This document shows positions 1 to 64,000 of a stretch of DNA of 64,000 nt, in pieces; position 1 is the first letter of the stretch, and the number at the start of each line of letters is the position of its first letter. This DNA comes from Nitratidesulfovibrio termitidis HI1 (lineage in GTDB: Bacteria > Desulfobacterota > Desulfovibrionia > Desulfovibrionales > Desulfovibrionaceae), in NCBI RefSeq assembly GCF_000504305.1, contig NZ_KI632512.1, forward strand, positions 466,388 through 530,387. Direction: 5' to 3'. A model generated the notes under the pieces. It had not been told where the DNA came from. It saw only the letters and a list, made by a program, of their open reading frames with translations, and ran no database searches. A program made the translations under genes and the position numbers.

Positions 1-937
1 CGGAAAAGAGCAGGGCGAACAGTTCGTCGCGCACCTGTTGCAGGGTCTTGTCCTTGACCGAGGCCGAGGCCGCGTACGGGTGCCCCCCGCCCCCGAGCGA
101 GGTGCACACCTGGGCCACGTCCACTTCGGCCAGACGGCTTCGGGCCACCACCTGCACCCTGTCGCCCATGCGGCACAGGGCGAACAGCACCTTGATGTTC
201 TCCATGTCCATCATCTTGTGCGCCAGCAGCGCAAAGTCGCCCATGTAGGTTTCCAGGGACGCCTCGGCGATGGTCACCAGGGTGCCGTTGATGTCGTGGG
301 TGGTGGCCGATTCCAGCAGGGCGTTGAGGATGCCCACCTGCTCGCTGGTCAGGTCGCGGGCAATGAGCTCGGCGATGGCGTTCAGGTCCATGCCCTGGGT
401 CTTCAGCCAGCCCGCGGCGGAAAAGTCGTGTTCGGTGGTGGAGGCAAAGGTGAACGAGCCGGTATCCTCGAAGATGCCGAGGCCGAGCATGGTGGCTTCA
501 TCGCCGGAAAGCGTCAGCCCCCGCTCGCGGATCTCGGCCACGATGATGGCCGTGGTGGAGCCCCACGGGAACACCCGGCTGAACGCGGCGGGAATGTCTT
601 CGGGGGTATCCGGATGGTGGTCCCAGAGGTGCACGGTAACCCCGGCCCGGGCCAGCACATTGTGCACGTGGGGCACCCGCGAATGCTGGCGGGTATCCAC
701 GATGACCAGGGTCTGCACGCTTTCCGGATCGATGTCGCGCGCCTGCCGGAAGTTGAACATGTAGGTGGCGCTTTCGATGAAGAAATTGCGCAGGGTGCGT
801 TCCTGGCTGCCGGGAAACACCAGCACCGCGCCGGGGTACAGCTTGCCCGCCGCCACCATGGCGGCCAGCGCGTCGAAGTCTGCGTTGGCATGGGCGGTGA
901 TCAGCACCGGCGCGGCGATTTTGGGGGGCTGCTGCAT
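1..937 (-). CDS. DHH-family phosphoesterase, 3' end cut by window edge
   Basis: The protein begins MQQPPKIAAPVLITAHANAD and runs off the left edge after about 312 codons. It carries the DHH signature (DHHPDTPED) and the DHHA1 glycine-rich motif (LGGGGHPYAAS), the metal-binding and substrate-binding halves of the DHH superfamily (NrnA, RecJ and relatives), which cleave small nucleotides or nucleic acid phosphodiesters. In sulfate reducers a DHH module is often followed by CBS and tRNA-nucleotidyltransferase-like domains in one long protein; that part would lie outside the window, so the final identity is open. The start is the only ATG near the N-terminus, 27 bases after the xerD stop on the same strand, suggesting co-transcription. 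No strong ribosome-binding site is visible. Confidence 0.85.
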   Translation of the reverse strand, partial: MQQPPKIAAPVLITAHANADFDALAAMVAAGKLYPGAVLVFPGSQERTLRNFFIESATYMFNFRQARDIDPESVQTLVIVDTRQHSRVPHVHNVLARAGVTVHLWDHHPDTPEDIPAAFSRVFPWGSTTAIIVAEIRERGLTLSGDEATMLGLGIFEDTGSFTFASTTEHDFSAAGWLKTQGMDLNAIAELIARDLTSEQVGILNALLESATTHDINGTLVTIAEASLETYMGDFALLAHKMMDMENIKVLFALCRMGDRVQVVARSRLAEVDVAQVCTSLGGGGHPYAASASVKDKTLQQVRDELFALLFS

Positions 938-964
938 GCGTGGGTGTCCGTGGGGTGCGCCGGG

Positions 965-2032
965 TCAGGAGCGCGAGCGGGGGTGATGGGCGCGGTGCAC
1001 CTGGCGCAGCCGGTCGGCCTGCACGTGGGTGTAGATTTCCGTGGCGGCGATGTCGGCGTGGCCCAGCAGCATCTGCACGGTGCGCAGGTCGGCACCTCCG
1101 TCCAGCAGGTGAGTGGCGAAGGAATGGCGAAAGGTGTGCGGCGAAATGTCCTTGCGGATGCCCGCCTCGGCCACGTGGCGCTTGACCATCTTCCACACCG
1201 CCTGGCGGGTCAGCCCTTTGCCGGAACGGTTCAGGAACAGGGCGTCCTCCACCGGGCGGAAGGCGGGTCGCCAGTCGCGGATGTAGGCCGCCAGCAGTTT
1301 GGCCGCCGTGTCGTGCACCGGCACGATGCGTTCCTTGGACCCCTTGCCGAATACCCGCACCAGGCCGGTCATGGGGTCGAAGTCCAGCGGGCGCAAGCCG
1401 CACAGTTCGGAGACGCGCAGGCCGGAGGCGTACAGCAGCTCCAGCATGGTGCGGTCGCGAAAGCCCAGCCGGTCGGAAAGGTCGGGCCGGGCCAGTACGG
1501 CGGACATTTCCTCGCGGGTCAGCACGTCGGGCAGGGTGCGCGGCAGCTTGGGGTTTTCCAGATAGCGCAGCGGGTCTGTCGCAAGCTGGCCCTCTGCCAC
1601 GCCGTGGGCGAACAGTCCGCGCAGGGCGGACAGATGGCGGGACAGGGTGCGGCTGGTCAGGCTGCGTCGCCGCAAGTCTACAATATACAGGAACAGGGTC
1701 TGTTCCGTGGCGGCTTCAAGGTTGACGCCGCCCTGCGCGAGAAACCCGGCAAAGTCGGACAGGTCCGCCGCGTAGGCGGCCAGGGTGTTTTCCGCAAGGC
1801 CGCGCTCGATGAGCAGGTATTCCAGATACCCGTCGATGAGCGGGTGCGAGGCCTTGGGCGCGCCATCCTGCCCGGCGCGGGGTGCCGGAGTGCGCCGGGC
1901 GCGCGTGGCAGGCTCGGCGGGATGTGTCGTTTTGGTCGGTTTGCTGCCGCGACGGGCGGGCGCTGCCCTGGCGGATTCGCCGGGGGCGGTGGCGACTGAG
2001 GCAATGGGGGCGGACGTGCGGCGTGGGGGCAT
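965..2032 (-). CDS. xerD: Tyrosine recombinase, XerD-type
   Basis: A 355-residue tyrosine recombinase. The core-binding region starts near HPLIDGYLEYLLIERG. The catalytic domain shows the first Arg in YASGLRVSELCGL, the HxxR box (HTFRHSFATHLL), a following LGHADI and the nucleophile Tyr in TEIYTHV. Xer proteins resolve chromosome dimers at dif during division, normally as a XerC/XerD pair working with FtsK; ftsK is present about 15 kb away. About 70 residues rich in Ala, Pro, Arg and Thr precede the conserved part, so the true start could lie further downstream, but ATG 2032 is the only standard start close by. Because it sits in a housekeeping context without other mobility genes I favour XerD over a phage or island integrase. 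Confidence 0.85.
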   Translation of the reverse strand: MPPRRTSAPIASVATAPGESARAAPARRGSKPTKTTHPAEPATRARRTPAPRAGQDGAPKASHPLIDGYLEYLLIERGLAENTLAAYAADLSDFAGFLAQGGVNLEAATEQTLFLYIVDLRRRSLTSRTLSRHLSALRGLFAHGVAEGQLATDPLRYLENPKLPRTLPDVLTREEMSAVLARPDLSDRLGFRDRTMLELLYASGLRVSELCGLRPLDFDPMTGLVRVFGKGSKERIVPVHDTAAKLLAAYIRDWRPAFRPVEDALFLNRSGKGLTRQAVWKMVKRHVAEAGIRKDISPHTFRHSFATHLLDGGADLRTVQMLLGHADIAATEIYTHVQADRLRQVHRAHHPRSRS

Positions 2033-2303
2033 GGAGTTGGATGCGCGCTGCGCGGTCGTGCCCGGCCCCGGCCACCCGGAAGGGCGCGCGGGCAGGGCGG
2101 TATTCGAGTAGGCATGGTACACGGGCGTCCCGTATGCGGCAAGGGCATGCGGCAGGAGCGCGCAGCAAGGGGTCGGCAAGCGGCGAGTGCGGGCGGCGGG
2201 CGGAGACGACAGGTCACACATGCGGATTGGTTGCGGGCATGCCGGAGGGCTGGCCACGGTCTGGGCGCTGGCGCCGGGCGGCACGGCAGCCGGAAAAGCA
2301 GAC

Positions 2304-2327
2304 GGGGCGCGCCGCGTGGCGCGCCCC
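2304..2327 (-). terminator. Probable terminator of the chemoreceptor gene
   Basis: Perfect 10-bp inverted repeat (GGGGCGCGCC / GGCGCGCCCC) with a four-base loop, about 115 bases downstream of the chemoreceptor stop on the minus strand. The T-rich tract after it (GTCTGCTTTTCC) is only moderate, so termination strength is inferred. Confidence 0.55.
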
Positions 2328-2392
2328 GATCGGTTTGTAGCTCTATAGTATGATGGCTCGGGCTGCGTCGCCGCCCGACCACGCCCGCAGGC

Positions 2393-2456
2393 GTCAGGCC
2401 GACATCACGTCAGGCCGACATCACGTCAGGCCGACATCGCCTCAGGCCAGCTTCAC
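2393..2456. repeat. Short 16-bp tandem repeat abutting the chemoreceptor stop codon
   Basis: Three nearly identical 16-bp units (GTCAGGCCGACATCAC, the last ending GC) at 2393-2408, 2409-2424 and 2425-2440, followed by a degenerate fourth unit that contains the chemoreceptor stop codon and its last codons. The array therefore lies at the gene 3' end. Function unknown; it resembles other short tandem tracts in this window. Confidence 0.8.
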
Positions 2457-4187
2457 GTCCGCCGCCAGCAGCGCAACGGGGTTGCCCGCCGTGTCCTCCA
2501 TGGGCAGCGACACGGTGATGCATGGCGCGCCCGAGGCCTGCGAGACGTAACTTTCCGAGATGTACAGGTCGCCGATGCCCATGGCCCCGGTAAACCACGG
2601 GCGCGACGACCAGTCCTTGCCGCAGGCCTGCGCATCCGCCGGGGTGGCCAGCGCCGCCGGGGCGATGTTGGCGATGATCTGCCGTCCCTTGCCGTCGGTC
2701 ATGTACAACAGTTCCAGGTACGGTGCGGCGGCAATGACCCGGCGCAGGTGCGCCTCTATGCGGTCGCGCTGCAGGGAGCGGATGTCCGGCGCATCGGCCA
2801 GCCCGCGCATGAGCGTCTGCACCGTGCCCTGCCCGATGACGTGGAACACCTGGTTCAGGGTGGCCAGCCGGGACATCTGGGCCGAAAGGGCGGTGATGTC
2901 GTTGTTGGCGCTGTGCATGCCGTCGGCGGTCTGGCGCGAGATGGCGTCCACCTGCGAGATGATGCGGTTGATTTCCTCGCAGGTGGCTGCCTGCTGCTCG
3001 GCGGCGGTGGCGATGGTGCGCACCCCGTCGGAGGTGCTTTCCACGATATCCACGATTTCTGCCAGGGCCTCGCCGGAATCCTGTGCCAGACGGGTGGCGT
3101 CGTCCACCACGCGGGCGGCCTCGTCCATGTCGGACAGGGTCTTGCGGGTGCCTGTCTGGATGGCCACGATGACCTCGCCCACCTCGCGGGTGGCCTGCAT
3201 GGTCTTTTCCGCCAGCTTGCGCACCTCGTCGGCCACCACGGCAAAGCCGCGCCCTGCGTCCCCGGCGCGAGCCGCCTCGATGGCGGCGTTCAGCGCCAGC
3301 AGGTTGGTCTGGTCGGCGATGTCGGTGATGACGCCCATGACCTGGCCGATGGACTCGGCGCGGGCGCCAAGGTCGCCCATGACCTCGCGCAGGCCGGTGG
3401 TGTGTCCGTGCACCGCGGCGATGGAGGACACGGCCCGGTTCACCACGTCCCGCCCGGCCAGGGCCTTCTGGCGCGCGGTGTCTGCCTGGGCGGCGGCATC
3501 GCCCGCGTTGCGGGCCACGGCGTTGACCGTGGAGGTCATCTGTTCCATGGCCACCGCGGTGTCGCCCGCCAACCGCCGTTGGTTGTCGGCCCCGCTGGAA
3601 GCGCGGCCCGCCTCTGCGGCCAGGCGCGCCGTTGCCTCTTGCAGCGAGGTGACGGCGCGATCCAGGGTTTTTGCGGAATTGTGCATGGCCTGCCGGTTGG
3701 AGGCTTCCGCCCGCTCGCGGACAAGGCCGGCCCTGCGCCTGGCCGCCTCGGCGTCCTGGCTGCTGGTGTCGGCGCGGGCGGCTTCCGCCGCCATGCGTTG
3801 GCGTGCCCCGTCCAGCAGGGTCACCACGCGCGGCACGTGGCGGATCAGCAGGGGCAGCGGGTCGGCGGCTTCTCCGTCGGAACCGCTGGCAGTGGCTGTT
3901 GCCCCGGCCTTGCGGGCGCCAAGGGACAACCCGTTCCCCGTACCCCGTTCTGCCGTGCCGGAAGATTCGGCATCATCGCGCACTCCGGCGGCAAGCCGGG
4001 CGGCGGCGGCCAGCGCCCCGTGCACGCGCCATGCGTCGAACAGGCAGCCCAGCGCTACCAGCAGGCCCGCCGCCATCATGGCGTAAACGATCCAGCCCGC
4101 CGCGCCCAGCGCGACGGCCAGGGCCGTGCCGACGAAAAGCATCGCCAGCAGGCCCAATCCACCCAAAGCCCGTGTCGCCGATGTCAT
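2442..4187 (-). CDS. Methyl-accepting chemotaxis protein with C-terminal sensor-like domain
   Basis: A 581-residue chemoreceptor. Two adjacent membrane helices (about residues 5-50) are joined by only a few residues, so there is no periplasmic domain. A coiled-coil linker follows, then the signalling hairpin with the conserved tip ([20 protein letters not shown], then [15 protein letters not shown]) that contacts CheA and CheW. After the signalling domain, from about residue 460, comes an unusual 120-residue extension ([50 protein letters not shown]) that looks like a Cache/PDC sensor fold. The ligand would therefore be sensed in the cytoplasm at the C-terminus. Start chosen at ATG 4187 because GGGGGAA lies just upstream. 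Confidence 0.9.
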
Positions 4188-4631
4188 GCATTCCCCCACG
4201 TTGTCATGAAGTCGAGTGTCTTGCCCGTTGTGTCGTGTCGTCCGTTTTATCGTTTTCGTTATGCCGGATGACATTTTTGACAATAAAAAGTCATAAAGTA
4301 GGGCAGGGTAGGATGCCCCGACATATCCGTACCCGGCCCGTGCAGCCGCGCGGCATGGTGTGCCGCATATGCCCCGGCCACTTGCCGAAGCACGGTGGGC
4401 GGGCATTTTCGGGCGCGATGCGCGGCGCCTGCCCCCGTCCGTTGGCGTCCGTCATGCCCATAGCGCGGGCAAGGGCGGGCAGATGCGCCATGTTCACCTG
4501 CAGGATGCATACCCTCGGAAAGCGCAGGGCAAAGGCGGTGGACAAAAACGGCGGCGCAGGAAGAGACCGGAGGGGCACGCGGCATCCGCGTGATGGCGTC
4601 TGACACATGCCTCGGTTGGAGCCATCGGCAA

Positions 4632-4680
4632 CCCTGCCCGGCCCGTCAGGAGCCATTATCATTTGACAGGCCGGGCAGGG
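4632..4680. promoter_or_regulatory. 12-bp inverted repeat overlapping the dapL promoter region
   Basis: CCCTGCCCGGCC (4632-4643) and GGCCGGGCAGGG (4669-4680) are perfect reverse complements separated by 25 bases. The right arm begins directly after the -35 hexamer. It could be an operator or a transcript hairpin from an upstream promoter; nothing in the sequence names the regulator. Confidence 0.6.
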
Positions 4681-4692
4681 GGCCTGTAGATT
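4663..4692 (+). promoter_or_regulatory. Sigma-70-like promoter for dapL
   Basis: TTGACA (4663-4668), an 18-base spacer and TAGATT (4687-4692), about 160 bases before the dapL start. The -35 matches consensus exactly and the -10 at four of six positions. Confidence 0.6.
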
Positions 4693-4851
4693 TCGCGCAA
4701 CAGGACGAAACCGGGTACGCGGTTACCCGAACGGCATCGCAAGGAACGGGCTTCTGGCAGAGCCCTCTTTTTTTACCGGCGCACCGGCGTGCCCCGCCAC
4801 AGGCGAAAGGGCGCGCCCAGGGGATCGAAACCCGCAAGGAGAAGATTCGGA

Positions 4852-6021
4852 ATGGCTGATTTCAAACTCGCGGCCCGGCTGGCGACCCTGCCCCCGTACC
4901 TGTTCGCAGGCATCGACAAGGTCAAGGCCGAAGTGGCCGCCCGTGGCGTGGACATCATCAGCCTCGGCATCGGCGACCCCGACATGCCGACGCCCGGTTT
5001 CATCATCGAGGCCATGAAGCAGGCCGTGGAGCGTCCCGCCAACCATCAGTACCCCTCGTACGTGGGCATGCTGGAATTCCGGCAGGAAGTGGCCAACTGG
5101 TATGGCCGCCGCTTCGGCGTCAGCCTTGACCCCAAGACCGAGGTCATCGGCCTGATCGGCTCCAAGGAAGGCATCGCCCATTTTCCGCTGGCCTTCGTGA
5201 ACCCCGGCGACCTGGTGCTGGTGTGCACGCCCAACTACCCGGTGTACCACATTGCCACCGGCTTCGTGGGCGGCGAGGTGCAGTTTATCCCCCTGGTGGA
5301 GGAAAACGACTACCTGCCCGACCTCGACGCCATTCCCGCCGCCACCTGGGACCGGGCGAAGATGATTTTCGTCAACTATCCCAACAACCCCACGGCGGCT
5401 ACGGCCCCGCGCGCGTTCTACGAAAAGCTCATCGGCATCTGCAAGAAGCACAACGTGATCATCGCGCACGACACGGCCTACACCGAGGTCTACTACGACG
5501 AGAATGACAAGCCCATGAGCATTCTTGAAGTGGAAGGCGCGAAAGACGTGACCATCGAGTTCCACTCGCTGTCCAAGACCTACAACATGACCGGTTGGCG
5601 CATCGGCATGGCCGTGGGCAACGCTTCCCTGGTGGCGGGCCTTGGCAAGGTGAAGGAAAACGTGGACTCCGGCATCTTCCAGGCCGTGCAGGAAGCCTCC
5701 ATCGTGGCCCTGCGCGACGGCGACGACTTCTGCCGCGAACTGCGCGCCATCTACCGCAAGCGCCGCGACGTGGTGGTGGCTGCCCTGCAGAAGGCGGGCA
5801 TAGCCTGCCGCGTGCCCACCGCCGCGTTTTACATCTGGGCCAAGGTGCCCGCCGGGTACGGCTCGTCCGCCGAATTCGCCACCGCCGTGCTGGAAAAGAC
5901 CGGCGTGGTGCTGACCCCCGGCAACGGCTTCGGCACGCCGGGCGAAGGCTACTTCCGCATTTCGCTCACCGTGGACACCGACCGCCTCGAGGAGGCCGTG
6001 TCACGCATCGCGAACCTGTAA
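4852..6021 (+). CDS. dapL: LL-diaminopimelate aminotransferase
   Basis: A 389-residue class I/II PLP-dependent aminotransferase. It has the N-terminal YLFAGIDKVKAEV and LGIGDPDMPTP boxes, the cofactor-contacting NYPNNPTAA motif, and the PLP lysine in SLSKTYNMTGWRIG (Lys about residue 242). The family converts tetrahydrodipicolinate directly to LL-diaminopimelate, giving lysine and peptidoglycan precursors; the assignment to DapL rather than another aspartate-type aminotransferase rests on overall resemblance and the known use of this shortcut by desulfovibrios. The start ATG 4852 is preceded by AAGGAG. The stop codon overlaps the first base of the apparent folK reading frame, so the two are probably translationally coupled. 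Confidence 0.85.
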   Translation: MADFKLAARLATLPPYLFAGIDKVKAEVAARGVDIISLGIGDPDMPTPGFIIEAMKQAVERPANHQYPSYVGMLEFRQEVANWYGRRFGVSLDPKTEVIGLIGSKEGIAHFPLAFVNPGDLVLVCTPNYPVYHIATGFVGGEVQFIPLVEENDYLPDLDAIPAATWDRAKMIFVNYPNNPTAATAPRAFYEKLIGICKKHNVIIAHDTAYTEVYYDENDKPMSILEVEGAKDVTIEFHSLSKTYNMTGWRIGMAVGNASLVAGLGKVKENVDSGIFQAVQEASIVALRDGDDFCRELRAIYRKRRDVVVAALQKAGIACRVPTAAFYIWAKVPAGYGSSAEFATAVLEKTGVVLTPGNGFGTPGEGYFRISLTVDTDRLEEAVSRIANL

Positions 6022-6608
6022 TCGCCTACGTCTGCCTGGGGTCCAACCTTCCTCCAGCCGATGTGCCGGGGGGCGACCCTGCCGACAATCTCGTCCGGGC
6101 TGTGGCGGCGCTTGCCGCCCTGCCCGGCGTTGTCGTTGGCGCGGTGTCGTCCGTGTACCGCACGGAACCGCAGGGCTACCGCGACCAGCCGTGGTTCGCC
6201 AACCAGGTGGCCCGGCTGGAATGCGTCCCGGACATGACGCCCGAAGGGCTGTTGGACAGCCTGCTGGAGGTGGAGCATGCGCTGGGCCGCACCCGGGCGT
6301 ATGCCCTGGAAGGCGGGCTGGCGGGGACGGTACAGGATGATCGGGAGCAGGGGGGCGGCGCACCTTCACCAGACCCTGCAGCGCGCTTTGCCCCGCGCAC
6401 CATCGACATCGACCTGCTGCTGTTCGGCAGCGCCGTGCGCGACACCCCGCGCCTGACGCTGCCGCACCCGCGCATGCGCGAACGGGCCTTTGTCCTGGTG
6501 CCGCTGCACGAAATCGCCCCCGAACTTGCTTTCCCCGACGGGCAAAGTCTGATACACGCCCTGAAATCGCTGACGTTCACCCTGCACGACGGGTGTATCG
6601 CCCAGTGA
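6021..6608 (+). CDS. folK: 2-amino-4-hydroxy-6-hydroxymethyldihydropteridine pyrophosphokinase
   Basis: HPPK transfers pyrophosphate from ATP to the pterin in folate synthesis. The 195-residue product shows the N-terminal CLGSNL box, the SSVYRTEPQGY segment and the signature RTIDIDLLLFG. About 30 extra residues, rich in Gly, Asp and Glu, sit between GRTRAYAL and the signature. The frame has no ATG, GTG or TTG between the preceding in-frame region and the CLGSN motif; the codon in the expected place is ATC at 6021, sharing its A with the dapL TAA stop. The next GTG would remove the essential N-terminal strand. Either a near-cognate start with translational coupling is used, or a base is wrong. 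Confidence 0.85.
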   Translation: MAYVCLGSNLPPADVPGGDPADNLVRAVAALAALPGVVVGAVSSVYRTEPQGYRDQPWFANQVARLECVPDMTPEGLLDSLLEVEHALGRTRAYALEGGLAGTVQDDREQGGGAPSPDPAARFAPRTIDIDLLLFGSAVRDTPRLTLPHPRMRERAFVLVPLHEIAPELAFPDGQSLIHALKSLTFTLHDGCIAQ

Positions 6609-6677
6609 GCGGCCAAGCGGAGCGCACCCGCGCGCCCGGCCTTCATCAACGCCTCTATGACCCAAAGGGAGTCTGGC

Positions 6678-6974
6678 ATGCTCAAGTGGCTCTTGCTGAT
6701 CGCGGCAGGCTATTTTCTCTACCGCCTCGTGACCAACGAGGCGCGCAAGAAGAGCAAGGATGACAAGAAGCACAAGGAAGAGATGGTAGCCACCGGTGAA
6801 ATGGTGCGTGACCCCATCTGCGGCGCGTACATCGACGCCAATGCAGGCGTCACCGTGCGCGACGGCGACCGGACCTATCGTTTTTGCAGCTATGAATGCC
6901 GCGACAACTTCCTGAAGCAGCTGGAAAACGGCGGCCGCGAAATTCCCGTGCACAAGGAAAAGGACGCCGAATAG
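6678..6974 (+). CDS. Small membrane-anchored YHS/TRASH-like metal-binding protein
   Basis: 98 residues. An N-terminal hydrophobic helix (MLKWLLLIAAGYFLYRLV) is followed by a Lys-rich stretch and a compact domain with RDPICGAYID and RFCSYECRDNF. The three cysteines and their spacing match the YHS/TRASH fold, which binds copper or other transition metals in sensors and transporters. It is probably anchored in the inner membrane with the domain in the cytoplasm. It lies 69 bases after folK with its own site (AAAGGGA) before ATG 6678. Its partner and metal cannot be told from the sequence. Confidence 0.75.
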   Translation: MLKWLLLIAAGYFLYRLVTNEARKKSKDDKKHKEEMVATGEMVRDPICGAYIDANAGVTVRDGDRTYRFCSYECRDNFLKQLENGGREIPVHKEKDAE

Positions 6975-7151
6975 GCGCAAAGCCCTGCCGGGGCTTGAAA
7001 CATCCTCGCGCACGCGCCGACCGCCGGGCGTTGCCTAGCCAGGCGGCATGCTCTCCGTTACCGCAGCAGCTTGTTCTTTCGTGTTGCCGCCGTGTGCCGG
7101 GAACATATGTTCCGCTGGCGAACGGCGGCCCGACGCAGGAGGCACCGGTTC

Positions 7152-7805
7152 ATGCAGTTCTTCCTGGATACGGCGAACCTTGCCGAGATGCGCGCCGCCA
7201 AGGCCTGGGGCCTGTTGGACGGCGTGACCACCAACCCCACGCTGATGGCCCGCGAAGGTGGCGACTGGCGTGTGGTGATGCAGGCCATCTGCCGCGAGGT
7301 TGAAGGCCCGGTGAGCCTGGAGGCCGTGGGCGACACCGCCGACGAACTCATCGCCATGGGGCTCGACCTTGTGCGCAACGGCCCCAACGTGGTGGTCAAG
7401 ATTCCCATGACCCCCGAAGGCCTGAAGGCAGTGCGCGTGCTGAAGGCCAAGGGCGTGGACACCAACGTGACCCTGGTCTTTTCGCCCATGCAGGCGCTGC
7501 TGGCCGCCAAGGCCGGAGCCTCGTTCATCTCTCCCTTCGTGGGGCGGCTGGACGGGCTGTCGCAGGATGGGATGCAACTGGTGGCCGACATCATGACCAT
7601 CCTGCGCAATTATTCCGGCATGGGGATGGACGCCCGGGTCATCGTGGCCAGCGTGCGCCATCCGCGCCATGTGGCCGAGGCGGCCCTGATGGGTGCTCAT
7701 GTGGCCACGGTGCCGTTTGGGGTGTTGCGCCAGATGTTCGACCACCCGCTGACCTCGGCCGGGCTTGAGGCCTTCAACAAGGACTGGGCAGCATTGAACA
7801 GCTAG
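7152..7805 (+). CDS. Transaldolase / fructose-6-phosphate aldolase family protein
   Basis: 217 residues, the length of the short transaldolase (FSA/TalC) group. Family motifs are MQFFLDTANLAEM, GVTTNPTLMAREG, the Schiff-base lysine segment VVVKIPMTPEGL, and NVTLVFSPMQA then SFISPFVGRLD. It either moves the dihydroxyacetone unit between sugar phosphates or cleaves fructose 6-phosphate; the two activities are hard to separate by sequence. GCAGGAGG precedes ATG 7152. A strong terminator follows, so it ends its transcript. It probably fills the non-oxidative pentose phosphate role. Confidence 0.85.
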   Translation: MQFFLDTANLAEMRAAKAWGLLDGVTTNPTLMAREGGDWRVVMQAICREVEGPVSLEAVGDTADELIAMGLDLVRNGPNVVVKIPMTPEGLKAVRVLKAKGVDTNVTLVFSPMQALLAAKAGASFISPFVGRLDGLSQDGMQLVADIMTILRNYSGMGMDARVIVASVRHPRHVAEAALMGAHVATVPFGVLRQMFDHPLTSAGLEAFNKDWAALNS

Positions 7806-7868
7806 CGCCTTTCCGTGGGCCGACTGCCGGTTGCAGTCCCGCGCGGCAATTCTTTCTCGGAATACCCG

Positions 7869-7907
7869 AAAAACGGGCACCATCCCCAACGGATGGTGCC
7901 CGTTTTT
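7869..7907 (+). terminator. Rho-independent terminator after the transaldolase gene
   Basis: A 17-bp perfect stem (AAAAACGGGCACCATCC / GGATGGTGCCCGTTTTT) with a CCAAC loop, starting 63 bases after the stop. T and A runs flank both arms, so it could act in both directions. Confidence 0.95.
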
Positions 7908-8836
7908 GCGTCCAGAACGGGAAAACACGCGAAATGCCCGTTTGAGAGGCAAAAGCGTTTTGGATGGATATAAGTGTGGATTTTGAATTTTAAAGTCTGA
8001 AAAGAGGCAGGTGCAGAGGTGGAAATTTCCGGAAAACGGATGCGTGTGCGGTTGGGCATATATGTGGATGTGCAGATCGTCGTCAGGTGAAGGAGCAGGG
8101 GCGGCTCTGCATGGTCGGCACTGGATAGCGGAAGTCGTAGCTGAGGCTGTGTACGCACAGCGTCAACAAGATGGCGACGTGCAGGGCGACGTGCTTGGCG
8201 AGCGAATGGAACTGAGGTTTCAATCGCCAATTTCGATTGATGGTCAAGGTGGAGAATTTCGACACCGGTCACGGTGCGGTGTGCGCGTGTGTCTCGCGGG
8301 CATGGGGTGGCGTGAGTGGCTCGGCATGAGGCATCAAGCCAGAGCCAACTGAGCAGCCAAAGGGGATGCCCTTATGTCTTCACGTGCCCCGCTTGATGTC
8401 TCATAATGTAAATTATGTTAACTTTTAGATATGGAGAAGTCTTTCATTCCGCATTGATATGAATTTATGATTTTGTGTGAAACAACCGGTGACTTTCCGA
8501 TGCTACCCCGCCGTAAACGCCTTTTGGGTACCGTTGAAGTTGTGCCCTGATCTTCGTCAGTGATGAAGGTTGCCCTGGATCGGCGACGTTTCGTGTCTTA
8601 GGCGCGGGATGTTGATGTGCGGTGCTATGCGGGATGTTATCGAGATGGATGATTGGTTCGCCAATCCTGCGAAAAACCCGACCAGAATGGGCTCTTACCC
8701 ATTACTTCTCACTGTCGTCGGCGGAGCTGTGTAGGTCCAGGGCTGCAGGTATTGCCACTGTCTTGAGCAACAATGTCTATCGTTAATTCCGTTTATGGGC
8801 TGCGTGGAATGCAATCATCGATTTCGGCGGCCCAAC
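7908..8836. other. About 0.9 kb with no recognisable gene, relatively A+T-rich
   Basis: The region is visibly richer in A+T than its surroundings, most clearly at 8400-8480. Open frames here (for example 8011-8352 plus and 7802-8272 minus) lack ribosome-binding sites, recognisable motifs or typical third-position G+C bias. It may be a decayed gene or the remains of an insertion; nothing could be matched to a known element. A 42-codon frame at 8773-8901 is discussed among the rejected items. Confidence 0.5.
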
Positions 8837-8872
8837 AAAAAAACGCCGGTAAACGCTTTCACGTCACCGGCG
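8837..8872 (-). terminator. Terminator of the lpxL operon
   Basis: Read on the minus strand: CGCCGGT and ACCGGCG arms around an inner ACG/CGT pairing, then seven T residues. It lies about 50 bases after the lpxL stop. Confidence 0.85.
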
Positions 8873-8923
8873 GAGGCAGACTGATCGATTCCAATGGTTA
8901 ATGAACCGAGACGACAGGCGAAG

Positions 8924-9886
8924 TCAGGCGTCCTGTCCGGGGCGGGTCTTCCAGCGTTTGTGCATCCAGAACCACTGTTCGGGGTGGGCGCGCACCGCCC
9001 TCTCCACGGCTTCGGTGTAGTACCGGGCCACTGCTTCGAGCTTTTCGGTGCGGTCTCCGTCAAGCGTCGCCGTATCCAGCGGTTCGTCGATGTACAGCCT
9101 GTAGCGGCGACCCTCGCGGATCATGAAGGCGGGCCACACTTCAGCCTCGGCGCGCACGGCCAGCAGGGCTGGCCCCATGTTCACGGCGGCTGTCTCGCCC
9201 AGGAATGGAAGGAAGATGGCCTCGCTGCGACGACAGTTGTGATCCACCAGAAATCCGGCGCACCCCCTGCGCTTCAGCCCCTTGAGTACGGTGAACACGG
9301 CGTTGCGGTGGTCCACCACCTGCAATCCGCGCGCGCCGCGCATGGCGAAGATGAAGTCGTTGAGGGTTCGGTTGCCGTTGCGCCGCACCACCACCATGCG
9401 CGGGCGGTCCGGCTGCCAGCGTCCCAGCAGCGAGCCCATGAACTCCCACGCTCCCAGATGGGCCGTGGCCGCCACCAACGGGCGTTGGCTTGCGGTGATC
9501 CTGCGCAGCCGGTCGGGATTGTCGATGATCAGGCGGTCGCCGATCAGTTCGAAGCCGAACTTGCCCACCAGCACCAATTCCAGGAACGACCGGGCATTGT
9601 GGGCAAAGCTGTCCCGCGCGATGCGTGTGGCTTCACGCTGCGACACGCCGAGATGATCGGCGATGGCGCGGACGGCCAGGCGTCTCCTGCCGGGCAGGCA
9701 ATGCCACAGCAGCGCGCCCAGTGCGTTGCCGTACCGGGCTATGCCGTCAAACCCCCGTCTGGCCAGAGCGCGGGCCAGCATGTGCAGCAGGCGTGGCATG
9801 AGGCCTTTTGGGGCGGTGCCGGAATCCGGCCTGCCCTCTGCACCGGGGCCGGGGGAAATGTCCGTGCGGTCTGTGTGGGGGGTCAT
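8924..9886 (-). CDS. lpxL: Lipid A biosynthesis acyltransferase (LpxL/HtrB family)
   Basis: 320 residues. The conserved HxxxxE catalytic pair is seen in TAHLGAWEF, followed by VVVRRNGN, the FLVDHNCRRSEAIFLPFLG segment typical of the Kdo-dependent late acyltransferases, and the C-terminal EQWFWMHKRWKTRP motif. These inner-membrane enzymes add the secondary acyl chains of lipid A. The substrate (lauroyl, myristoyl or other) cannot be told, nor whether the numbering should be LpxL or LpxM. Its start overlaps the end of the DUF374 gene by four bases, so it is the last gene of a coupled three-gene operon with msbA. Confidence 0.85.
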   Translation of the reverse strand: MTPHTDRTDISPGPGAEGRPDSGTAPKGLMPRLLHMLARALARRGFDGIARYGNALGALLWHCLPGRRRLAVRAIADHLGVSQREATRIARDSFAHNARSFLELVLVGKFGFELIGDRLIIDNPDRLRRITASQRPLVAATAHLGAWEFMGSLLGRWQPDRPRMVVVRRNGNRTLNDFIFAMRGARGLQVVDHRNAVFTVLKGLKRRGCAGFLVDHNCRRSEAIFLPFLGETAAVNMGPALLAVRAEAEVWPAFMIREGRRYRLYIDEPLDTATLDGDRTEKLEAVARYYTEAVERAVRAHPEQWFWMHKRWKTRPGQDA

Positions 9887-10548
9887 CGCAATCCTTCAAG
9901 CCGGGCTTCAAGTTCCGCACAGGCGGCGGTCAGGGCGGCATCGCTCCCCTGCCCGTTCTCCCCCCCTTTTGGCGGGTCCATCGTAGCGGCAAGATCCGGC
10001 AGCCGGTACGGCGCGCCGAACGCCACACGCACGCGGGAAAACGGCAGCGGCAGTTGGAACCGGTCCCAGGCGCGCTCGAACACCTTGGCGCGGCCCATGA
10101 AAATGCGTACCGGCACGATGGGCGCGCCCGCCCGCTGCGCCAGAAAGATGGCCCCCGGCTTGACCTTGTGACGCGGCCCCCGCGGACCGTCCACGGTCAC
10201 GCAGCCGCACAATCCTTCCTTGCGCATCTGGCGTGCCGCGCCGATCAGCGCCTTGACCCCGCCACGAGAACTGGAACCCCGCGCGGTGCGCAGCCCCAGC
10301 CGTTGCAGCACCTGGGCCAGATACTCACCGTCGCGGCTCTGGCTGACCACGGTGACGATCTCCAGGTCGCCCCGCACGTGCATGAGCGGAAAGAGTTCGT
10401 CGTGCCACAGCGCAAAGACCATGGGAGTATGGGCATGCCACAGGTCGTCCACGGCATCGCGCCCGGCAATGTCGTAGCGTAGCGTGGCGCACCAGGCCTT
10501 GTACAGTGCGTACAGCGGCGGTGCGATGAGGGCGGGGGGCAGCTTCAC
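9883..10548 (-). CDS. DUF374 lysophospholipid acyltransferase-family protein
   Basis: 221 residues of the DUF374 family, related to PlsC-like acyltransferases. Seen motifs are VFALWHDELFPL (HxxxxD-type box shared by this superfamily), VVSQSRDGEYL, GSSSRGGVKAL and TVDGPRGPRHKVKPG. Members are commonly found next to lipid A or Kdo genes and are thought to act in outer membrane lipid assembly, but the exact reaction is not settled. Four-base overlaps on both sides, with msbA upstream and lpxL downstream, argue for translational coupling and a shared job in lipid A maturation. Confidence 0.8.
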   Translation of the reverse strand: MKLPPALIAPPLYALYKAWCATLRYDIAGRDAVDDLWHAHTPMVFALWHDELFPLMHVRGDLEIVTVVSQSRDGEYLAQVLQRLGLRTARGSSSRGGVKALIGAARQMRKEGLCGCVTVDGPRGPRHKVKPGAIFLAQRAGAPIVPVRIFMGRAKVFERAWDRFQLPLPFSRVRVAFGAPYRLPDLAATMDPPKGGENGQGSDAALTAACAELEARLEGLR

Positions 10549-12374
10549 GCGGTGGCTCCGGCAGGGGGCGTTGCCGCGCCCTGTTCCGCCCCGTCAGCAA
10601 CGGCATCCGTGGCGAACTGCATGGCGTACAGCCGGGCGTACAGGGAGCACCGGCCCAGCAGTTCCTCGTGCCGCCCTGCGTCCACGATGCGTCCCTGCTC
10701 CATGACCAGGATACGGTCTGCGGAAAGAATGGTGGACAGCCGGTGGGCAATGACGATGCTGGTGCGGTTCTGCATCAGGTTGTCCAGGGCCTTCTGCACG
10801 ATGCGCTCGGCCTCGGAGTCCAGTGCGCTGGTTGCCTCGTCCAGGATCAGCAGCGGCGCATCCTTCATGATGGCCCGCGCAATGGTCAGGCGCTGTTTCT
10901 GCCCGCCGGACAGCTTCACCCCGCGCTCGCCCAGCAGCGTGTCGTACCCTTCCGGCAGTTCGCGGATGAATTCGTCGGCGTAGGCGGATGTGGCGGCGGT
11001 GCGCACGGCCTCTTCGTCGATGGGGCCGGGAAGGCCATAGGTGATGTTGTCGCGCACCGGAAGGTTGAACAGGAAGGTGTCCTGCGACACCATGGACACG
11101 TTGCGGCGCAAGGTATCCAGTGTATAGTCCGCCACCGGGCGGCCATTGAGGACGATGGCGCCCTGCTGCGGCTCGTAGAACCGGGGAATGAGGTTGACGA
11201 AGGTGCTTTTGCCCGCGCCGCTGGGGCCCACGATGGCCACACGTTCGCCCGCGCGCACGGTAAGGCTGACGTTGTCCAGCGCGGGTACAGCCTTGCTGCC
11301 GTATGTGAAGGTAACGCCCTCGAAGCGCAGTTCGCGGAAAGGCTCGTCAAAGGGGGTATCGCCCCCCTGCTCCACCACCAGTTCGGGCGCGTCGAGGATC
11401 TCGAACACCCGCTCGGCGCCAGCCAGGGCACGCTGCACGTCCATGTTGTAGGAATTCAGCGACTTGACCGGGTCATACAGCATGGCCAGGGCAGCCACGA
11501 ACGAGAAGAACGTGCCCGCCGTGGTTTCACCAGTAATAACCTCATGCCCGCCGAACCAGATCACCAGGCCGATACCCACGGCCCCGATCAGTTCCATGAC
11601 CGGCGAGGACAGCTCGGACACGCTGGCCTGCTTCAGGTACAGCCGGGCCAGGCGCTCGTTTTCATCGTCGAAGCGGCGCGCCTCGTGCCGTTCCGTGGCG
11701 AACGCCTTGACCACCCGGATGCCGCTGAACACTTCCTGCAACACCACGGAAATGTCCGCCAGCTTGGACTGGTTGCGGCGGCCGTACTTGCGCAACTTGC
11801 GGCCGAACCAGACAAGGGGATACAGCGCCGCGGGCAGCACCAGCACCGCCCACACCGCCAGGCGCGGGTTCTGGTAGAACACCACGCCCACCAATCCCAG
11901 CATGGTCAGCAACTGCCGCACCATCATCACGATGGACGGCAGGCTGTTGCGGATCATGGTCACGTCGCTGATGATGCGCGACATGAGCATGCCCACCTGC
12001 GATTCCTCGTAGAATTGCAGCGGCAGGTAGATGATCTTGTCGTACAGCTCCGAGCGCAGCTTTTCCAGTACGCGCAGGCCGCTGTACTGCATGAAGTAGT
12101 TCTGCACATAGCGGCCCGCGCCCTTCACCAGCGTAAGCACGAAGAACAGCAGCGGCACGTACAGCAACGCCCGCTCGTCCTTGTTGATGAAGATCTCGTC
12201 CAGGGCGGGCTTGACCAGCCAGGCGGTCCCGGCGGTGCTCAGCGAGACCACGCCCATGGCCAGCATGGAAAGGAATATCTGGACCCGATAGGGGTGAAAA
12301 TACTTCAAGCAACGCTTGAGCAAGTGAATGCTCTGGCCCTGGGTGGGCTGTTCGGTCTTGGAGGCATTGGCCAT
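10545..12374 (-). CDS. msbA: Lipid A export ABC transporter MsbA
   Basis: 609 residues, the normal size of a fused half-transporter. The N-terminal half has six predicted membrane helices with the family-like segments LPLQFYEESQVGMLMSRI and LPSIVMMVRQLLTM; the C-terminal ATPase has Walker A (GPSGAGKST), the Q-loop region, the signature LSGGQKQR, Walker B (LLILDEATSALD) and a switch His in VIAHRLST. As a homodimer it flips lipid A-core from the inner to the outer leaflet. Being the first gene of an operon with two lipid acyltransferases strengthens MsbA over a general multidrug exporter. The promoter must lie in the 112 bases shared with the divergent yedF gene. Confidence 0.9.
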   Translation of the reverse strand: MANASKTEQPTQGQSIHLLKRCLKYFHPYRVQIFLSMLAMGVVSLSTAGTAWLVKPALDEIFINKDERALLYVPLLFFVLTLVKGAGRYVQNYFMQYSGLRVLEKLRSELYDKIIYLPLQFYEESQVGMLMSRIISDVTMIRNSLPSIVMMVRQLLTMLGLVGVVFYQNPRLAVWAVLVLPAALYPLVWFGRKLRKYGRRNQSKLADISVVLQEVFSGIRVVKAFATERHEARRFDDENERLARLYLKQASVSELSSPVMELIGAVGIGLVIWFGGHEVITGETTAGTFFSFVAALAMLYDPVKSLNSYNMDVQRALAGAERVFEILDAPELVVEQGGDTPFDEPFRELRFEGVTFTYGSKAVPALDNVSLTVRAGERVAIVGPSGAGKSTFVNLIPRFYEPQQGAIVLNGRPVADYTLDTLRRNVSMVSQDTFLFNLPVRDNITYGLPGPIDEEAVRTAATSAYADEFIRELPEGYDTLLGERGVKLSGGQKQRLTIARAIMKDAPLLILDEATSALDSEAERIVQKALDNLMQNRTSIVIAHRLSTILSADRILVMEQGRIVDAGRHEELLGRCSLYARLYAMQFATDAVADGAEQGAATPPAGATA

Positions 12375-12486
12375 ATGGTGCGTGGTCTTCTATTTGTTTT
12401 GTGGATGCATTGTGTGAAATGGTGCGACTGTTTTCAATTTGACCGGGCCGCTCCGTGTAGTGTTCCTTCGGAAAAGGAGGCTCACC

Positions 12487-13125
12487 ATGCCAGAAATCGA
12501 ACTGAACTGCCAGAATCTTCCCTGCCCCCAGCCCGTGCTGCGCTGCAAGCGTTGCCTGGACGAGCAATCGCCCGCCTCGTTGGTGGTGGTCGTTGATAAC
12601 CAGGCCGCGCGCGAGAACGTGACGCGCTTTCTCTCCACCCAAGGGTATGCCGTACAGACAGAGGAAGAGGGCGACGGCCTGTGGCGGCTGCGCGGGGTGA
12701 AGGGCGATGCCCGGGGGGCCGGCCCCGATCCTGCGGACGATTGCGAGGTCTGCGAAGTGATGACCGAGGAGCAACTGCGCCGCATGGGCGAGAAGGTCGT
12801 GGTGTTGCTGACCTCGGATGTCATCGGTTCGGGTGACGACACGCTGGGCGCCAAGTTGATGCAGAACTTCCTGGCCACCCTGCCAGAACTGGGTGCCGAA
12901 CTGTGGCGCGTGGTCATGCTGAACGGCGCGGTGCGCCTTTCCGCCGCGGACAGCCCGGCCCTGCCCCATCTGAAGCGGCTGGAAGCCGCCGGGGCCACCG
13001 TGCTGGTCTGCGGCACCTGCCTTGACCATTTCGGACTTCTGGAGCAAAAGGCCGTGGGCCAGACCACCAATATGCTCGACGTGGTCACCAGCCTGCAACT
13101 CGCCACCAAGATCATCCGGCCGTAA
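12487..13125 (+). CDS. yedF: YedF-type sulfurtransferase-like selenium metabolism protein
   Basis: 212 residues with two parts. The first 75 form a TusA-like domain with the CPxP-type signature (NLPCPQPVLRC). The second, from about residue 95, is a DsrE-like domain (VVVLLTSDVIGSGDDTLG, LLMNGAVRLSA-type strand, and VLVCGTCLDHFG with Cys). This architecture defines the YedF family, found mostly in selenium-using organisms and thought to handle selenium or sulfur as a persulfide carrier; the exact partner is unknown. GAAAAGGAGG is placed before ATG 12487. It is transcribed alone, away from msbA. Confidence 0.85.
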   Translation: MPEIELNCQNLPCPQPVLRCKRCLDEQSPASLVVVVDNQAARENVTRFLSTQGYAVQTEEEGDGLWRLRGVKGDARGAGPDPADDCEVCEVMTEEQLRRMGEKVVVLLTSDVIGSGDDTLGAKLMQNFLATLPELGAELWRVVMLNGAVRLSAADSPALPHLKRLEAAGATVLVCGTCLDHFGLLEQKAVGQTTNMLDVVTSLQLATKIIRP

Positions 13126-13492
13126 TTGGCCGGGGCGCGCACCTGGCCCGGAGCACGGATGTGCCCGGCCAACGTAGCGCCGCCATGCAACATGCCCGGG
13201 ATGCCGTCCGGCGCGCCGCTGAAAGGATGCGCCGGGCGGTTTTCTTTGCCGGGCGACCGGGATAGACTGTTTCGGTTCACTTGCGTACGGTGGCCGCGCA
13301 TCCGCCCGAAGGGCCACCGGGCGTGCCGTCCGTGCGTGTTGCGGACGCCTTGTCCGAAGCTGCCGGGGACGCCCCGGGCAGATGTTCCGACCCTCTCGCT
13401 TAAAGCCGTACGACTGTTCCGTACCACTGGCAGCGTACGGGCCCTGCCGCCCCAAACTTCAGCCCGCCGGACCCGGTCCGGCCCGGAACCCC
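13126..13492. other. Intergenic region upstream of the pseudouridine synthase gene
   Basis: No gene or clear regulatory site was recognised. Open frames continue through it because of the very high G+C content, including an in-frame extension of the next gene back to 13382, but this part lacks family similarity and has no ribosome-binding site. Confidence 0.5.
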
Positions 13493-14653
13493 ATGACCCA
13501 GCGCCGTCCGTCGTCTCCGCCCCGTCCCGCCAAGCCTTCGACCGGTCGTCCCAAGCGTCCCGCCGCAGGTTCTGCCCAAGCCGATGCTACGTCCGATGCC
13601 CGTAAGGGCACGCGCCCCGCTCGGTCGGGCGGTGGGCAGGACCGTCCGGAACGTCGCTCCGGTCAGGATCGTCGCTCCGGTCCGGGGCCGCGCGGCAAGG
13701 ATGGTGCGGCGTACCCGCATGGGGACAAGGATGGTCGTCAGGGACGTCGTGCCGGGGCGGATCGGGATGGCCGCGAGGCAGATCCGGCGGCGCGTCAGTC
13801 TATGAATTCGATGGTGGATGGGCATGCCGCCCAATCCGCTCAATCCGTCCAATTGGTTCAGCCCGGTGAACCGCACATGCAGCCGGGCGAATCGGCCATG
13901 CAGCCCGGCGAAGTGCGCCTGAACAAGGCCATTGCCGGGGCGGGCGTGTGTTCGCGGCGTCAGGCGGACGACCTCATACAGCAGGGGGTGGTGCGGGTCA
14001 ACGGCGAGGTGGTGGATACCCCCGGTGCACGGGTAGTGCCGGGGCGGGACCGCATCGAAGTGCGCGGGCAACTGCTGGAACTGGATGCCGCGCCCGCCGC
14101 GTTCACCTACGTGATGCTGCACAAGCCGGTGCAGGTCGTCTCCACCGTGCGCGACCCGCAGGGACGCCCCACGGTGCTGGGCATCCTGCCACCCGACCTG
14201 CGTGGTGGGCGTCTGTACCCCGTGGGCAGGCTGGACTATTTTTCCGAGGGGCTGTTGATCCTTACCGACGACGGCGATCTGACCAACCGGCTCACCCACC
14301 CCCGCTACCACCTGCCCAAGGTCTACATGGTCAAGGTGCGCGGCCACGTGACCGAACCCACCCTGGCACCCATGCGCCAGGGCATGACCCTGGCCGAGGG
14401 CGAACACCTCGCCCCGGTGGAGGTGCGTCTGTTGCAGTCGGACCGCCAGGCCAGCCTTTTCGAGATGACCCTGCATCAGGGGGTCAACCGCCAGATTCGC
14501 CGGATGTGCCGCGACCTGGGCCTGACGGTGCTGCTGCTGCGGCGCGTGCGACAGGGGCCGCTGGAACTGGGCGAACTGCCCAAGGGTGCGGCCCGCCGCC
14601 TGACTCCGAACGAGGTGGCAGCCCTGCGCCGTGCCGCTGGCCTTGAATCATAA
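13493..14653 (+). CDS. RsuA/RluB-family 16S/23S rRNA pseudouridine synthase with long N-terminal tail
   Basis: 386 residues. The catalytic part starts near residue 140 with an S4 RNA-binding domain (VRLNKAIAGAGVCSRRQADD, GVVRVNGEVVDTPG), then the synthase domain with the catalytic aspartate in YPVGRLDYFSEGLLILTDDG and the QGVNRQIRRMC motif. The family isomerises single uridines in 16S (RsuA) or 23S (RluB/E/F) rRNA; which one is uncertain, RluB being the most likely. The first 140 residues are low-complexity, rich in Arg, Gly, Pro and Asp, with three near-copies of MQPGE; such basic tails occur in RluB and probably bind RNA. The start ATG 13493 lacks a strong ribosome-binding site. Confidence 0.85.
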   Translation: MTQRRPSSPPRPAKPSTGRPKRPAAGSAQADATSDARKGTRPARSGGGQDRPERRSGQDRRSGPGPRGKDGAAYPHGDKDGRQGRRAGADRDGREADPAARQSMNSMVDGHAAQSAQSVQLVQPGEPHMQPGESAMQPGEVRLNKAIAGAGVCSRRQADDLIQQGVVRVNGEVVDTPGARVVPGRDRIEVRGQLLELDAAPAAFTYVMLHKPVQVVSTVRDPQGRPTVLGILPPDLRGGRLYPVGRLDYFSEGLLILTDDGDLTNRLTHPRYHLPKVYMVKVRGHVTEPTLAPMRQGMTLAEGEHLAPVEVRLLQSDRQASLFEMTLHQGVNRQIRRMCRDLGLTVLLLRRVRQGPLELGELPKGAARRLTPNEVAALRRAAGLES

Positions 14654-14667
14654 CGACGCAGTTTTTC

Positions 14668-14709
14668 TGAAAAAACAACGCCTCCTGCAGTGCTGCAGGA
14701 GGCGTTGTT
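14668..14709. terminator. Bidirectional terminator between the pseudouridine synthase gene and lolA
   Basis: A 17-bp stem (arms 14674-14690 and 14693-14709, core CAACGCCTCCTGCAG) joined by TG, with a T-rich run on the plus side and TTTTTTC on the minus side. It serves both convergent genes. Confidence 0.9.
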
Positions 14710-14823
14710 GCATTTTTGCATTTCAAGCTGAACGTGAAGAGGTGGTGTTCCTTTTCTTTGAGGAGAAGATGCGCTTGACGCTGGCACTGCCAGATACAAC
14801 CAGCTACCAGACGTATCGCGCCC

Positions 14824-15525
14824 CTAGTTGAACAACTGCTTTTCGGGCGAACCCTGCCTGGTCCGGTCTTCCACGTCCACCCCCTTGGGCGGTGCGAAGC
14901 GAAAGGCGCTGTCCGGCACCCCGGCGTCGGTACTCAGGCTGTTCAGCGTGATGTCGTTCTCGTTGCCGTAGAAGTCGATGATCTTGGCCCGGCGGATCAG
15001 GTTGGTGTCCGGATCCACCCACAGGAACGCCTCGGTCAGTTGCGGGGTGGGTTCCTTGGGGTACATGTGCAGGCGGGCCATGCCGTTGTCGTCGGCCTCT
15101 TCCGCCACGTCGAAGTCCTGCTCCAGCTTGGCCTGGCCGGTGATCACCTTGATGATGGACCGCGAGTCCTGCACCAGTTCCACCGGGTACTTGTAGGCCA
15201 CTTCCTCGTCGGGCAGGTAGTTCCAGATTTCGTTGGCCGTCACCACCAGCAGTTCGGCATGCGGGGCCTTGGTTTCCCAACGCACCAGCAGCGGCTTGCG
15301 GAATTGCAGGGTGCCCTGCCGGGTCTCCTTGGCGCCGCTTTCACGGTGCAGCAGCACCTGGGTGAAGTCCGCCTTGAGGGTGTTGGTGGCGTCATAGCGC
15401 TGTTGCAGGCGGTTGGTCAGTTCGCCTGCCGCATGCGACGGCGTAGCGGACATACCCATGGCGGCACACAGGGCGGCAAGGCCCAGCAGGCAGGAGAAGG
15501 CACGAAGGGAAAGGGGACGAATCAC
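14824..15525 (-). CDS. lolA: Outer membrane lipoprotein carrier protein LolA
   Basis: 233 residues with a clear signal peptide (CLLGLAALCAAMG, cleavage after SHA). The mature part has LolA features: LKADFTQVL, KPLLVRWETKAPHAELLVV, YLPDEEVAYKYPV and the C-terminal RFAPPKGVDVED. LolA carries lipoproteins from LolCDE across the periplasm to the outer membrane; bamD and another lipoprotein gene in this window are potential clients. The start is GTG 15525, chosen because CAGGAG sits eight bases upstream and the signal peptide follows at once; in-frame codons further upstream would add a non-signal extension. It is the last gene of the aroQ-efp-ftsK-lolA line. Confidence 0.85.
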   Translation of the reverse strand: MIRPLSLRAFSCLLGLAALCAAMGMSATPSHAAGELTNRLQQRYDATNTLKADFTQVLLHRESGAKETRQGTLQFRKPLLVRWETKAPHAELLVVTANEIWNYLPDEEVAYKYPVELVQDSRSIIKVITGQAKLEQDFDVAEEADDNGMARLHMYPKEPTPQLTEAFLWVDPDTNLIRRAKIIDFYGNENDITLNSLSTDAGVPDSAFRFAPPKGVDVEDRTRQGSPEKQLFN

Positions 15526-15776
15526 GGGATGCTCCTGTGGAGGATTACTGGCGGGATGGGGAAGGCGTGTGCCCTGCGGCGTGCCGTGCAAGGCGGCAAG
15601 TGGCGGGCATTGCCCCGCAGACGCATGGCGCCACGGTGCACGATCCGGAAAGGTACAGCCGGATTCCGGCCATGCTGGGGCTGCGCTAGCAGGACTGGGG
15701 CACCGCGTCAACACGTGCGGCGGGCGCGGGGCGAAGGCGGAAAACCGCCCCACCCCGTGTGCCCTTGCCCGCGTGG

Positions 15777-18443
15777 TTATCTGATGACCATGCGCGGTTT
15801 GCTGCCGTCGGAGGGGCCGATGATGCCATCGTGCTCCATCTGCTCCACGTAGCGCGCCGCCCGGTTGAACCCGATGCGGAAACGCCGCTGGATCTGCGAG
15901 ATGGAGGCCTTGCCCTGGCCGATGACGAATTCCACGGCCTCGGCGTACATGGGGTCGTCGGAAAGATCGCCCCCGCCGTTGCCATTGCCGCCGTCGCCCG
16001 TGCCGTCGTTGCCCCAGTCGGCGAAGTCCACGGTGTAGTTGGGGGCCTGCTGGTGCTTCCAGAATTCCACCACGGCAGCCACGTCATCGTCGCCCACGAA
16101 GGCGCCGTGCAGCCGCTGCAACTTGCCGCCGCTGGGCTTGAAGAGCATGTCGCCCTTGCCCAGCAGGTGCTCCGCGCCCACGGTGTCGAGAATGGTGCGC
16201 GAATCGTGCTTGGAGGTAACCTGGAACGAGATGCGGCACGGGAAGTTGGCCTTGATGAGGCCGGTGACCACGTCCACGCTGGGGCGCTGGGTGGCCAGGA
16301 TCATGTGGATGCCCGCCGCGCGCGCCAGCTGGGCCAGCCGCACGATGCTGGTTTCCACTTCCTTGGCGGCGGTCAGCATGAGGTCGGCCAGTTCATCGAT
16401 GACGATGACCAGGTACGGCATGCGTTCCAGGTCCGCCAGTTCCGGCGGCAGGTTTGCGCCAAGGTCGGCCAGCTTCTGGTTGTACCCGGCGATGTTGCGT
16501 ACCGCCAGGCGCGCCATGGCCTGGTAGCGGCGGTCCATCTCCTGCACGGCCCAGTCCAGCGCGTTCTTGGCCAGGGCCATTTCCGTCACTACCGGGTGCA
16601 CCAGGTGCGGCAGGTCGGCGTATACGGCAAGCTCGATGCGCTTGGGGTCCACCAGCAGCATCTGCACGTCTTCCGGGCGTGCCTTGTACAGGAAGCTGAG
16701 CAGGATGGAGTTCAGGCACACGCTCTTGCCCGCGCCTGTGGCACCCGCCACCAAAAGGTGGGGCATGCGGGCAAGATCCGCCACGGTGGCATTGCCCGCG
16801 ATGTCCTTGCCGATGGCCATGGTGAGCATGGACGGGGCCGAGCGGAAGGTGTCCGAGCCCAGCAGTTCCTTGAAGCACACGTTTTCGCGCGCCTCGTTGG
16901 GAATCTCGATGCCCACGGTGTCCGTGCCGGGGATGGGGGCCTGGATGCGCACGGCGATGGCCTTCAGCGCCAGGGCCAGATCGTCGCTGAGGTTGGCGAT
17001 GCGGCTCACCTTCACGCCGGGGGCCGGGCGCACCTCGAACATGGTGACCACCGGGCCGGGGGTGATGCGGGTCAGTTCGCCCTGCACGCCGAAGTCGGCC
17101 AGGCAGGTGATGACGCTCTGCCCCTTGGTCTCCAGTATCTGGCGGGCAGGCTTGGTGTCGCCGCCCGCCACGGAGTGCAGCAGGTCAAGGCCGGGCAGTT
17201 TGCTGCGGGCCTTGCGGGGGCGCGCGGTCTTGGCGGGCGCGGTCCCCTGCCCTTCGCGGGCCGGGTCGTCGCCAAAGGCGCCTTCCAGCCAGGTGGGGCC
17301 AGCCTCGCCGGCGGCGTAATCCACGAGGTCTTCGGCAAGACCGTCAGCCAGATTGTTGGGCAAACCGTTGGGCAGCCCGTCGACGCCGTCGCCCGTCAGA
17401 TCGTCCTCAAGCCCCATGGCGCCGGGGCCGAATTCATTATCCGCAAAGGGATCGCCGACGCTGGCAGATGCACTCCTGCCCCCACGGGCAATGGCGCGGG
17501 CCGTAGCGCGGCCATCGGGCTGGGCGGCATCGTGCACGGCATGGGCGTACGCGTCGTCGTCTTCCGGATCCTGGGGCACGTAGGGTGCGTGCGGCGAGGC
17601 CCCCGGCCTGTCATCACCTGGGCGGTACGGGCGGGGGGTGCCCTGCACGCCGCGCCCGGCGGGCAGCGGCGCGGGGGTGACGTCGACCACCTGTCCCTGC
17701 CTGGCCCCGCGTTTGCGGTTCCACAGGAACTGGAACACGCCCATGCCCGGCAGCTTCAGCCAGCGGGAGGCGCGCGCGCTGGTGGTGGCGGTGCCTGCGG
17801 GATCGGGCAGGCGCTCCTCACCCCCCACGATGACCGGGCGGGCCGCGGCGGCTTCCACCGCGCTCCGCGGCGCGGAAATTTCCAGCTTTGCCGAGGGCTT
17901 TGCCTTGGGCGTCAACCCTTCACGCAGTCCTTCAAGAATGCGACGCCCCATGGCCGACCAGGACAGGGCCAGCACCAGCTGGGCCGAGATCAGGAACAGG
18001 AACAGCCATACCAGCGCCGAGCCGCGCGGGCTGAAATAGCGTGCCGCAAAATTGTGCAGGATGATGCCGAAGAAGCCGCCCCCGCCCACGTCGCCGATGG
18101 ACAGGTTCCATCCCGCGCCCAGGGTGGCCACGCAGGCGCCCAGCAGGATGAGCCCCAGCCAGCGCCACCACGGCACGTCGAAGGGGATGACCACATAGCG
18201 CGCGCCAAGGCCCATGAACCCGAAAGGCCACAGGAAGGCGGAAAAGCCGAAGAGATCCACCAGGATGCCGCCGATGTACGAGCCGAACAGCCCCGCGCTG
18301 TTGCGCACCTGCGTGGCATTGCTGACCACGTGGTTCAGGCTGGGGTCGCGGGCGTCGAAAGTGGCGAGGCTGAGCAGCAGCAGCAGCCCCCAGAAGATGA
18401 GGAAGAGCCCGAAAAGTTCGCGGGCCAGTTTGTTGCCGTCCGT
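15777..18443 (-). CDS. ftsK: DNA translocase FtsK, apparent ACG start
   Basis: 888 residues. Four membrane helices lie in the first 190 residues, followed by a 320-residue Pro/Ala/Gly/Asp-rich linker and the RecA-like motor with Walker A GATGAGKSV (about 567-575) and Walker B LLVDPKR. The end is the gamma winged-helix domain (ISQIQRRFRIGFNRAARYVE) that reads KOPS and contacts XerD. It pumps DNA at the septum and activates dimer resolution. ATG 18617 and GTG near 18574 are in frame but lie upstream of the efp terminator hairpin. After the hairpin the only well-placed candidate is ACG 18443, seven bases behind AGGAGGG and just before DGNKLARELF. An ACG start is unusual; a substitution or sequence error of an ATG is the alternative. 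Confidence 0.9.
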   Translation of the reverse strand, partial: TDGNKLARELFGLFLIFWGLLLLLSLATFDARDPSLNHVVSNATQVRNSAGLFGSYIGGILVDLFGFSAFLWPFGFMGLGARYVVIPFDVPWWRWLGLILLGACVATLGAGWNLSIGDVGGGGFFGIILHNFAARYFSPRGSALVWLFLFLISAQLVLALSWSAMGRRILEGLREGLTPKAKPSAKLEISAPRSAVEAAAARPVIVGGEERLPDPAGTATTSARASRWLKLPGMGVFQFLWNRKRGARQGQVVDVTPAPLPAGRGVQGTPRPYRPGDDRPGASPHAPYVPQDPEDDDAYAHAVHDAAQPDGRATARAIARGGRSASASVGDPFADNEFGPGAMGLEDDLTGDGVDGLPNGLPNNLADGLAEDLVDYAAGEAGPTWLEGAFGDDPAREGQGTAPAKTARPRKARSKLPGLDLLHSVAGGDTKPARQILETKGQSVITCLADFGVQGELTRITPGPVVTMFEVRPAPGVKVSRIANLSDDLALALKAIAVRIQAPIPGTDTVGIEIPNEARENVCFKELLGSDTFRSAPSMLTMAIGKDIAGNATVADLARMPHLLVAGATGAGKSVCLNSILLSFLYKARPEDVQMLLVDPKRIELAVYADLPHLVHPVVTEMALAKNALDWAVQEMDRRYQAMARLAVRNIAGYNQKLADLGANLPPELADLERMPYLVIVIDELADLMLTAAKEVETSIVRLAQLARAAGIHMILATQRPSVDVVTGLIKANFPCRISFQVTSKHDSRTILDTVGAEHLLGKGDMLFKPSGGKLQRLHGAFVGDDDVAAVVEFWKHQQAPNYTVDFADWGNDGTGDGGNGNGGGDLSDDPMYAEAVEFVIGQGKASISQIQRRFRIGFNRAARYVEQMEHDGIIGPSDGSKPRMVIR

Positions 18444-18510
18444 GGCGGCACCCTCCTGATGTCGCGGCCTGATTGTCGCGGAATGTGTATTGACGCGGGG
18501 CGGCCCGCAA

Positions 18511-18545
18511 GGAAAAGGGATATGACCGTATCGGCCATATCCCTT
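18511..18545 (-). terminator. Terminator hairpin between efp and ftsK
   Basis: AAGGGATATG (18515-18524) pairs with CATATCCCTT (18536-18545) and an inner CCG/CGG pair. On the minus strand it follows efp by about 120 bases and is trailed by TTCC. It divides efp transcription from ftsK and constrains where the ftsK start can be. Confidence 0.75.
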
Positions 18546-18666
18546 ACCGTACTCAAGGGTTCCCGTCCACACGGCCCCGCGGCACCGGACTGGTGCCCCA
18601 GCCAATCGGGGGCGCATCCGGAGGATTGCGGAGTGAACTCCTGGCGGAACCGTGCGCGAAACCGGA

Positions 18667-19224
18667 CTATTCGCGGCCCAGGTATTCGCGGGTGCGGGTG
18701 TCGACCTTCACGCGGTCGCCAAGGTTCACGAAGATCGGCACGCCGATGACGATGCCGGTTTCCAGCTTGGCGGGCTTGGTCACGTTGCTCACGGTGTCGC
18801 CCTTGGCGCCGGGTTCGGTCTCCACCACTTCCAGCACCAGGGACACGGGCAGGTCGATGTCCAGCGGCTTGCCGTTATACAGCAGCACGCGCACCTGCTG
18901 GGCTTCCTTCAGAAAGCCGGCCTTGCCGTCGGTGGTGTCTTCCGCGATGTGCAGCTGCTCGTAGGTGGTCAGGTCCATGAACACGAGGTCGTCGCCTTCA
19001 CGGTACAGGTACTGCATTTCGCGGGTTTCCATGTCGGGGCGGCCCACCTTTTCGCCGGAGCGGAAGGTGTTGTCCACCACGCGGTCGTTCAGCAGGTTGC
19101 GCAGCTTGGTGCGCACCATGGCGCCGCCCTTGCCGGGCTTGAAATGCTGGAACTCGACGATTTCGAAGGGCGTGCCGTCGATTTCGATCTTGAGACCCTT
19201 CCTGAAATCGGTAGTCGAATACAT
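18667..19224 (-). CDS. efp: Translation elongation factor P
   Basis: 185 residues, the standard EF-P length. Domain I has the tip loop KPGKGGA with the conserved Lys at residue 32; domains II and III follow ([26 protein letters not shown], and the C-terminal [25 protein letters not shown] region). EF-P relieves ribosomes stalled at proline runs, which matters here given the many Pro-rich linkers encoded nearby. No modifying enzyme (EpmA/EarP type) is in the window. GGAGG precedes ATG 19224. It lies 37 bases after aroQ on the same strand, a pairing that is common. Confidence 0.95.
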
Positions 19225-19261
19225 GAAGCCTCCGGAGTGATGTTCGTAAGGATATGCGGCC

Positions 19262-19744
19262 CTACACCGGGGTCGCCGGGGGCGACTGCAGGGCATCCAG
19301 ATGCAGCACCAGCGATTGCACGGCGAGTGCGTAGCTGGTGATGCCGAAGCCCGCCACCACGCCGATGACGTGGCGACCGATGTAGCTCTTCTGGCGCAGC
19401 GGTTCGGACCGCGCCAGCACGTTGCTGAGGTGCACCTCGACGCAGGGCAGGCCTATCCAGGCCAGGCAGTCGGCCAGGGCCAAGCTGGTGTGGGTGTACG
19501 CGCCCGCGTTCAGCACCACGCCGTCCACGCCGTCGCGCCGGGCCTGTTCCAGCCGGTCGATGAGCGTACCTTCTCCGTTGGACTGGAAGAACTCCAGTTC
19601 CACGTCGCCGGTTCTTGCGCCCAGCACCTGCCCGACCAGGCCGGGCACGGCATCCATGCCCACGCTGCCGTAAATGTCGGGCTGGCGCACGCCCAGCGCG
19701 CCAAGATTGGGGCCGTTCAGCACCAGTATGCGATAGCGGGCCAT
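19262..19744 (-). CDS. aroQ: Type II 3-dehydroquinate dehydratase
   Basis: 160 residues. The type II fold is recognisable from [21 protein letters not shown], the [12 protein letters not shown] loop, [13 protein letters not shown] with the catalytic His in [11 protein letters not shown], and the lid Tyr in RQPDIYG. It dehydrates 3-dehydroquinate in the shikimate pathway to aromatic amino acids. It opens the aroQ-efp pair. The start ATG 19744 immediately precedes the conserved beta strand; the longer in-frame extension to 19852 has no family similarity. Confidence 0.92.
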
Positions 19745-19999
19745 GCGGCGTCCTTTGTGCGGTTGGCGGCTCTGGGCCGGTTGCGGCGGAACGGGGATGG
19801 GCCGGACTGGACACCATGCGCCCGCATCGGGTAACAGGATATTTTTTCCCAACGGCGGCCTGTTGTCAACAATGAAGCCACGCCAGACCGTGCGTCATGC
19901 CAGACCATGCGTTACGGCGGCCATGCCTCATGCCGTCCCTCATGCCCTCATCGGGATTTACCCCCAGCCACACGGCGCCCGGCGCCACCGGATACGATC

Positions 20000-20722
20000 A
20001 TGCAACCAGTGCTTGAACTTGAAGCCACCGTCTACACCCTGGAACAGATGCGCGCCTTCGATGCGCCGCAGGTAGCCCTTGCCGGGCGCTCCAACGTGGG
20101 CAAATCCTCGCTCGTCAACGCCCTGGCACGCCGCAAGGCGCTGGCCAAGATCAGCGCCACCCCGGGCAAGACGCGCTCCATCAACTATTACCGCGTGAAG
20201 CCCGACGGCTTCTACGTGGTGGACCTGCCCGGCTACGGCTATGCCAAATGCAGCAAGGAAGAACGCCAGAAGTGGGCCGAGCTCATCGAGCGCTACCTGA
20301 GCACCTGCCCCACGCTGAAGGCCCTGACCGTGCTGCTGGACAGCCGCCTGGACCCGCAGCAGTTGGACCTTGACCTGACCTCGTTCGCCCGCAAGAGCGG
20401 TATCACCCTGCTGCCGGTGCTGACCAAGGCCGACAAGTGTTCCCAGCGCGAACGCGCGGAGCGCCAGCGTCAGTGGCGCGACATTCTGGGGGGCATTGCC
20501 CCTCTGGTGGTGTCTGCCAAGACGGGCATGGGCGTGGACAACCTGTGGGCATCGCTGCGCAAGGTGGTCACCGTGGGCGAAGTGCGTGGCTCGGCCCTGC
20601 TGGACCCCTTTGGCAGTGCCAAGCGCGACGTGCCGCTGGCGGATGCCGCCACCCAGTCTGACACCGCCGTGGATGCTCCGGCCCCGCGCCCTGCTTCCGA
20701 ACCCGACGCAACCGGGGAGTAA
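20000..20722 (+). CDS. engB: Ribosome biogenesis GTPase EngB (YihA/YsxC)
   Basis: 240 residues. G1 is [10 protein letters not shown]2 [12 protein letters not shown]3 [10 protein letters not shown]4 TKAD, and the G5-like VSAKTG. EngB binds the large ribosomal subunit during assembly. About 40 residues beyond the usual C-terminus are rich in Asp, Ala and Pro and look like a disordered tail. Start ATG 20000 gives the family N-terminus ([14 protein letters not shown]). The gene stands between divergent aroQ and convergent lptG. Confidence 0.93.
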
Positions 20723-20856
20723 ATCGTCCTCCCTCCCGTCTGCCCGATTCTGTTCAGCCCTGTCTGGCCTGTCAGGCCAGTTCCACCCAGTTCAGTTCTG
20801 TTCAGGCTGCGGTGGTCCTGATTCGCCCAGGCCTGCTCGCCCTTCCTCCGAACGGC

Positions 20857-20893
20857 ACGGCGCCCCGTCATGTCATGCATGACGGGGCGCCGT
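20857..20893. terminator. Terminator between convergent engB and lptG
   Basis: 15-bp perfect stem, ACGGCGCCCCGTCAT (20857-20871) and ATGACGGGGCGCCGT (20879-20893), seven-base loop. No strong T run, but its place between two convergent stops supports the role. Confidence 0.75.
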
Positions 20894-20923
20894 TCATTGG
20901 TGCGGTTTCGTCCTGTTGCCGGA

Positions 20924-22009
20924 TCACCCGGCCTTGAAGCGTGGTTTCAGTACCCACGCCAGCCGGATCAGGGCAATGCCCCCGATCAGCCCGTTGGCCC
21001 CCCAGGCCGCCAGCGGCGGCGTGACGATGCCCTTCTGCCCCAGGGTGCCGCCCACCGTGAACATGGTGTAGAACAGGAAGGTGATGACCAGGGCAAGGCC
21101 GATGCACAGGTAGATGTTGTCGCGCCAGGTGACCACGGCGGCGGCCACCACGGCCATGATCACCAGCGAGGTGGCGTAGGCCAGTTTCATGTGCCAGGCG
21201 GTGCGCACCCCTTCCACGTTGGAGCCGGATGCGGACAGCCGGTCGATGGCGTCGCCCAGTTGCCACAAGGGAAGTCGCGAGGGATCGGCGTGGCGCGCGG
21301 TGACCAGGAAGGCCTGCACGTCCTGCCGCAGATGCAGCGACAGGGCATCTTCATGGGAGCTGAGATAGCCCGTGGGGTCGAATATCGTCACATCGCGCAG
21401 TTCCCAGTCTTCATCACCGGCCGTGAACGATGCGGCGCGGATCACCCGGGCGATGGTCAGCCCGTCGGCGGACAATTCATAGGCGGCAAGGCCGGTTCCC
21501 GTTTCCTTGGCCGGTACCACTTCCGCCAGGTTGACCACGTAGGGGCCATCGGTGAACCACACGTTGCGCAGGGTGGCCGTGGCCTCGGTCTTGCCACGCA
21601 CGTCCTCGCTCCAGATGCGCGCGGCTTCCACCTCGCCGGAAACGCCCAGCACCTGCGAGAAGCCAAGCTGCACCACGGCCCAGACCACGCCGCAGAAAAC
21701 CAGGTTGCGGGCCACCCGCCCCATGGAGATGCCGCCGGCCTGCAGGGCGATGAGTTCGCGTCCGCGCGACATCAGGCACAGTTGGGCCAGGGTGGCCAGC
21801 AGGAACACGGCGGGCAGGATCTGCGAGATGATCAGCGGCGTCTTGGCCACGAAATACCAGGCGGCCACGCCGAAGCCCACCCCCGCTTCCAGAAAGTCGT
21901 CCAGCCGGTCGAACAGGTCAGACAGGATGTACAGCCCGGTGCCGATGGCCAGGGTGGGAAGGATCAGCGTCAGGTTGTTGCGGAACAGATAGCGCGAAAG
22001 CAGGCTCAT
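20924..22009 (-). CDS. lptG: LPS export permease LptG
   Basis: 361 residues of the YjgP/YjgQ family. Three N-terminal membrane helices (ILPTLAIGTGLYILSDL, IISQILPAVFLLATLAQLC), a periplasmic beta-jellyroll region (about 130-260), then three C-terminal helices. The motif SRGRELIALQAGGISM after helix two is typical for this family. With LptF and the LptB ATPase it lifts lipopolysaccharide out of the inner membrane. Its start overlaps the stop of the lptF gene by four bases. The F/G naming is by gene order and could be reversed. Confidence 0.85.
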   Translation of the reverse strand: MSLLSRYLFRNNLTLILPTLAIGTGLYILSDLFDRLDDFLEAGVGFGVAAWYFVAKTPLIISQILPAVFLLATLAQLCLMSRGRELIALQAGGISMGRVARNLVFCGVVWAVVQLGFSQVLGVSGEVEAARIWSEDVRGKTEATATLRNVWFTDGPYVVNLAEVVPAKETGTGLAAYELSADGLTIARVIRAASFTAGDEDWELRDVTIFDPTGYLSSHEDALSLHLRQDVQAFLVTARHADPSRLPLWQLGDAIDRLSASGSNVEGVRTAWHMKLAYATSLVIMAVVAAAVVTWRDNIYLCIGLALVITFLFYTMFTVGGTLGQKGIVTPPLAAWGANGLIGGIALIRLAWVLKPRFKAG

Positions 22010-23169
22010 GCGGACACCCTTTTACGCCGCAGGGCGAGCCGGCTGTGCGAGAACAGGCTGACCACGGCGGGCGTGCGCTCGTGCGCGGCCAGGCGCAGCC
22101 CCCACAGCCCGGTGGCCAGGAACAGGGCGTTGGGCATCCACAGGCCCACTTCCGGCGGGATGGTGCCCGCCTCGCCCGTGGTCAGGCCGAACGAGAGCAG
22201 GCTGTAGTAGACCAGGAACATCAGCAGGGCCAGCACCACGCCGAACTGGCGGTGCAGCCCTTCGAAGGCGCAGGCCAGCGGCATGGCGAACAACCCCAGC
22301 ACCAGGCAGGCTGCCGGGAACACCCAGCGCTTGTGCAGTTCAACCGCCACCTTGCGCAGGTACTTGTCGCCCAGCGAGGCATTGGCCTCGTCCAGGGGCA
22401 GCGCCCGCAACTGCGACCAGGACAGCTCCTTGGGTTTGATCTCCCCAAGGTCCAGCCCCTTGAACATTTGCCCCAGGTCGATGCGCACCACGTACTCGCC
22501 AAAGCCCAGCACGGATACCTGCTGCCCTTCGGTCTTGTACAGGCGGCCGTTCTGCAGGCGGAACAGCAACTCACCGCGCGCCTCGTCCGTGGCGATGGCC
22601 CCCGTGGGGGCCAGGATAGTCAGGGTGGTGTTCTCGCGCGAGCGGTCTTCGACGATGACCTGCGACAGTCTGCTGTCGGCGGGGTCCACCTGGCGGGCAA
22701 ACAGGGTAAGTCCGGGAATGTCCTTGTTGAACACGCCGGGCTGCACCACCACGCGGGCGCGACTGTTGGCGATTTCCATGACCGTGGCGCGGAAGTGCGA
22801 CATGCCCCAGGCCAGCCCCTGCAACGAGATGCCCAGGGTCAGCAGGGTGCACAGCACGCAGAACAGCACCGGCGCGGCCAGCATCTGGTACAGGCTGACG
22901 CCGCCCGCCTTGAGGGCGATGAGCTCGCGGTCGGTGCTCATGCGCAGGAAGGTCAGGAACACGCTGAGCATGCATGCCACCGGCACCACCAGCAGCATGA
23001 AGAACGGGGTCAGGTAGACGAACAGCAGCACGGCGTCGGCCAGGCCGAGATCCAGCCCCAGAAAGAGTTCGCGCAATTGCAGACCCCGGCCGATGAGCAC
23101 CAGGGTGAGCAGCGAGCCCAGGCAGAGCAGGAACAGGTGCAGCAGTTCGCCGAACAGCTGGCGCTGCAA
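22006..23169 (-). CDS. lptF: LPS export permease LptF, non-ATG start
   Basis: 387 residues, same architecture as its neighbour: helices around LGSLLTLVLIGRGLQL and LTPFFMLLVVPVACMLSVFLTF, the motif TDRELIALKAGGVSLYQML, a periplasmic domain, then three helices. It forms the membrane pair of the LptBFG exporter. No ATG or GTG lies at the N-terminus: TTG 23169 (QRQLFGELL) has no ribosome-binding site, whereas a CTG at about 23193, giving a PLRLNTLL N-terminus, sits about eight bases after AGGA. The coordinate uses the TTG; the real start may be the upstream CTG. It follows a 67-codon gene by 28 bases. Confidence 0.85.
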   Translation of the reverse strand: MQRQLFGELLHLFLLCLGSLLTLVLIGRGLQLRELFLGLDLGLADAVLLFVYLTPFFMLLVVPVACMLSVFLTFLRMSTDRELIALKAGGVSLYQMLAAPVLFCVLCTLLTLGISLQGLAWGMSHFRATVMEIANSRARVVVQPGVFNKDIPGLTLFARQVDPADSRLSQVIVEDRSRENTTLTILAPTGAIATDEARGELLFRLQNGRLYKTEGQQVSVLGFGEYVVRIDLGQMFKGLDLGEIKPKELSWSQLRALPLDEANASLGDKYLRKVAVELHKRWVFPAACLVLGLFAMPLACAFEGLHRQFGVVLALLMFLVYYSLLSFGLTTGEAGTIPPEVGLWMPNALFLATGLWGLRLAAHERTPAVVSLFSHSRLALRRKRVSA

Positions 23170-23197
23170 CAGGGTATTGAGACGGAGGGGCAGAGGG

Positions 23198-23401
23198 CTA
23201 TTCCTGTGGTTGGCCGGTGTGGCAGTTGCGGAACAGGTCGAGCAGCATCTCGGTTTCCAGGGGGCCGAGATTGAATCGCGCGCCCGCCTCGTCCATGAGG
23301 TCGGTCAGGGGGCGGGCGGACTGTTCCGGCTCGGCACGGCGCTCCGCCACCCAGGTGGCGGCACGCTTCACCAGTTCGCTGTGCGGAATGACGGTGGTCA
23401 T
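23198..23401 (-). CDS. Small conserved-looking hypothetical protein upstream of lptF
   Basis: 67 residues (MTTVIPHSELVKRAATWVAE start). It is mostly helical and charged, without cysteine pairs, signal peptide or membrane helix. A G-rich stretch precedes ATG 23401 and the gene ends 28 bases before lptF on the same strand, so it would be the first gene of the lptFG transcript. I do not recognise the family. Codon bias fits a real gene, but the size leaves doubt. Confidence 0.6.
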   Translation of the reverse strand: MTTVIPHSELVKRAATWVAERRAEPEQSARPLTDLMDEAGARFNLGPLETEMLLDLFRNCHTGQPQE

Positions 23402-23700
23402 GGGGCCCCCCTGGCGGGTTTGCGAAGCGGCATGGTTGCGGGCGATGGCCCTGGCGACCGGTTGTCGGCCCGGAGGCCTGCGACCGTTCGCGCGGCGTGG
23501 AATCTACATCAACCACGGCGGGGTTGCAACTCGGCGGTCCATGCGGTATCCCCGCGCAATCCGGCGCATGGGCCCTGCGCGATCCTGCGTGTTTTGCGCT
23601 CAGGCCGCACCTTGCCGCGCCAGCCGCATTTTTCCGTGTTCTGGCCTGCCCCCTCACCCCCAGCCGCACGGCCACTCAAGGCCGAACACCATCCATATCC

Positions 23701-24498
23701 ATGCACGACATCATTTCCGCCGTCCTGCTCGGCATCGTCGAAGGGCTGACAGAGTTCCTGCCGGTGTCCTCCACCGGGCACCTGATCATCGCGGGCGACC
23801 TGCTGGGGTTCACCGGGCCCAAGGCCTCCACCTTCGAGGTGGTCATCCAGCTTGGGGCCATCCTGGCCGTGGTGGTTCTGTACTGGGACCGCTTTTGGGG
23901 CCTGCTGCGGCCAAAGCCATACGTGCGCTTCGCCGGGGTGCGCGGCATCGTGCTGCTGGGCATCACTTCGTTGCCCGCCAGCCTGCTGGGGCTTGCGACG
24001 CATCATTACATCAAGGAAAACCTGTTCAGTCCGGCCACCGTGGCCCTTGCCCTTGGCGTGGGCGCCGTGGCCATGCTGCTGGTGGAGCGGCGCAAGCACC
24101 GCCCCGCATACATGGACCTGGACGACATGACCCCCGCACTGGCGCTGGGCATCGGGCTGTTCCAGTGTCTGGCCCTGTGGCCGGGGTTTTCGCGTTCCGC
24201 CGCCACCATCATGGGCGGCATGCTGCTGGGCGCGCGGCGCGGCCTTGCCGCCGAATATTCGTTCATCGCGGCGGTGCCCATCATGTTCGCCGCCACCGGC
24301 TATGATCTGTTGAAAAGCCACGCCCTGTTCACCATGGCCGACCTGCCCGTCTTCGCCACCGGATTCGTGGTGTCGTTTCTGGCAGCCTGGGTTGCCGTGA
24401 AGGTGTTCATCGGCCTCATGGGCCGGGTGACCCTGGTGCCCTTTGCCTGGTACCGGCTGGCCGTGGCCCCGCTGGTGTTCTGGTTCATGGTGAACTGA
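23701..24498 (+). CDS. uppP: Undecaprenyl-diphosphatase UppP (BacA)
   Basis: 265 residues with about eight membrane helices. Family signatures are the N-terminal GIVEGLTEFLPVSSTGHL with the catalytic Glu pair, and PGFSRSAATIMGGMLLG. It dephosphorylates undecaprenyl diphosphate to recycle the lipid carrier for peptidoglycan and surface glycans, and gives bacitracin tolerance. The start ATG 23701 begins the family motif at once; an in-frame extension to 23497 has no similarity. It appears to be a single-gene transcript. Confidence 0.95.
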   Translation: MHDIISAVLLGIVEGLTEFLPVSSTGHLIIAGDLLGFTGPKASTFEVVIQLGAILAVVVLYWDRFWGLLRPKPYVRFAGVRGIVLLGITSLPASLLGLATHHYIKENLFSPATVALALGVGAVAMLLVERRKHRPAYMDLDDMTPALALGIGLFQCLALWPGFSRSAATIMGGMLLGARRGLAAEYSFIAAVPIMFAATGYDLLKSHALFTMADLPVFATGFVVSFLAAWVAVKVFIGLMGRVTLVPFAWYRLAVAPLVFWFMVN

Positions 24499-24573
24499 CG
24501 CGCGAGGATGTGGGGGCAAAGCCGTGTCGGGCGCGGATTGCGCGGGCTTTTTCAAAAAGCCGCCAAAAAACGC

Positions 24574-24602
24574 TTGCCAAGGCACCCCGTGTCCGGTAGA
24601 GA
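24574..24602 (+). promoter_or_regulatory. Probable promoter of the tRNA-Met gene
   Basis: TTGCCA (24574-24579), 17-base spacer, TAGAGA (24597-24602), 45 bases before the mature tRNA 5' end. Confidence 0.5.
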
Positions 24603-24647
24603 AACCATCCGTCGCAACGGGAACGAGCCCCGAGCGGCATTGGACTT

Positions 24648-24724
24648 GGCAAGGTAGCTCAGTTGGTTAGAGCATGCGGTTCATACCCGCAGTGTCGGGG
24701 GTTCAAATCCCTCCCTTGCTACCA
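24648..24724 (+). tRNA. tRNA-Met (CAT anticodon), elongator type
   Basis: Complete cloverleaf with encoded CCA. Acceptor GGCAAGG/CCTTGCT with a G-T first pair, D stem GCTC/GAGC, anticodon stem TGCGG/CCGCA with loop TTCATAC (CAT at 24682-24684), T loop TTCAAAT. The anticodon stem lacks the three consecutive G-C pairs of the initiator, so it is an elongator; a lysidine-modified Ile tRNA with the same anticodon cannot be excluded from sequence alone. Confidence 0.93.
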
Positions 24725-24734
24725 AGAACACGAT

Positions 24735-24761
24735 AGGCCCTGTGAACACAGGGCCTTTTTC
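24735..24761 (+). terminator. Terminator after tRNA-Met
   Basis: AGGCCCTGTG and CACAGGGCCT arms followed by TTTTTCGTTTTC, ten bases after the tRNA 3' end. Confidence 0.92.
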
Positions 24762-24914
24762 GTTTTCTCCTGCCCTGGGGGGCCCGCTTCGGTTCTGCGC
24801 CCCCCTCCCCCTGTCTGTCCGGCGCGACGCGTACGGGTTGCCTTGATGACGCGTTGCGCACGGCGTGCTAGTCTGCCCGCGTCGGTAACCACCCTTTCCA
24901 TGCCAAGAGGCACC

Positions 24915-26243
24915 ATGCAGACCGAGCCCATTTCCGCCGCGCGCAACGGCACGCCCAGACGCTTCATGGCGCGCCTGACGGACCGCATAAGGGACGTGCT
25001 GACCACGTCGGAATGTCGATCGTGCGCGTCCGCCCGTGAATTCTTGCGGTACGTGGGGCCGGGGCTGCTGGTCACCGTGGGGTTCATCGACCCCGGCAAC
25101 TGGGCCTCCAACGTCAGCGCCGGGGCGCAATTCGGCTACTCGCTGCTATGGATGGTCACCCTGTCCACGGTCATGCTCATCCTGCTGCAGCACAACGCCG
25201 CGCATCTGGGGATAGCCACCGGGCTGTGCCTGTCGGAAGCGGCCACCACCCACCTGCCGCGTTCCGTTTCCGTGTTCGTGCTGGGGTCTGCCGTGGCGGC
25301 CTCCGTGGCCACGGCCCTTGCGGAGTTGCTGGGTGCGGCCATTGCCTTGCGCATGCTGTTCGGGTTGCCCCTCGGGGTGGGCACGGTGCTGACCATGGGG
25401 GTGGTCTGCGTGCTGCTGCTGACCAATTCCTACACCCGCATCGAACGCTGGATCGTGGGCTTCGTGTCGCTCATCGGCATTTCGTTTCTGTACGAGCTGA
25501 CCCTGGTGCCTGTGGACTGGCACGCCGCAGCGCGCGGCTGGGTGACGCCCGCCATTCCGCCCGGCGCTCTGGTGGTGGTCATGAGCGTGCTGGGCGCCGT
25601 GGTCATGCCGCACAACCTGTTCCTGCATTCCGAGGTCATCCAGAGCCGCCAGTGGAACCTCGAGGACGCCGTGGTCATCAAGCGGCAGTTGCGGTACGAG
25701 TATCTGGATACGCTGTTTTCCATGCTGGTGGGGTTTGCCATCAACAGCGGCATGATCCTGCTGGCGGCGGCCGCGTTCTTCAGCCGTGGCCTTCAGGTGG
25801 ATGAACTGGAACAGGCCTGCGCCCTGCTCTCGCCGCTGCTGGGCGGCGCGGCGTCCACGGTGTTCGCGCTGGCGCTGCTGTTCGCGGGGCTTTCGTCCAG
25901 CGTCACGGCGGGCATGGCCGGGGGCAGCATCTATGCCGGAATGTTCGGCGAACCCTATGCCATCAAGGACAAGCACACCCGGTGGGGCGTGGGCATTACC
26001 CTGGGGGCGGCGGCCCTGTGCATCACCGCCATCGACGACCCTTTGAAAGGGCTGGTGTATTCGCAGGTGGCCCTTTCCATGCAGCTTCCGTTTACGGTGC
26101 TGCTGCAACTGTACCTTACGTCCAGCCGCAAGGTGATGGGCCAGTACGCCAACCCGCCATCCACGCAGGCCATGCTGTGGTGCATCACGCTCATTGTAAT
26201 CGCACTCAACGCCCTCTTGCTGCGGGAGCTGTTTTTCGGTTAG
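24915..26243 (+). CDS. Nramp-family divalent metal transporter
   Basis: 442 residues with about eleven membrane helices. Metal-site motifs are intact: DPGNW in helix 1 and the helix 6 MPHNLFLHS segment with the conserved Met-Pro-His. This matches proton-coupled Mn2+/Fe2+ importers (MntH) rather than the Al or Mg variants that alter these residues. The first 45 residues are cytoplasmic and carry CRSCAS, a Cys pair of unknown use. Start ATG 24915 follows AAGAGG. No Mn riboswitch, Fur box or MntR site was recognised upstream; a tRNA with its own terminator lies there. Confidence 0.88.
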   Translation: MQTEPISAARNGTPRRFMARLTDRIRDVLTTSECRSCASAREFLRYVGPGLLVTVGFIDPGNWASNVSAGAQFGYSLLWMVTLSTVMLILLQHNAAHLGIATGLCLSEAATTHLPRSVSVFVLGSAVAASVATALAELLGAAIALRMLFGLPLGVGTVLTMGVVCVLLLTNSYTRIERWIVGFVSLIGISFLYELTLVPVDWHAAARGWVTPAIPPGALVVVMSVLGAVVMPHNLFLHSEVIQSRQWNLEDAVVIKRQLRYEYLDTLFSMLVGFAINSGMILLAAAAFFSRGLQVDELEQACALLSPLLGGAASTVFALALLFAGLSSSVTAGMAGGSIYAGMFGEPYAIKDKHTRWGVGITLGAAALCITAIDDPLKGLVYSQVALSMQLPFTVLLQLYLTSSRKVMGQYANPPSTQAMLWCITLIVIALNALLLRELFFG

Positions 26244-26461
26244 AGCTACGCGTCGTCACGGCGCGGTTGCCGACGGCGCCGTGGCGTTCCGTCCAGCGCA
26301 GGCGCGACCTTGCAGGCGCTGCTGCCTGTTCACTCCTGTCCAGTGCAGGTGTAACCGTGCCCCCGAAAACCTCCCCCACGGGTCTCACGGGCCCCACGGG
26401 CCGCATGACCGGCGGCCCCGCAGGCTCCGCCACCACCGAAGACCAGCTTCCCGGACACCCC

Positions 26462-26977
26462 ATGCACAAGTGGATACGCCTTGCCTTCGAACTGCTGCCG
26501 TTGCAGGTCTTCGCCATCACCGTGCGGCTCGCGGGCGACGACCCAGAGCGGGCGCTGCTGCCTTACGGCCTTGGCGCGCTGTGTACCGCGTTGTGCATGG
26601 CCGTGCTGCTGTGGCGGCGCATACTGCTTGACCGGCTGCTGCTGGGGGTGAACATTTCCATCATGCTCGGCGGGCTTGGCCTGTACGCCCGCACGCCGGG
26701 CCTTGCGAACATGCTGGCCGACCTGCGCGCGGCGGGCGTGTTCGTGATCATTCTGCTCACGGCGGGGATCACCTATCTGGCCCGCCCCAGCGCCCTGCTG
26801 GACATGCCGCGCGGCAACGCGGAACCGTGGGACCGCTACATGCTGTACGCCATCTTTGCCGCCTTCGTGCTGGCCTTCATCACCCGCTCGCAGCCGCTGA
26901 TTTCGGGCATGCTGCTGGCGGCGCTGTTCATCGTGCGCGGCAGTCTGCAACAGGCTGCCCACAACGCACGCCAGTAA
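26462..26977 (+). CDS. Unrecognised small integral membrane protein
   Basis: 171 residues with about five hydrophobic helices (LLPLQVFAITVRLAG, GLGALCTALCMAVLLW, LLLGVNISIMLGGLGLY, AAGVFVIILLTAGITYL, YMLYAIFAAFVLAFI). No conserved functional motif was recognised. It follows the Nramp gene by 218 bases on the same strand, and the spacer contains a short ACGGG-rich tandem tract. An in-frame extension upstream is low-complexity and was excluded. It may be co-transcribed with the metal transporter but nothing shows a shared function. Confidence 0.7.
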   Translation: MHKWIRLAFELLPLQVFAITVRLAGDDPERALLPYGLGALCTALCMAVLLWRRILLDRLLLGVNISIMLGGLGLYARTPGLANMLADLRAAGVFVIILLTAGITYLARPSALLDMPRGNAEPWDRYMLYAIFAAFVLAFITRSQPLISGMLLAALFIVRGSLQQAAHNARQ

Positions 26978-27296
26978 GCGCCGCCTTCGCTCCGCCCTTT
27001 ATGTCGCCACGTTACGGCCGTCTCCGATGGAGGCGGCCGTTTTCATGCCGGTCTGCCTCGCTGACCGGTCATATCTGCCTGCCCTTCCTGCGCCCGTTGC
27101 GCGTATCCGTCATGCCCGTCATGCCCGGCGTGCTCCTTCATTTCATTCGCGTCGATTTGAGCGGTACCGCAATCCGTTCCGCCAGCATTCTCCCTGACCT
27201 AGCCAGCACGGCGCACTGCGCATGCGGGCGTGGCGTCGCCTGACCGCAGGCATTTCTGGGGCGGCGGTCGACCGCCCTCTCCTTCATCCCAGCAAT
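26978..27296. other. Intergenic stretch between convergent genes
   Basis: No gene recognised; open frames on the plus strand to 27243 are without motif or ribosome-binding site. Confidence 0.5.
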
Positions 27297-27328
27297 GAAA
27301 AGGGGGAGCACCCGAAGGCGCTCCCCCT
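27297..27328 (-). terminator. Terminator of the lactate permease gene
   Basis: AGGGGGAGC and GCTCCCCCT arms with a TTCGGG-type loop, followed on the minus strand by TTTT. It lies 28 bases after the stop. Confidence 0.92.
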
Positions 27329-27355
27329 GCACGGCAAGGTCGGCTGCGTGCCCTG

Positions 27356-28876
27356 CTACAGCAGGTACAGGTACGGAATGGCCACGTAGACCAGCGTGCC
27401 CAGCACCAGCACGTAGCCCACGCACACGGCCAGGGTGCGGTTCATGATGCGCCCTTCGTACCCGGTAAGGCCGGTGGCGGCAGTGGCCACGGCGATGGAC
27501 TGGGGCGAGATCATCTTGCCCGCGGTGGCCCCGGCGGCGGATGCGGAAACGATCCACGCGCTGTCGATGCTGATGCGGTTGGCCACTTCCATCTGCAACT
27601 GCCCGAAGAGCACGTTGGACGAGGTGTCGCTGCCGGTGACGAAGGTGCCCAGCGCGCCGAGCAGCGGCGAGATGAACGGGAAGTAGCTGCTGGTGGAATC
27701 GGCCACGGCGATGGCGATGGTGTTGATCATGCCGCTGGTGGCCATGACCTTGGCCAGCGCCACGATGGAAACCACGGTGATGCCCGAGTACACCAGCTTT
27801 TTGGCGGTGCTGCCGAGCACGCCGGTGATTTCGCGCACCTTCACGCCCTGGATCATGCCGCCGATGTAGGTGGCGATGATGATCAGCGCGCCGGGGGTGG
27901 CGATCCACTTGAAGGTGAAGGGATTGTCGCCGTAGATGCGCACGGTGGTCTTCACGGAGCCCAGGGTGTCGCGGATGGCCGGGAACAGGTTGCTGCACAG
28001 GATGATGAAGGCGAACACCAGGATGTACGGCAGCCAGGCCTTCACCTTCTCGGCGGTGGGAATGGGGGCGACTGCGGCGGCGGTGTCGCGGTGGAACAGG
28101 CGTGCCCAGACGATGGTGGCGATCATGCTGCACACGCTGCCGATGAGGCACGGCAGTTCGGCGCCCATGTACTTGGCGGTGTACAGCTGCGGAAAGGCGA
28201 AGGCCAGGCCGGAGACCAGGGTGGCCCAGAACACGCCCTTGATGCCCTTGAACCCGGAGGTAAGAATGACCAGCAGGTAGGTGATCAGCACGATGAACAC
28301 GAACAGCTGCAACGCGGTGTAGTAGCTGATGGTTTCCACCGGCAGGCCGGTGACGCCCGCCATGGTCACGATGGGAATGCCGATGGCGCCGAAGGCCGTG
28401 GGCACGGTGTTGGCCACCAGGCAGATCACCGCGGCGAACATGGGCTGAAAGCCCATGGCGGCAAGGATGCTGGCGGGAATGGCCACGGCGGTGCCGTACC
28501 CGGCCACTCCTTCGAGAAAGCCGCCGAAGCCCCAGGCCACGATGAGCACCAGCAGGCGCTTGTCGGTGGTGATGGACGAGAGCATGCGGGTGATCACGTC
28601 CATGCTGCCGGTGTGGCGGGCAAGGTTGTAGGTGAACACGGCGGCGATGATGACGATCATGATCGGCCACAGGGCCATGGCCGCCCCTTCGAGCGCGGCG
28701 GAAAGGGCCATGACGGCGGGCATCTTCCACCAGCCGAACACGGCAAGGGCCAGCGTGCAGACCAGCGTGAGCGCACAGGTGCGATAGGCAGGCAGCTTGA
28801 GCACGACGAGCGAGAAGATCAGCCAGACGATGGGGGCGAGCGCTGCCGCCAGTTGCAGATAATCCATGGACGCCAT
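27356..28876 (-). CDS. lctP: L-lactate permease (LctP/LldP family)
   Basis: 506 residues with about 13 membrane helices. The family region GFGGFLEGVAGYGTAVAIPA and the CLVANTVPTAFGAIGIP segment are present. It imports lactate (and possibly glycolate) with protons. Lactate is the classic electron donor of this group, and the lutABC oxidation operon is in the same window about 16 kb away, although the two are not in one operon. I start at ATG 28876 because GGAGGTG is nine bases ahead; the in-frame GTG at 28888 overlaps that site. It stands alone with its own terminator. Confidence 0.92.
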   Translation of the reverse strand: MASMDYLQLAAALAPIVWLIFSLVVLKLPAYRTCALTLVCTLALAVFGWWKMPAVMALSAALEGAAMALWPIMIVIIAAVFTYNLARHTGSMDVITRMLSSITTDKRLLVLIVAWGFGGFLEGVAGYGTAVAIPASILAAMGFQPMFAAVICLVANTVPTAFGAIGIPIVTMAGVTGLPVETISYYTALQLFVFIVLITYLLVILTSGFKGIKGVFWATLVSGLAFAFPQLYTAKYMGAELPCLIGSVCSMIATIVWARLFHRDTAAAVAPIPTAEKVKAWLPYILVFAFIILCSNLFPAIRDTLGSVKTTVRIYGDNPFTFKWIATPGALIIIATYIGGMIQGVKVREITGVLGSTAKKLVYSGITVVSIVALAKVMATSGMINTIAIAVADSTSSYFPFISPLLGALGTFVTGSDTSSNVLFGQLQMEVANRISIDSAWIVSASAAGATAGKMISPQSIAVATAATGLTGYEGRIMNRTLAVCVGYVLVLGTLVYVAIPYLYLL

Positions 28877-29164
28877 TGTGGGATGCACCTCCGAAGTGAG
28901 CGTTCACGACATTCGGCACGTCCTCACGCCACGCCGAATGTATTGGTTGATTAAGCAATGAGCGGGGTGGTAGCATTTCGACTTGGCAGCGTCAAGACTC
29001 GAGGCAGGTGTTTTCCATGAAGCTGCGGCGCATGCATGGTATGAAGTGGTACACTCTCCATGCGATGCGCTTACGCTACGGTGTATGATCCATGTAGTTC
29101 ACAGCATACGCAAGATTTTCGTCAGAACATGAGCGACATGTTGCATGAAAACAGCCAGCAAATG
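28877..29164. other. Intergenic region upstream of the lactate permease
   Basis: Likely contains the permease promoter. A+T-rich patches occur at 28935-28960, but I could not define a hexamer pair or a regulator site. No gene recognised. Confidence 0.5.
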
Positions 29165-29201
29165 GAAACGGCTTCGGATGTTGTACATCCAAAGCCGTTT
29201 C
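29165..29201 (-). terminator. Hairpin terminator after phoU
   Basis: 16-bp stem with one mismatch (GAAACGGCTT...AAGCCGTTTC plus GGATG/CATCC) and loop TTGTA. It is about 70 bases after the phoU stop on the minus strand. The following T run is weak. Confidence 0.8.
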
Positions 29202-29268
29202 ATTGTGTATGCTTCGTGTCGTATGGTATCTGCATGTCACGTATGTAACGTGATGCGTGAAAAAAGCA

Positions 29269-29952
29269 TCATGCCTCGTCGTCGTCTTCGAAGTGGCTAT
29301 GCTTGGCGTTGACGCCACGGACGGCAAAAAACACGCTCTCCCCGATGTTGGTGGAAAGGTCGCCGATGCGTTCCAGCCTGCGGCAGATGATCAGGAACGA
29401 CAGCGCCGCTTCGATCTTTTCGGGGTTGGCCTTCATGTACTGCACGACCTTCAGGGTGAGTTGGCGCAACCCGCAATCCACGCCTTCGTCCAGTTCGGCC
29501 AGCCTGCGGCCCCGGTCCGCGTCCATGTCCACCACGCACTGCACCGCCTGGTGCACCATGTTGCGCACCAGCGGCACGTATTCCTTGAAGTCCCCGTCGA
29601 AGGGCAACGGCGGCAGGGCCACCAGGGGCATGGTGCGTTCGGCGATGTTGGCGGCCTCATCGGCCATGCGCTCGATGTCGTTGGCGATACGCATGGTGGC
29701 CAGCACCGTGCGCAGGTCTTGCGCCAGTGGCCCTTCGCGGGCCAGAAGGCGCATGCCCATCTCGTCGATGCAGGTTTCCATCTCGTTGATGGCATGATCG
29801 TGCGAGGCGACGGACCAGGCTCTGGCTTCGTCGCGCTGGCAGTAGGCTTCGATGCAGCTGTCGATGGCCTGCTCCACCGTGGCGAGCATGGCCAGCAGCT
29901 TGTGGCGCAGAGCGTCGAGACGGTCGGTGGTCAGGTTCCGGGCGGGGGCCAT
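29269..29952 (-). CDS. phoU: PhoU-family phosphate signalling protein
   Basis: 227 residues forming the expected two three-helix PhoU repeats. Repeat motifs ANDIERMADEAANIAE and RRLERIGDLSTNIGE each carry the E-R-x-x-D pattern that binds metal. PhoU links the Pst phosphate transporter to the PhoR/PhoB sensor system and limits phosphate uptake. No pst or pho genes lie beside it here, so it may be a stand-alone regulator. AAGGAG precedes ATG 29952. It ends with an acidic tail (HFEDDDEA). Confidence 0.9.
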   Translation of the reverse strand: MAPARNLTTDRLDALRHKLLAMLATVEQAIDSCIEAYCQRDEARAWSVASHDHAINEMETCIDEMGMRLLAREGPLAQDLRTVLATMRIANDIERMADEAANIAERTMPLVALPPLPFDGDFKEYVPLVRNMVHQAVQCVVDMDADRGRRLAELDEGVDCGLRQLTLKVVQYMKANPEKIEAALSFLIICRRLERIGDLSTNIGESVFFAVRGVNAKHSHFEDDDEA

Positions 29953-30138
29953 GGCGCACTCCTTCCGTTGGGGGCCGCATGCTGGATGCGTCCCGCATGT
30001 GCTTTCTTTCACGTGGATCATGCCATCTTTCAGGCCGGGGCGAAACCCCCTGAGCGTGGGGTTTTCCCGGTAACGCGGTGGGCGCTGTCGGCAACGGGCG
30101 GGAACCGTGCTTCGCGATAGACGTTCGCCATAACGAAA

Positions 30139-30164
30139 GCGCCCCGGCGGGTGGGCCGGGGCGC
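30139..30164 (-). terminator. Terminator of greA
   Basis: GCGCCCCGGC (30139-30148) and GCCGGGGCGC (30155-30164), six-base loop, then TTTCGTT on the minus strand; 30 bases after the greA stop. Confidence 0.85.
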
Positions 30165-30193
30165 GCGGAATACGGCGTATGGCGGGCCCGGCG

Positions 30194-30676
30194 CTAGCGG
30201 CGCGCGCCCTCGAAGGCGATGGAAACGATCTCGTAGCTGATGCGGCCGCGCGGGGCGTCCACCACGATCTCGTCGCCTTCTTCCTTGCCCAGCAGCGCGC
30301 GCGCCACCGGCGAAAGGATGGAAATGCTGCCTTGGGAATAATCGGCCTCGTCCGGGCCGAGTAGCGTGTAGCGCTTGGATTCGCCGCTGTCGAGGTCCTC
30401 GATTTCCACGGTGGCGCCAAACATCACCTTGTCGCCGGACAGGCTGTCCAGATTGATGACGTTGAACTGGGCCATGCGCGATTCGATGTACGAGATGCGG
30501 GCTTCGAGCATGCCCTGCCGTTCGCGGGCGGCGTCGTAACCGGCGTTTTCTTTCAGATCGCCTTCTTCGCGGGCTTCCTTGATGGCCTGGATGATCGCCG
30601 GGCGTTCCGACTTCAGGCGTTCCAGTTCCTTCATCAGTCGATCGTAGCCTTCGGTGGAAATGGGGATGCTGCTCAT
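30194..30676 (-). CDS. greA: Transcription elongation factor GreA
   Basis: 160 residues. The N-terminal coiled coil carries the acidic tip EGDLKENAGYDAARE that reaches the RNA polymerase active site, and the C-terminal domain has the SILSPVARALLGKEEGDE region. GreA stimulates cleavage of backtracked transcripts. The start ATG 30676 begins MSSIPISTEGYDRL, typical for the family, and a GGAAC-like site lies ahead. It is separated from phoU by a terminator and so is a single transcription unit. Confidence 0.95.
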   Translation of the reverse strand: MSSIPISTEGYDRLMKELERLKSERPAIIQAIKEAREEGDLKENAGYDAARERQGMLEARISYIESRMAQFNVINLDSLSGDKVMFGATVEIEDLDSGESKRYTLLGPDEADYSQGSISILSPVARALLGKEEGDEIVVDAPRGRISYEIVSIAFEGARR

Positions 30677-30978
30677 GCTCGTTCCTTGAAATGTCTGGGC
30701 ATGGTCTGTTGCCGGGCAAAAAGAAAGTGTCCCGCCGACGGGGCAAACCCCGCGCAGCGGCACAGTTCGGCACCGTCATCCGACGGCACGTTGCACAATA
30801 TAGGGCAGCCGGGCGTGCCGGTCAAGATGCCGAGAGGCGGCAACCGGCTTGTCGTTCGCGAGGGGGCACGGGGCCCTGGTTGACCGTGCGCGAAACCTGC
30901 GGCATCGTCAGAATGGACATACCCCCCAAAACGCACGGCGCGTGCCTGCCCACGGCCGCGCCATACCCGGAGGCCGTC

Positions 30979-31173
30979 ATGCCCGAATACACCGCCACCC
31001 TGCTCGTCCGCGGCGAAGTTTGCGACTACGATCCCGAGGAACACGTGGCCCGCATCCCCTGCGAGAACTGCGGGCACATCAACGAAGTGGAAGTATGGAC
31101 GGACGATGCCGGGGCGGCGGACTTTTCGGGGTTTGCCTGCGAAAATTGCGGGCACTGGAATGGTCCCGGCTAG
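30979..31173 (+). CDS. Small zinc-ribbon-like protein
   Basis: 64 residues. Two CENCGH knuckles (CENCGHINEVEVW and CENCGHWNGPG), about 35 residues apart, should bind one zinc ion. The remainder is acidic and short, so it is probably a cytosolic adaptor rather than an enzyme. CGGAGG precedes ATG 30979. I do not recognise a named family; similar two-knuckle proteins of this size are common in bacteria. Confidence 0.75.
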   Translation: MPEYTATLLVRGEVCDYDPEEHVARIPCENCGHINEVEVWTDDAGAADFSGFACENCGHWNGPG

Positions 31174-31334
31174 GCCGACCGGTTCGTGGGCATGGGGCGA
31201 CAGCAGCGGGCGGGCCTGCCGCGCCTACACCGTCCCGCGTCGCAAGGCTGTTCAGGGCCGTTCCTTTCACCCATTCTTCGCGTTCGCCCTTCCCGTCCGC
31301 CCGCCTTTCCCGTCCGCCTTTCCCGTCCGCCTCA

Positions 31335-31805
31335 TCAGGGCATGGTTACCTCGCGGTTGTACTCACGCACGGCCTTGTCGATCTTGCCCTGGATGTGCTC
31401 GATGTCCGCGCGGGCGCGGCGTACGTACGCGTCGACGCAGGCCCGGTAGGCGCCCATCTTCTGGCGGTACATATCCCATTCCCAGGCCTTGTCCCCCGCA
31501 AAGGGGCGCATGGGTGAGGTGCACTGCGCATCGGGGTATTCGCCCCCCGGCAGTTGCGTGGTTTCTGCCCGTGCCGATGCGGGCAGCGCGCCTGCAAGCA
31601 CGGCGCACAGGGCCAGGCACGTCAGGGCAGCACGGGTTCGGACCAGGCATGTATGGGCCAGACACGTATGAGCCACCGCAACCCGGCGGCGCGCGGTGTT
31701 CCGGTCATGCCGGGCGGGCCTGGGGCGCTCCGTGTCATGAGCGCCGCAAGTGAGCCCGGCCAGACCGGCCGTCATGTCGCTTGTCATCAATTCGTCGTTT
31801 CTCAT
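31335..31805 (-). CDS. Unrecognised secreted protein
   Basis: 156 residues. A hydrophobic segment (ALTCLALCAVLAGALPA, ending SARA) looks like a signal peptide, but it begins about 60 residues into the frame. The mature part (about 80 residues) has a Cys in DAQCTSPMRPF and another in YRACVDAYVRRA, possibly a disulfide, and ends in a helical charged region. GCAGGAGAAGG stands in front of ATG 31805, which supports this long start; the N-terminal part contains repeated HTCLAHTCL-type residues and may simply be a long leader. Function unknown. Confidence 0.6.
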   Translation of the reverse strand: MRNDELMTSDMTAGLAGLTCGAHDTERPRPARHDRNTARRRVAVAHTCLAHTCLVRTRAALTCLALCAVLAGALPASARAETTQLPGGEYPDAQCTSPMRPFAGDKAWEWDMYRQKMGAYRACVDAYVRRARADIEHIQGKIDKAVREYNREVTMP

Positions 31806-32043
31806 GGCCTTCTCCTGCCGTGCCCCGTGAATGTCGGGGGCCGGACTTTCCCGCAGATTCCGGCAAAAGACCTGCCTCTGTCAATGCGGCAGGGTCTCTG
31901 TCCTACCCCGCGGCGCCTGATGGGTCCCCCCTGTCTCATCCAGGTCATGAGCGCCGTTCCTCCTGCCTCTTTCCGCTGGCACCGATCTTGCTCATTCCAG
32001 CCCCAGACACGGGAAGGGAAATTTCTGCACGACGGAGGCGGGC

Positions 32044-32667
32044 GTGGCCATAGATGGCATTTTCAACAATCTCGGCAGCATGATGGTCGTCCACCGTTCC
32101 ACGGGGCAGGGCGCCGATGCAGGACGCACCGCGTCCGGGTCCGAGCAGGCGCAGGCGGCGGACGGCAACCTTGCCCGTCTGACCGACAGTGCCAGCCTTT
32201 CCGCGCTGAATCCCAAGCTGCGCTCCACATTGGAAGATATTTCCGAGCGTGGCGGCAATGTGCTGGAAACGCTGGAGCAGAACGTCGCGGACCTGCAAGA
32301 GGGGTTTCTGGATACCCTTTCCGACCGGCTGGATGCCGCCGGGGTGACGCTGGACGAAAAGTTGACCCTGTCCCAGGATGATGACGGGGCGCTGTCCGTG
32401 CTGGGCGACCACCCGGACAAGGCGCGCATAGAGCAGGCCCTGACCGATGCGCCGGAGCTTTCCTCTGTCTTTGGCGAACTGGCCTCGCAGTCGGAACTGA
32501 TCCGCGACATCCGCAGCCTGCGCCGGGTGGTTACCACGCGCGTGGGGGCTGCCGCCTACGATGCGGTGGACGCGGCCACGACCGATACGGCCGAGACGGC
32601 ATCTTCCGCTTACCGGGTCAGCCTGAAGGGGGCCATGTCGCACTTCTACTTCGGCAGAAACACCTAG
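32044..32667 (+). CDS. Unrecognised 207-residue acidic protein
   Basis: Starts with GTG 32044 behind GGAGGCGG. The product is mainly helical and acidic (NPKLRSTLEDISERGGNVLE, LSDRLDAAGVTLDEKLTL, GDHPDKARIEQALTDAPEL). No cysteine, signal peptide or membrane helix is seen, and the end is SHFYFGRNT. I do not recognise the family. It stands alone between an intergenic tract and the tmRNA gene. Confidence 0.65.
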   Translation: MAIDGIFNNLGSMMVVHRSTGQGADAGRTASGSEQAQAADGNLARLTDSASLSALNPKLRSTLEDISERGGNVLETLEQNVADLQEGFLDTLSDRLDAAGVTLDEKLTLSQDDDGALSVLGDHPDKARIEQALTDAPELSSVFGELASQSELIRDIRSLRRVVTTRVGAAAYDAVDAATTDTAETASSAYRVSLKGAMSHFYFGRNT

Positions 32668-33034
32668 CCCCCCTGGCCTGCGGGCTGCCCGTAGATGCCG
32701 TGTCCGCTGGCCTGCGCCGGTTGCCGCCACGCATCCCTGTAATGATGGTACGGCGGGAATTCCACGGCGACTGACCACACACCGGCCCTGCCCCAGACTG
32801 GCGCCCGGACCAGCACCCATAGCAGCCCTGACCGCTTCACCCGCATTTCATTGCCGCTTCGCGATCATCTTTAAATCATGTCCGCCCGGCCCCGGCTTTC
32901 ATGCCCGGCTCGGGCGTTATGCGTTGTGGCCAGCATGCCGCGTATCCCTTGCCACCGGGTGCAAAAGGCCGTATAGCCCCTGTTCCGGTCGGGTCCGGGC
33001 TGGTGTGCAACCGCCGCAAGCGTTTGCCCCCACC
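32668..33034. other. Intergenic region before the tmRNA promoter
   Basis: No gene recognised; the short open frames lack any support. Confidence 0.5.
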
Positions 33035-33062
33035 TTGCCTTTGCCGGAGACGGCATTATAGT
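33035..33062 (+). promoter_or_regulatory. Probable tmRNA promoter
   Basis: TTGCCT (33035-33040), 16-base spacer, TATAGT (33057-33062), about 70 bases before the mature 5' end, which leaves a short leader for processing. Confidence 0.55.
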
Positions 33063-33135
33063 ATGTGAAGCGGGATGGTGGCCCGCATTGCATCTCGGCA
33101 CGACACGCCGTTACGCCGGACACCGCCGTACATAC

Positions 33136-33488
33136 GGGGGCGCCCTGGTTTCGACGGGGATGTAGAAGCCGGAACTGCAGGCCGAGGCGCCGCTGGCCTC
33201 GTAAAAAGCGGCACCAAAAGTAATTGCCAACAATTACGAATACGCACTGGCTGCCTAATTAGTGGCCACGCCAAACCGATCGACGCCTGATACGTCGGCG
33301 AGGTGTAACTTCATCAGGCTGGCATCCAAGGGCGCTTGCCGCTGCGGGTGTAAGAACTATAGGTGAGCTGGTCTAGGGCCGCCCGGTCGGGGGCCAAGCC
33401 CGTGACGACAATTGTTCCCGACATAAGCCTGTAGACGTTTCGCGTGGAATGTTCTCGGACGCGGGTTCGATTCCCGCCGCCTCCACCA
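33136..33488 (+). ncRNA. ssrA: tmRNA (transfer-messenger RNA)
   Basis: One-piece tmRNA. The 5' part GGGGGCGCCCTGGTTTCGAC is followed by GGGGATG, and the 3' part ends with GGGTTCGATTCCCGCCGCC and TCCACCA; the 5' GGGGGCG pairs with CGCCTCC to make the tRNA-like acceptor. The resume codon GCC at 33226 opens a frame encoding ANNYEYALAA followed by TAA (33226-33258). The tag's ALAA end is the usual protease-recognition end. It rescues stalled ribosomes with SmpB (not in this window). The 3' end is used as an insertion site by the mini-island that follows. Confidence 0.97.
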
Positions 33489-33538
33489 ATTTCAGGGCCG
33501 ACCTGCCGCAAGGCGGGTCGGCCCGATCTTTTTTGGGT
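33481..33538. repeat. Left direct repeat: tmRNA 3' end plus terminator (attL-like)
   Basis: From CTCCACCA of tmRNA through TTTCAGGGCCGACC and the terminator stem to TTTTTTGGGT. It is repeated at 34665-34722 with one C inserted, A to G after ACCA, T to G in the stem, and one T fewer in the T run. It therefore bounds the A+T-rich insertion on its left. Confidence 0.9.
33495..33534 (+). terminator. Terminator of tmRNA
   Basis: GGGCCGACCTGCC and GGCGGGTCGGCCC arms with loop GCAA, then GATCTTTTTT. It lies just after the CCA end. Confidence 0.95.
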
Positions 33539-33594
33539 GGTGTCATAATTTATCTTTGGCTTGTGATCAGTTTAGCATTATTTCTTAAAAATAC

Positions 33595-34587
33595 TTAGTC
33601 CGCTCTTGCCCATGGTGGAAGCTGCAAGAGAATTTTAGCATTCCCTAATTTAAAACGTATGTTAAATGATGATGTGGTCGCTGCAACGATGTTTACAGCA
33701 GCATGATACGCGCGGAAGCTTTCTTTTATCGTATATTTTTTTGCGCTAGAATATCGCGAGTTAATAATTTCTTTACAGTTTGGAAGTTTAGAGATTTCTG
33801 CCCGTGAAAAAGTAAGGTAAGGTGGAGGAATATTGTCAAAAAGGTAGAATAGATCATGTGTTTCTTTAAAGTTGTGGCCTCGCTGCAAGGACAGGCACTT
33901 AAGAGCTAATTCGCACGCCAGTTGCATAGGCCAAAATGCACACGCAATGCTTATATCATCAGCTTTTGCCAGCGATCTTGCCGCATCTTGAAGGCTTGGC
34001 AAGATGCGTTGACTCATTTCTGATATTTTTTCATTTGATTTGTCCATCCCCAAGACTGCAATGTTAATGCTGCGAAGATTGTTAGATATTTCTTTTGTTA
34101 TGGAGCGGGCTTTTTTTATATCTTTTGCGGAAAGAAGTTTAAAGTTTGGACCCTGTTGAATCCAGCTCAATACATCTTCGCTGGACTGGACAGAGTCATG
34201 GAAACAAAGCCAAGCTGTTTCCCCAGGTTTTTCAATCTTGGATGTTGTGAGTGGTATTTTTGTTAAATATGGAGTTTCACGTATAAATGTCGCGCCTTCG
34301 CACGTGCGGGACTGTGACTGATTCATTTTGTCTTCGAAACGCGCAAAATACCAGCTATACACCATGCCATATATGCGCCTGAACCATATTTCATCCATAT
34401 AGTCAGGGAATTTATTTGTCACTATGCTGGGATCATTTCTTTTAATACTGATAGCATCTAGTTCAATAAGTTCTATGGTTGCCAATAGTGGCCGAGTATA
34501 AAGCGGACAACATCTTTGGGCGAGCTTCATGTCAATGACATCAAGCCATTCGCCCAAGAGTTTTTCGAATGTAGTTGCAGGGTTCAT
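33595..34587 (-). CDS. Island cargo protein of unknown function, possible C-terminal HEPN-like domain
   Basis: 330 residues encoded with A+T-rich codons unlike every neighbour, a sign of recent transfer. No signal peptide or membrane helix. The N-terminal 200 residues are unrecognised (MNPATTFEKLLGEWLDVIDM start). The last 115 are helical and show WPMQLACELALKCLSLQ, then FKETHDLFYLFDNIPPPYL and FRAYHAAVNIVAA. This pattern, a helix with E-x-x-L-K followed by a THDL box, resembles HEPN/AbiV-type domains of toxins and phage-defence proteins, but a strict R-x4-6-H motif is not evident. The start ATG 34587 has no good ribosome-binding site; a three-codon frame (ATG CTC CTC TGA) ends directly before it. 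Function unknown. Confidence 0.75.
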   Translation of the reverse strand: MNPATTFEKLLGEWLDVIDMKLAQRCCPLYTRPLLATIELIELDAISIKRNDPSIVTNKFPDYMDEIWFRRIYGMVYSWYFARFEDKMNQSQSRTCEGATFIRETPYLTKIPLTTSKIEKPGETAWLCFHDSVQSSEDVLSWIQQGPNFKLLSAKDIKKARSITKEISNNLRSINIAVLGMDKSNEKISEMSQRILPSLQDAARSLAKADDISIACAFWPMQLACELALKCLSLQRGHNFKETHDLFYLFDNIPPPYLTFSRAEISKLPNCKEIINSRYSSAKKYTIKESFRAYHAAVNIVAATTSSFNIRFKLGNAKILLQLPPWARAD

Positions 34588-34664
34588 TCAGAGGAGCATT
34601 AACTTAATGATTCCTTCAAGCACAAGTGGTTACAAGCTGATATGTTCTATTTTTAACACTTGCC

Positions 34665-34722
34665 CTCCCACCAGTTTCAGGGCCGACCTGCCGCAAGGCG
34701 GGGCGGCCCGATCTTTTTGGGT
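34665..34722. repeat. Right direct repeat of tmRNA 3' end and terminator (attR-like)
   Basis: CTCCCACCAGTTTCAGGGCC then GACCTGCCGCAAGGCGGGGC, CGGCCCGATCTTTTTGGGT. A second copy of the tmRNA tail that is not attached to a tmRNA gene, marking the right end of the insertion. Confidence 0.9.
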
Positions 34723-35066
34723 TACCCGCAACAGGCTACAATTGCCTACCGCTCAAAGCCCACACGTCCCTGCGCGAAAGCGCACCCGCCCCACCCCCAC
34801 TGGCCTGTTGACGAAAATTCAGGATAGAATAGACACTCAACAAAACGACTTCGGGTACCCGCACCGATTCCCATATCCACATGGGGGCATCCCCCCATGT
34901 GGGCATCAGGTGCGGGGTGTGGGCGGCGCAATGCCGCACCGCGTTCCGCCATGTTCCCCAATGTTCCGCCACGTCCCGGAAGTCATACGCCCGACTGCAC
35001 AGGCCACGGCTCCATGAGCGCGCGCTGACGATCAGGTCGAGGATTCAGGGTTTACAGAGGCGCCGG
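34723..35066. other. Intergenic region right of the island
   Basis: Contains an 11-bp hairpin (CCACATGGGGG 34877-34887 / CCCCCATGTGG 34892-34902) without a T run, and a run of ATGTTCC-like short repeats at 34948-34975. No gene recognised; a promoter for the next gene is expected but could not be defined. Confidence 0.5.
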
Positions 35067-36002
35067 ATGGCTTTTGCAAGAATGAAGAGATTGCGGGCGA
35101 CATTGCGCGGCGTGGCGCTGGCCATGTTCCAGAACATGACCCGGAACATGGTCCGGAACATGTCACGGATGCTGTCGCCGTTGGTGCCATGCGCGCTTTT
35201 GCTGTGCGTTGCCGCATCGGGTGCCAGCGCCGGGCAGTCCACCCCGGTTGTTGCCCCACCGGCTTCCGCCCCGTCAGTTGGCACCTCGTCTGTTGGCGTC
35301 CCGTCCGGCCCTGCCCAGTCTGCTTCTGCGCCGTCCTCTCCCGCTCCGTCCGGTCCTGCCCTTACCCTGGCCACCACCATATCGCCGCCGCTCAGCGAGC
35401 CCGGCCAAAACGGCATGCTGGACCTGATCATCAAGGGGGCCTTCGCGCGTACCGGGGTGGGCGTCTCCCTGCAGCAGTTGCCCAGCGAGCGCGGGCTGGT
35501 CATGGCCGACGGCGGGCAGGTAGACGGTGACGGCAACCGCATCAGCGGGTTGCAGGCTGCCTACCCCAACCTGCTCCAGGTGCCCGAAAGCAACATGACC
35601 TACGAATTCACGGCCTTTGCCCTGCGACCGGACGTGCAGGTGCGCAACTGGGACGACCTGCGCCACTACACCGTCGCCTACATCATCGGCTGGAAGATCT
35701 ACGACGAGAACGTGCACGCCGGCAGCACGGTAAAGGTCGCCACACCGGAAAACCTGTTCGCACTGCTGCGGGCCGGGCGCGTGGACGTGGTGCTCTACTA
35801 CCGCCTGGGCGGTCTGTACTACGCCCGCAAGCTGGGCCTGACCAATCTGCGCGTGCTGGACCCGCCCCTGGCCCGGCGCGAAATGTACATGTATCTCAAC
35901 AGCCGCCATGCCGACCTGGTCCCCCGCCTGGCGGATGCCCTGCGCGGCATGAAGAAGGACGGCAGCTACGAACGCATCGCGGCCCCGTTCCTGGGGCGGT
36001 AG
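35067..36002 (+). CDS. Periplasmic solute-binding protein-like (SBP_bac_3 type)
   Basis: 311 residues. A basic N-terminus leads into a signal peptide (LSPLVPCALLLCVAASGASA), then a 45-residue Ser/Pro/Ala/Val-rich linker, then a two-lobed binding fold: TLATTISPPLSEPGQNGMLD, ISGLQAAYPNLLQVPE, ALRPDVQVRNWDDLRHYTVA, ATPENLFALLRAGRVDVV. It resembles the amino-acid-binding SBP family that serves ABC importers or sensor domains, but no transporter gene is adjacent, so it may be a lone sensor. The first residues repeat NMxRNMxR three times, encoded by a short DNA repeat, so ATG 35067 is only the likeliest start; ATG 35082 is possible. Ligand unknown. Confidence 0.75.
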   Translation: MAFARMKRLRATLRGVALAMFQNMTRNMVRNMSRMLSPLVPCALLLCVAASGASAGQSTPVVAPPASAPSVGTSSVGVPSGPAQSASAPSSPAPSGPALTLATTISPPLSEPGQNGMLDLIIKGAFARTGVGVSLQQLPSERGLVMADGGQVDGDGNRISGLQAAYPNLLQVPESNMTYEFTAFALRPDVQVRNWDDLRHYTVAYIIGWKIYDENVHAGSTVKVATPENLFALLRAGRVDVVLYYRLGGLYYARKLGLTNLRVLDPPLARREMYMYLNSRHADLVPRLADALRGMKKDGSYERIAAPFLGR

Positions 36003-36254
36003 CGCGCGGATCGCAACGCATGGCAGGCCGTCCCGACGGTCCCTCCCTGCCTCTTGCCGCTTTTTTCCTCTTCCACCTCCCGCCCTTGCCTGCCTGACGC
36101 GCGGATGCCTTGCCTCCCTCGCCGTGCAGCCCACGGACATCGCACCCCATTGAAACCATGACGCATCCGGCGTAACGCAGGGCTGAACAAAAGGCCGCCG
36201 CCGCCGGAATCGTTCCGTCGCCGTGCCTTTCCATGGACATGCCGAAGGTGACGC

Positions 36255-37091
36255 ATGCGGATGCATCGTGTTTTCCCCGTGGCGGCTCTCGCCCTGCTGC
36301 TGGCGCTGTGCGCGGCCCTTCCCGCCCCTGCCCGCGCCGCCACCAGCTTTCTTGCGCGCGAGGGTGACGAGGTGCTGGCGGCAGAGGGCGATCTGGCCAC
36401 CCGCCGCGCGCCCTGTTCCACCTTCAAGATCGCCATCAGCCTCATGGGCTATGACGCGGGCATCCTGACCGACGAGACGCACCCGGTGCGCCCCTATGAC
36501 GAAAGCCTGAACGTGGCCTACGACATGTGGAAACAGCCGCACGACCCCGTCATGTGGATGCGCAACAGCTGTGTGTGGTATTCGCAGGCCACCACGCGTG
36601 AACTGGGCATGGAGCGCTTCAAGGCCTACGTGGACCGCTTCGGCTACGGCAACCGCGACGTCTCCGGGCGGCGCGGAACAGCGGGCACGGACGACGGCCT
36701 GACCCGCTCGTGGCTGTCCAGCAGCCTGGCCATCTCGCCCGAAGAAGAGGTGGACTTCCTCGGCAGGCTGGTGCGCTCCGAGTTGCCGGTGTCGGCGCAT
36801 GCGCAGGAAATGACCCGGCGTATCCTGTTCGTGCAGGATTTGCAGGGCGGCTGGAAGCTGTACGGCAAGACCGGCAGCGGGGTGCGCCTGCTGCCCGACG
36901 GCTCTCGCGACGAAGACCGGCAGATCGGCTGGTTCGTGGGCTGGGCGCGGAATGCGGATGGCCGCACCGTGCTGTTCGCCCATCTGCTGGAGGACGAGGA
37001 CGACAACCCAGCCCCGGCGGGGCGCAGGTCGCGTGATGCGGCCATCGTCAAGGTGCAACGGCTGCTGGGCGTTGCCCCCGGCGAGTGGTAG
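36255..37091 (+). CDS. Class D (OXA-type) beta-lactamase family protein
   Basis: 278 residues with a signal peptide (VAALALLLALCAALPA, cleavage near ARAA). All class D landmarks are in order: the nucleophile box STFK (Ser55, Lys58), SCV (Ser105-Val107), YGN (131-133), the Trp of the DGLTRSWL segment (Trp153), and KTG (205-207). These serine enzymes hydrolyse beta-lactams, some carbapenems included, using a carboxylated lysine. Alternatively it could be a related sensor domain, but no membrane helix follows. GAAGGTG stands before ATG 36255. It is transcribed alone and closed by a terminator; no regulator or mobile element is next to it, so it looks chromosomal. Substrate range is unknown. Confidence 0.9.
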   Translation: MRMHRVFPVAALALLLALCAALPAPARAATSFLAREGDEVLAAEGDLATRRAPCSTFKIAISLMGYDAGILTDETHPVRPYDESLNVAYDMWKQPHDPVMWMRNSCVWYSQATTRELGMERFKAYVDRFGYGNRDVSGRRGTAGTDDGLTRSWLSSSLAISPEEEVDFLGRLVRSELPVSAHAQEMTRRILFVQDLQGGWKLYGKTGSGVRLLPDGSRDEDRQIGWFVGWARNADGRTVLFAHLLEDEDDNPAPAGRRSRDAAIVKVQRLLGVAPGEW

Positions 37092-37137
37092 CGGCTGGTG
37101 AAGCACTGACGGGAACCGCGCCCGCAGGAATCAAAAG

Positions 37138-37171
37138 AAGCCGGGTGGCGTTGCGCAACGCCACCCGGCTT
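37138..37171. terminator. Terminator between the beta-lactamase and the membrane protein gene
   Basis: A perfect 17+17 palindrome, AAGCCGGGTGGCGTTGC and its complement, with no spacer (loop forms in the centre). Followed by TTCGATTGTTTT on the plus side. It lies between two convergent genes. Confidence 0.9.
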
Positions 37172-37266
37172 TCGATTGTTTTAGCAATGGGACGGGAACG
37201 GCGCAGGCACGGTGCGGGGGATGCCCCTTGCGTGTCGCGTCACCATCTCGTTCCGGGTCCGCCTGG

Positions 37267-38820
37267 CTATTCCGCAGGCTTCTTGCGCGCGCGGGGCTTT
37301 TTGGGCGCTGCGGCGGGCGGGGGATTCAGCAGGTCAAGCGACGTCGGCTGGGGGGCCGGTCGGGGCGCGGGCGTGCCGGAAGGTTCGTGCAGGCCCGGTT
37401 CGCCCGGTTCGCTTGGCTCGCCCGGTTCGCTTGGCTCGCCCGGTTCGCTTGGTTCGCCCGGTTCGTCATCAGACAGGCCGAGGGCCTCGTCATCGGGTAC
37501 ACTCGGGGTTTCGGGAACGGCCTTGCTGGCGGCGTCATGCACGTCCACCACGTAGGCCACGTAGGCCACCCGTACGTCATCGGCGGCGGCGACATCTGCC
37601 GCAGAAGCCACTGGTGACACGACTTCGGCATCGTGCGCCACGGTTGCCGTCGGTTCGGAATCTGCGGACTGCCCGGATGCTTCAGACTGCCCGGATGCTT
37701 CAGACTGGCCGGATGGCGAGGAAGAAGTGGCCAGACCAGCCGTATCAGCCAGACCAGCCGGATCAGCCAGACCAGCCGGATCAGTCGGACCCGTCGTATC
37801 AGTCGACGCTGGCGGCGCGGGCGGCAGTACCCTGGTGGCCTGCACCCCGCCGGAAGGCGAAACGTCGATGGCGCCTGGCAGGGCGCGGGGCATCATGGCA
37901 TCACCCTGCCCCTGCCCCTGTCCGGGCAATTGGGCCAGCATGCTCCGCTGGTCCACGATGATCATGCCGGTGCGGTCCAGCACCTCGCGCCGGTAGGCGT
38001 ATTCTTCCTGCATGCGGCGCACCTTGTAGGCGAACCACATCCGCCCCAGATAGCCCACGCACCACGCGGCCAGCACGCCGCCGCCCACCCACAGCACCAG
38101 GTGCTCGGTGGATTCGCCCAGCCGGATGACGAAGCCCAGCACCTTGTCGAAATAGTAGATGACCGTGGCCAGCAGGGTCACGCCCAGCAACAGCAGAAAG
38201 GTGGGCACGCCGTTCACGGCGGCCAGCATCTTTTGCAGCCACGGCGGCAACTGGCGCAACTGCGCCTCGGTCAGCACCGGGTCGCCCTTGATCAGGCGGG
38301 TGTAGCCCAGCGCGATGACCTGCAACACCAGCAGCACCACCACGGGTGCGGCAGCCACGGAAACCAGGTACCCGCCCCACGGAAAGCGGAAGCGCACCGT
38401 GCCGTCGGGCATGCTCTGCACGTTGGCCACGCCCTGCCAGATGGCCACGATGGCCACCAGAAACTCCACCAGCACGATGCCGATGACGATGTAGGCCAGA
38501 ACGTACTTGCGCTCCTGGTCGCCCAACAGGTCGCCCAGGCCGCCAAATCCGCCCCGGCCGTGGGAGGGCGAGGGGGATTCCTGCGCGTTGCCGTCGAAAC
38601 CGTTGGCGCTGCCGCCGTGGGCACTGCCCTTGTCGGCTGCCTGGCCGGACCCGGTATCGGAACGGGCATCGGAGCCGGAGCCGGGGGCAGCGCCGCCCGA
38701 TGACGTGCCGCCGGACGCATCGGCAGTTGCGTTGCCAGGCGTGGAGCCTGACGGGCTGGCCGTCGGGCGGGCGTCATCCGGGTCGCGCTTCAAGCCGGAG
38801 AAGAATTTCGAGAAAAACAT
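37267..38820 (-). CDS. Membrane protein with repeat-rich C-terminal tail
   Basis: 517 residues. An N-terminal soluble part (1-105) is rich in Ser, Gly and Asp, four or so helices span about 110-275 (VLAYIVIGIVLVEFLVAIVA, YLVSVAAAPVVVLLVLQVI, TFLLLLGVTLLATVIYYF, HLVLWVGGGVLAAWCVGYL), and a long cytoplasmic tail follows. The tail has tandem repeats: DPAGLA-like units, SGQSEA units and four SEPGEP units, ending PKKPRARKKPAE. No enzymatic motif recognised. GAGAAGAATTT lies before ATG 38820. The repeats are mirrored at DNA level and may vary between strains. Function unknown. Confidence 0.75.
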   Translation of the reverse strand: MFFSKFFSGLKRDPDDARPTASPSGSTPGNATADASGGTSSGGAAPGSGSDARSDTGSGQAADKGSAHGGSANGFDGNAQESPSPSHGRGGFGGLGDLLGDQERKYVLAYIVIGIVLVEFLVAIVAIWQGVANVQSMPDGTVRFRFPWGGYLVSVAAAPVVVLLVLQVIALGYTRLIKGDPVLTEAQLRQLPPWLQKMLAAVNGVPTFLLLLGVTLLATVIYYFDKVLGFVIRLGESTEHLVLWVGGGVLAAWCVGYLGRMWFAYKVRRMQEEYAYRREVLDRTGMIIVDQRSMLAQLPGQGQGQGDAMMPRALPGAIDVSPSGGVQATRVLPPAPPASTDTTGPTDPAGLADPAGLADTAGLATSSSPSGQSEASGQSEASGQSADSEPTATVAHDAEVVSPVASAADVAAADDVRVAYVAYVVDVHDAASKAVPETPSVPDDEALGLSDDEPGEPSEPGEPSEPGEPSEPGEPGLHEPSGTPAPRPAPQPTSLDLLNPPPAAAPKKPRARKKPAE

Positions 38821-39173
38821 GCGGGAATATCCGTGCGACGGCGATGCCGTGTTGTCGTCGTGCGTGGGTGCCCAAGGAGACGGGAAAACGCCCCCGGCCT
38901 GCGCATGGCGCGTGCCGGGGGCGGCTTCCGCCGGTTGCGGCGCCGTCTGGCGGGCTCGGGGCGGCAGGAGCGCCTTTGCTCCGTTTGCCACCTTACGATG
39001 CGCGGCGGCTTTTCTCAAGGAGTTCGACGGCAGGAATACGCCGCGTGGCCTGCGGCGAGATGGCCCGAGACGCCAGCGGACGGACTGTTAGCGGGGCATG
39101 CCGTCAGGCGGATTGTCGGGCGGATTGCCAGGCGGCACGTGCCGTCAGTCTGATTGTTACGGGGTGCGCACCG
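38821..39173. repeat. Intergenic region with short tandem-like repeats
   Basis: From about 39101 to 39180 the DNA shows repeated GTCAGGCGGATTG-type units (GTCAGGCGGATTGTC, GGGCGGATTGCC, then CGTCAGTCTGATTG and CGTCAGGCGC). The GTCAGGC core also appears in the array at 2393. No gene or terminator recognised. Confidence 0.5.
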
Positions 39174-39830
39174 TCAGGCGCATTCGCGCACCATGGGCTG
39201 GAAGGTCTTCGTGGCCGCGTCCCAGCCCAGCAGTTCGCCCTTTTCCAGGTCGAAGAACCAGCCGTGCAGCGAAAGTTCGCCCCGCTCCACCCGTTTGCAC
39301 AACCACGGGAAGGTCATCAGGTTTTCCAGCGAAACCAGTATGGATTCCTGCTCGCAGGCGCGGTGCAGTTCCTGGTCCGAGCAGTGCGGGCAGGTTTGCT
39401 GCACCCGTTCCTGCGCGGGCGCGGCAATGCTGACCCAGCGCGACAGGAACTCCGTGTCGTCCCGGTCCCCTGCCGCGCCGGAAAGCAGCGCCTTGATGCC
39501 GCCGCAGCGGGCGTGGCCCAGAATGATGATGTCTTCCACCTTCAGGCTGCGCACGGCGAATTCCAGCGCGGCGCTGACCCCGTGCTGGGTGGTGGTGTGC
39601 GCCTCGTACGGGGGCACCAGATTGGCCACGTTGCGCACCACGAACAGGTCGCCGGGGTTGCAGTCCAGCAGCAGGGCCGGGTCCACGCGCGAATCGCTGC
39701 ACGCGATGACCAGCGCCTTGGGTGCCTGCTCTTCGACCAGGTTTTCGAACAGGTTGTGGTCGCGGCAGAACCAGCTTTTCTGAAAACGCCGAAAACCGGC
39801 GATGAAGCGGCCAAGATCGGGTGCGGGCAT
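39174..39830 (-). CDS. Beta-class carbonic anhydrase
   Basis: 218 residues. Zinc ligands and catalytic dyad are in CSDSR (Cys44, Asp46, Arg48) and the HARC box (His106, Cys109), and the QHGVSAALEFAV helix follows the usual pattern. The enzyme interconverts CO2 and bicarbonate. A C-terminal segment includes TCPHCS, an extra Cys pair of unknown use, in the region where many family members have a simple helix. GGAG lies seven bases before ATG 39830. It is transcribed on its own. Confidence 0.92.
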   Translation of the reverse strand: MPAPDLGRFIAGFRRFQKSWFCRDHNLFENLVEEQAPKALVIACSDSRVDPALLLDCNPGDLFVVRNVANLVPPYEAHTTTQHGVSAALEFAVRSLKVEDIIILGHARCGGIKALLSGAAGDRDDTEFLSRWVSIAAPAQERVQQTCPHCSDQELHRACEQESILVSLENLMTFPWLCKRVERGELSLHGWFFDLEKGELLGWDAATKTFQPMVRECA

Positions 39831-40054
39831 GAAAGGCTCCGGAACTGCCGTGCGGGACGGGATGCGGTACAAAGGAGATGGCTGTTGCGGGATGCGAAAA
39901 GCGTACGGACCCGGCGCGCGGCGAACGCCGCTGACTGCGGGTAACTGGGGATTGTACGTCTTTTTTACCGCCGCGCAACCCCGATGCGAGTAACCGCTTG
40001 CGTTTTCACGCGCCGCGCTGCCCTTTGCGGGCATGCCACGTGCGGTGGGGCGGA

Positions 40055-42343
40055 TCAGGTGGGCTTGCGCCGGGCCATGACACTGGCGATGGCGGCTGTG
40101 AGTTCGGTGACCATGACCGGCTTCGACACGTATCCGTCCATGCCTTCGGCCAGGAACTTTTCCCTGTCGCCCGCCATGGCGTAGGCGGTCATGGCGATGA
40201 CCGGAATCCGCGCATCCAGCACCCCGGAAACGCCGCTCCGGATGTGGCGCGTGGCCTCCACGCCGTCCATCACGTCCATCTGCACGTCCATGAGCACACA
40301 GTCGAAACGCTTGGCGCGCAAGGCATCCAGCGCCTGCGCCCCGTTGGCGGTCGTCGTCACCTCGTGCCCCATCTGTTCCAGCAGCCGCCGGGCGCACAGG
40401 CGGCTCACCTCGTCGTCCTCGACAAGCAGGACGCACAACCCGTCGTGTCCGGCACACACGGGGGCGTCTTCCGGCGGCGCGCCACGCATTGTCCCGTCGG
40501 GCAGGTTGAAGGACAGGGTCATGCAGACACTGGTGCCCTGCCCCACCTCGCTGACGAATTGCAGTGTGCCACCCATGGCGATCACAAGGTTGCGCACGAT
40601 GGCGAGGCCAAGTCCGGCCCCCTGGTGGGACCGGGTGTAGCTTTCCTCCACCTGCGCAAAGGGGTGGACGATATGGTCCAACTTGTCGTCCGGAATGCCG
40701 ATGCCGGTATCGCTGACGATGAACAGCAGCAGCACTTCGTCGGTGGGCTTGGGGGGCAACGGAAAGACCTCAAGGCGGACCTCGCCCTTTTCGGTGAACT
40801 TCATGGCGTTGCCCACGAGGTTGAACAGTATCTGCCGCAGATGGACCTCATCCCCCACGAGCACCGGGGGGATTTCCGGAGCGCAATCGAGCACCAGGGG
40901 CACCCGTTTGCTCTGGTGCATGGGCGAAAACGTTTCCGCCAGGGCCGCGAAGGTGCTGGCCAGCGTAAAGGGCCTGCTCTGGGTGCGCATGCCCCCGGCC
41001 TCGATGCGCGACAGGTCCAGCAGGTCGCCCAGAAGATCCGTCAGGCGGCGGCCGGAGCGCTGCGCAAGGTCCAGATATGCGTCCCTTTCGTTGGCATTCT
41101 CGTTGCCCTTGATGAGTTGCAGCATGCCCAGCAGGCCATTGAGCGGGGTGCGCAGTTCATGGCTCATGTTCGCCAGGAACAGGCTTTTGGCATGGTTGGC
41201 GGCTTCTGCCTGGCTTCTGGCCTCGCGCAGTTCGGCTTCGGTACGGAGGCGCGCCCCCATGTCCCGCTCCAGCGCCAGGGCCATGTCGTTGAATGACCGC
41301 GCCAGGATGTCGATCTCGGTAACCCCCCGCTCCGGCTCGACGCGCGTGTTCAGGTCGCCTTCGCCGATGCGTGTCGCCGCAGCGGCAAGGTCTTCCAGCC
41401 TGCGCCCCATGTTGCGACCACCGAGAAACCAGCCGCTGGACAACGTAAGGACCACCATCAGCAGCAGGATGCCCAGGTCGCGCCACAGGATTTCCAGCGC
41501 CTGGGCATGAATTCTTGCCTTGGGAGTGCCCGCGAACAGGTACATGTAGGGCGGGGCTTCCGGGCCGGTGCGAATTTTCCGGAAGGCCACAAGGCGCAGT
41601 ACCCCCTCGGACCCCATGTCTTCCACAAGGCCTTCCTCTCCGTCGGCCCTGGCGGCGGTGAATACGGGGCCGTGCACGGGCTGGCCGATAGGCAGGCCGT
41701 CGGTTGCGGGATAGCGGAACAGGCGCACGCCCTGATGGTCGCAGACGCCGAAAAAGGAGTCCGGCGGAAAGCGCATTTCGGCAAACAGGTCGCCATAGCT
41801 GCTCAGCAGGATGCTGGCCAGCAATACGGCACGGATATTCCCGTCCGGCCCGATCACCGGGCAACCGAAAGGCAACACGGGAACGCCCAGACTGACCCCG
41901 AGTTGATACTCGCCCACGACGAAGCCCCTGGTCGTCAGGGCGTCCTTGAAATGCTTCACGTTGGCGAAGTTGACGCCGGAAGATGCGCCGCCGGTGGCCA
42001 GGATGTTGCCATCCAGATCAACCAGATGCAGGGCGGAATAGCGTTGCTGATTGATCCGGAGCACGTTGACGAAGATGCGCGTGCAGGCCGCGATGTCGAC
42101 GCGCTGCACGTCCGGGACGCGGGACAGGTTTTCCATGAGCAGCCGGGTTGCCGTGGTGGCCCGCACCTGGGCTTCGGCGGCAGTGCGGACAAATCCCTGC
42201 AGCCCTTGCGTGGCGTCTTCGATGGCCGTGTTTCTGGCCTGCAGCCCAAGGGCGACGGTAAGGACCAGCGTGGGCAGCGCGGACATGAGGATCAGCAGCG
42301 CAAGCCTCTTGCGAATGGACCCCTTGAGTGGATGAAACGGCAT
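40055..42343 (-). CDS. Hybrid sensor histidine kinase/response regulator
   Basis: 762 residues. A helix at 13-35 and another near 295-315 frame a periplasmic dCache-like sensor (ALHLVDLDGNILATGG, FANVKHFKDAL, LGVPVLPFGCPVIGPDG). A HAMP linker (MGRRLEDLAAAATRIGEGDL) precedes the HisKA box with His395 in MSHELRTPLNG, the ATPase (NLVGNAMKFTEKG, DTGIGIPDDKL, GAGLGLAIV), and a C-terminal receiver with Asp686 in VLMDVQM. Signal and target are unknown; no separate response regulator or Hpt gene adjoins it. GAGGCG precedes ATG 42343. Presumably it passes phosphate to an Hpt protein encoded elsewhere. Confidence 0.93.
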   Translation of the reverse strand: MPFHPLKGSIRKRLALLILMSALPTLVLTVALGLQARNTAIEDATQGLQGFVRTAAEAQVRATTATRLLMENLSRVPDVQRVDIAACTRIFVNVLRINQQRYSALHLVDLDGNILATGGASSGVNFANVKHFKDALTTRGFVVGEYQLGVSLGVPVLPFGCPVIGPDGNIRAVLLASILLSSYGDLFAEMRFPPDSFFGVCDHQGVRLFRYPATDGLPIGQPVHGPVFTAARADGEEGLVEDMGSEGVLRLVAFRKIRTGPEAPPYMYLFAGTPKARIHAQALEILWRDLGILLLMVVLTLSSGWFLGGRNMGRRLEDLAAAATRIGEGDLNTRVEPERGVTEIDILARSFNDMALALERDMGARLRTEAELREARSQAEAANHAKSLFLANMSHELRTPLNGLLGMLQLIKGNENANERDAYLDLAQRSGRRLTDLLGDLLDLSRIEAGGMRTQSRPFTLASTFAALAETFSPMHQSKRVPLVLDCAPEIPPVLVGDEVHLRQILFNLVGNAMKFTEKGEVRLEVFPLPPKPTDEVLLLFIVSDTGIGIPDDKLDHIVHPFAQVEESYTRSHQGAGLGLAIVRNLVIAMGGTLQFVSEVGQGTSVCMTLSFNLPDGTMRGAPPEDAPVCAGHDGLCVLLVEDDEVSRLCARRLLEQMGHEVTTTANGAQALDALRAKRFDCVLMDVQMDVMDGVEATRHIRSGVSGVLDARIPVIAMTAYAMAGDREKFLAEGMDGYVSKPVMVTELTAAIASVMARRKPT

Positions 42344-42514
42344 GGGCGCCTCGTGGGTACTGCCCGGCGGAAGGGGCAGGAATACCGCGAAGCTAGCGCG
42401 CCCCGACCATTTGATGAAGTATAACTTGGGGTTTCTTTGTCGGCTGAAATAGAGAGCGGGCGGGCGCACAGGGGCACGCAACGGCGCCATGGAAAACAGG
42501 GGCCGCGTTCACCC

Positions 42515-43984
42515 CTATTCTCCCACCGGTTCCATGTGCACCACCACCCGGTGCAACTCGGGCAGGCTGGCGCGCAGGCGCGCCTCCAGGGCGGCGGACA
42601 CGCGGTGCGCTTCGGTGACGGGAGTTTCCGGGGCCATGCGGCAGTGGAAACTGAGCGATATGTCCTCGCCCTGCCTGCGGACGTGCATGTGGTGGCAGTC
42701 GCACACGCCGGGTTCCGCGTCGGCGGCGGCCTGCACGGCGGCCTGAACGCGCGGCGATTCCAGCAGGCGGGATGGCGTGGGGCTTGCCGCACCCGCTGCG
42801 CCTGCCGCGCCTGCCGCATCTGGCGCGGGTTCGATGTGCGTGGCAACGTGCAGCGGCCCCAACTCGGCGCGCAGGGCTTCTTCGAAGGCAGAGACCCGGG
42901 CATGCGCGTCGGCAAGCGTCATCCGGCCTTCAAGTTCTACATGAAGTTCCACCATCAGGTCGTGAGGGGCTGCGGCCTCTGGCTGCGCCTCGACGACTTC
43001 CACGGCGTGCACCGGCAGCGCGTGGGCGGCGGCCACGCAACGGATGCGGTCCAGAACGCCCCGCTCCCCGGCCTGCTGCGGCTCGAAATGGATGGTCACG
43101 TCCGCGCCGGGGGCCACCTCGCGCACGGCCGCTTCCGCCTGTTGGGTGATTTCGTGGGCCGCGTCCAGCGACAGTTCCGCTCCTACGATGATGGTCATGT
43201 CCACGAAGGCGTGCGGCCCGCTTTCACGCACCCGGGTGCGTTCCACCCGCACCACGCCGGGCTGAGCATTCACGGCAGTTTCGATGCGCCCGGCAAGGCC
43301 TGCGTCGCCGCCGTCCAGCAGGGCATCCACGGCGCGGCGACCAAGGCTCAGGCTGACGTGCACCACGATGGCGCACACCGCAAGGGCGGCCACGGCGTCG
43401 GCGCGTTCCAGCATGGGGCGCAGGGCCGAGCCTTGCGGCAGCAGGTCCGCCGCCAGCAGGGCCAGCAGGCCCACGATGACCACGGCGGATGACCAGATGT
43501 CGGTGGAAAAGTGCAGCGCGTCGGCCTCCAGGGCCTGGCTGTTGTACTTCCTGGCCACGCGGCGCAGCATGCGCGAACGCGAGATGTCCACCACGATGGA
43601 CACGCCCATCACCCCAAGCCCCCAGGCCGACGGCACCACGACTTCCGGCTCCACGAACAGCCGGTGCATGGCCTCCCATACGATCCACCCGCAGGTGACC
43701 AGCAGCAGCAACGTTTCCACCAGGGCGGAAAGGTTCTCGATCTTGCCGTGGCCATAGGGATGGCGCGCGTCGGGCGGGCGCGAGGATATCCGCACCGCAA
43801 ACCACGTGACGGCGGCGGCCACCAGGTCCAGCCCGCTGTGGGCCGCTTCCGACAGGATGCCCAGACTGTTGGTGGACAGGCCCACCCCCAGCTTGAGTGC
43901 GGTCAGCAGCACGGCGGCCAGCACCGAGGACAGCGCGGCGGCGTTCTTTTCGCGCAGGGCGGTTTCGTAATCGTGGGGTTGCAT
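42515..43984 (-). CDS. Cation diffusion facilitator with three C-terminal repeats
   Basis: 489 residues. Six membrane helices include the metal-site motifs SEAAHSGLDLV in helix 2 and ADALHFSTDIWSS in helix 5, the HxxxD pairs of the Zn/Fe-type CDF family. After residue 205 the usual single cytoplasmic dimerisation domain is followed by two more similar ones (VDMTIIVGAELSLDAAHEIT; MVELHVELEGRMTLADAHAR; ISLSFHCRMAPETPVTEAHR), each ending with a HxEP-like strand, separated by AAGAAGAA linkers. CDF proteins export zinc, iron, cobalt or manganese with proton exchange. GGAGGC lies before ATG 43984. The metal is unknown. Confidence 0.9.
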   Translation of the reverse strand: MQPHDYETALREKNAAALSSVLAAVLLTALKLGVGLSTNSLGILSEAAHSGLDLVAAAVTWFAVRISSRPPDARHPYGHGKIENLSALVETLLLLVTCGWIVWEAMHRLFVEPEVVVPSAWGLGVMGVSIVVDISRSRMLRRVARKYNSQALEADALHFSTDIWSSAVVIVGLLALLAADLLPQGSALRPMLERADAVAALAVCAIVVHVSLSLGRRAVDALLDGGDAGLAGRIETAVNAQPGVVRVERTRVRESGPHAFVDMTIIVGAELSLDAAHEITQQAEAAVREVAPGADVTIHFEPQQAGERGVLDRIRCVAAAHALPVHAVEVVEAQPEAAAPHDLMVELHVELEGRMTLADAHARVSAFEEALRAELGPLHVATHIEPAPDAAGAAGAAGAASPTPSRLLESPRVQAAVQAAADAEPGVCDCHHMHVRRQGEDISLSFHCRMAPETPVTEAHRVSAALEARLRASLPELHRVVVHMEPVGE

Positions 43985-44253
43985 GGCGCCTCCGGGCTGG
44001 CCTGTCCTGTGCGCTGGGTGCGGATGTGTGGTCCCGCAGGACAGACATGCGGTGTGCGCGCCCGTCCTCCGTGCCGCCCTTACTGCTGCGACATGCGGGC
44101 CGTCATGGCAATGGGCTGGGGACAAGGCGCACGGCACCTTAGCACGCCCCTTTCGGCGTGACCAGCAAAGAGCGCATCCTGCCGTCATTGATGATGAACA
44201 TCGACTTCAGACGGGATATTGCGAATGAAGGTGCACGCGCCGGAAAGCGCTGT

Positions 44254-44622
44254 CTATTCGGTCGGCAGGGGCAGTACGGCTACGACATGGGTGCGGGCGT
44301 CGGCAGGAAGATCGGCGTGGTGCACCGGCGTGAACCGGCGCACGCGCGATCCATCGGCGCTGTCCTTCCAGCCATGGAACTCGTCGTATGGGCGCGTGAA
44401 CAGCCCATGGCCGGACGGGTACAGGGTACGGTACACCACCACCCTGCCCTCCGTGGCCGTGTCCAGCGCCTCACCCACCACCTGATAGTAGCGTCCCTTG
44501 AAATGGCGGTAGAAGGGGTGGCCAAACGCGGTTGCACTGGACAATGCGGAGTCAGGCCCGTCGGGCCTGTTGTCGGCTTGGCCGACCCCGGCGCGAGCTG
44601 TGATGGTGTCGTCTTGCGGCAT
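44254..44622 (-). CDS. DUF1653-family protein
   Basis: 122 residues. The core YRHFKGRYYQVVGEALDTA, VVVYRTLYPSGHGLFTRPYDEF matches the DUF1653 family, small beta-rich proteins with no settled function. The N-terminal 40 residues are a variable acidic leader. GAGGGAAAC precedes ATG 44622. It stands alone, in a region with dispersed hairpin repeats upstream. Confidence 0.75.
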   Translation of the reverse strand: MPQDDTITARAGVGQADNRPDGPDSALSSATAFGHPFYRHFKGRYYQVVGEALDTATEGRVVVYRTLYPSGHGLFTRPYDEFHGWKDSADGSRVRRFTPVHHADLPADARTHVVAVLPLPTE

Positions 44623-44786
44623 GTTTCCCTCGTGGGTGCGGTTTTGCCGCACCATGCGCGACGCGCCGGAAAAAGGGAATCCCCCATTCCGGCGCGCGGT
44701 TGTCAGGCATTGTGCGAGGCGAATCACCTCGCGAATGCGGATTTTCGTTCGTTGGCAAGGAAAACAAGCCTGCCATACGGGAGTAT

Positions 44787-44838
44787 GCGGCAGCCGTCAT
44801 GCGAGTCTTCGAGCATTACGGATGGCGACCGCATCGCG
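44787..44838 (+). repeat. Dispersed hairpin-bearing repeat, copy 1
   Basis: 52 bases, beginning GCGGCAGCCGT and ending TTACGGATGGCGACCGCATC then GCG. The same ends occur inverted at 53936-53988. Its core folds as CCGT-C-ATGC...GCAT-T-ACGG. The inner pairs differ from the other copy but still pair, which points to a conserved structure. Confidence 0.7.
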
Positions 44839-44865
44839 CTCTTATCGTATTCGACCGAGCCTTAG

Positions 44866-44898
44866 CCGTTAGGCAAGCGCGTAGCGCGAGTCTTACAG
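44866..44898. repeat. Degenerate hairpin of the same type
   Basis: CCGTTAGGC ... GTCTTACAG with an internal GCGCGTAGCGCG segment; one mismatch in the outer stem and one wobble in the inner. It lies 27 bases after copy 1. Confidence 0.4.
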
Positions 44899-44930
44899 AC
44901 AAAGACAGCAAGGCAATGGCTGGCGCAGTT

Positions 44931-45007
44931 TGACCGCCCTGCGCTCGATGCCCGTAAGGCTCGCAAGCTCGCCTGACGGGCACGCTCCGCGCCCTTCGGG
45001 GCGGTCA
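44931..45007. repeat. Nested inverted repeat next to the lutC 3' end
   Basis: Outer arms TGACCGCCC (44931-44939) and GGGCGGTCA (44999-45007) enclose TGCCCGTAAGGC ... GCCTGACGGGCA (44949-44960 / 44971-44982). The inner hairpin has the same CCGT-N-4bp ... 4bp-N-ACGG design as copy 1. Lying just after lutC on the minus strand, it may serve as its terminator. Confidence 0.7.
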
Positions 45008-45034
45008 GCCAACGAGCGAAAAGACCATTCGCGC

Positions 45035-45691
45035 CTATTCCAGCACCAGCACAATCAGTTCCTTGGGCCCATGCACCCCGAAGGCCAGGGTCATCTCGAT
45101 GTCCGCCGTCTTGGACGGGCCGGAGATAAGCAGCGCGTTGGTGGGCATGCTCTCGGCCCAGCGCATCTCGCGCATGGCCTCGGCAAGGGTGCTGTAGATG
45201 GTGTCGGCCTTCAGCAGCGCCACGTGCACCGTGGGCACCAGCGAGAGCAGGCGCGGTTCCTGCGGGGTGGGCCAGACGATGAGCGTGCCGTTTTCGGCAA
45301 TGCCGCCCAGGGTGGAGGTGATGCCCACGTCGATGCCGAACAGTTCGTCGCGGAAGGCCTCCACGTTTTCGCCGTAGGGCACCAGCTTGGGCAGTCCCTT
45401 GCCCTTGATCTTGGAACGCAGGGTTCCGCCAAACCACGCATCGTGGCCGTAGGTCAGGGTCTTGGCCTCGCGGGCCTTCAGCAGTTCCGCCAGCTTGGCG
45501 GGCCATTCCGCCTCGGGCAGCACGTGGACTTCCGAGCGTACGGTTTCCATGCGCTTTTTCAGCAGTTCGATGCGCTGGGCCTTGTCCAGCATGGGGGCCT
45601 GCCAGGTGCCGCCCTGCGGCACGTAGGGCGAAACAGTGGTGCGCGCCGCGTGCAGGCGCGCAAAGATGCGGTCGCGGGCGGTGCTACTCAT
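45035..45691 (-). CDS. lutC: L-lactate oxidation subunit LutC (LUD domain)
   Basis: 218 residues. A LUD-domain protein with GIDVGITSTLGGIAENGTLIVW, LLSLVPTVHVALL and the C-terminal LLISGPSKTADIEMTLAFGVHGPKEL pattern shared by LutC/LldG. It is the third subunit of the three-part L-lactate dehydrogenase that replaces flavin LldD in many anaerobes. Its start overlaps the end of lutB by eight bases, implying coupled translation. With lutB and lutA upstream it completes the operon; the operon's promoter must lie beyond lutA. Confidence 0.9.
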   Translation of the reverse strand: MSSTARDRIFARLHAARTTVSPYVPQGGTWQAPMLDKAQRIELLKKRMETVRSEVHVLPEAEWPAKLAELLKAREAKTLTYGHDAWFGGTLRSKIKGKGLPKLVPYGENVEAFRDELFGIDVGITSTLGGIAENGTLIVWPTPQEPRLLSLVPTVHVALLKADTIYSTLAEAMREMRWAESMPTNALLISGPSKTADIEMTLAFGVHGPKELIVLVLE

Positions 45692-47111
45692 GGCGGATCC
45701 CCTCTTCCTTGGCGAGTTGGTGCAGGCTCTTGGGCGCGAAGCGCGGCGCGGTGCGCACGCTGGTCCAGGCCTTCAGCGGGCCGACGTTGGGCAGTTTGTC
45801 GCCGAATTTGCCCAGCATGGACACCACGAACCTGTTCAGCGCCGGAATGCGGTAGGTCAGCTCCCAGCCCTTCCAGACCAGGGTTTCCAGCAGGTTCTTC
45901 TTGGCTCCGTGGCCCTTGACCACGCCGTCGCCCTTCTCGTCGTACGCTTCGGTGCGCATGCGCCGGATGATGCCCGGAATGGGGATGCGCACCGGGCATA
46001 CCTCTTCGCAGGCGTTGCACAGGCTGGATGCGGTGGCCAGCACGCCCTTGTCGGCCAGCCCGTCGATCTGCGGGGTAAGTATCTTGCCGATGGGGCCGGG
46101 ATACACCGAGCCGTAGGCGTGCCCGCCGATGCGGATGTACACCGGGCAGTGGTTCAGGCAGGTGCCGCAGCGGATGCACTGCAGGGTGCTGCGCAGTTGG
46201 GCGTCGGCCAGCATCTTCGAGCGGCCGTTGTCCAGGATGACCAGGTGGATTTCCTTGGGGCCGTCCTTCTCGCCGTCCTTGCGGGGGCTGGTGATGCAGT
46301 TGACGTAGGTGGTGACCAACTGGCCCGTGGCGGATGCCGTCAGCAGGCGCAGCAGAGGCGGCAGGTCGGCCAGCGATTCCACCACCTTTTCAAGACCCAT
46401 GACGGCCACGTGCACCGGCGGCACCGTGGTGCACATGCGCCCGTTGCCCTCGTTTTCCACCAGCACCAGGGTGCCCGTTTCGGCCACGGCAAAGTTGACG
46501 CCGGAAAGGCCCACGTGCCCGGTGCGGAACTTTTCGCGCAGGGTCTTGCGGGCGATGGCGTTCAGCTCTTCCACCACGTCGGTGTAGGGAATGCCTTCCA
46601 GGTTGTCGGCAAAGATGCGCCCCACCTGCTGGCGGTTCTTGTGCACGGCGGGCACGATGATGTGCGAGGGCGGCTCGTGGTTCAGCTGGATGATGAACTC
46701 GCCAAGGTCCGTCTCCAGCGCCTCGATGCCGTGGGTTTCCAGAAAGTGGTTCAGGTGCATCTCTTCCGAGACCATGGACTTGCCCTTCACCAGCCTGGTG
46801 GCGTCGTGGCTGCGCATGATGCCCAGAATGATCTCGTTGGCCTCTGCGGTGGTTTCGGCCCAGTGCACGATGATGCCGTTTTCCGTACACTTGCGTTCCA
46901 GCCGTTCCAGCAGTTCCGGCAGCTTGGACAGTGCCTTGCGCTTGGCGGCTTCCGCGTCGTCACGCATGCGTTCGCGTTCTTCCGCGTCGGGCAGCACGGC
47001 CACGCGCTTTTTCATCAGACCGGTAAGGGCCGACTTGAAGTTGGCGCGCAACTGACGGTCGGCAAGGGCCTCGGTGACGTTGGCCGTGAAGTCGAGGTGC
47101 TGGCTACCCAT
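45684..47111 (-). CDS. lutB: L-lactate oxidation subunit LutB (iron-sulfur, LUD domain)
   Basis: 475 residues. N-terminal LUD domain (TGTLVLVENEGNGRM, TTVPPVHVAVMGLEKV) and two C-terminal 4Fe-4S motifs, CIRCGTCLNHCPVY and CNACEEVCPVRIP. It should pass electrons from lactate toward the membrane or LutA. The start ATG 47111 overlaps the lutA stop by eight bases; an earlier in-frame ATG at 47138 lies inside lutA. Known LutB proteins have the same length and order. Confidence 0.93.
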   Translation of the reverse strand: MGSQHLDFTANVTEALADRQLRANFKSALTGLMKKRVAVLPDAEERERMRDDAEAAKRKALSKLPELLERLERKCTENGIIVHWAETTAEANEIILGIMRSHDATRLVKGKSMVSEEMHLNHFLETHGIEALETDLGEFIIQLNHEPPSHIIVPAVHKNRQQVGRIFADNLEGIPYTDVVEELNAIARKTLREKFRTGHVGLSGVNFAVAETGTLVLVENEGNGRMCTTVPPVHVAVMGLEKVVESLADLPPLLRLLTASATGQLVTTYVNCITSPRKDGEKDGPKEIHLVILDNGRSKMLADAQLRSTLQCIRCGTCLNHCPVYIRIGGHAYGSVYPGPIGKILTPQIDGLADKGVLATASSLCNACEEVCPVRIPIPGIIRRMRTEAYDEKGDGVVKGHGAKKNLLETLVWKGWELTYRIPALNRFVVSMLGKFGDKLPNVGPLKAWTSVRTAPRFAPKSLHQLAKEEGIRHE

Positions 47112-47865
47112 TGATGCGCTCCCATATGAATTCGGCAAGATGTCGGGGCGCCACGGGCACGCCGGTGCGTTCCATGGCCCCGCCGATGTTCATCAGACAG
47201 CCGCAGTCGCCGGAAAGGATGGCGGATGCGCCGGTGGCCCGGATGTCCTCCACCTTGTCCGCCACCATGGCGGCGGAGATTTCCGGCTGCTTGATGGAAA
47301 AGGTGCCGCCGAAGCCGCAGCATTCGTATTCGCGCTCTATCTCCACCAGTTCCACGTTGGAAAGCTGGCCGATGAGCGCCTTGGCCGCGGCCGTGGCCCC
47401 CATTTCGCGCATGGCATGGCACGAGGAATGCCACGTGACCTTCACCGGCTTGCCCTTGTCTTCGTAGCGCACGTGCAGGGCGTTGTGCAGAAAGTCGCCC
47501 AGTTCGAAGACCCGTTCGGAAAACTTGCGCACGTCGAAATATTCCGGATCGTTGGCGAACATTTCCGGGTAATGGTGGCGCATCATGCCCGCGCACGAGC
47601 CGGAAGGCACCACGATGGGCCAGCCGGCCTTTGAGAACGCCTTTATCTGCGCCCTGGCCACGGCCCTGGCTTCTTCGAGAAAGCCGGAATTGTACGCGGG
47701 CTGGCCGCAGCACGACTGTTCCTGGGGAAAGACCACTTCCACCCCGGCGCGGCGCAGCAGGTGGATGCCCGCCATGCCCGCCTGCGGGAACGACATGTCC
47801 ACGAGGCAGGTGCCGAAGTAGTAGACGGTTTTCACGTCGCGTGGATAAGTGAAGGTATGGGCCAT
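47104..47865 (-). CDS. lutA: L-lactate oxidation subunit LutA (CCG-domain protein)
   Basis: 253 residues with two CCG cysteine motifs (EQSCCGQPAYNSGF and YECCGFGGTFSI), plus VTWHSSCHAMREMG and ILSGDCGCLMNIGG. Two CCG domains define the LutA/GlpC/HdrB-like group that binds an iron-sulfur cluster. First gene of lutABC; GGAAGGC precedes ATG 47865. The products convert lactate taken up by the permease to pyruvate. Confidence 0.93.
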   Translation of the reverse strand: MAHTFTYPRDVKTVYYFGTCLVDMSFPQAGMAGIHLLRRAGVEVVFPQEQSCCGQPAYNSGFLEEARAVARAQIKAFSKAGWPIVVPSGSCAGMMRHHYPEMFANDPEYFDVRKFSERVFELGDFLHNALHVRYEDKGKPVKVTWHSSCHAMREMGATAAAKALIGQLSNVELVEIEREYECCGFGGTFSIKQPEISAAMVADKVEDIRATGASAILSGDCGCLMNIGGAMERTGVPVAPRHLAEFIWERING

Positions 47866-48278
47866 GTGTGCCTTCCTGTGTTGCGGTTGGACATGCGCCA
47901 CGCGCGGCGCGGGGTGGTCCGGTGCGGCAGGGAATGGTTTGGCTGGGTCGGGTGGCGACACGGCGAAAGCGAATCGACACCGGGGCCGCCGCACGGGAAT
48001 GCGGCGGTGTTTGCAACAAGCCTAGCACGGGGCCGCATTCCATGTCGATACGCTGGAGCGGCAGAGGCAACATCCGTTTTGCGGCAGCCCGCTGAGTGAC
48101 CGCCGCCGTTTGTGCACGCGAACGGCTTGCCTGCGGGGCGCGGCGGGGCTAGTATGCGCCTCCGTGCCGCCGCCCTGCCTTGCCGTGTGCCAGCGAGAGG
48201 CCAGGGCGGGCATGACCGCCCGGCGCCGGAACATCGGTGCCGCGGCCTTCACAGGAACTTTCAGCACAGGACGCCATC
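47866..48278. other. Divergent promoter region between lutA and the SDR gene
   Basis: Must drive both operons. No clear hexamers, and no recognised operator. Near 48073 a run TTTTGCGGCAGCC recalls the end of the dispersed repeat but the rest does not match. Confidence 0.45.
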
Positions 48279-49091
48279 ATGACCGCCACTGCCGCCACCA
48301 CTTCCGCCCAATCCGCCTCCCGCGGGGGCATCGTCTGCATCACCGGGGCCACCGCCGGGTTCGGCGCGGCCACCGCCCGCCGCTTCGCCGCCGACGGCTG
48401 GCGCATCATCGCCACCGGACGCCGCCAGGACCGCCTGGACGCGCTGGCGGCGGAACTGGCGGAACTGACGGAACTGGGTGACGGCAACTGCCTGCCGCTG
48501 CGCTTTGACGTGCGCGACGGCGATGCGGTGCGGGCCGCGCTGGAGAGCCTGCCCGAAGCATGGCGCGCCGTGGACGTGCTGGTGAACAACGCGGGGCTGG
48601 CCCTGGGGCTGGAACCCGCCCACCGGTGCAGCCTGGACGACTGGACGACCATGGTGGACACCAACATCAAGGGCCTGCTGCACGTGACCCGCGCCTTGCT
48701 GCCCGGCATGGTGGAGCGTGGGCGCGGTCACGTGGTCAACCTGGGGTCCATCACCGGCACCTATGCCTACCCCGGGGCCAACGTGTACGGTGGCACCAAG
48801 GCCTTCGTCATGCAGTTTTCGCGCGGCCTGCGGGCCGACCTGCACGGCACCGGCGTGCGGGTGACCAACATCGAGCCGGGGCTTGCGGAAAGCGAATTTT
48901 CCGTGGTGCGCTTTGGCGGCGACGCCGACCGCGCCGCCAAACTGTATGAAGGCGCGTCCGCCCTGCGTCCGGAGGACATTGCGGCAACCATTGCCTGGGC
49001 GGTGTCCTGCCCGGCCCACGTCAACGTGAGCCGCATCGAGGTCATGCCCACCAGCCAGTCCTTCGGCGCGCTGCCCGTCCACCGCGCCTGA
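48279..49091 (+). CDS. Short-chain dehydrogenase/reductase (YdfG-like)
   Basis: 270 residues. Rossmann motif TGATAGFGAATA, the ATGRR that suggests NADP preference, NNAG, and the catalytic Ser-Tyr-Lys in GSITGTYAYPGANVYGGTKAF. The C-terminal segment after EPGLAESEFSVVRFGGDADR fits the YdfG subgroup, which reduces malonic semialdehyde or oxidises serine and 3-hydroxy acids. The substrate is not certain. ACAGGA lies before ATG 48279. It is the first of two plus-strand genes; a palindrome stands after it. Confidence 0.85.
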   Translation: MTATAATTSAQSASRGGIVCITGATAGFGAATARRFAADGWRIIATGRRQDRLDALAAELAELTELGDGNCLPLRFDVRDGDAVRAALESLPEAWRAVDVLVNNAGLALGLEPAHRCSLDDWTTMVDTNIKGLLHVTRALLPGMVERGRGHVVNLGSITGTYAYPGANVYGGTKAFVMQFSRGLRADLHGTGVRVTNIEPGLAESEFSVVRFGGDADRAAKLYEGASALRPEDIAATIAWAVSCPAHVNVSRIEVMPTSQSFGALPVHRA

Positions 49092-49103
49092 CATCGTCCG
49101 CAA

Positions 49104-49123
49104 CTCCGGGCGATCGCCCGGAG
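49104..49123 (+). terminator. 20-bp perfect palindrome after the SDR gene
   Basis: CTCCGGGCGATCGCCCGGAG, 12 bases after the stop codon. There is no T run, so it may be a weak terminator, an mRNA-end stabiliser or a protein site. Confidence 0.5.
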
Positions 49124-49240
49124 GGTACCCCTTCCCGGCGAACCACCCGGCGCTGTACAATCCGCCTGCCCTGCCCCGCCAGCACGATGCGGCGGGGCCA
49201 CCGGGCATGCATACCCTGCCACCCCATCGGAGCGGCATCC

Positions 49241-49843
49241 ATGAGCGCCATCGCCAACCTGTTCGTGACCACCTTCGTCAAGATGTTCTTTCTGCTGACG
49301 CCGTTCTTCGTGCTGACCATGTTCCTGACCATGACCCGGGACATGGCACCGCAGACACAGCGCAGGCTGGCCGTGCGCGTTGGCGTGGCCGTATACGCCG
49401 TGTGCATGTGCCTGTACTTTTTCGGTGAATACATCTTCGACCTGTTCGGCATCACCCTGGATGCGTTCCGCATCGGCTCCGGGTCGTTGCTGTTCCTTTC
49501 CGCCGTGGCCCTGGTGCGCGACCCCTCGCCCGCGCGCGTGCAGGAAGTGAACGGCGACATCAGCGTGGTGCCGCTGGCCATTCCCATCACCGTGGGGCCT
49601 GCCACCATCGGTGCACTGATGGTCATGGGCGCCACGGTGCGCGGCCCGCTGGAACGGGTCATGGCCAGCCTGGGCCTGCTGGCCGCCGTGGTGTGCGTGG
49701 GGGGGATCCTGTACATCGGCCCGGCCATCGAAAAGCTGCTGGGGCGCACGGGTATTTCCATCCTCAGCAAGATTACCGGGCTGATCCTGGCGGCGTTGTC
49801 CGCCCAGATCGTGTTCACCGGGGTGCGCGGGTTCCTGAACTGA
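49241..49843 (+). CDS. MarC-family integral membrane protein
   Basis: 200 residues with six helices. The MarC signature region VVPLAIPITVGPATIGALMV is present, along with the N-terminal FVKMFFLLTPFFVLTMFL. The function of this family is unknown; MarC is no longer thought to cause multidrug resistance itself. GGAG precedes ATG 49241. It may be read with the SDR gene if the intervening palindrome is not a terminator. Confidence 0.88.
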   Translation: MSAIANLFVTTFVKMFFLLTPFFVLTMFLTMTRDMAPQTQRRLAVRVGVAVYAVCMCLYFFGEYIFDLFGITLDAFRIGSGSLLFLSAVALVRDPSPARVQEVNGDISVVPLAIPITVGPATIGALMVMGATVRGPLERVMASLGLLAAVVCVGGILYIGPAIEKLLGRTGISILSKITGLILAALSAQIVFTGVRGFLN

Positions 49844-49956
49844 CAACGGGGCGGCGGCCCTCCCCAAAAAGCGCGTTCCCAACTCGCACCCCGCCCGCGC
49901 CTGTCCGCTCCTTCCGCAGGTCATCCTGTCTGTCTCTTTTCGTTGCCCGCATGCGC

Positions 49957-49986
49957 ATGGCCGCCCGACACCTGTCGGGCGGCCAT
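49957..49986 (+). terminator. Terminator of marC-like gene
   Basis: ATGGCCGCCCGACA and TGTCGGGCGGCCAT arms, loop CC, then TTCGTTCG. Confidence 0.8.
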
Positions 49987-50249
49987 TTCGTTCGTCACGG
50001 AAGCCTTCCGACGTTCACCGATACTCGGCAGGCGCGATGCAGCTGACGAAAGGCACACATTCGCACGCCAGAGGCCCATCGGGTCGCTTGGGTTCGCACG
50101 GTTTCGCATTGTTCAGCAGTGTTCCGAACGGTTCCGGCATGACGCGGCGCAGCACGGAAGGCCCGGCGCGGTAGTGTCCAGAAGTTTGCGCACTTTCAGT
50201 AGCCGCCAGTTGCGCGCGGTTGCGTGCCGGTTGTCGCCGGACAAAACGA

Positions 50250-50279
50250 AAGGGCGGCTCCCTCGCGGGGGCCGCCCTT
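50250..50279 (-). terminator. Terminator of bamD operon
   Basis: AAGGGCGGC and GCCGCCCTT arms, with TTCGTTTTG after it on the minus strand; 30 bases after the bamD stop. The bases between this and the marC terminator hold no gene. Confidence 0.85.
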
Positions 50280-50309
50280 GTGTGTCATGTCGTGCCGGTG
50301 TCGATGCAT

Positions 50310-51050
50310 CTACAGCCAGTTGAACCAGCGCTTCCACGAGCCTTCGCGCTGTTCCTGCACCTTCTGCGACTGCTGCTGGCGGTACTTGAGGTAGGCAACC
50401 TTGCTTTTTTCTTCGGCATGATCGCGCAGATCCTCGATTTCCGGGAAGTTTTCCACCACGTACACGTAGCGACGCCAAGCGGCGCCATAGCGTTCGGCAC
50501 GCCAGAAGAAGTCGCCGATGTACAGCTCGCGCTCGGCAAGCAGACGGCGGCATTCGGCGATGTGCTGCTTGGCCTTTTCGGCATATTCGGTGCCGGGGTA
50601 GCTTTCGCGCAGGCGCTGGTAGTACTGGATGGCTTCCGTCAGGCCCGTGGTGGGCCGGTCGATGGACAGGAAGGCCTTCTGGCGCGACTGCCCCACCTGA
50701 TACAGCACGTAGGGAATGGCCTCGTGCCGGGGGTGCAGGGTTTCGAATTCCTTGTAGGCTTCGCCCGCCAGCAGGTAGTCCTCGTCCAGGAAGTGGGCGT
50801 CGGCCAGCGAGAGTTCGGCCTCGATGGTGTACGGGCTGAACGGGAACTGTTCCTTCAGCTTGCTGAAGGATTCCGCCGCTTCGCCGTAGCGCTTTTCGCG
50901 CATGGAGTCGTTGCCGGCCTCAAAGAGCTCCTGCGCGGTTTCTTCCGGCGGGGGCAGGTAGAAGTAGTCGATGATGCCGCAGCCCGAAAGCAGCAGCACC
51001 AGCAGCACAGGGGGCAGAACGGCCAGGAGACGGGAAAGGGCGTTACGCAT
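50310..51050 (-). CDS. bamD: Outer membrane assembly lipoprotein BamD
   Basis: 246 residues. Lipoprotein signal with lipobox LLSGCG (Cys at about 22), then five TPR-like helical repeats ([73 protein letters not shown]). BamD with BamA forms the essential core that inserts beta-barrel proteins. The start ATG 51050 lies inside the trxB stop overlap (eight bases). The coupling of bamD to the thioredoxin genes is unusual but plausible through envelope redox. Confidence 0.9.
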
Positions 51051-51966
51051 CGAGCTGTTCCAGGTAGGTGAAGGCTGCGGTTGCGGCAGTGGCCCCGTCA
51101 CCGACGGCGGTGGTCACCTGGCGGCAGGCCTTCGACCGGATGTCCCCGGCGGCGAAGACACCCGGCAGGCTGGTGCGCATCTCGGTATCGGTGATGATGA
51201 AGCCCTGCGGGTCCTTGTCGATGCCGTCGGGCAGAAAGTCGCCCACGGGTTCGAAACCGATGAAGATGAACAGCCCGTCCAGCGGCAGGAAGCGTTCTTC
51301 GCCCGTCTTCACGTCGGCAAGGGTGACGCCGGTCAGGCCGGTGTCGCCGTGCAGCTTGCGGACGACGGAGGAAAACTCGATGTCGATGTTGGGCGCGGAC
51401 TGCACCTTTTCCTGGTAGCACTTGCAACCGCGGAACTCGTCGCGGCGGTGGATCAGGTGCAGGTTGGCCACCAGCTTGGCGAGGTACAACGATTCCTCGA
51501 GGGCGGAGTTGCCGCCGCCCACCACGCCCACCTTCTGGCCGCGAAAGAAGTTGCCGTCGCACAGGGCGCAGTACGAAATGCCCTTTCCGATCAGGCGGTC
51601 TTCGTCCGGCAGCCCCAGCTTCTTGTAGCGGGCGCCGGAGCAGACCACCACGGTCTTGCCGACGATCCATTCGTCGCCCACGCGCACGCGGTTGGCGCCG
51701 GGGGCGGGTTCGAACGCGGTGACGGCGTCGTTGTACTTGTCGTGGGGGTAGCGTTCAAGGTGGGCGGCGAACAGATCCGCCAGTTCCCACCCCTGAATGC
51801 CCTTTGGAAAGCCGGGGTAGTTCTCTATCTCGGCGGTCATGAGCACCTGGCCGCCGGGAGACAGCTTTTCGACAAAGGCGACGCTCACGCCGGAACGTAA
51901 AAGATAGAGGGCGGCCGTCATGCCGGCCGGCCCTCCTCCAATGACGATGGCGTCGTAAGTCTTCAT
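51043..51966 (-). CDS. trxB: Thioredoxin reductase
   Basis: 307 residues. FAD-binding [13 protein letters not shown], redox pair CALC in [13 protein letters not shown](P)H-binding [10 protein letters not shown], and the C-terminal FVAAGDI-like FAAGDIRSK. It reduces thioredoxin. The second nucleotide motif is followed by HRRDEFR, which usually points to NADPH. It starts one base after the trxA stop codon, so both are co-translated; the partner gene is thus the obvious substrate. Confidence 0.95.
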
Positions 51967-51967
51967 G

Positions 51968-52291
51968 TTAGCCAAGGGCCTTCTGCGCGATCATGTCCTT
52001 GATGCTGCTCTTGGACACGGCGCCGGTGATCTGCTCGACCACTTCGCCGCCCTTGAACAGGATCAGGGTGGGGATGGCGCGGATGCCGTACTTGGAGGGG
52101 GTGGCGGGGTTTTCGTCCACGTTCATCTTGGCGATGAGCACCTTGCCGTCGTATTCGGCGGACAGTTCGTCGATGACGGGGCCCATCGCGCGACACGGAC
52201 CGCACCAGGGAGCCCAGAAGTCGATCAGCACGGGAAGGGAGGATTTGAGGACGTTGGCTTCGAAGTTGGCGTCGGTGATCTGAACGGCCAT
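51968..52291 (-). CDS. trxA: Thioredoxin
   Basis: 107 residues, normal thioredoxin length. Active site WCGPC in FWAPWCGPCRAMGP and the cis-Pro loop AIPTLILFKGG. It is the first gene of trxA-trxB-bamD. GGAG lies before ATG 52291. The promoter should lie in the 52300-52440 stretch, where no clear hexamers were found. Confidence 0.97.
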   Translation of the reverse strand: MAVQITDANFEANVLKSSLPVLIDFWAPWCGPCRAMGPVIDELSAEYDGKVLIAKMNVDENPATPSKYGIRAIPTLILFKGGEVVEQITGAVSKSSIKDMIAQKALG

Positions 52292-52522
52292 GGTGCACTC
52301 CTTTTGGTCGTATATGCGATGCGGCGACCGCACCCGGGACGGTCGATGCCCGGTTTCGTACGGACAGGACCCGGAAACGGCAAGGGCAGAAGCGTCGTGC
52401 GGGGGCTGCGCGGCGGACCGCGCATGGCGATGCCCCGGCAGGTGACCCGCCTCCTGCCAACCTATGAAGAAATAGTAGGGCGCTGCTGGCGTGTCAAGCA
52501 CGACGGCGCGGTCAGCCCGCTT

Positions 52523-53851
52523 CTATACACTGCGGAACATGGTGAAATCATCGGGAATCGAGCGCCCGCGCGGGATGGCCTCCAGTGCAAGGCCGTGCCC
52601 CAGCCCAAGGGACGCCAGCCGCCAGCCCGCATGGGCCACCATGATGCCGTTGTCCGTGCACAGTGCGGGCGACGGCAACAGCAGTGGCAGGCCCGCCCTC
52701 CGGGCAAGATCGCCAAGCGCTTCACGGACATACGAGTTCGCGGCCACGCCGCCGGCAGCCACCAGCGCCCGTACGGGGGCGCGGCGAGGACCGGGGGCCG
52801 GACCGCCCTGCCCTGCACCTGCTGCACAGGCAGCCTGATCCGGCGATGCGGCCCGGCCCGACAGTGCGGCCCGGCCCGACAGTGCTGCCTGGTCCGACAA
52901 TGCGGTCTGACCGGCATCCGTGGCAACCGCTGCACCCTTTTTCCGCTTCTTTCTGGCCGGTGCGGCGGGCGTGCCGGGCAGCGGACCGTTTTCGCGCACC
53001 AGGGCGCGCTCCAGCTTGATGCGCAGGGTGTCGGCTACGGCGTGGTTGAACGAGGCGCACATGTCGTACAGGGCTGCCATATCGGGCAATTCCGGCTGGA
53101 CCAGATTAGACGTGCCGTTGACGGAACCCGCCGCACCTGCCGAACCATCCGCCACGGCGCGTGCGGCCTTTATCAGCGCGGGGTTGGCCTGCACCACCAG
53201 CCCGGCGGCGGTCTTCAGTCCGCTGAAGCTGAAATCGAGGTTGTCGTTGTCGACGTAGGGCCGGGGAAACATGGCGGGGGTCACCGTGCCCTTGCGGCCC
53301 AGTTCATCGATGGTGCGCCCGCCGGGATAGGCCAGGCCCAGTTGCTTGGCCACCTTGTCGAAGGCCTCGCCCGCAGCGTCGTCCAGGGTGCGCCCCAGCA
53401 GGGGCATGTGGCGCGGCGATTCCATGCGATAGATGTGGGTATGTCCGCCGGACACCAGCAGGCCCAGCGCGGGATACGGCATCTCTTCGGCAATGCCCGC
53501 CGCCAGCAGGTGGGCGTGCAGGTGGTTGACCCCCACCAGCCGCGCGCCGGTGGCCAGTGCCAACCCCTTGGCAAAGCCCATGCCCACCAGCAGGCTGCCC
53601 AGCAGGCCCGGCCCGCGCGCCACGGCCACCACGTCGATGTCGGCAGCGGTCACGCCTGCGCGGCGCAGCACCTCGTCGCACAGGGCGCCGATGAGCCGGT
53701 AGTGCTCGCGCGAGGCCAGTTCCGGCACCACCCCGCCGAACAGGGCGTGCACGTCGGCCTGCGAGGACATGACGTCGGCAATGACCACGCCGTCGCGTAC
53801 GAGCGCCAGCGCGGTTTCATCGCACGAGGTTTCTATGCCGAGACAGAGCAT
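52523..53851 (-). CDS. tsaD: tRNA N6-threonylcarbamoyladenosine synthase TsaD with an inserted segment
   Basis: 442 residues, about 90 more than usual. Metal-binding [49 protein letters not shown] and the C-terminal [10 protein letters not shown] and [12 protein letters not shown] are all intact. TsaD with TsaB/TsaE makes t6A37 in ANN-decoding tRNAs. Residues about 285-360 form an insertion before GGVAAN: basic RKKRKKG, then [14 protein letters not shown]-type repeats encoded by a tandem DNA repeat. The insertion lies between two core strands and probably protrudes as a disordered loop. ATG 53851 begins the family N-terminus. Confidence 0.95.
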
Positions 53852-53912
53852 TATGTACCGTCGCAGAGGCCGAATTGCCCAATTAAAAAGTTTTGAAGGA
53901 TGGGGAGGGGTT

Positions 53913-54010
53913 CGGGGAGGGGAAGGAAACTTTTTCGCGTTGCGGTCGCCATCCGTAAGGTTTGCTTCGCTCACCTAACGGCTGCCGCAAAAGTTTCCTT
54001 CCCCTCCCCG
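53913..54010. repeat. Long hairpin with dispersed repeat core (copy 2), probable fbp terminator
   Basis: Perfect 22-bp arms (53913-53934, beginning CGGGGAGGGGAAGGAAAC, and 53989-54010) enclose a 54-base core. The core (53936-53988) is an inverted copy of the element at 44787-44838, and its inner hairpin is CCGT-A-AGGT...ACCT-A-ACGG. On the minus strand it follows the fbp stop by 31 bases. Confidence 0.8.
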
Positions 54011-54041
54011 ATTATCGTCTTTTTCAGAACGCCGACCCGCC

Positions 54042-55055
54042 CTACCCTGCGCGACGGGTGTAGATGTCGGTCACGGCCTGCACGTCGCGGCGCGAGCCGA
54101 TGAACAGGGGCACGCGTTCGTGCAGCACCTGGGGCGTGATGTCCAGGATGCGGCCCGTGCCGTCGGTGGCAAGGCCGCCTGCCTGCTCGGCCAGAAAGGC
54201 CAGGGGCGAGGCTTCGCACTGCAGACGCAGCTTGCCCTGCGGCTTTTGCGGGTCGCGCTGGTCCATGGGGTACATGAAGATGCCGCCGTACAGCAGGGTG
54301 CGGTGAAAATCCGCCACCAGCGAGCCCACGTAGCGCAGGGAATAGGGCTTGCCGCGTTCGTTGTCGGTGCCCTTGAAGTAGCCGACGGCCTCGCGGGTGG
54401 CGTCATCCCAGTAGTGCCAGTAGGATTCGTTGACGGAGTATATCTTGCCCCGCTCGGGGATGCGGATGTCGGGGTGCGAAAGCAGGAATTCGCCCACGGT
54501 GGGGTCCAGGGTGAAGCCATGCACGCCCTGGCCGGTGGAATACACCAGCATGGTGGAGGGGCCGTACAGGATGTAGCCCGCGGCCACCTGCTCGGCGCCT
54601 GCCTGCAGCACGTCTTCCATGGTGGCGTCGTCGCCCGAAGGCGACTTGCGGCGCAGGATGGAAAAGATGGTGCCGACGTTGATGTTCACGTCGATGTTGG
54701 ACGAGCCGTCCAGCGGGTCGAAGATGAGGATGTAGTCGCCCCGGACGAGCTTTTCGGACACGCGGATGACGTCGGCGTTTTCTTCCGAGCCCATGGCGCA
54801 CAGCGCGCCGGAGCGTTCCATGCGGTAGATGAGCACACGGTTGGCGAATTCGTCCAGCTTCTGCACGTTCTCGCCCTGCACGTTGACCTCGCCGGTGCCG
54901 CCCAGAACGTCCAGCAACCCCGCCTTGTTCACGCTGCGGGCGATGATCTTGGCGGACAGGATGAGGTCGTTCAACAGGGTGGTGAACTGGCCGGTGGCTG
55001 CGGGCGAACGCTTCTGGTGCAGCAGCAGATGCTCGGTAACGGTGACCTCTGGCAT
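54042..55055 (-). CDS. fbp: Fructose-1,6-bisphosphatase, class I
   Basis: 337 residues. Metal-binding [20 protein letters not shown], upstream Glu in GSEENADVI, and the [19 protein letters not shown] and [15 protein letters not shown] segments are typical of class I FBPase. It hydrolyses fructose 1,6-bisphosphate in gluconeogenesis. AGGAG precedes ATG 55055. Terminated by the long hairpin, it seems to be read with the upstream lipoprotein gene 150 bases away, or alone. Confidence 0.95.
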
Positions 55056-55206
55056 GGAGTGCTCCTGGCGGAACCGCGCCGGTGCGGCGCGGTGTGGAAG
55101 TACCGGGCACGGCCCGGCGGATGGGGGAAAGGCCAGAAACGGCGCGCGCCGGGGCGCACCGCCCGCCAGATGGCGGAAACGGGCACGCCCCGGCGCGACG
55201 CGAACC

Positions 55207-56172
55207 TTATCGGATGGCTTCTTCCTTGACCTTCTGATCGTCCGACGCCTGCGGCGCGGGCTTGGTCAGGATGCTGCCCTCGGATTCGTCAAGTTCGGGG
55301 TAGGCGGGCTGGATTTCCGTCACGGGCTCGTTGGGGTTGCTGGCCGAACCCAGCGCGGCGGCCTGCTTGAGGATACCGAGCTGTTCCGGCTTTTCGGGAA
55401 AGCTGCCAGCCTCGGGCACGGCAAACACCAGCGGCAGGTTGCCGAGGTAGCGCGACACCCAGTAGAACTCGCCGTTGGTGTTGGCAACGGTGCCGTAGAC
55501 GTCCTTGGTGAGCACGGCGCCCCAGTCGGTGGAAGCGATGGGAGTGGCCTGCGCGTCGAAGCGGCCCGGCCACATGACCTGGCCGGGCGCGGCGATCATC
55601 AGGTCCGCCGGGCGCGACGAATACGGCAACAGCGCGCGGATGTCGAAATGGGCGATGACCAGCCCCCGGAAGTCGGTGCCGGAGTACACGGGCACGCCCA
55701 CATACACTTCGGGCCCCATGGGGGTATCCTGCACGTAGCTGCGCAGGGCGCGCATGTTCTGCTTGGCGTCTTCCTTCAGCAACGGGGTGAAATCCAGCGG
55801 CTTCATGGACGCTTCGGGCTGCTGGGCCATGACGTTGCCATCGTGGTCCACGGCGGCCAGGCCGCTGATCCACGGAAAGCGCTGGAACATCTGCTTGGCC
55901 CACGCGGTGTCGGGCTTGCGGTCGCTGTTTTCCAAGGCGCGTTCAAGCGCGCGCAGTTGGATGTCGATTCCGGCAAAGCCTTCGGCCAGGCGGGCTTCGG
56001 CGGGCGCCACCTCGCCCTTGTCCTCAAGGTCGAGCTTGGCGGGGGTATTCAGATATTCGCGGTAGTACCGGCGGGTGTCCTTCCAGTACTCCTTGGCCTC
56101 GTGCTTGCACCCCGTCGCCAGCAGCACGCCCAGCGCGAGCAGCAGACAGGCGGCCTTGTTGACTCGCTGCAC
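55207..56172 (-). CDS. Lipoprotein with Cache-like sensor region
   Basis: 321 residues. GTG 56172 with CAGGAG behind it; a lipobox LLATGCKHE puts the acylated Cys near residue 22. The rest has [42 protein letters not shown] and [17 protein letters not shown], the pattern of PDC/Cache periplasmic sensors, but without any signalling domain or TM helix. Its job is unknown; it may present a ligand to another protein in the periplasm or act in envelope assembly. It heads a group with fbp and follows the TPR gene. Confidence 0.7.
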
Positions 56173-56313
56173 TCTCTTTCTCCTGAATGGATCGTTGCGA
56201 TCTGCGGCAGGCCGACTGGCGCGGGGCTTTCCCCGTCCCCCTTCGTCACGAAGGACGCGCACGGCTGCCGCGCGGTATCCCCGCGCGTGGGTTCGATACG
56301 AATTTCGGGCCCG

Positions 56314-57288
56314 CTATCCCTGGGCGCGCGCCTCCAGGCGTTCGGCCAGCGATTCGAGCATGTGGATGAGCTTGTGCTTGCCCTGAAGGGGCTGCCCCTC
56401 GTCGGTCGCCTGCTGCCGCTGGCTTCCCTCCCCCGCGGACTTGAGGCGGTTGGTGAGTTCCTGGATCACGCTGGCGATGTCGGCGCGCTCTTCGTCGCTG
56501 CCCGAGGCGGCCATCAGTTCCTCGTAGATGTCAAGGGCGCCGCGCAGGTCGCCCTGCTCGGCAAGCACCTGCGCCATGGAGCGGGTGCGCAGCGAAAAAT
56601 GTTCTTCTTCCTCGTCTTGGGCGTCCAGTGCATCGGAAGTGGTCGCGTCAACATCAGTTGGCGCAGATGGCGCGTCTGGTGCACCGGCTGCACGTTCTTC
56701 TTCATCGCCATCGGCGTGGGCAGCCGCACGCGAAAGCGGTGCGTGTCCGAGGGTTTCGTGCGGAACGGCGGTTGCGTCATGCATGCCAGGCATGCCGGAT
56801 TCGACTATGGCGGAAGGCCCGACGGGGGTCGCCGCCGGATGCGTGGCGGGCGCGGGATCCGTGCCGTTGCCGCCCAGCATGGCGCGCAGCCCGTGCTCGA
56901 TGACGGATGTCCACGAAAGAGCGCCCTGGGTGCCGGAACGGAACGAGGCCGCCAGAAAGGCCAGGGCCAGCGCGGTGTCGCGGCCCTTGTCCCCGGCGGC
57001 CAGGCAGGCGCTCCAGGCATCCCAGAAGCCGGGATACGCGCCCAGCAGGCGGGCCAGCTTGCCCACTTCGCCGTCGCGCAGGTCGTCCCTGTGACTGGAA
57101 TGCAGGAGTTCTATGAGGAAAAGGCGGGCTTCGATGAATTCGGGATGGCGGTCAAGCCCCTGACGCAGGGTGGCTATGGCGTCATCGGGTTGGCCGTTTT
57201 CAGCCAGCAGGCGGGCGAGCGGAAAAAAGACCTTAGAACTCGGTTCGAGTTCAAGTACCTCTTGATACCACTCAATTTTTGCCTTCAT
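56314..57288 (-). CDS. TPR-repeat protein with acidic linker
   Basis: 324 residues. Two or three N-terminal TPR-like repeats (KVFFPLARLLAENGQPDDAI, LDRHPEFIEARLFLIELL), an acidic Ala/Asp/Pro-rich linker (about 145-230), another helical pair (MAQVLAEQGDLRGALDIYEE), and a C-terminal helix. No catalytic motif. It should be a cytosolic scaffold protein. Its start overlaps the ftsB-like gene by 17 bases, so the two are translationally linked. Function unknown. Confidence 0.75.
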   Translation of the reverse strand: MKAKIEWYQEVLELEPSSKVFFPLARLLAENGQPDDAIATLRQGLDRHPEFIEARLFLIELLHSSHRDDLRDGEVGKLARLLGAYPGFWDAWSACLAAGDKGRDTALALAFLAASFRSGTQGALSWTSVIEHGLRAMLGGNGTDPAPATHPAATPVGPSAIVESGMPGMHDATAVPHETLGHAPLSRAAAHADGDEEERAAGAPDAPSAPTDVDATTSDALDAQDEEEEHFSLRTRSMAQVLAEQGDLRGALDIYEELMAASGSDEERADIASVIQELTNRLKSAGEGSQRQQATDEGQPLQGKHKLIHMLESLAERLEARAQG

Positions 57289-57610
57289 CAGATCCGGCTC
57301 CCGGTGTGGCCGCTTCCGCCTGCGTCTCGGGGAAGATGTAGAGGATTTCGTTGTCCTTCACGAAGTTCAACCGCTTGCGGATCATCTTTTCGACATATTT
57401 TCCGTCCGCCTGCAAGAGCCGTATTTCGCGGCTGAGGGCCAGGTTGCGGGTGTCGAGATCCTTCAGCCGGGCCTCCATGGCGGTGCACTGCTGCTTCAGC
57501 ATCTTGTACGCCACCATGCCCTGGTCGCTCCAGACAAGGCGATACAGCAGAACAACGTTGAGGGCCAGGGAAAGGCCGATGAGCAGGCGACGCCAGAACA
57601 TCTCTGTCAC
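57272..57610 (-). CDS. Septum-formation initiator (FtsB/DivIC) family protein
   Basis: 112 residues. One N-terminal membrane helix (LLIGLSLALNVVLLYRLVW), a coiled coil (YKMLKQQCTAMEARLKDLDT), and the YVEKMIRKRLNFVKDNEILY motif that is characteristic of FtsB/DivIC. It links FtsL and FtsQ-like partners at the divisome. GTG 57610 overlaps the previous stop by four bases (GTGA); ATG 57601 is a plausible alternative. Confidence 0.85.
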   Translation of the reverse strand: MTEMFWRRLLIGLSLALNVVLLYRLVWSDQGMVAYKMLKQQCTAMEARLKDLDTRNLALSREIRLLQADGKYVEKMIRKRLNFVKDNEILYIFPETQAEAATPGAGSDEGKN

Positions 57611-57897
57611 TGCAACAGCCGACGCTGTTCGCCGCGACGGCGCATGGCGGAAACCGGCCCTTTCAGTTCTTCCAGAAAATTCGCGGTGGCTCGCTCTATG
57701 CGGCGCACATCGTCCTCGTCCAGCAGCACGGCGTCAAGCCGTTCCATGAACGACTTGAGCACGGTGAACTCCTGCATCAGTTCGCCCCCAAGCTCCAGCC
57801 GCTCCAGATCGGGCTCAAGCTCAAGGATGGTCTGCAGGCAGTTCTTCAACCTGCTGTGCAGTCCCTCGTGATCCTGCATGAATGCGTCTCCGGCCAT
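57607..57897 (-). CDS. Small hypothetical helical protein upstream of the ftsB-like gene
   Basis: 96 residues, charged and helical (CLQTILELEPDLERLELGGE, VRRIERATANFLEELKGPVS). It has no cysteine motif or membrane helix. The start may be ATG 57897 or ATG 57879 (GGAG ahead of the latter). It is tightly packed between pgsA and the ftsB-like gene, so it is likely part of a pgsA operon. Not recognised. Confidence 0.65.
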   Translation of the reverse strand: MAGDAFMQDHEGLHSRLKNCLQTILELEPDLERLELGGELMQEFTVLKSFMERLDAVLLDEDDVRRIERATANFLEELKGPVSAMRRRGEQRRLLQ

Positions 57898-57915
57898 GCG
57901 CCCCGCCTGTGCGGG

Positions 57916-58503
57916 CTAGGCCCGTCCGGCGCCATCCTTGAGCCAGTTTCCGTAAAATGTATACAGGTAGTTGAAGCCTGAAAATACCGTGAGAAACAAC
58001 GCGATGTAAAGCATAAACTGCCCTGCCGGGTTGGGGTCCAGCCCGAACCACTGGTAGTGCAGCATCAGCGGCACCAGCGCCAACATCTGCATGACGGTCT
58101 TCATCTTGCCGAACTTGTCCGCTGCAATGACCAGCCCTTCATCGGCGGCCACGGCGCGCAGGCCGGTGACCATCAGTTCGCGCGCGATGATGACGATGGC
58201 GATCCACCCGGCAATCCAGCCCAGTTCCACCAACATGATCATCACCGAGCCGATGAGGATCTTGTCGGCCAGCGGGTCCAGGAACTTGCCGAAGCTGGTC
58301 ACCATGTTCGAGCGCCGCGCGATGTGCCCGTCGATGACGTCGGTGGCCGAGGCCAGCGCGAACAGCACCACGGCTGCCAGGCAGGTGATGCGGCCCGGGA
58401 ACATCAGCAGCGCGACGATGGCGGGCACGATGAAGATGCGCGCCAGCGTTATGCGGTTGGCAAGGTTGAACATCCGCTGAAAGGGGCTTGGTTGCTGCGT
58501 CAT
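57916..58503 (-). CDS. pgsA: CDP-diacylglycerol-glycerol-3-phosphate 3-phosphatidyltransferase
   Basis: 195 residues with several membrane helices. The CDP-alcohol phosphotransferase motif D-G-x2-A-R-x8-G-x3-D-x3-D is complete (DVIDGHIARR, FGKFLDPLAD). It forms phosphatidylglycerol phosphate. ATG 58503 starts MTQQPSPFQRMFNLANRITL, close to other PgsA proteins. It opens a run of four tightly spaced minus-strand genes toward 56.3 kb. Confidence 0.92.
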   Translation of the reverse strand: MTQQPSPFQRMFNLANRITLARIFIVPAIVALLMFPGRITCLAAVVLFALASATDVIDGHIARRSNMVTSFGKFLDPLADKILIGSVMIMLVELGWIAGWIAIVIIARELMVTGLRAVAADEGLVIAADKFGKMKTVMQMLALVPLMLHYQWFGLDPNPAGQFMLYIALFLTVFSGFNYLYTFYGNWLKDGAGRA

Positions 58504-58804
58504 GTGGGTGTTCCTAGCACACTTCGTCGCGCTGGCAAAGGGAGGATGGCGACCCCGCCGCGAAAGGAGCCGCCCTGGTCATCCTGTTACGTCATGTCCC
58601 GCCGTGGACCGCCGTTGCCCGCCATGCCCTGGCAGACGCCCGGCTGGCGTGCGGGCTGTTCTTGCGGGGGCGGCATCGGGCCGGTACGCGCGACTTCGCA
58701 CGCACCGACCCGGTCGCATATATCAGGCGGACGTCATGTCAGGCTGACGGCAGGCGGTCATGGGACGGGTATGGGACGGGTATGGGACGGGCATGGGGCA
58801 GCCA
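58504..58804. repeat. Intergenic region with an 11-bp tandem repeat
   Basis: ATGGGACGGGT is repeated three times at 58760-58792 (last unit ends C), ahead of ATGGGGCAG. GGATGGCGACC at 58541 matches a part of the dispersed repeat but is not supported further. No gene recognised. Confidence 0.6.
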
Positions 58805-59701
58805 TCAGGCGTGGGTGCTGGCCACGGCTTCCAGGCTGTTCTCGGACGCGGCCGCGATGTTGTCGGCCAGCTCCAGAAAGCCCTGCTTGGCGCGCGAATC
58901 CTCTTCCAGCATCACCACGGGCACGCCCCGGTCGGCAGCCACCACGGTGGCCGGATCCAGCGGTACGGCGCCAAGGAAAGGCAGGCCGCACTTTTCGGCC
59001 AGTTCGCGCCCCCCGCCCTTCTTGAACAGCGAAATTTCTCCGCCGCAATGCGGACAGTACAGGCCGCTCATGTTCTCGACCACACCCAGCACGTTGGCCT
59101 GGGCGTATTGCAGGAAGTTGATGGCCTTGCGCACGTCGGCCAGCGAGATTTCCTGCGGGGTGGTCACCACCACGCACAGGGCATCGGGGATGGTCTTCAG
59201 CACGGTCATGTGCTCGTCGCCGGTGCCGGGGGGGGAATCGATGAGCAGAAAGTCCAGGTCGCCCCAGTTCACGTCGGACACGAACTGACGGATGGCCGCC
59301 GTCTTCTTGGGGCCGCGCCACAGCACCGCCGTGTCGCGGTCCTTGAGCAGTGAATCCATGGAAATGACGAACAGGTTGTCGTTGTATTTCGCAGGGTTCA
59401 GCAGGCCGCCACGTTCGTCGGCCTCTATGCCCGCACGCAGGCCCAGCAGGTTGGGCACGCTGGGACCGTGGATGTCCACGTCCAGGATGCCCACCTTGTA
59501 GCCCCGCGCGGCCAGGGCCGCCGCCGTGTTCACGGTGACGGAGCTTTTGCCCACCCCGCCCTTGCCGCTCATGATGAAGAGCTTGTATCTGATCCGCCCC
59601 AGCGTGGAGGAGATGATCTCGTCCTGAATGGCCATGCCGGCGCTGGGCTTGCCCGTTTCGGCCTTGTTCCTGGCCGAGGGGCAGGTGCTGCACGAGGACA
59701 T
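58805..59701 (-). CDS. mrp: Mrp/NBP35-family iron-sulfur carrier ATPase
   Basis: 298 residues. Deviant Walker A GKGGVGKSS, DVDIHGPSVPNLLG, IDSPPGTGDEH, and the YCPHCGG pair that holds a bridging 4Fe-4S cluster between two monomers. An N-terminal CSTCPSARN adds a further Cys pair. These proteins deliver iron-sulfur clusters, fitting an organism rich in iron-sulfur enzymes. The start ATG 59701 has weak ribosome-binding support (AAGGAG 13 bases ahead). Confidence 0.92.
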   Translation of the reverse strand: MSSCSTCPSARNKAETGKPSAGMAIQDEIISSTLGRIRYKLFIMSGKGGVGKSSVTVNTAAALAARGYKVGILDVDIHGPSVPNLLGLRAGIEADERGGLLNPAKYNDNLFVISMDSLLKDRDTAVLWRGPKKTAAIRQFVSDVNWGDLDFLLIDSPPGTGDEHMTVLKTIPDALCVVVTTPQEISLADVRKAINFLQYAQANVLGVVENMSGLYCPHCGGEISLFKKGGGRELAEKCGLPFLGAVPLDPATVVAADRGVPVVMLEEDSRAKQGFLELADNIAAASENSLEAVASTHA

Positions 59702-59875
59702 ATGGATGCTCCTTGTCTGTGGCCGCCTGGCCGGTGGCGCGGCGGGCCATGAAATTGCGATGCGGCGGGGCTTGCCCGCCCCGGTAAGGTAATGAATCGC
59801 GCCGCCCCGTCAAGCAAAAGGACCAGCACGACAGCGCCGGGGCAGACGAACCCCGCACGGGATGCCGGTGCGGCG

Positions 59876-60463
59876 TCAGTTCAGGAACTTGATCGCCACG
59901 AAGCCCAGCACGCCGAGCACCAGCGTGCCCAGCAGCACGAGGTCGAACCGGCGTTCCAGAAAGTGGCGCACCCGTTCACCGAACAGATAGATGAGCCCGG
60001 CGATGACGAAAAAGCGCAGCCCCCTGCTGACCACCGAGGCCAGCAGGAAGGTGGGAAAATCTATGCGGAAGGCCCCGGCGGTGAGCGTGCACAGCTTGTA
60101 CGGCACCGGGGTGAGCCCGGCCACGGCCACGGCCCAGGCGCTGTAGGTATCGTACCACGCCTTCACGGCGTGATACTGCTCCTGCAGGCCGTAAAAGCGC
60201 ACGATGGGCATGCCGACCACGTCCATGAAGAACATGCCCACGAAATAGCCCACGATGCCGCCCGCCACGGAAGCCGCAAGGCAGATGGCGGCCAGGCGCA
60301 ACGCGCGTTCACGCGCGGCCAGGGCCATGGGAATCAGCAGCAGATCCGGCGGCAGGGGAAAGAAGACCGATTCGGTGAACGAGACCAGCACCAGCATGCG
60401 CACGGCGCCGCGTGATGCGGCGGCGGCCCACAGCCGGTCGAGAAGGCGGGAGAAAAGGCGCAT
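59876..60463 (-). CDS. YqaA/DedA-family membrane protein
   Basis: 195 residues, about five helices. The VSFTESVFFPLPPDLLLIPM segment and the TPVPYKLCTLTAGAFRIDFPTF region, with VVSRGLRFF, are typical of the SNARE-associated/DedA superfamily, which now includes polyprenyl-phosphate flippases. Substrate unknown. GAGGA lies 11 bases ahead of ATG 60463. It precedes mrp by 175 bases on the same strand. Confidence 0.85.
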   Translation of the reverse strand: MRLFSRLLDRLWAAAASRGAVRMLVLVSFTESVFFPLPPDLLLIPMALAARERALRLAAICLAASVAGGIVGYFVGMFFMDVVGMPIVRFYGLQEQYHAVKAWYDTYSAWAVAVAGLTPVPYKLCTLTAGAFRIDFPTFLLASVVSRGLRFFVIAGLIYLFGERVRHFLERRFDLVLLGTLVLGVLGFVAIKFLN

Positions 60464-60613
60464 GGCGTCGGTTGTCCTCAAGGGTGTTGGAAACGGCGCG
60501 GGCCCGGACGCTGCACGGTCGGGTGGACGAGAATCAGGTTGCGCAGGGACGGAATGCTTCCTCCCCTGCCCCGCCTGCCCCGCCTGCCCCGCCCGGCACG
60601 CCCGGCACGACGG

Positions 60614-61261
60614 TCAGCCGCGCCAGCCGTGGGTGCCCACCAGGTCCACGAAGGCCACGCCGCCCTTGCTTTCGCGCACCACGCGGCCACCTTGCTTGCG
60701 CACCACCACCAGTTCCTGCATGCGCTTGCTGGACCCCACGGGAATGACCAGGATGCCCGGGTCGGCCAGCTGCTCGATGAGCGGCAGCGGCACTTCCGGC
60801 CCGCCCGCCGTGACCAGGATGCGGTCGTAGGGGGCGGCCTCGGGCCAGCCCAGAGTGCCGTCGTCCAGCTTCAGCCGCACCTTGCGGTACTTCAGCGTGC
60901 GCAACAGGTCGCGCGCGGCGGCGTGCAGTTCGCGGATGCGTTCCACCGTGTACACGTCCATGCCCATTTCCGCCAGCACGGCGGCCTGGTAGCCGGATCC
61001 GGTGCCGATTTCCAGCACCCGCAGGCCCGGTTGCGGCTCGATGATCTGTGACATGAGCGCCACGATGAACGGTTGCGAAATGGTCTGTCCGTGCCCGATG
61101 GGCAGGGGGTGGTCCTCGTAGGCCTGGGCGCGCAGGGCTTCCTGCACGAACAGATGGCGCGGCACGGAACGCATGGCCGCAAGGACGGCCGGGTCGGTGA
61201 TGCCGCGCGTCTCGATCTGCTGTTTCACCATGCGCTCACGGTTGCGCTTCATGTCGAGCAT
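60614..61261 (-). CDS. pcm: Protein-L-isoaspartate O-methyltransferase
   Basis: 215 residues. Family motifs [36 protein letters not shown], the SAM site [19 protein letters not shown] and [13 protein letters not shown]. It methylates damaged aspartate residues for repair. AGAGAGGA before ATG 61261 settles the start ([11 protein letters not shown]). It shares a strand with the YqaA-like and mrp genes. Confidence 0.95.
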
Positions 61262-61732
61262 GCGCGGTCCTCTCTGGAATGGGTGCCCCGCGAGGGGGGG
61301 GAGCGTCGCGTTGCCGTGGCAGGCCGCGCACGACTGCACACACCGCGTCAGGCCACGCACCCAAGGGGCTGGGGGGCGGCGTGCGGCAAGGGCCACCACG
61401 GGGAGGCCGATGTGCGGGCAAACTGCGGAACGGCATGCGAACGGGCAGAACCGGCAAAACCGGCAGAACCGGCGGGACAGGCAGGACGGGCGTTGCGAGT
61501 CGCCTCGTCCATACGGCCCCGGCATGGTTTGGAAAACAGATTTTGCCCCCGGCGTCAATCATGGGGGCCGCAACGCCGGGTTCACGAGCCTTCGCATAGC
61601 CCCTTCCGGCGCCCATTGCCCCGCCCGTTTCGCCAGCCCTGCGTAGCGCGGATACCGCCCGTGTCGCCCCGGCTTGCTTGACTTATGCGCGGAGTATGCG
61701 ACACTTGCGGAAACGCGCTTGCGGGGGAAACC
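61262..61732. other. Intergenic region before the CBS gene
   Basis: Low-complexity at 61447-61490 (repeated CCGGCAGAA-type units). No gene recognised; open frames across it are low-complexity. Promoters for both divergent sides should be here but no clear hexamers were found. Confidence 0.5.
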
Positions 61733-62161
61733 ATGCTCTACGTCGGCGATCTCATGTCCACCGGGCTCTTCACCCTGAAGAAGACCGATTCGCTCCGGGC
61801 GGCCCGCTCGCTGATGCAGCTGGCCCGCATCCGGCACATTCCCATCGTGGATGCCAAGGGCGACTTTCAGGGGTTGCTGACCCACCGCGACATCCTGTCC
61901 GCCACCATCTCGCGCTTCGCCGGCGTGGACGAGGCGGTGCAGAACGAGATCGACGCAGGTATTCCCGTGGGCGAGATCATGCGTACCGACGTGGTGCGCG
62001 TGCACCCCGACACCCTGCTGCGCGATGCCGCCGAACTGCTGTTGCACCACAAGTACGGGTGCCTGCCCGTGACCGAGGGCGACAGGCTGGTGGGCATCGT
62101 GACCGAGGCGGACTTCCTGAAGCTGACCATCAGCCTGCTGGATGCCGTCGAACACCCCTAG
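61733..62161 (+). CDS. CBS-domain pair protein
   Basis: 142 residues, two CBS domains (VGDLMSTGLFTLKKTDSLRA; VGEIMRTDVVRVHPDTLLRD). Each ends with the usual hydrophobic strand and D-I/V motif (THRDILSATI; TEADFLKLTI). Stand-alone CBS pairs bind adenosyl nucleotides and regulate partners. GCGGGGGAAA leads ATG 61733. It is 75 bases before the M23 gene; an in-frame earlier ATG at 61685 is less well placed. Confidence 0.88.
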   Translation: MLYVGDLMSTGLFTLKKTDSLRAARSLMQLARIRHIPIVDAKGDFQGLLTHRDILSATISRFAGVDEAVQNEIDAGIPVGEIMRTDVVRVHPDTLLRDAAELLLHHKYGCLPVTEGDRLVGIVTEADFLKLTISLLDAVEHP

Positions 62162-62236
62162 GCAGGCCGCCCAAACGGTTTGGACACGAGCCGCCCGGCT
62201 TTCAGGGCGGCTTTTCACTTGAAAGGATCAGGAGAC

Positions 62237-63547
62237 ATGACTGCAGCAAAGAATCTTTCCATCGTGATCGTCTTCGCGGCCCTGCTGGGGCTGCTCGGCA
62301 TCGGCGGCTTCATGCTCTTTCAGGACATGGAAGGGCCGGAAGTCATCCTTACCCCGGACACGGGGCGTGCCTCGCCGCATCAGGATCTGAACCTGATCCT
62401 GCGCGACAAGAAGTCGGGCATCCGGTCCGTCACCGTCACGGTGAAAAAGAATTCGCACTCGCTGGTCGTGCTGGACAGCGCCTTCACCGATGGCCGTCGC
62501 GAACAGCGCGTGGCCTTCAACCTGAAGGATGCAGGCCTGAAGGACGGCGCCTTCGACCTTGAAGTGCGCACGGCCGACACCTCGCTGGCCGGGTTCGGCA
62601 AGGGCAACACCACCACCAGGGTCTACCCCCTGCGTCTGGACACCCAGCCCCCGCGCGTTTCGGTAAAGAGCATGCCCCCCTACGTGCGGCGCGGCGGCAC
62701 CGGTTCCATCCTCTATTCGGTCAACGAAGATGTGGAACGCACCGGCGTGAAGGTGGGCGACCTGTATTTTCCGGGGTTCAAGCAGCCAAGCGGCGACTAC
62801 ATCTGCTTCTTCGCCTTTCCGCACTTTCTCACCGTGGCCCAGTACGCCCCGGAAATCACCGCCGTGGACCTTTCCGGCAACGCCATGGCCAGCCGCCTGG
62901 TCATTCGCCCGCTGGACCGGGTGTTCCGGCATGACAACATCAACATTTCCGAAAGTTTCCTGGCCAGCAAGATGCCCGAATTCGAGCAGGACGTGCCCGG
63001 CGACCTGAGCCCGCTGGAACGTTTCCTGAAGGTGAACAACGATCTGCGCGCGTCCAACGAACAGAAGCTGCTGGAAATCGGCAAGGATACCGCGCCGGCC
63101 ATGCTCTGGCACGGGGCGTTCCTGCAACTGCCCAATTCGGCCACCCGGGCCGGGTTTGCCGACAACCGCAGCTACCTGCACAACGGACAGAAGGTGGACA
63201 ACCAGACCCACCTCGGCCTGGACTTCGCCTCGCTGGCCATGGCCGAGGTGCCCGCTTCCAACAGCGGGCGGGTGGTCTTTGCCGGGCATCTCGGCATTTA
63301 CGGCAACCTCGTGGTCATCGACCACGGCCTTGGCCTGCAAACCCTGTACTCGCACCTCAGCGAGATTTCGGCCAACGTGGGCCAGCAGGTGAAAAAGGGC
63401 GACGTCATCGGCAAGACCGGCACCACCGGCATGGCGGGCGGCGACCACCTGCACTTCGGGGTGACCATCGGCGGGGTGCAGGTACAGCCGCTGGAATGGC
63501 TGGACCCGCACTGGATCGAAGACAACGTGACGGGACGTCTGAAGTAG
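62237..63547 (+). CDS. M23-family (LytM) metallopeptidase
   Basis: 436 residues. An N-terminal membrane anchor or signal (IVIVFAALLGLLGIGGFMLF), a large periplasmic beta-rich region (about 40-320), and a C-terminal LytM domain with zinc ligands in HLGLDFAS and HLHFG. Such enzymes cut peptidoglycan cross-bridges or activate amidases. The zinc ligands are present, so it is likely active. GGAGAC is close to ATG 62237. It follows a CBS gene but no functional link is seen. Confidence 0.88.
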   Translation: MTAAKNLSIVIVFAALLGLLGIGGFMLFQDMEGPEVILTPDTGRASPHQDLNLILRDKKSGIRSVTVTVKKNSHSLVVLDSAFTDGRREQRVAFNLKDAGLKDGAFDLEVRTADTSLAGFGKGNTTTRVYPLRLDTQPPRVSVKSMPPYVRRGGTGSILYSVNEDVERTGVKVGDLYFPGFKQPSGDYICFFAFPHFLTVAQYAPEITAVDLSGNAMASRLVIRPLDRVFRHDNINISESFLASKMPEFEQDVPGDLSPLERFLKVNNDLRASNEQKLLEIGKDTAPAMLWHGAFLQLPNSATRAGFADNRSYLHNGQKVDNQTHLGLDFASLAMAEVPASNSGRVVFAGHLGIYGNLVVIDHGLGLQTLYSHLSEISANVGQQVKKGDVIGKTGTTGMAGGDHLHFGVTIGGVQVQPLEWLDPHWIEDNVTGRLK

Positions 63548-63605
63548 CGCCTGCCCTGCCCGGCCACGAGGCCAGGCAGGAAGGGAATGCGAACGCCTTT
63601 TGAAC

Positions 63606-63638
63606 AAAAAACGGGGAGCCCATGGGCTCCCCGTTTTT
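63606..63638 (+). terminator. Terminator of the M23 gene
   Basis: AAAAACGGGGAGCC and GGCTCCCCGTTTTT arms, loop CATG, 60 bases after the stop. Confidence 0.95.
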
Positions 63639-63827
63639 CTTTATCCTTCAGAGTGTTGCGGGAAGATTTCGAGAAAGATCGCTTCCGCGTCCCATGGCGG
63701 GAATCAGTATCCTTCACCTGTCACTTTAAGAACAAACCCGCACACGAACTGACCGCGGGCACCCTCATTCAGCCGCAGGGAAACAGCCCCGGGCAAGGGT
63801 CGGGGAAGTACCGGCATGCCCCCCGTC

Positions 63828-64000
63828 CTACGCGCCCCCCGGTTGCAACAGGAATGCCTTAAGGGCCACCGCGTTGTTGCGTGCCTCGTCCCGCGCCGCG
63901 TAGAGCAACGTGACGCGGCCCGGCCCCGCCGCCATGTCTCGCAGCAAAGCAAGCTCGGGATGGGCGGATGCGCGCAGTTCCGCATGGTAGCGGGTCAGGA
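63828..64000 (-). CDS. DUF488-family protein, 5' part cut by window edge
   Basis: Only the C-terminal 57 codons are inside the window. The reading frame from the right edge gives LTRYHAELRASAHPELALLR, then RVTLLYAARDEARNNAVALK and LLQPGGA. The VTLLYAARDE-x-x-N box is characteristic of DUF488 (YeaO-like). Function not established. The N-terminal two-thirds lie beyond 64000. Confidence 0.75.
   Translation of the reverse strand, partial: LTRYHAELRASAHPELALLRDMAAGPGRVTLLYAARDEARNNAVALKAFLLQPGGA

Follow-up and report, generated by a model that had tools for sequence, protein, structure and literature searches.

Among described repeats, the GTAG and CGTC REPs and the BIMEs are closest to those analysed here, being likewise small imperfect palindromes with kept mismatches that lie at gene ends and occur within palindromes (PMC3733652, PMC8266576). 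CGTC REPs have a CGTC tag, a stem of 8-9 bp and a loop of 4-5 (Table 1 of PMC3733652) and are without a dedicated transposase, and REPs inserted inside longer palindromes are described in A. variabilis, T. roseum and H. neapolitanus (PMC3733652). In the case of the E. coli REP, TnpA-REP recognises one strand of single-stranded DNA (ssDNA) as well as mismatches (PMC8266576). The BOX elements of Streptococcus pneumoniae are also dispersed and modular: their internal module may be missing, single or multiple with the outer structure undisturbed, and they insert into each other. They have terminal inverted repeats, accompanied by target duplications, and boxB in tandem (PMC3049150). YPAL (RU-2) of Yersinia, also a palindromic repeat, is mobile and has targets that span or border on dyad symmetry; both filled and empty sites occur, and its target duplications measure 3-26 bp. 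The available part of PMC2229807 mentions no oriented location at stop codons. Stem-loops are, moreover, concentrated at gene 3' ends in many bacteria (PMC1590033).

The repeats of Nitratidesulfovibrio termitidis HI1 are REP/MITE-like, and the two-layer mobile DNA system that they appear to form looks undescribed. No description of them was found in the literature, mostly open-access, and the word Desulfovibrio is absent from PMC3733652 and PMC1590033. Unlike GTAG and CGTC REPs, they have no GTAG or CGTC tag and no RAYT, involve a large family-wide backbone with several acceptor points, and include tips inverted at one site. Unlike those of BOX, their modules are hairpins at distinct points that are also found on unrelated stems and, unlike with YPAL, no target duplication was seen at the nested insertion or at the empty and filled pairs of sites compared (below). 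The ends of IS200/IS605 and integron attC sites act as folded ssDNA of one strand, and differ from the present repeats in that no linked enzyme was found here.

In the window, the 64,000-nucleotide stretch of DNA analysed, a class A backbone carrying three tip modules lies beside lutC (Table), its right end abutting the lutC stop codon (CTA at 45035-45037, lutC being on the - strand). The original prediction had described here a 52-base element with the same ends as an inverted one near tsaD. Both copies are correct, with GCGGCAGCCGT at 44787-44797 and ACGGATGGCGACCGCA at 44818-44833 on the + strand and the same ends at 53978-53988 and 53941-53956 on the - strand. The predicted lengths of 52 and 53 bases properly include the trailing TCGCG and AACGCG, which belong to the module, and the inner stems are ATGC/GCAT and AGGT/ACCT as claimed. 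The third hairpin is the same tip on the opposite strand. The three predicted hairpins are genuine; a fourth, decayed module and the nature of the cluster beside lutC as a single composite, with three tips on a family-wide backbone, had been missed.

Table. Features of the composite beside lutC and of the tipped stem between fbp and tsaD
Feature	Position	Strand	Basis
Composite: class A backbone with three tip modules	44730..45034	+	folded as one structure; homologues found
Backbone outer stem P1, left arm (CGCGAATG...CGTTCGTTGGC)	44730..44756	+	pairs with 45008-45034 (sequence, fold)
Conserved AAGGAA loop and inner stem P2, left arm, GGGAGTAT	44757..44786	+	conserved in alignments A2 and A3
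Tip module 1, the element of the original prediction	44787..44838	+	exact-ends module type, 38 copies in own genome
Conserved backbone block CTCTTATCGTATTCGACCGA	44839..44858	+	alignments A2 and A3
Tip module 2 (GCCTTAG...GACAGCAAGGC), decayed, ACAGACAAAG in place of ACGGATAAGG	44859..44914	+	type CTTAG/ATAAG
Right arm of the backbone's inner stem P2, with the TTTGAC loop	44915..44934	+	arm-swap test, alignment
Tip module 3, holding the third predicted hairpin (44952-44979)	44935..45007	-	type CGTG(C/G)-tip-(G/A)CATC
Backbone outer stem P1, right arm, up to the lutC stop codon	45008..45034	+	sequence and fold
Terminator-like fbp-tsaD stem, left arm (CGGGGAGGGGAAGGAAACTTTTT)	53913..53935		stem kept in relatives
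Tip module on the stem apex, second copy of the original prediction	53936..53988	-	same strand in G004 and G006
Right arm of fbp-tsaD stem (AAAAGTTTCCTTCCCCTCCCCG)	53989..54010		sequence, relatives

With the shared ends fixed and the middle left free, 38 copies of the exact-ends module (16 forward, 22 reverse) were found in the 4,257,954-base genome, and none with the reversed pattern. A looser, tip-only pattern gave 172 matches as compared with 35 for its control. The hairpins therefore constitute a dispersed family, as had been proposed on their likeness to REPs, and a larger one than the original prediction had seen. The module is ~50-60 bases long, with ends reading GC..AG / AT..GACCGCARMGC, and the type CTTAG/ATAAG accounts for 32 of the 287 modules with all four inner pairs. 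Unrelated stems carry the tip, namely class A composites, class B stems and others such as that at L033. Among 99 genomes, the tip pattern has 86-172 matches in each of the eight of the genus, where controls give 13-37. In the other 91 it never exceeds 27 matches, which is near the controls; some of these genomes reach about twice their control at low counts, and the sites listed there resemble chance. The tip is confined to one genus. The carriers named in a scan of genome contigs (113 stretches) were N. oxamicus, N. liaohensis, Desulfovibrio sp. A2 and two MAGs.

The best-supported fold of the tip consists of CCGU/ACGG, a U.U mismatch, four variable pairs, tandem G.A/A.G, and then at least two pairs and a loop; exterior to it are a G.A mismatch and a helix of three or four pairs that varies with module type. 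RNAfold favours a competing outer pairing, GCCGU/AUGGC. In 223 canonical modules drawn from the 287, the outer triplet is GGC/GGC, with one G.G mismatch, in 145, CTT/AAG in 32 and CTC/GAG in 19, with small numbers of CCT/AGG, CCC/GGG, TTC/GAA, TTT/AAA, GTC/GAC and GAC/GTC; in a few the triplet is incompletely paired (e.g. CTC/GCG, three times). Among the 32 distinct exact-ends cores, in which the search pattern fixes the ends and only the inner stem is free to vary, 96.7% of cells are paired as compared with 91.1 +- 0.6 in shuffles, and 28 cells show double changes as compared with 8.7 +- 2.0 (0 of 500 shuffles as high). Further pair types were not above shuffles in these cores (11 vs 9.2 +- 1.2; 63 of 500 as high). 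In a set of 247 modules chosen regardless of their inner pairs, the paired changes likewise hold. The original prediction had taken the paired substitutions as evidence of a maintained structure. A maintained structure is indeed supported; in the long perfect stems, paired changes can also arise through mutation that perfects palindromes.

The class A element, a composite of ~180-300 nt, comprises an outer stem, an inner stem and up to three tips. A search of the genome in which 40 of 161 candidates were scored found at least 51 pieces, corresponding to ~40 copies, and eight backbone sites in an even 400-kb sample give an estimate of ~85 per genome. With at most 39 candidates scored per genome, the backbone model R1 is present in at least 31 of 99 genomes and at least 14 of 44 genera of the family, and beyond the genus in at least 27 of 95 genomes and at least 13 of 43 genera. 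Within the window, R1 has no match at E 1e-4 because the three tips interrupt that copy.

When 14 natural tip-less copies were aligned, 98.5% of cells paired, 19 pairs had double changes (12.5 +- 1.4 in shuffles) and covariation was 0.524 (0.226 +- 0.016); further pair types were not above shuffles in this alignment. For 49 matches at 44 loci in 13 other genera, double changes occur in 33 of 34 pairs, 96.8% of cells pair as compared with 77.6 +- 0.5, and covariation, in an alignment fitted to the model, is 0.564 as compared with 0.180 +- 0.009. When arms were exchanged between copies, the P1 arms of 48 other copies without tip 3 scored -47.0 with their own partners and -28.3 (sd 1.1) when permuted, and the P2 arms (n=83) -18.5 and -13.8 (sd 0.29), with 0 of 5000 permutations reaching the own value in each case. 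The own partner was the single best arm in only 28 of 48 (P1) and 21 of 83 (P2), as expected because the copies are related. The outer-stem arms differ between loci yet pair over long stretches, giving the element terminal inverted repeats like those of a MITE; analysis of the stem ends relative to the stop codon indicated that chance pairing over-extends the outer stem.

The backbone constitutes a second structure, for which the Rfam searches made gave no match: none at E up to 1 (6 and 8 loci), and none over the window element at the gathering score. The only gathering-score matches in the window were a tmRNA and a tRNA (33136-33488 and 24648-24721). A resemblance of the backbone loop to the hammerhead motif CUGANGA was dropped, since the loop joins two helices, some copies read UUGACG and Rfam gave no match. 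Two or three tandem backbone copies occur in other genera, at L354 (1350-1756), L349 (1354-1609) and L402 (1001-1304).

Class B stems are G-rich and end in TTTT/AAAA, with the tip on the apex. Tip-less stems of this type are found at three places in the genome (1277786, 2563578 and 3505956). These three are near-perfect palindromes, CGGGGAGGG..CCTTTT-2nt-AAAAGG..CCCTCCCCG. In the copies listed, T runs stand before the apex and not after the stem; the three bare palindromes would therefore not be usual intrinsic terminators.

Orthologous places were compared in seven relatives from the genus (G001-G007) for the lutC side, the fbp-tsaD interval and seven further sites (S1-S7). At the lutC side, the ~280-nt composite is absent in all seven, and a left-arm-like stretch is kept in five, so deletion is possible there as well as insertion. 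Between fbp and tsaD, the stem is kept, different in sequence yet paired, in relatives with and without the tip. The tip is on the - strand in the own genome, G004 and G006 and on the + strand in G003 and G007, with a bare apex loop in G002 and G005 and a contig break in G001. Site S1 has a tip in the own genome, G001 (identical) and G007 and a bare 2-nt loop in G003, G005 and G006, G002 and G004 being unresolved or without it. At S2, a tip is present in the own genome, bare stems of other sequence in G001 and G005, and neither was found in the other five. At S3, tip 1 in the own genome is replaced by tip 3 in G003, the two occurring independently of one another; in G006 a module is nested in a module without target duplication, and remnants or other hairpins are seen in the remaining genomes. 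Site S4 differs in every genome. The composite at S5 is in the own genome alone and absent in all seven relatives. The S7 element is in the own genome and G002, in part in G001, and absent in four others. At S6, one stem sequence is shared by the own genome and G002, a quite different paired stem is present in G001, G005 and G006, and none in G003, G004 and G007. These states show that modules come and go, and that one inverts, while the carrying stem stays.

Mapping of the 38 cores relative to genes called with a purpose-written codon-usage gene caller placed none inside a gene, as for the high-copy extragenic imperfect palindromes known as REPs. Their contexts were (-,-) in 18, (+,-) in 12, (+,+) in 7 and unknown/- in 1, and none lay between divergent genes, which make up 35 of 267 neighbouring pairs in a background sample. 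The right-hand gene reads towards the element in all 30 listed composites; its stop codon, in most cases a few bases at most from the element (but not at L054 and L057), is TAG in 23. Beside 36 of 44 backbones in other genera, and 21 of 23 of those in the own genome, a right-hand ORF of at least 100 codons runs on the opposite strand and stops 6-38 nt (mostly 19-20) from the match; equivalent left-hand ORFs numbered 10 and 8, respectively. Two exceptions in orientation are weak reversed matches to the same palindrome. TAG is enriched beside the element, with 41 of 51 stops against 138 of 277 in the background sample (p 5e-5); the corresponding counts in genome G041 are 10 of 14 and 6 of 20. 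Relative to GC-skew arcs, 30 of the 35 listed tip-less backbones share one orientation (p 2e-5). The same lean, without significance, is seen in 26 of 40 composites (p 0.08) and 25 of 38 cores (p 0.07), the polarity of this bias resting on the GC skew of 20 sampled windows with an assumed origin position. The GC skew of the own genome flips sign at about 0.55 and 2.65 Mb. Both points are far from the start of the contig, the apparent location of a dnaA-like gene (judged by eye from the translation), and the origin may therefore lie elsewhere.

The strand that folds can be recognised because a G-T pair becomes an A-C mismatch when the complementary strand is read. In the inner pairs of the 247 tip modules, 65 G-T and 4 A-C were counted, most of the G-T coming from two of the four positions. 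The backbone gave 30 vs 0 in alignment A2, 92 vs 10 in A3 and 44 vs 2 in A4, or 9 vs 0, 42 vs 10 and 6 vs 2 without the mostly-G-T columns; A3 and A4 are alignments fitted to the model, and the model favours G-T; from them three rows (two reversed, one with a large insert) were dropped. All such counts follow sequences rather than events and are inflated by shared descent. A crude count for class B stems (10 loci, ungapped) was 20 vs 22. The fold of one strand is therefore selected in the tip and the backbone, and not in class B stems. As judged by this pattern, the folding strand of the backbone is antisense to the adjacent gene, with tips lying either way. The pattern fits recognition of ssDNA better than a role in mRNA; the folding strand may alternatively be read as an autonomous RNA.

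Taken as a whole, we think it somewhat probable that the hairpins are non-autonomous mobile DNA in two layers, both of which probably move, or moved, as folded ssDNA through a strand-specific enzyme, with gains presumably outnumbering losses. The first layer would be the backbone, old and present family-wide: a long hairpin whose internal loops are conserved and which lies beside stop codons in one orientation. The second would be a genus-specific module that enters hairpin apices, and the backbone at fixed points, in either orientation, and that can disappear or invert in place. A candidate strand-specific enzyme would recognise the GA strand with its fixed mismatches, as with REP and IS200/IS605 hairpins, and any effects on neighbouring transcripts would be a by-product.

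A rather unlikely alternative, although the strongest, is that these are RNA elements, 3'-end structures that terminate transcription or protect or process mRNA, kept for their function and copied by recombination. The placement of the backbone directly after stop codons in a fixed orientation, the avoidance of divergent genes by all 38 cores, the strong covariation over 13 genera and the terminator-like stems would all be explained in this way. However, the G-T/A-C asymmetry places the folding strand antisense to the adjacent gene, most tipped backbones (22 of 30) have both neighbours on the other strand, no 3' U-tract follows the composite of the window in the sense direction, and the elements are absent at orthologous gene ends. 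Tips on either strand of genes, flipped at one orthologous site, are also at odds with it, and the small-RNA reading of the original prediction is not supported, given the same orientation and antisense evidence.

An improbable explanation is that template switching during replication perfects inverted repeats, so that paired changes need no selection, and that gene conversion supplies the copies. Such a process would account for outer-stem arms that vary by locus yet pair and for a precise inversion between arms, and one backbone at S4 in G007 does look like a deletion between direct repeats. However, perfecting would erase the very mismatches that are kept in the 247 modules (U.U in 235, GA/GA in 227), and does not predict the excess of G-T over A-C. 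It is the kept mismatches and this asymmetry, not the paired changes, that argue for a recognised fold, and a mutational origin is already disfavoured for the tip and the inner backbone.

Ordinary GTAG REPs moved by a RAYT (Y1) transposase are highly improbable and, barring a very divergent Y1 enzyme, effectively refuted for the own genome: small imperfect palindromes with kept mismatches at gene ends, and two orientations inside one composite as in BIMEs, do recall them, but a search for Y1_Tnp (PF01797), the control of which was positive in 5 of 14 known genomes, found none in six of the eight genus genomes, the own among them, no GTAG tetranucleotide stands beside the hairpin among the flanks listed, and no CGTC tag is present at the module ends. 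Fragments of a Y1 transposase, one with an internal stop, occur in G001 and G004 (L333 and L334), with no tips adjoining.

A wider reading, tentative though quite possible, is a two-tier mobile ssDNA system of the Desulfovibrionaceae. In it, a conserved folded-DNA element of ~110 nt would insert beside TAG stops, oriented to both gene and replication fork, and would be parasitised by genus-specific modules that target hairpin apices and invert there. The enzyme moving them would belong to a class that has so far not been connected with repeats of this kind.

Repeats of REP type that lack a transposase pose an unsolved problem. In close relatives within this genus, one and the same site can be seen filled, empty, inverted or nested, and two layers of different age are present; the rule for targets, the strand that folds and the enzyme still missing are therefore directly testable in non-pathogenic sulfate reducers. 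The backbone, large, strongly covarying and without an Rfam match in the searches made, merits a family of its own.
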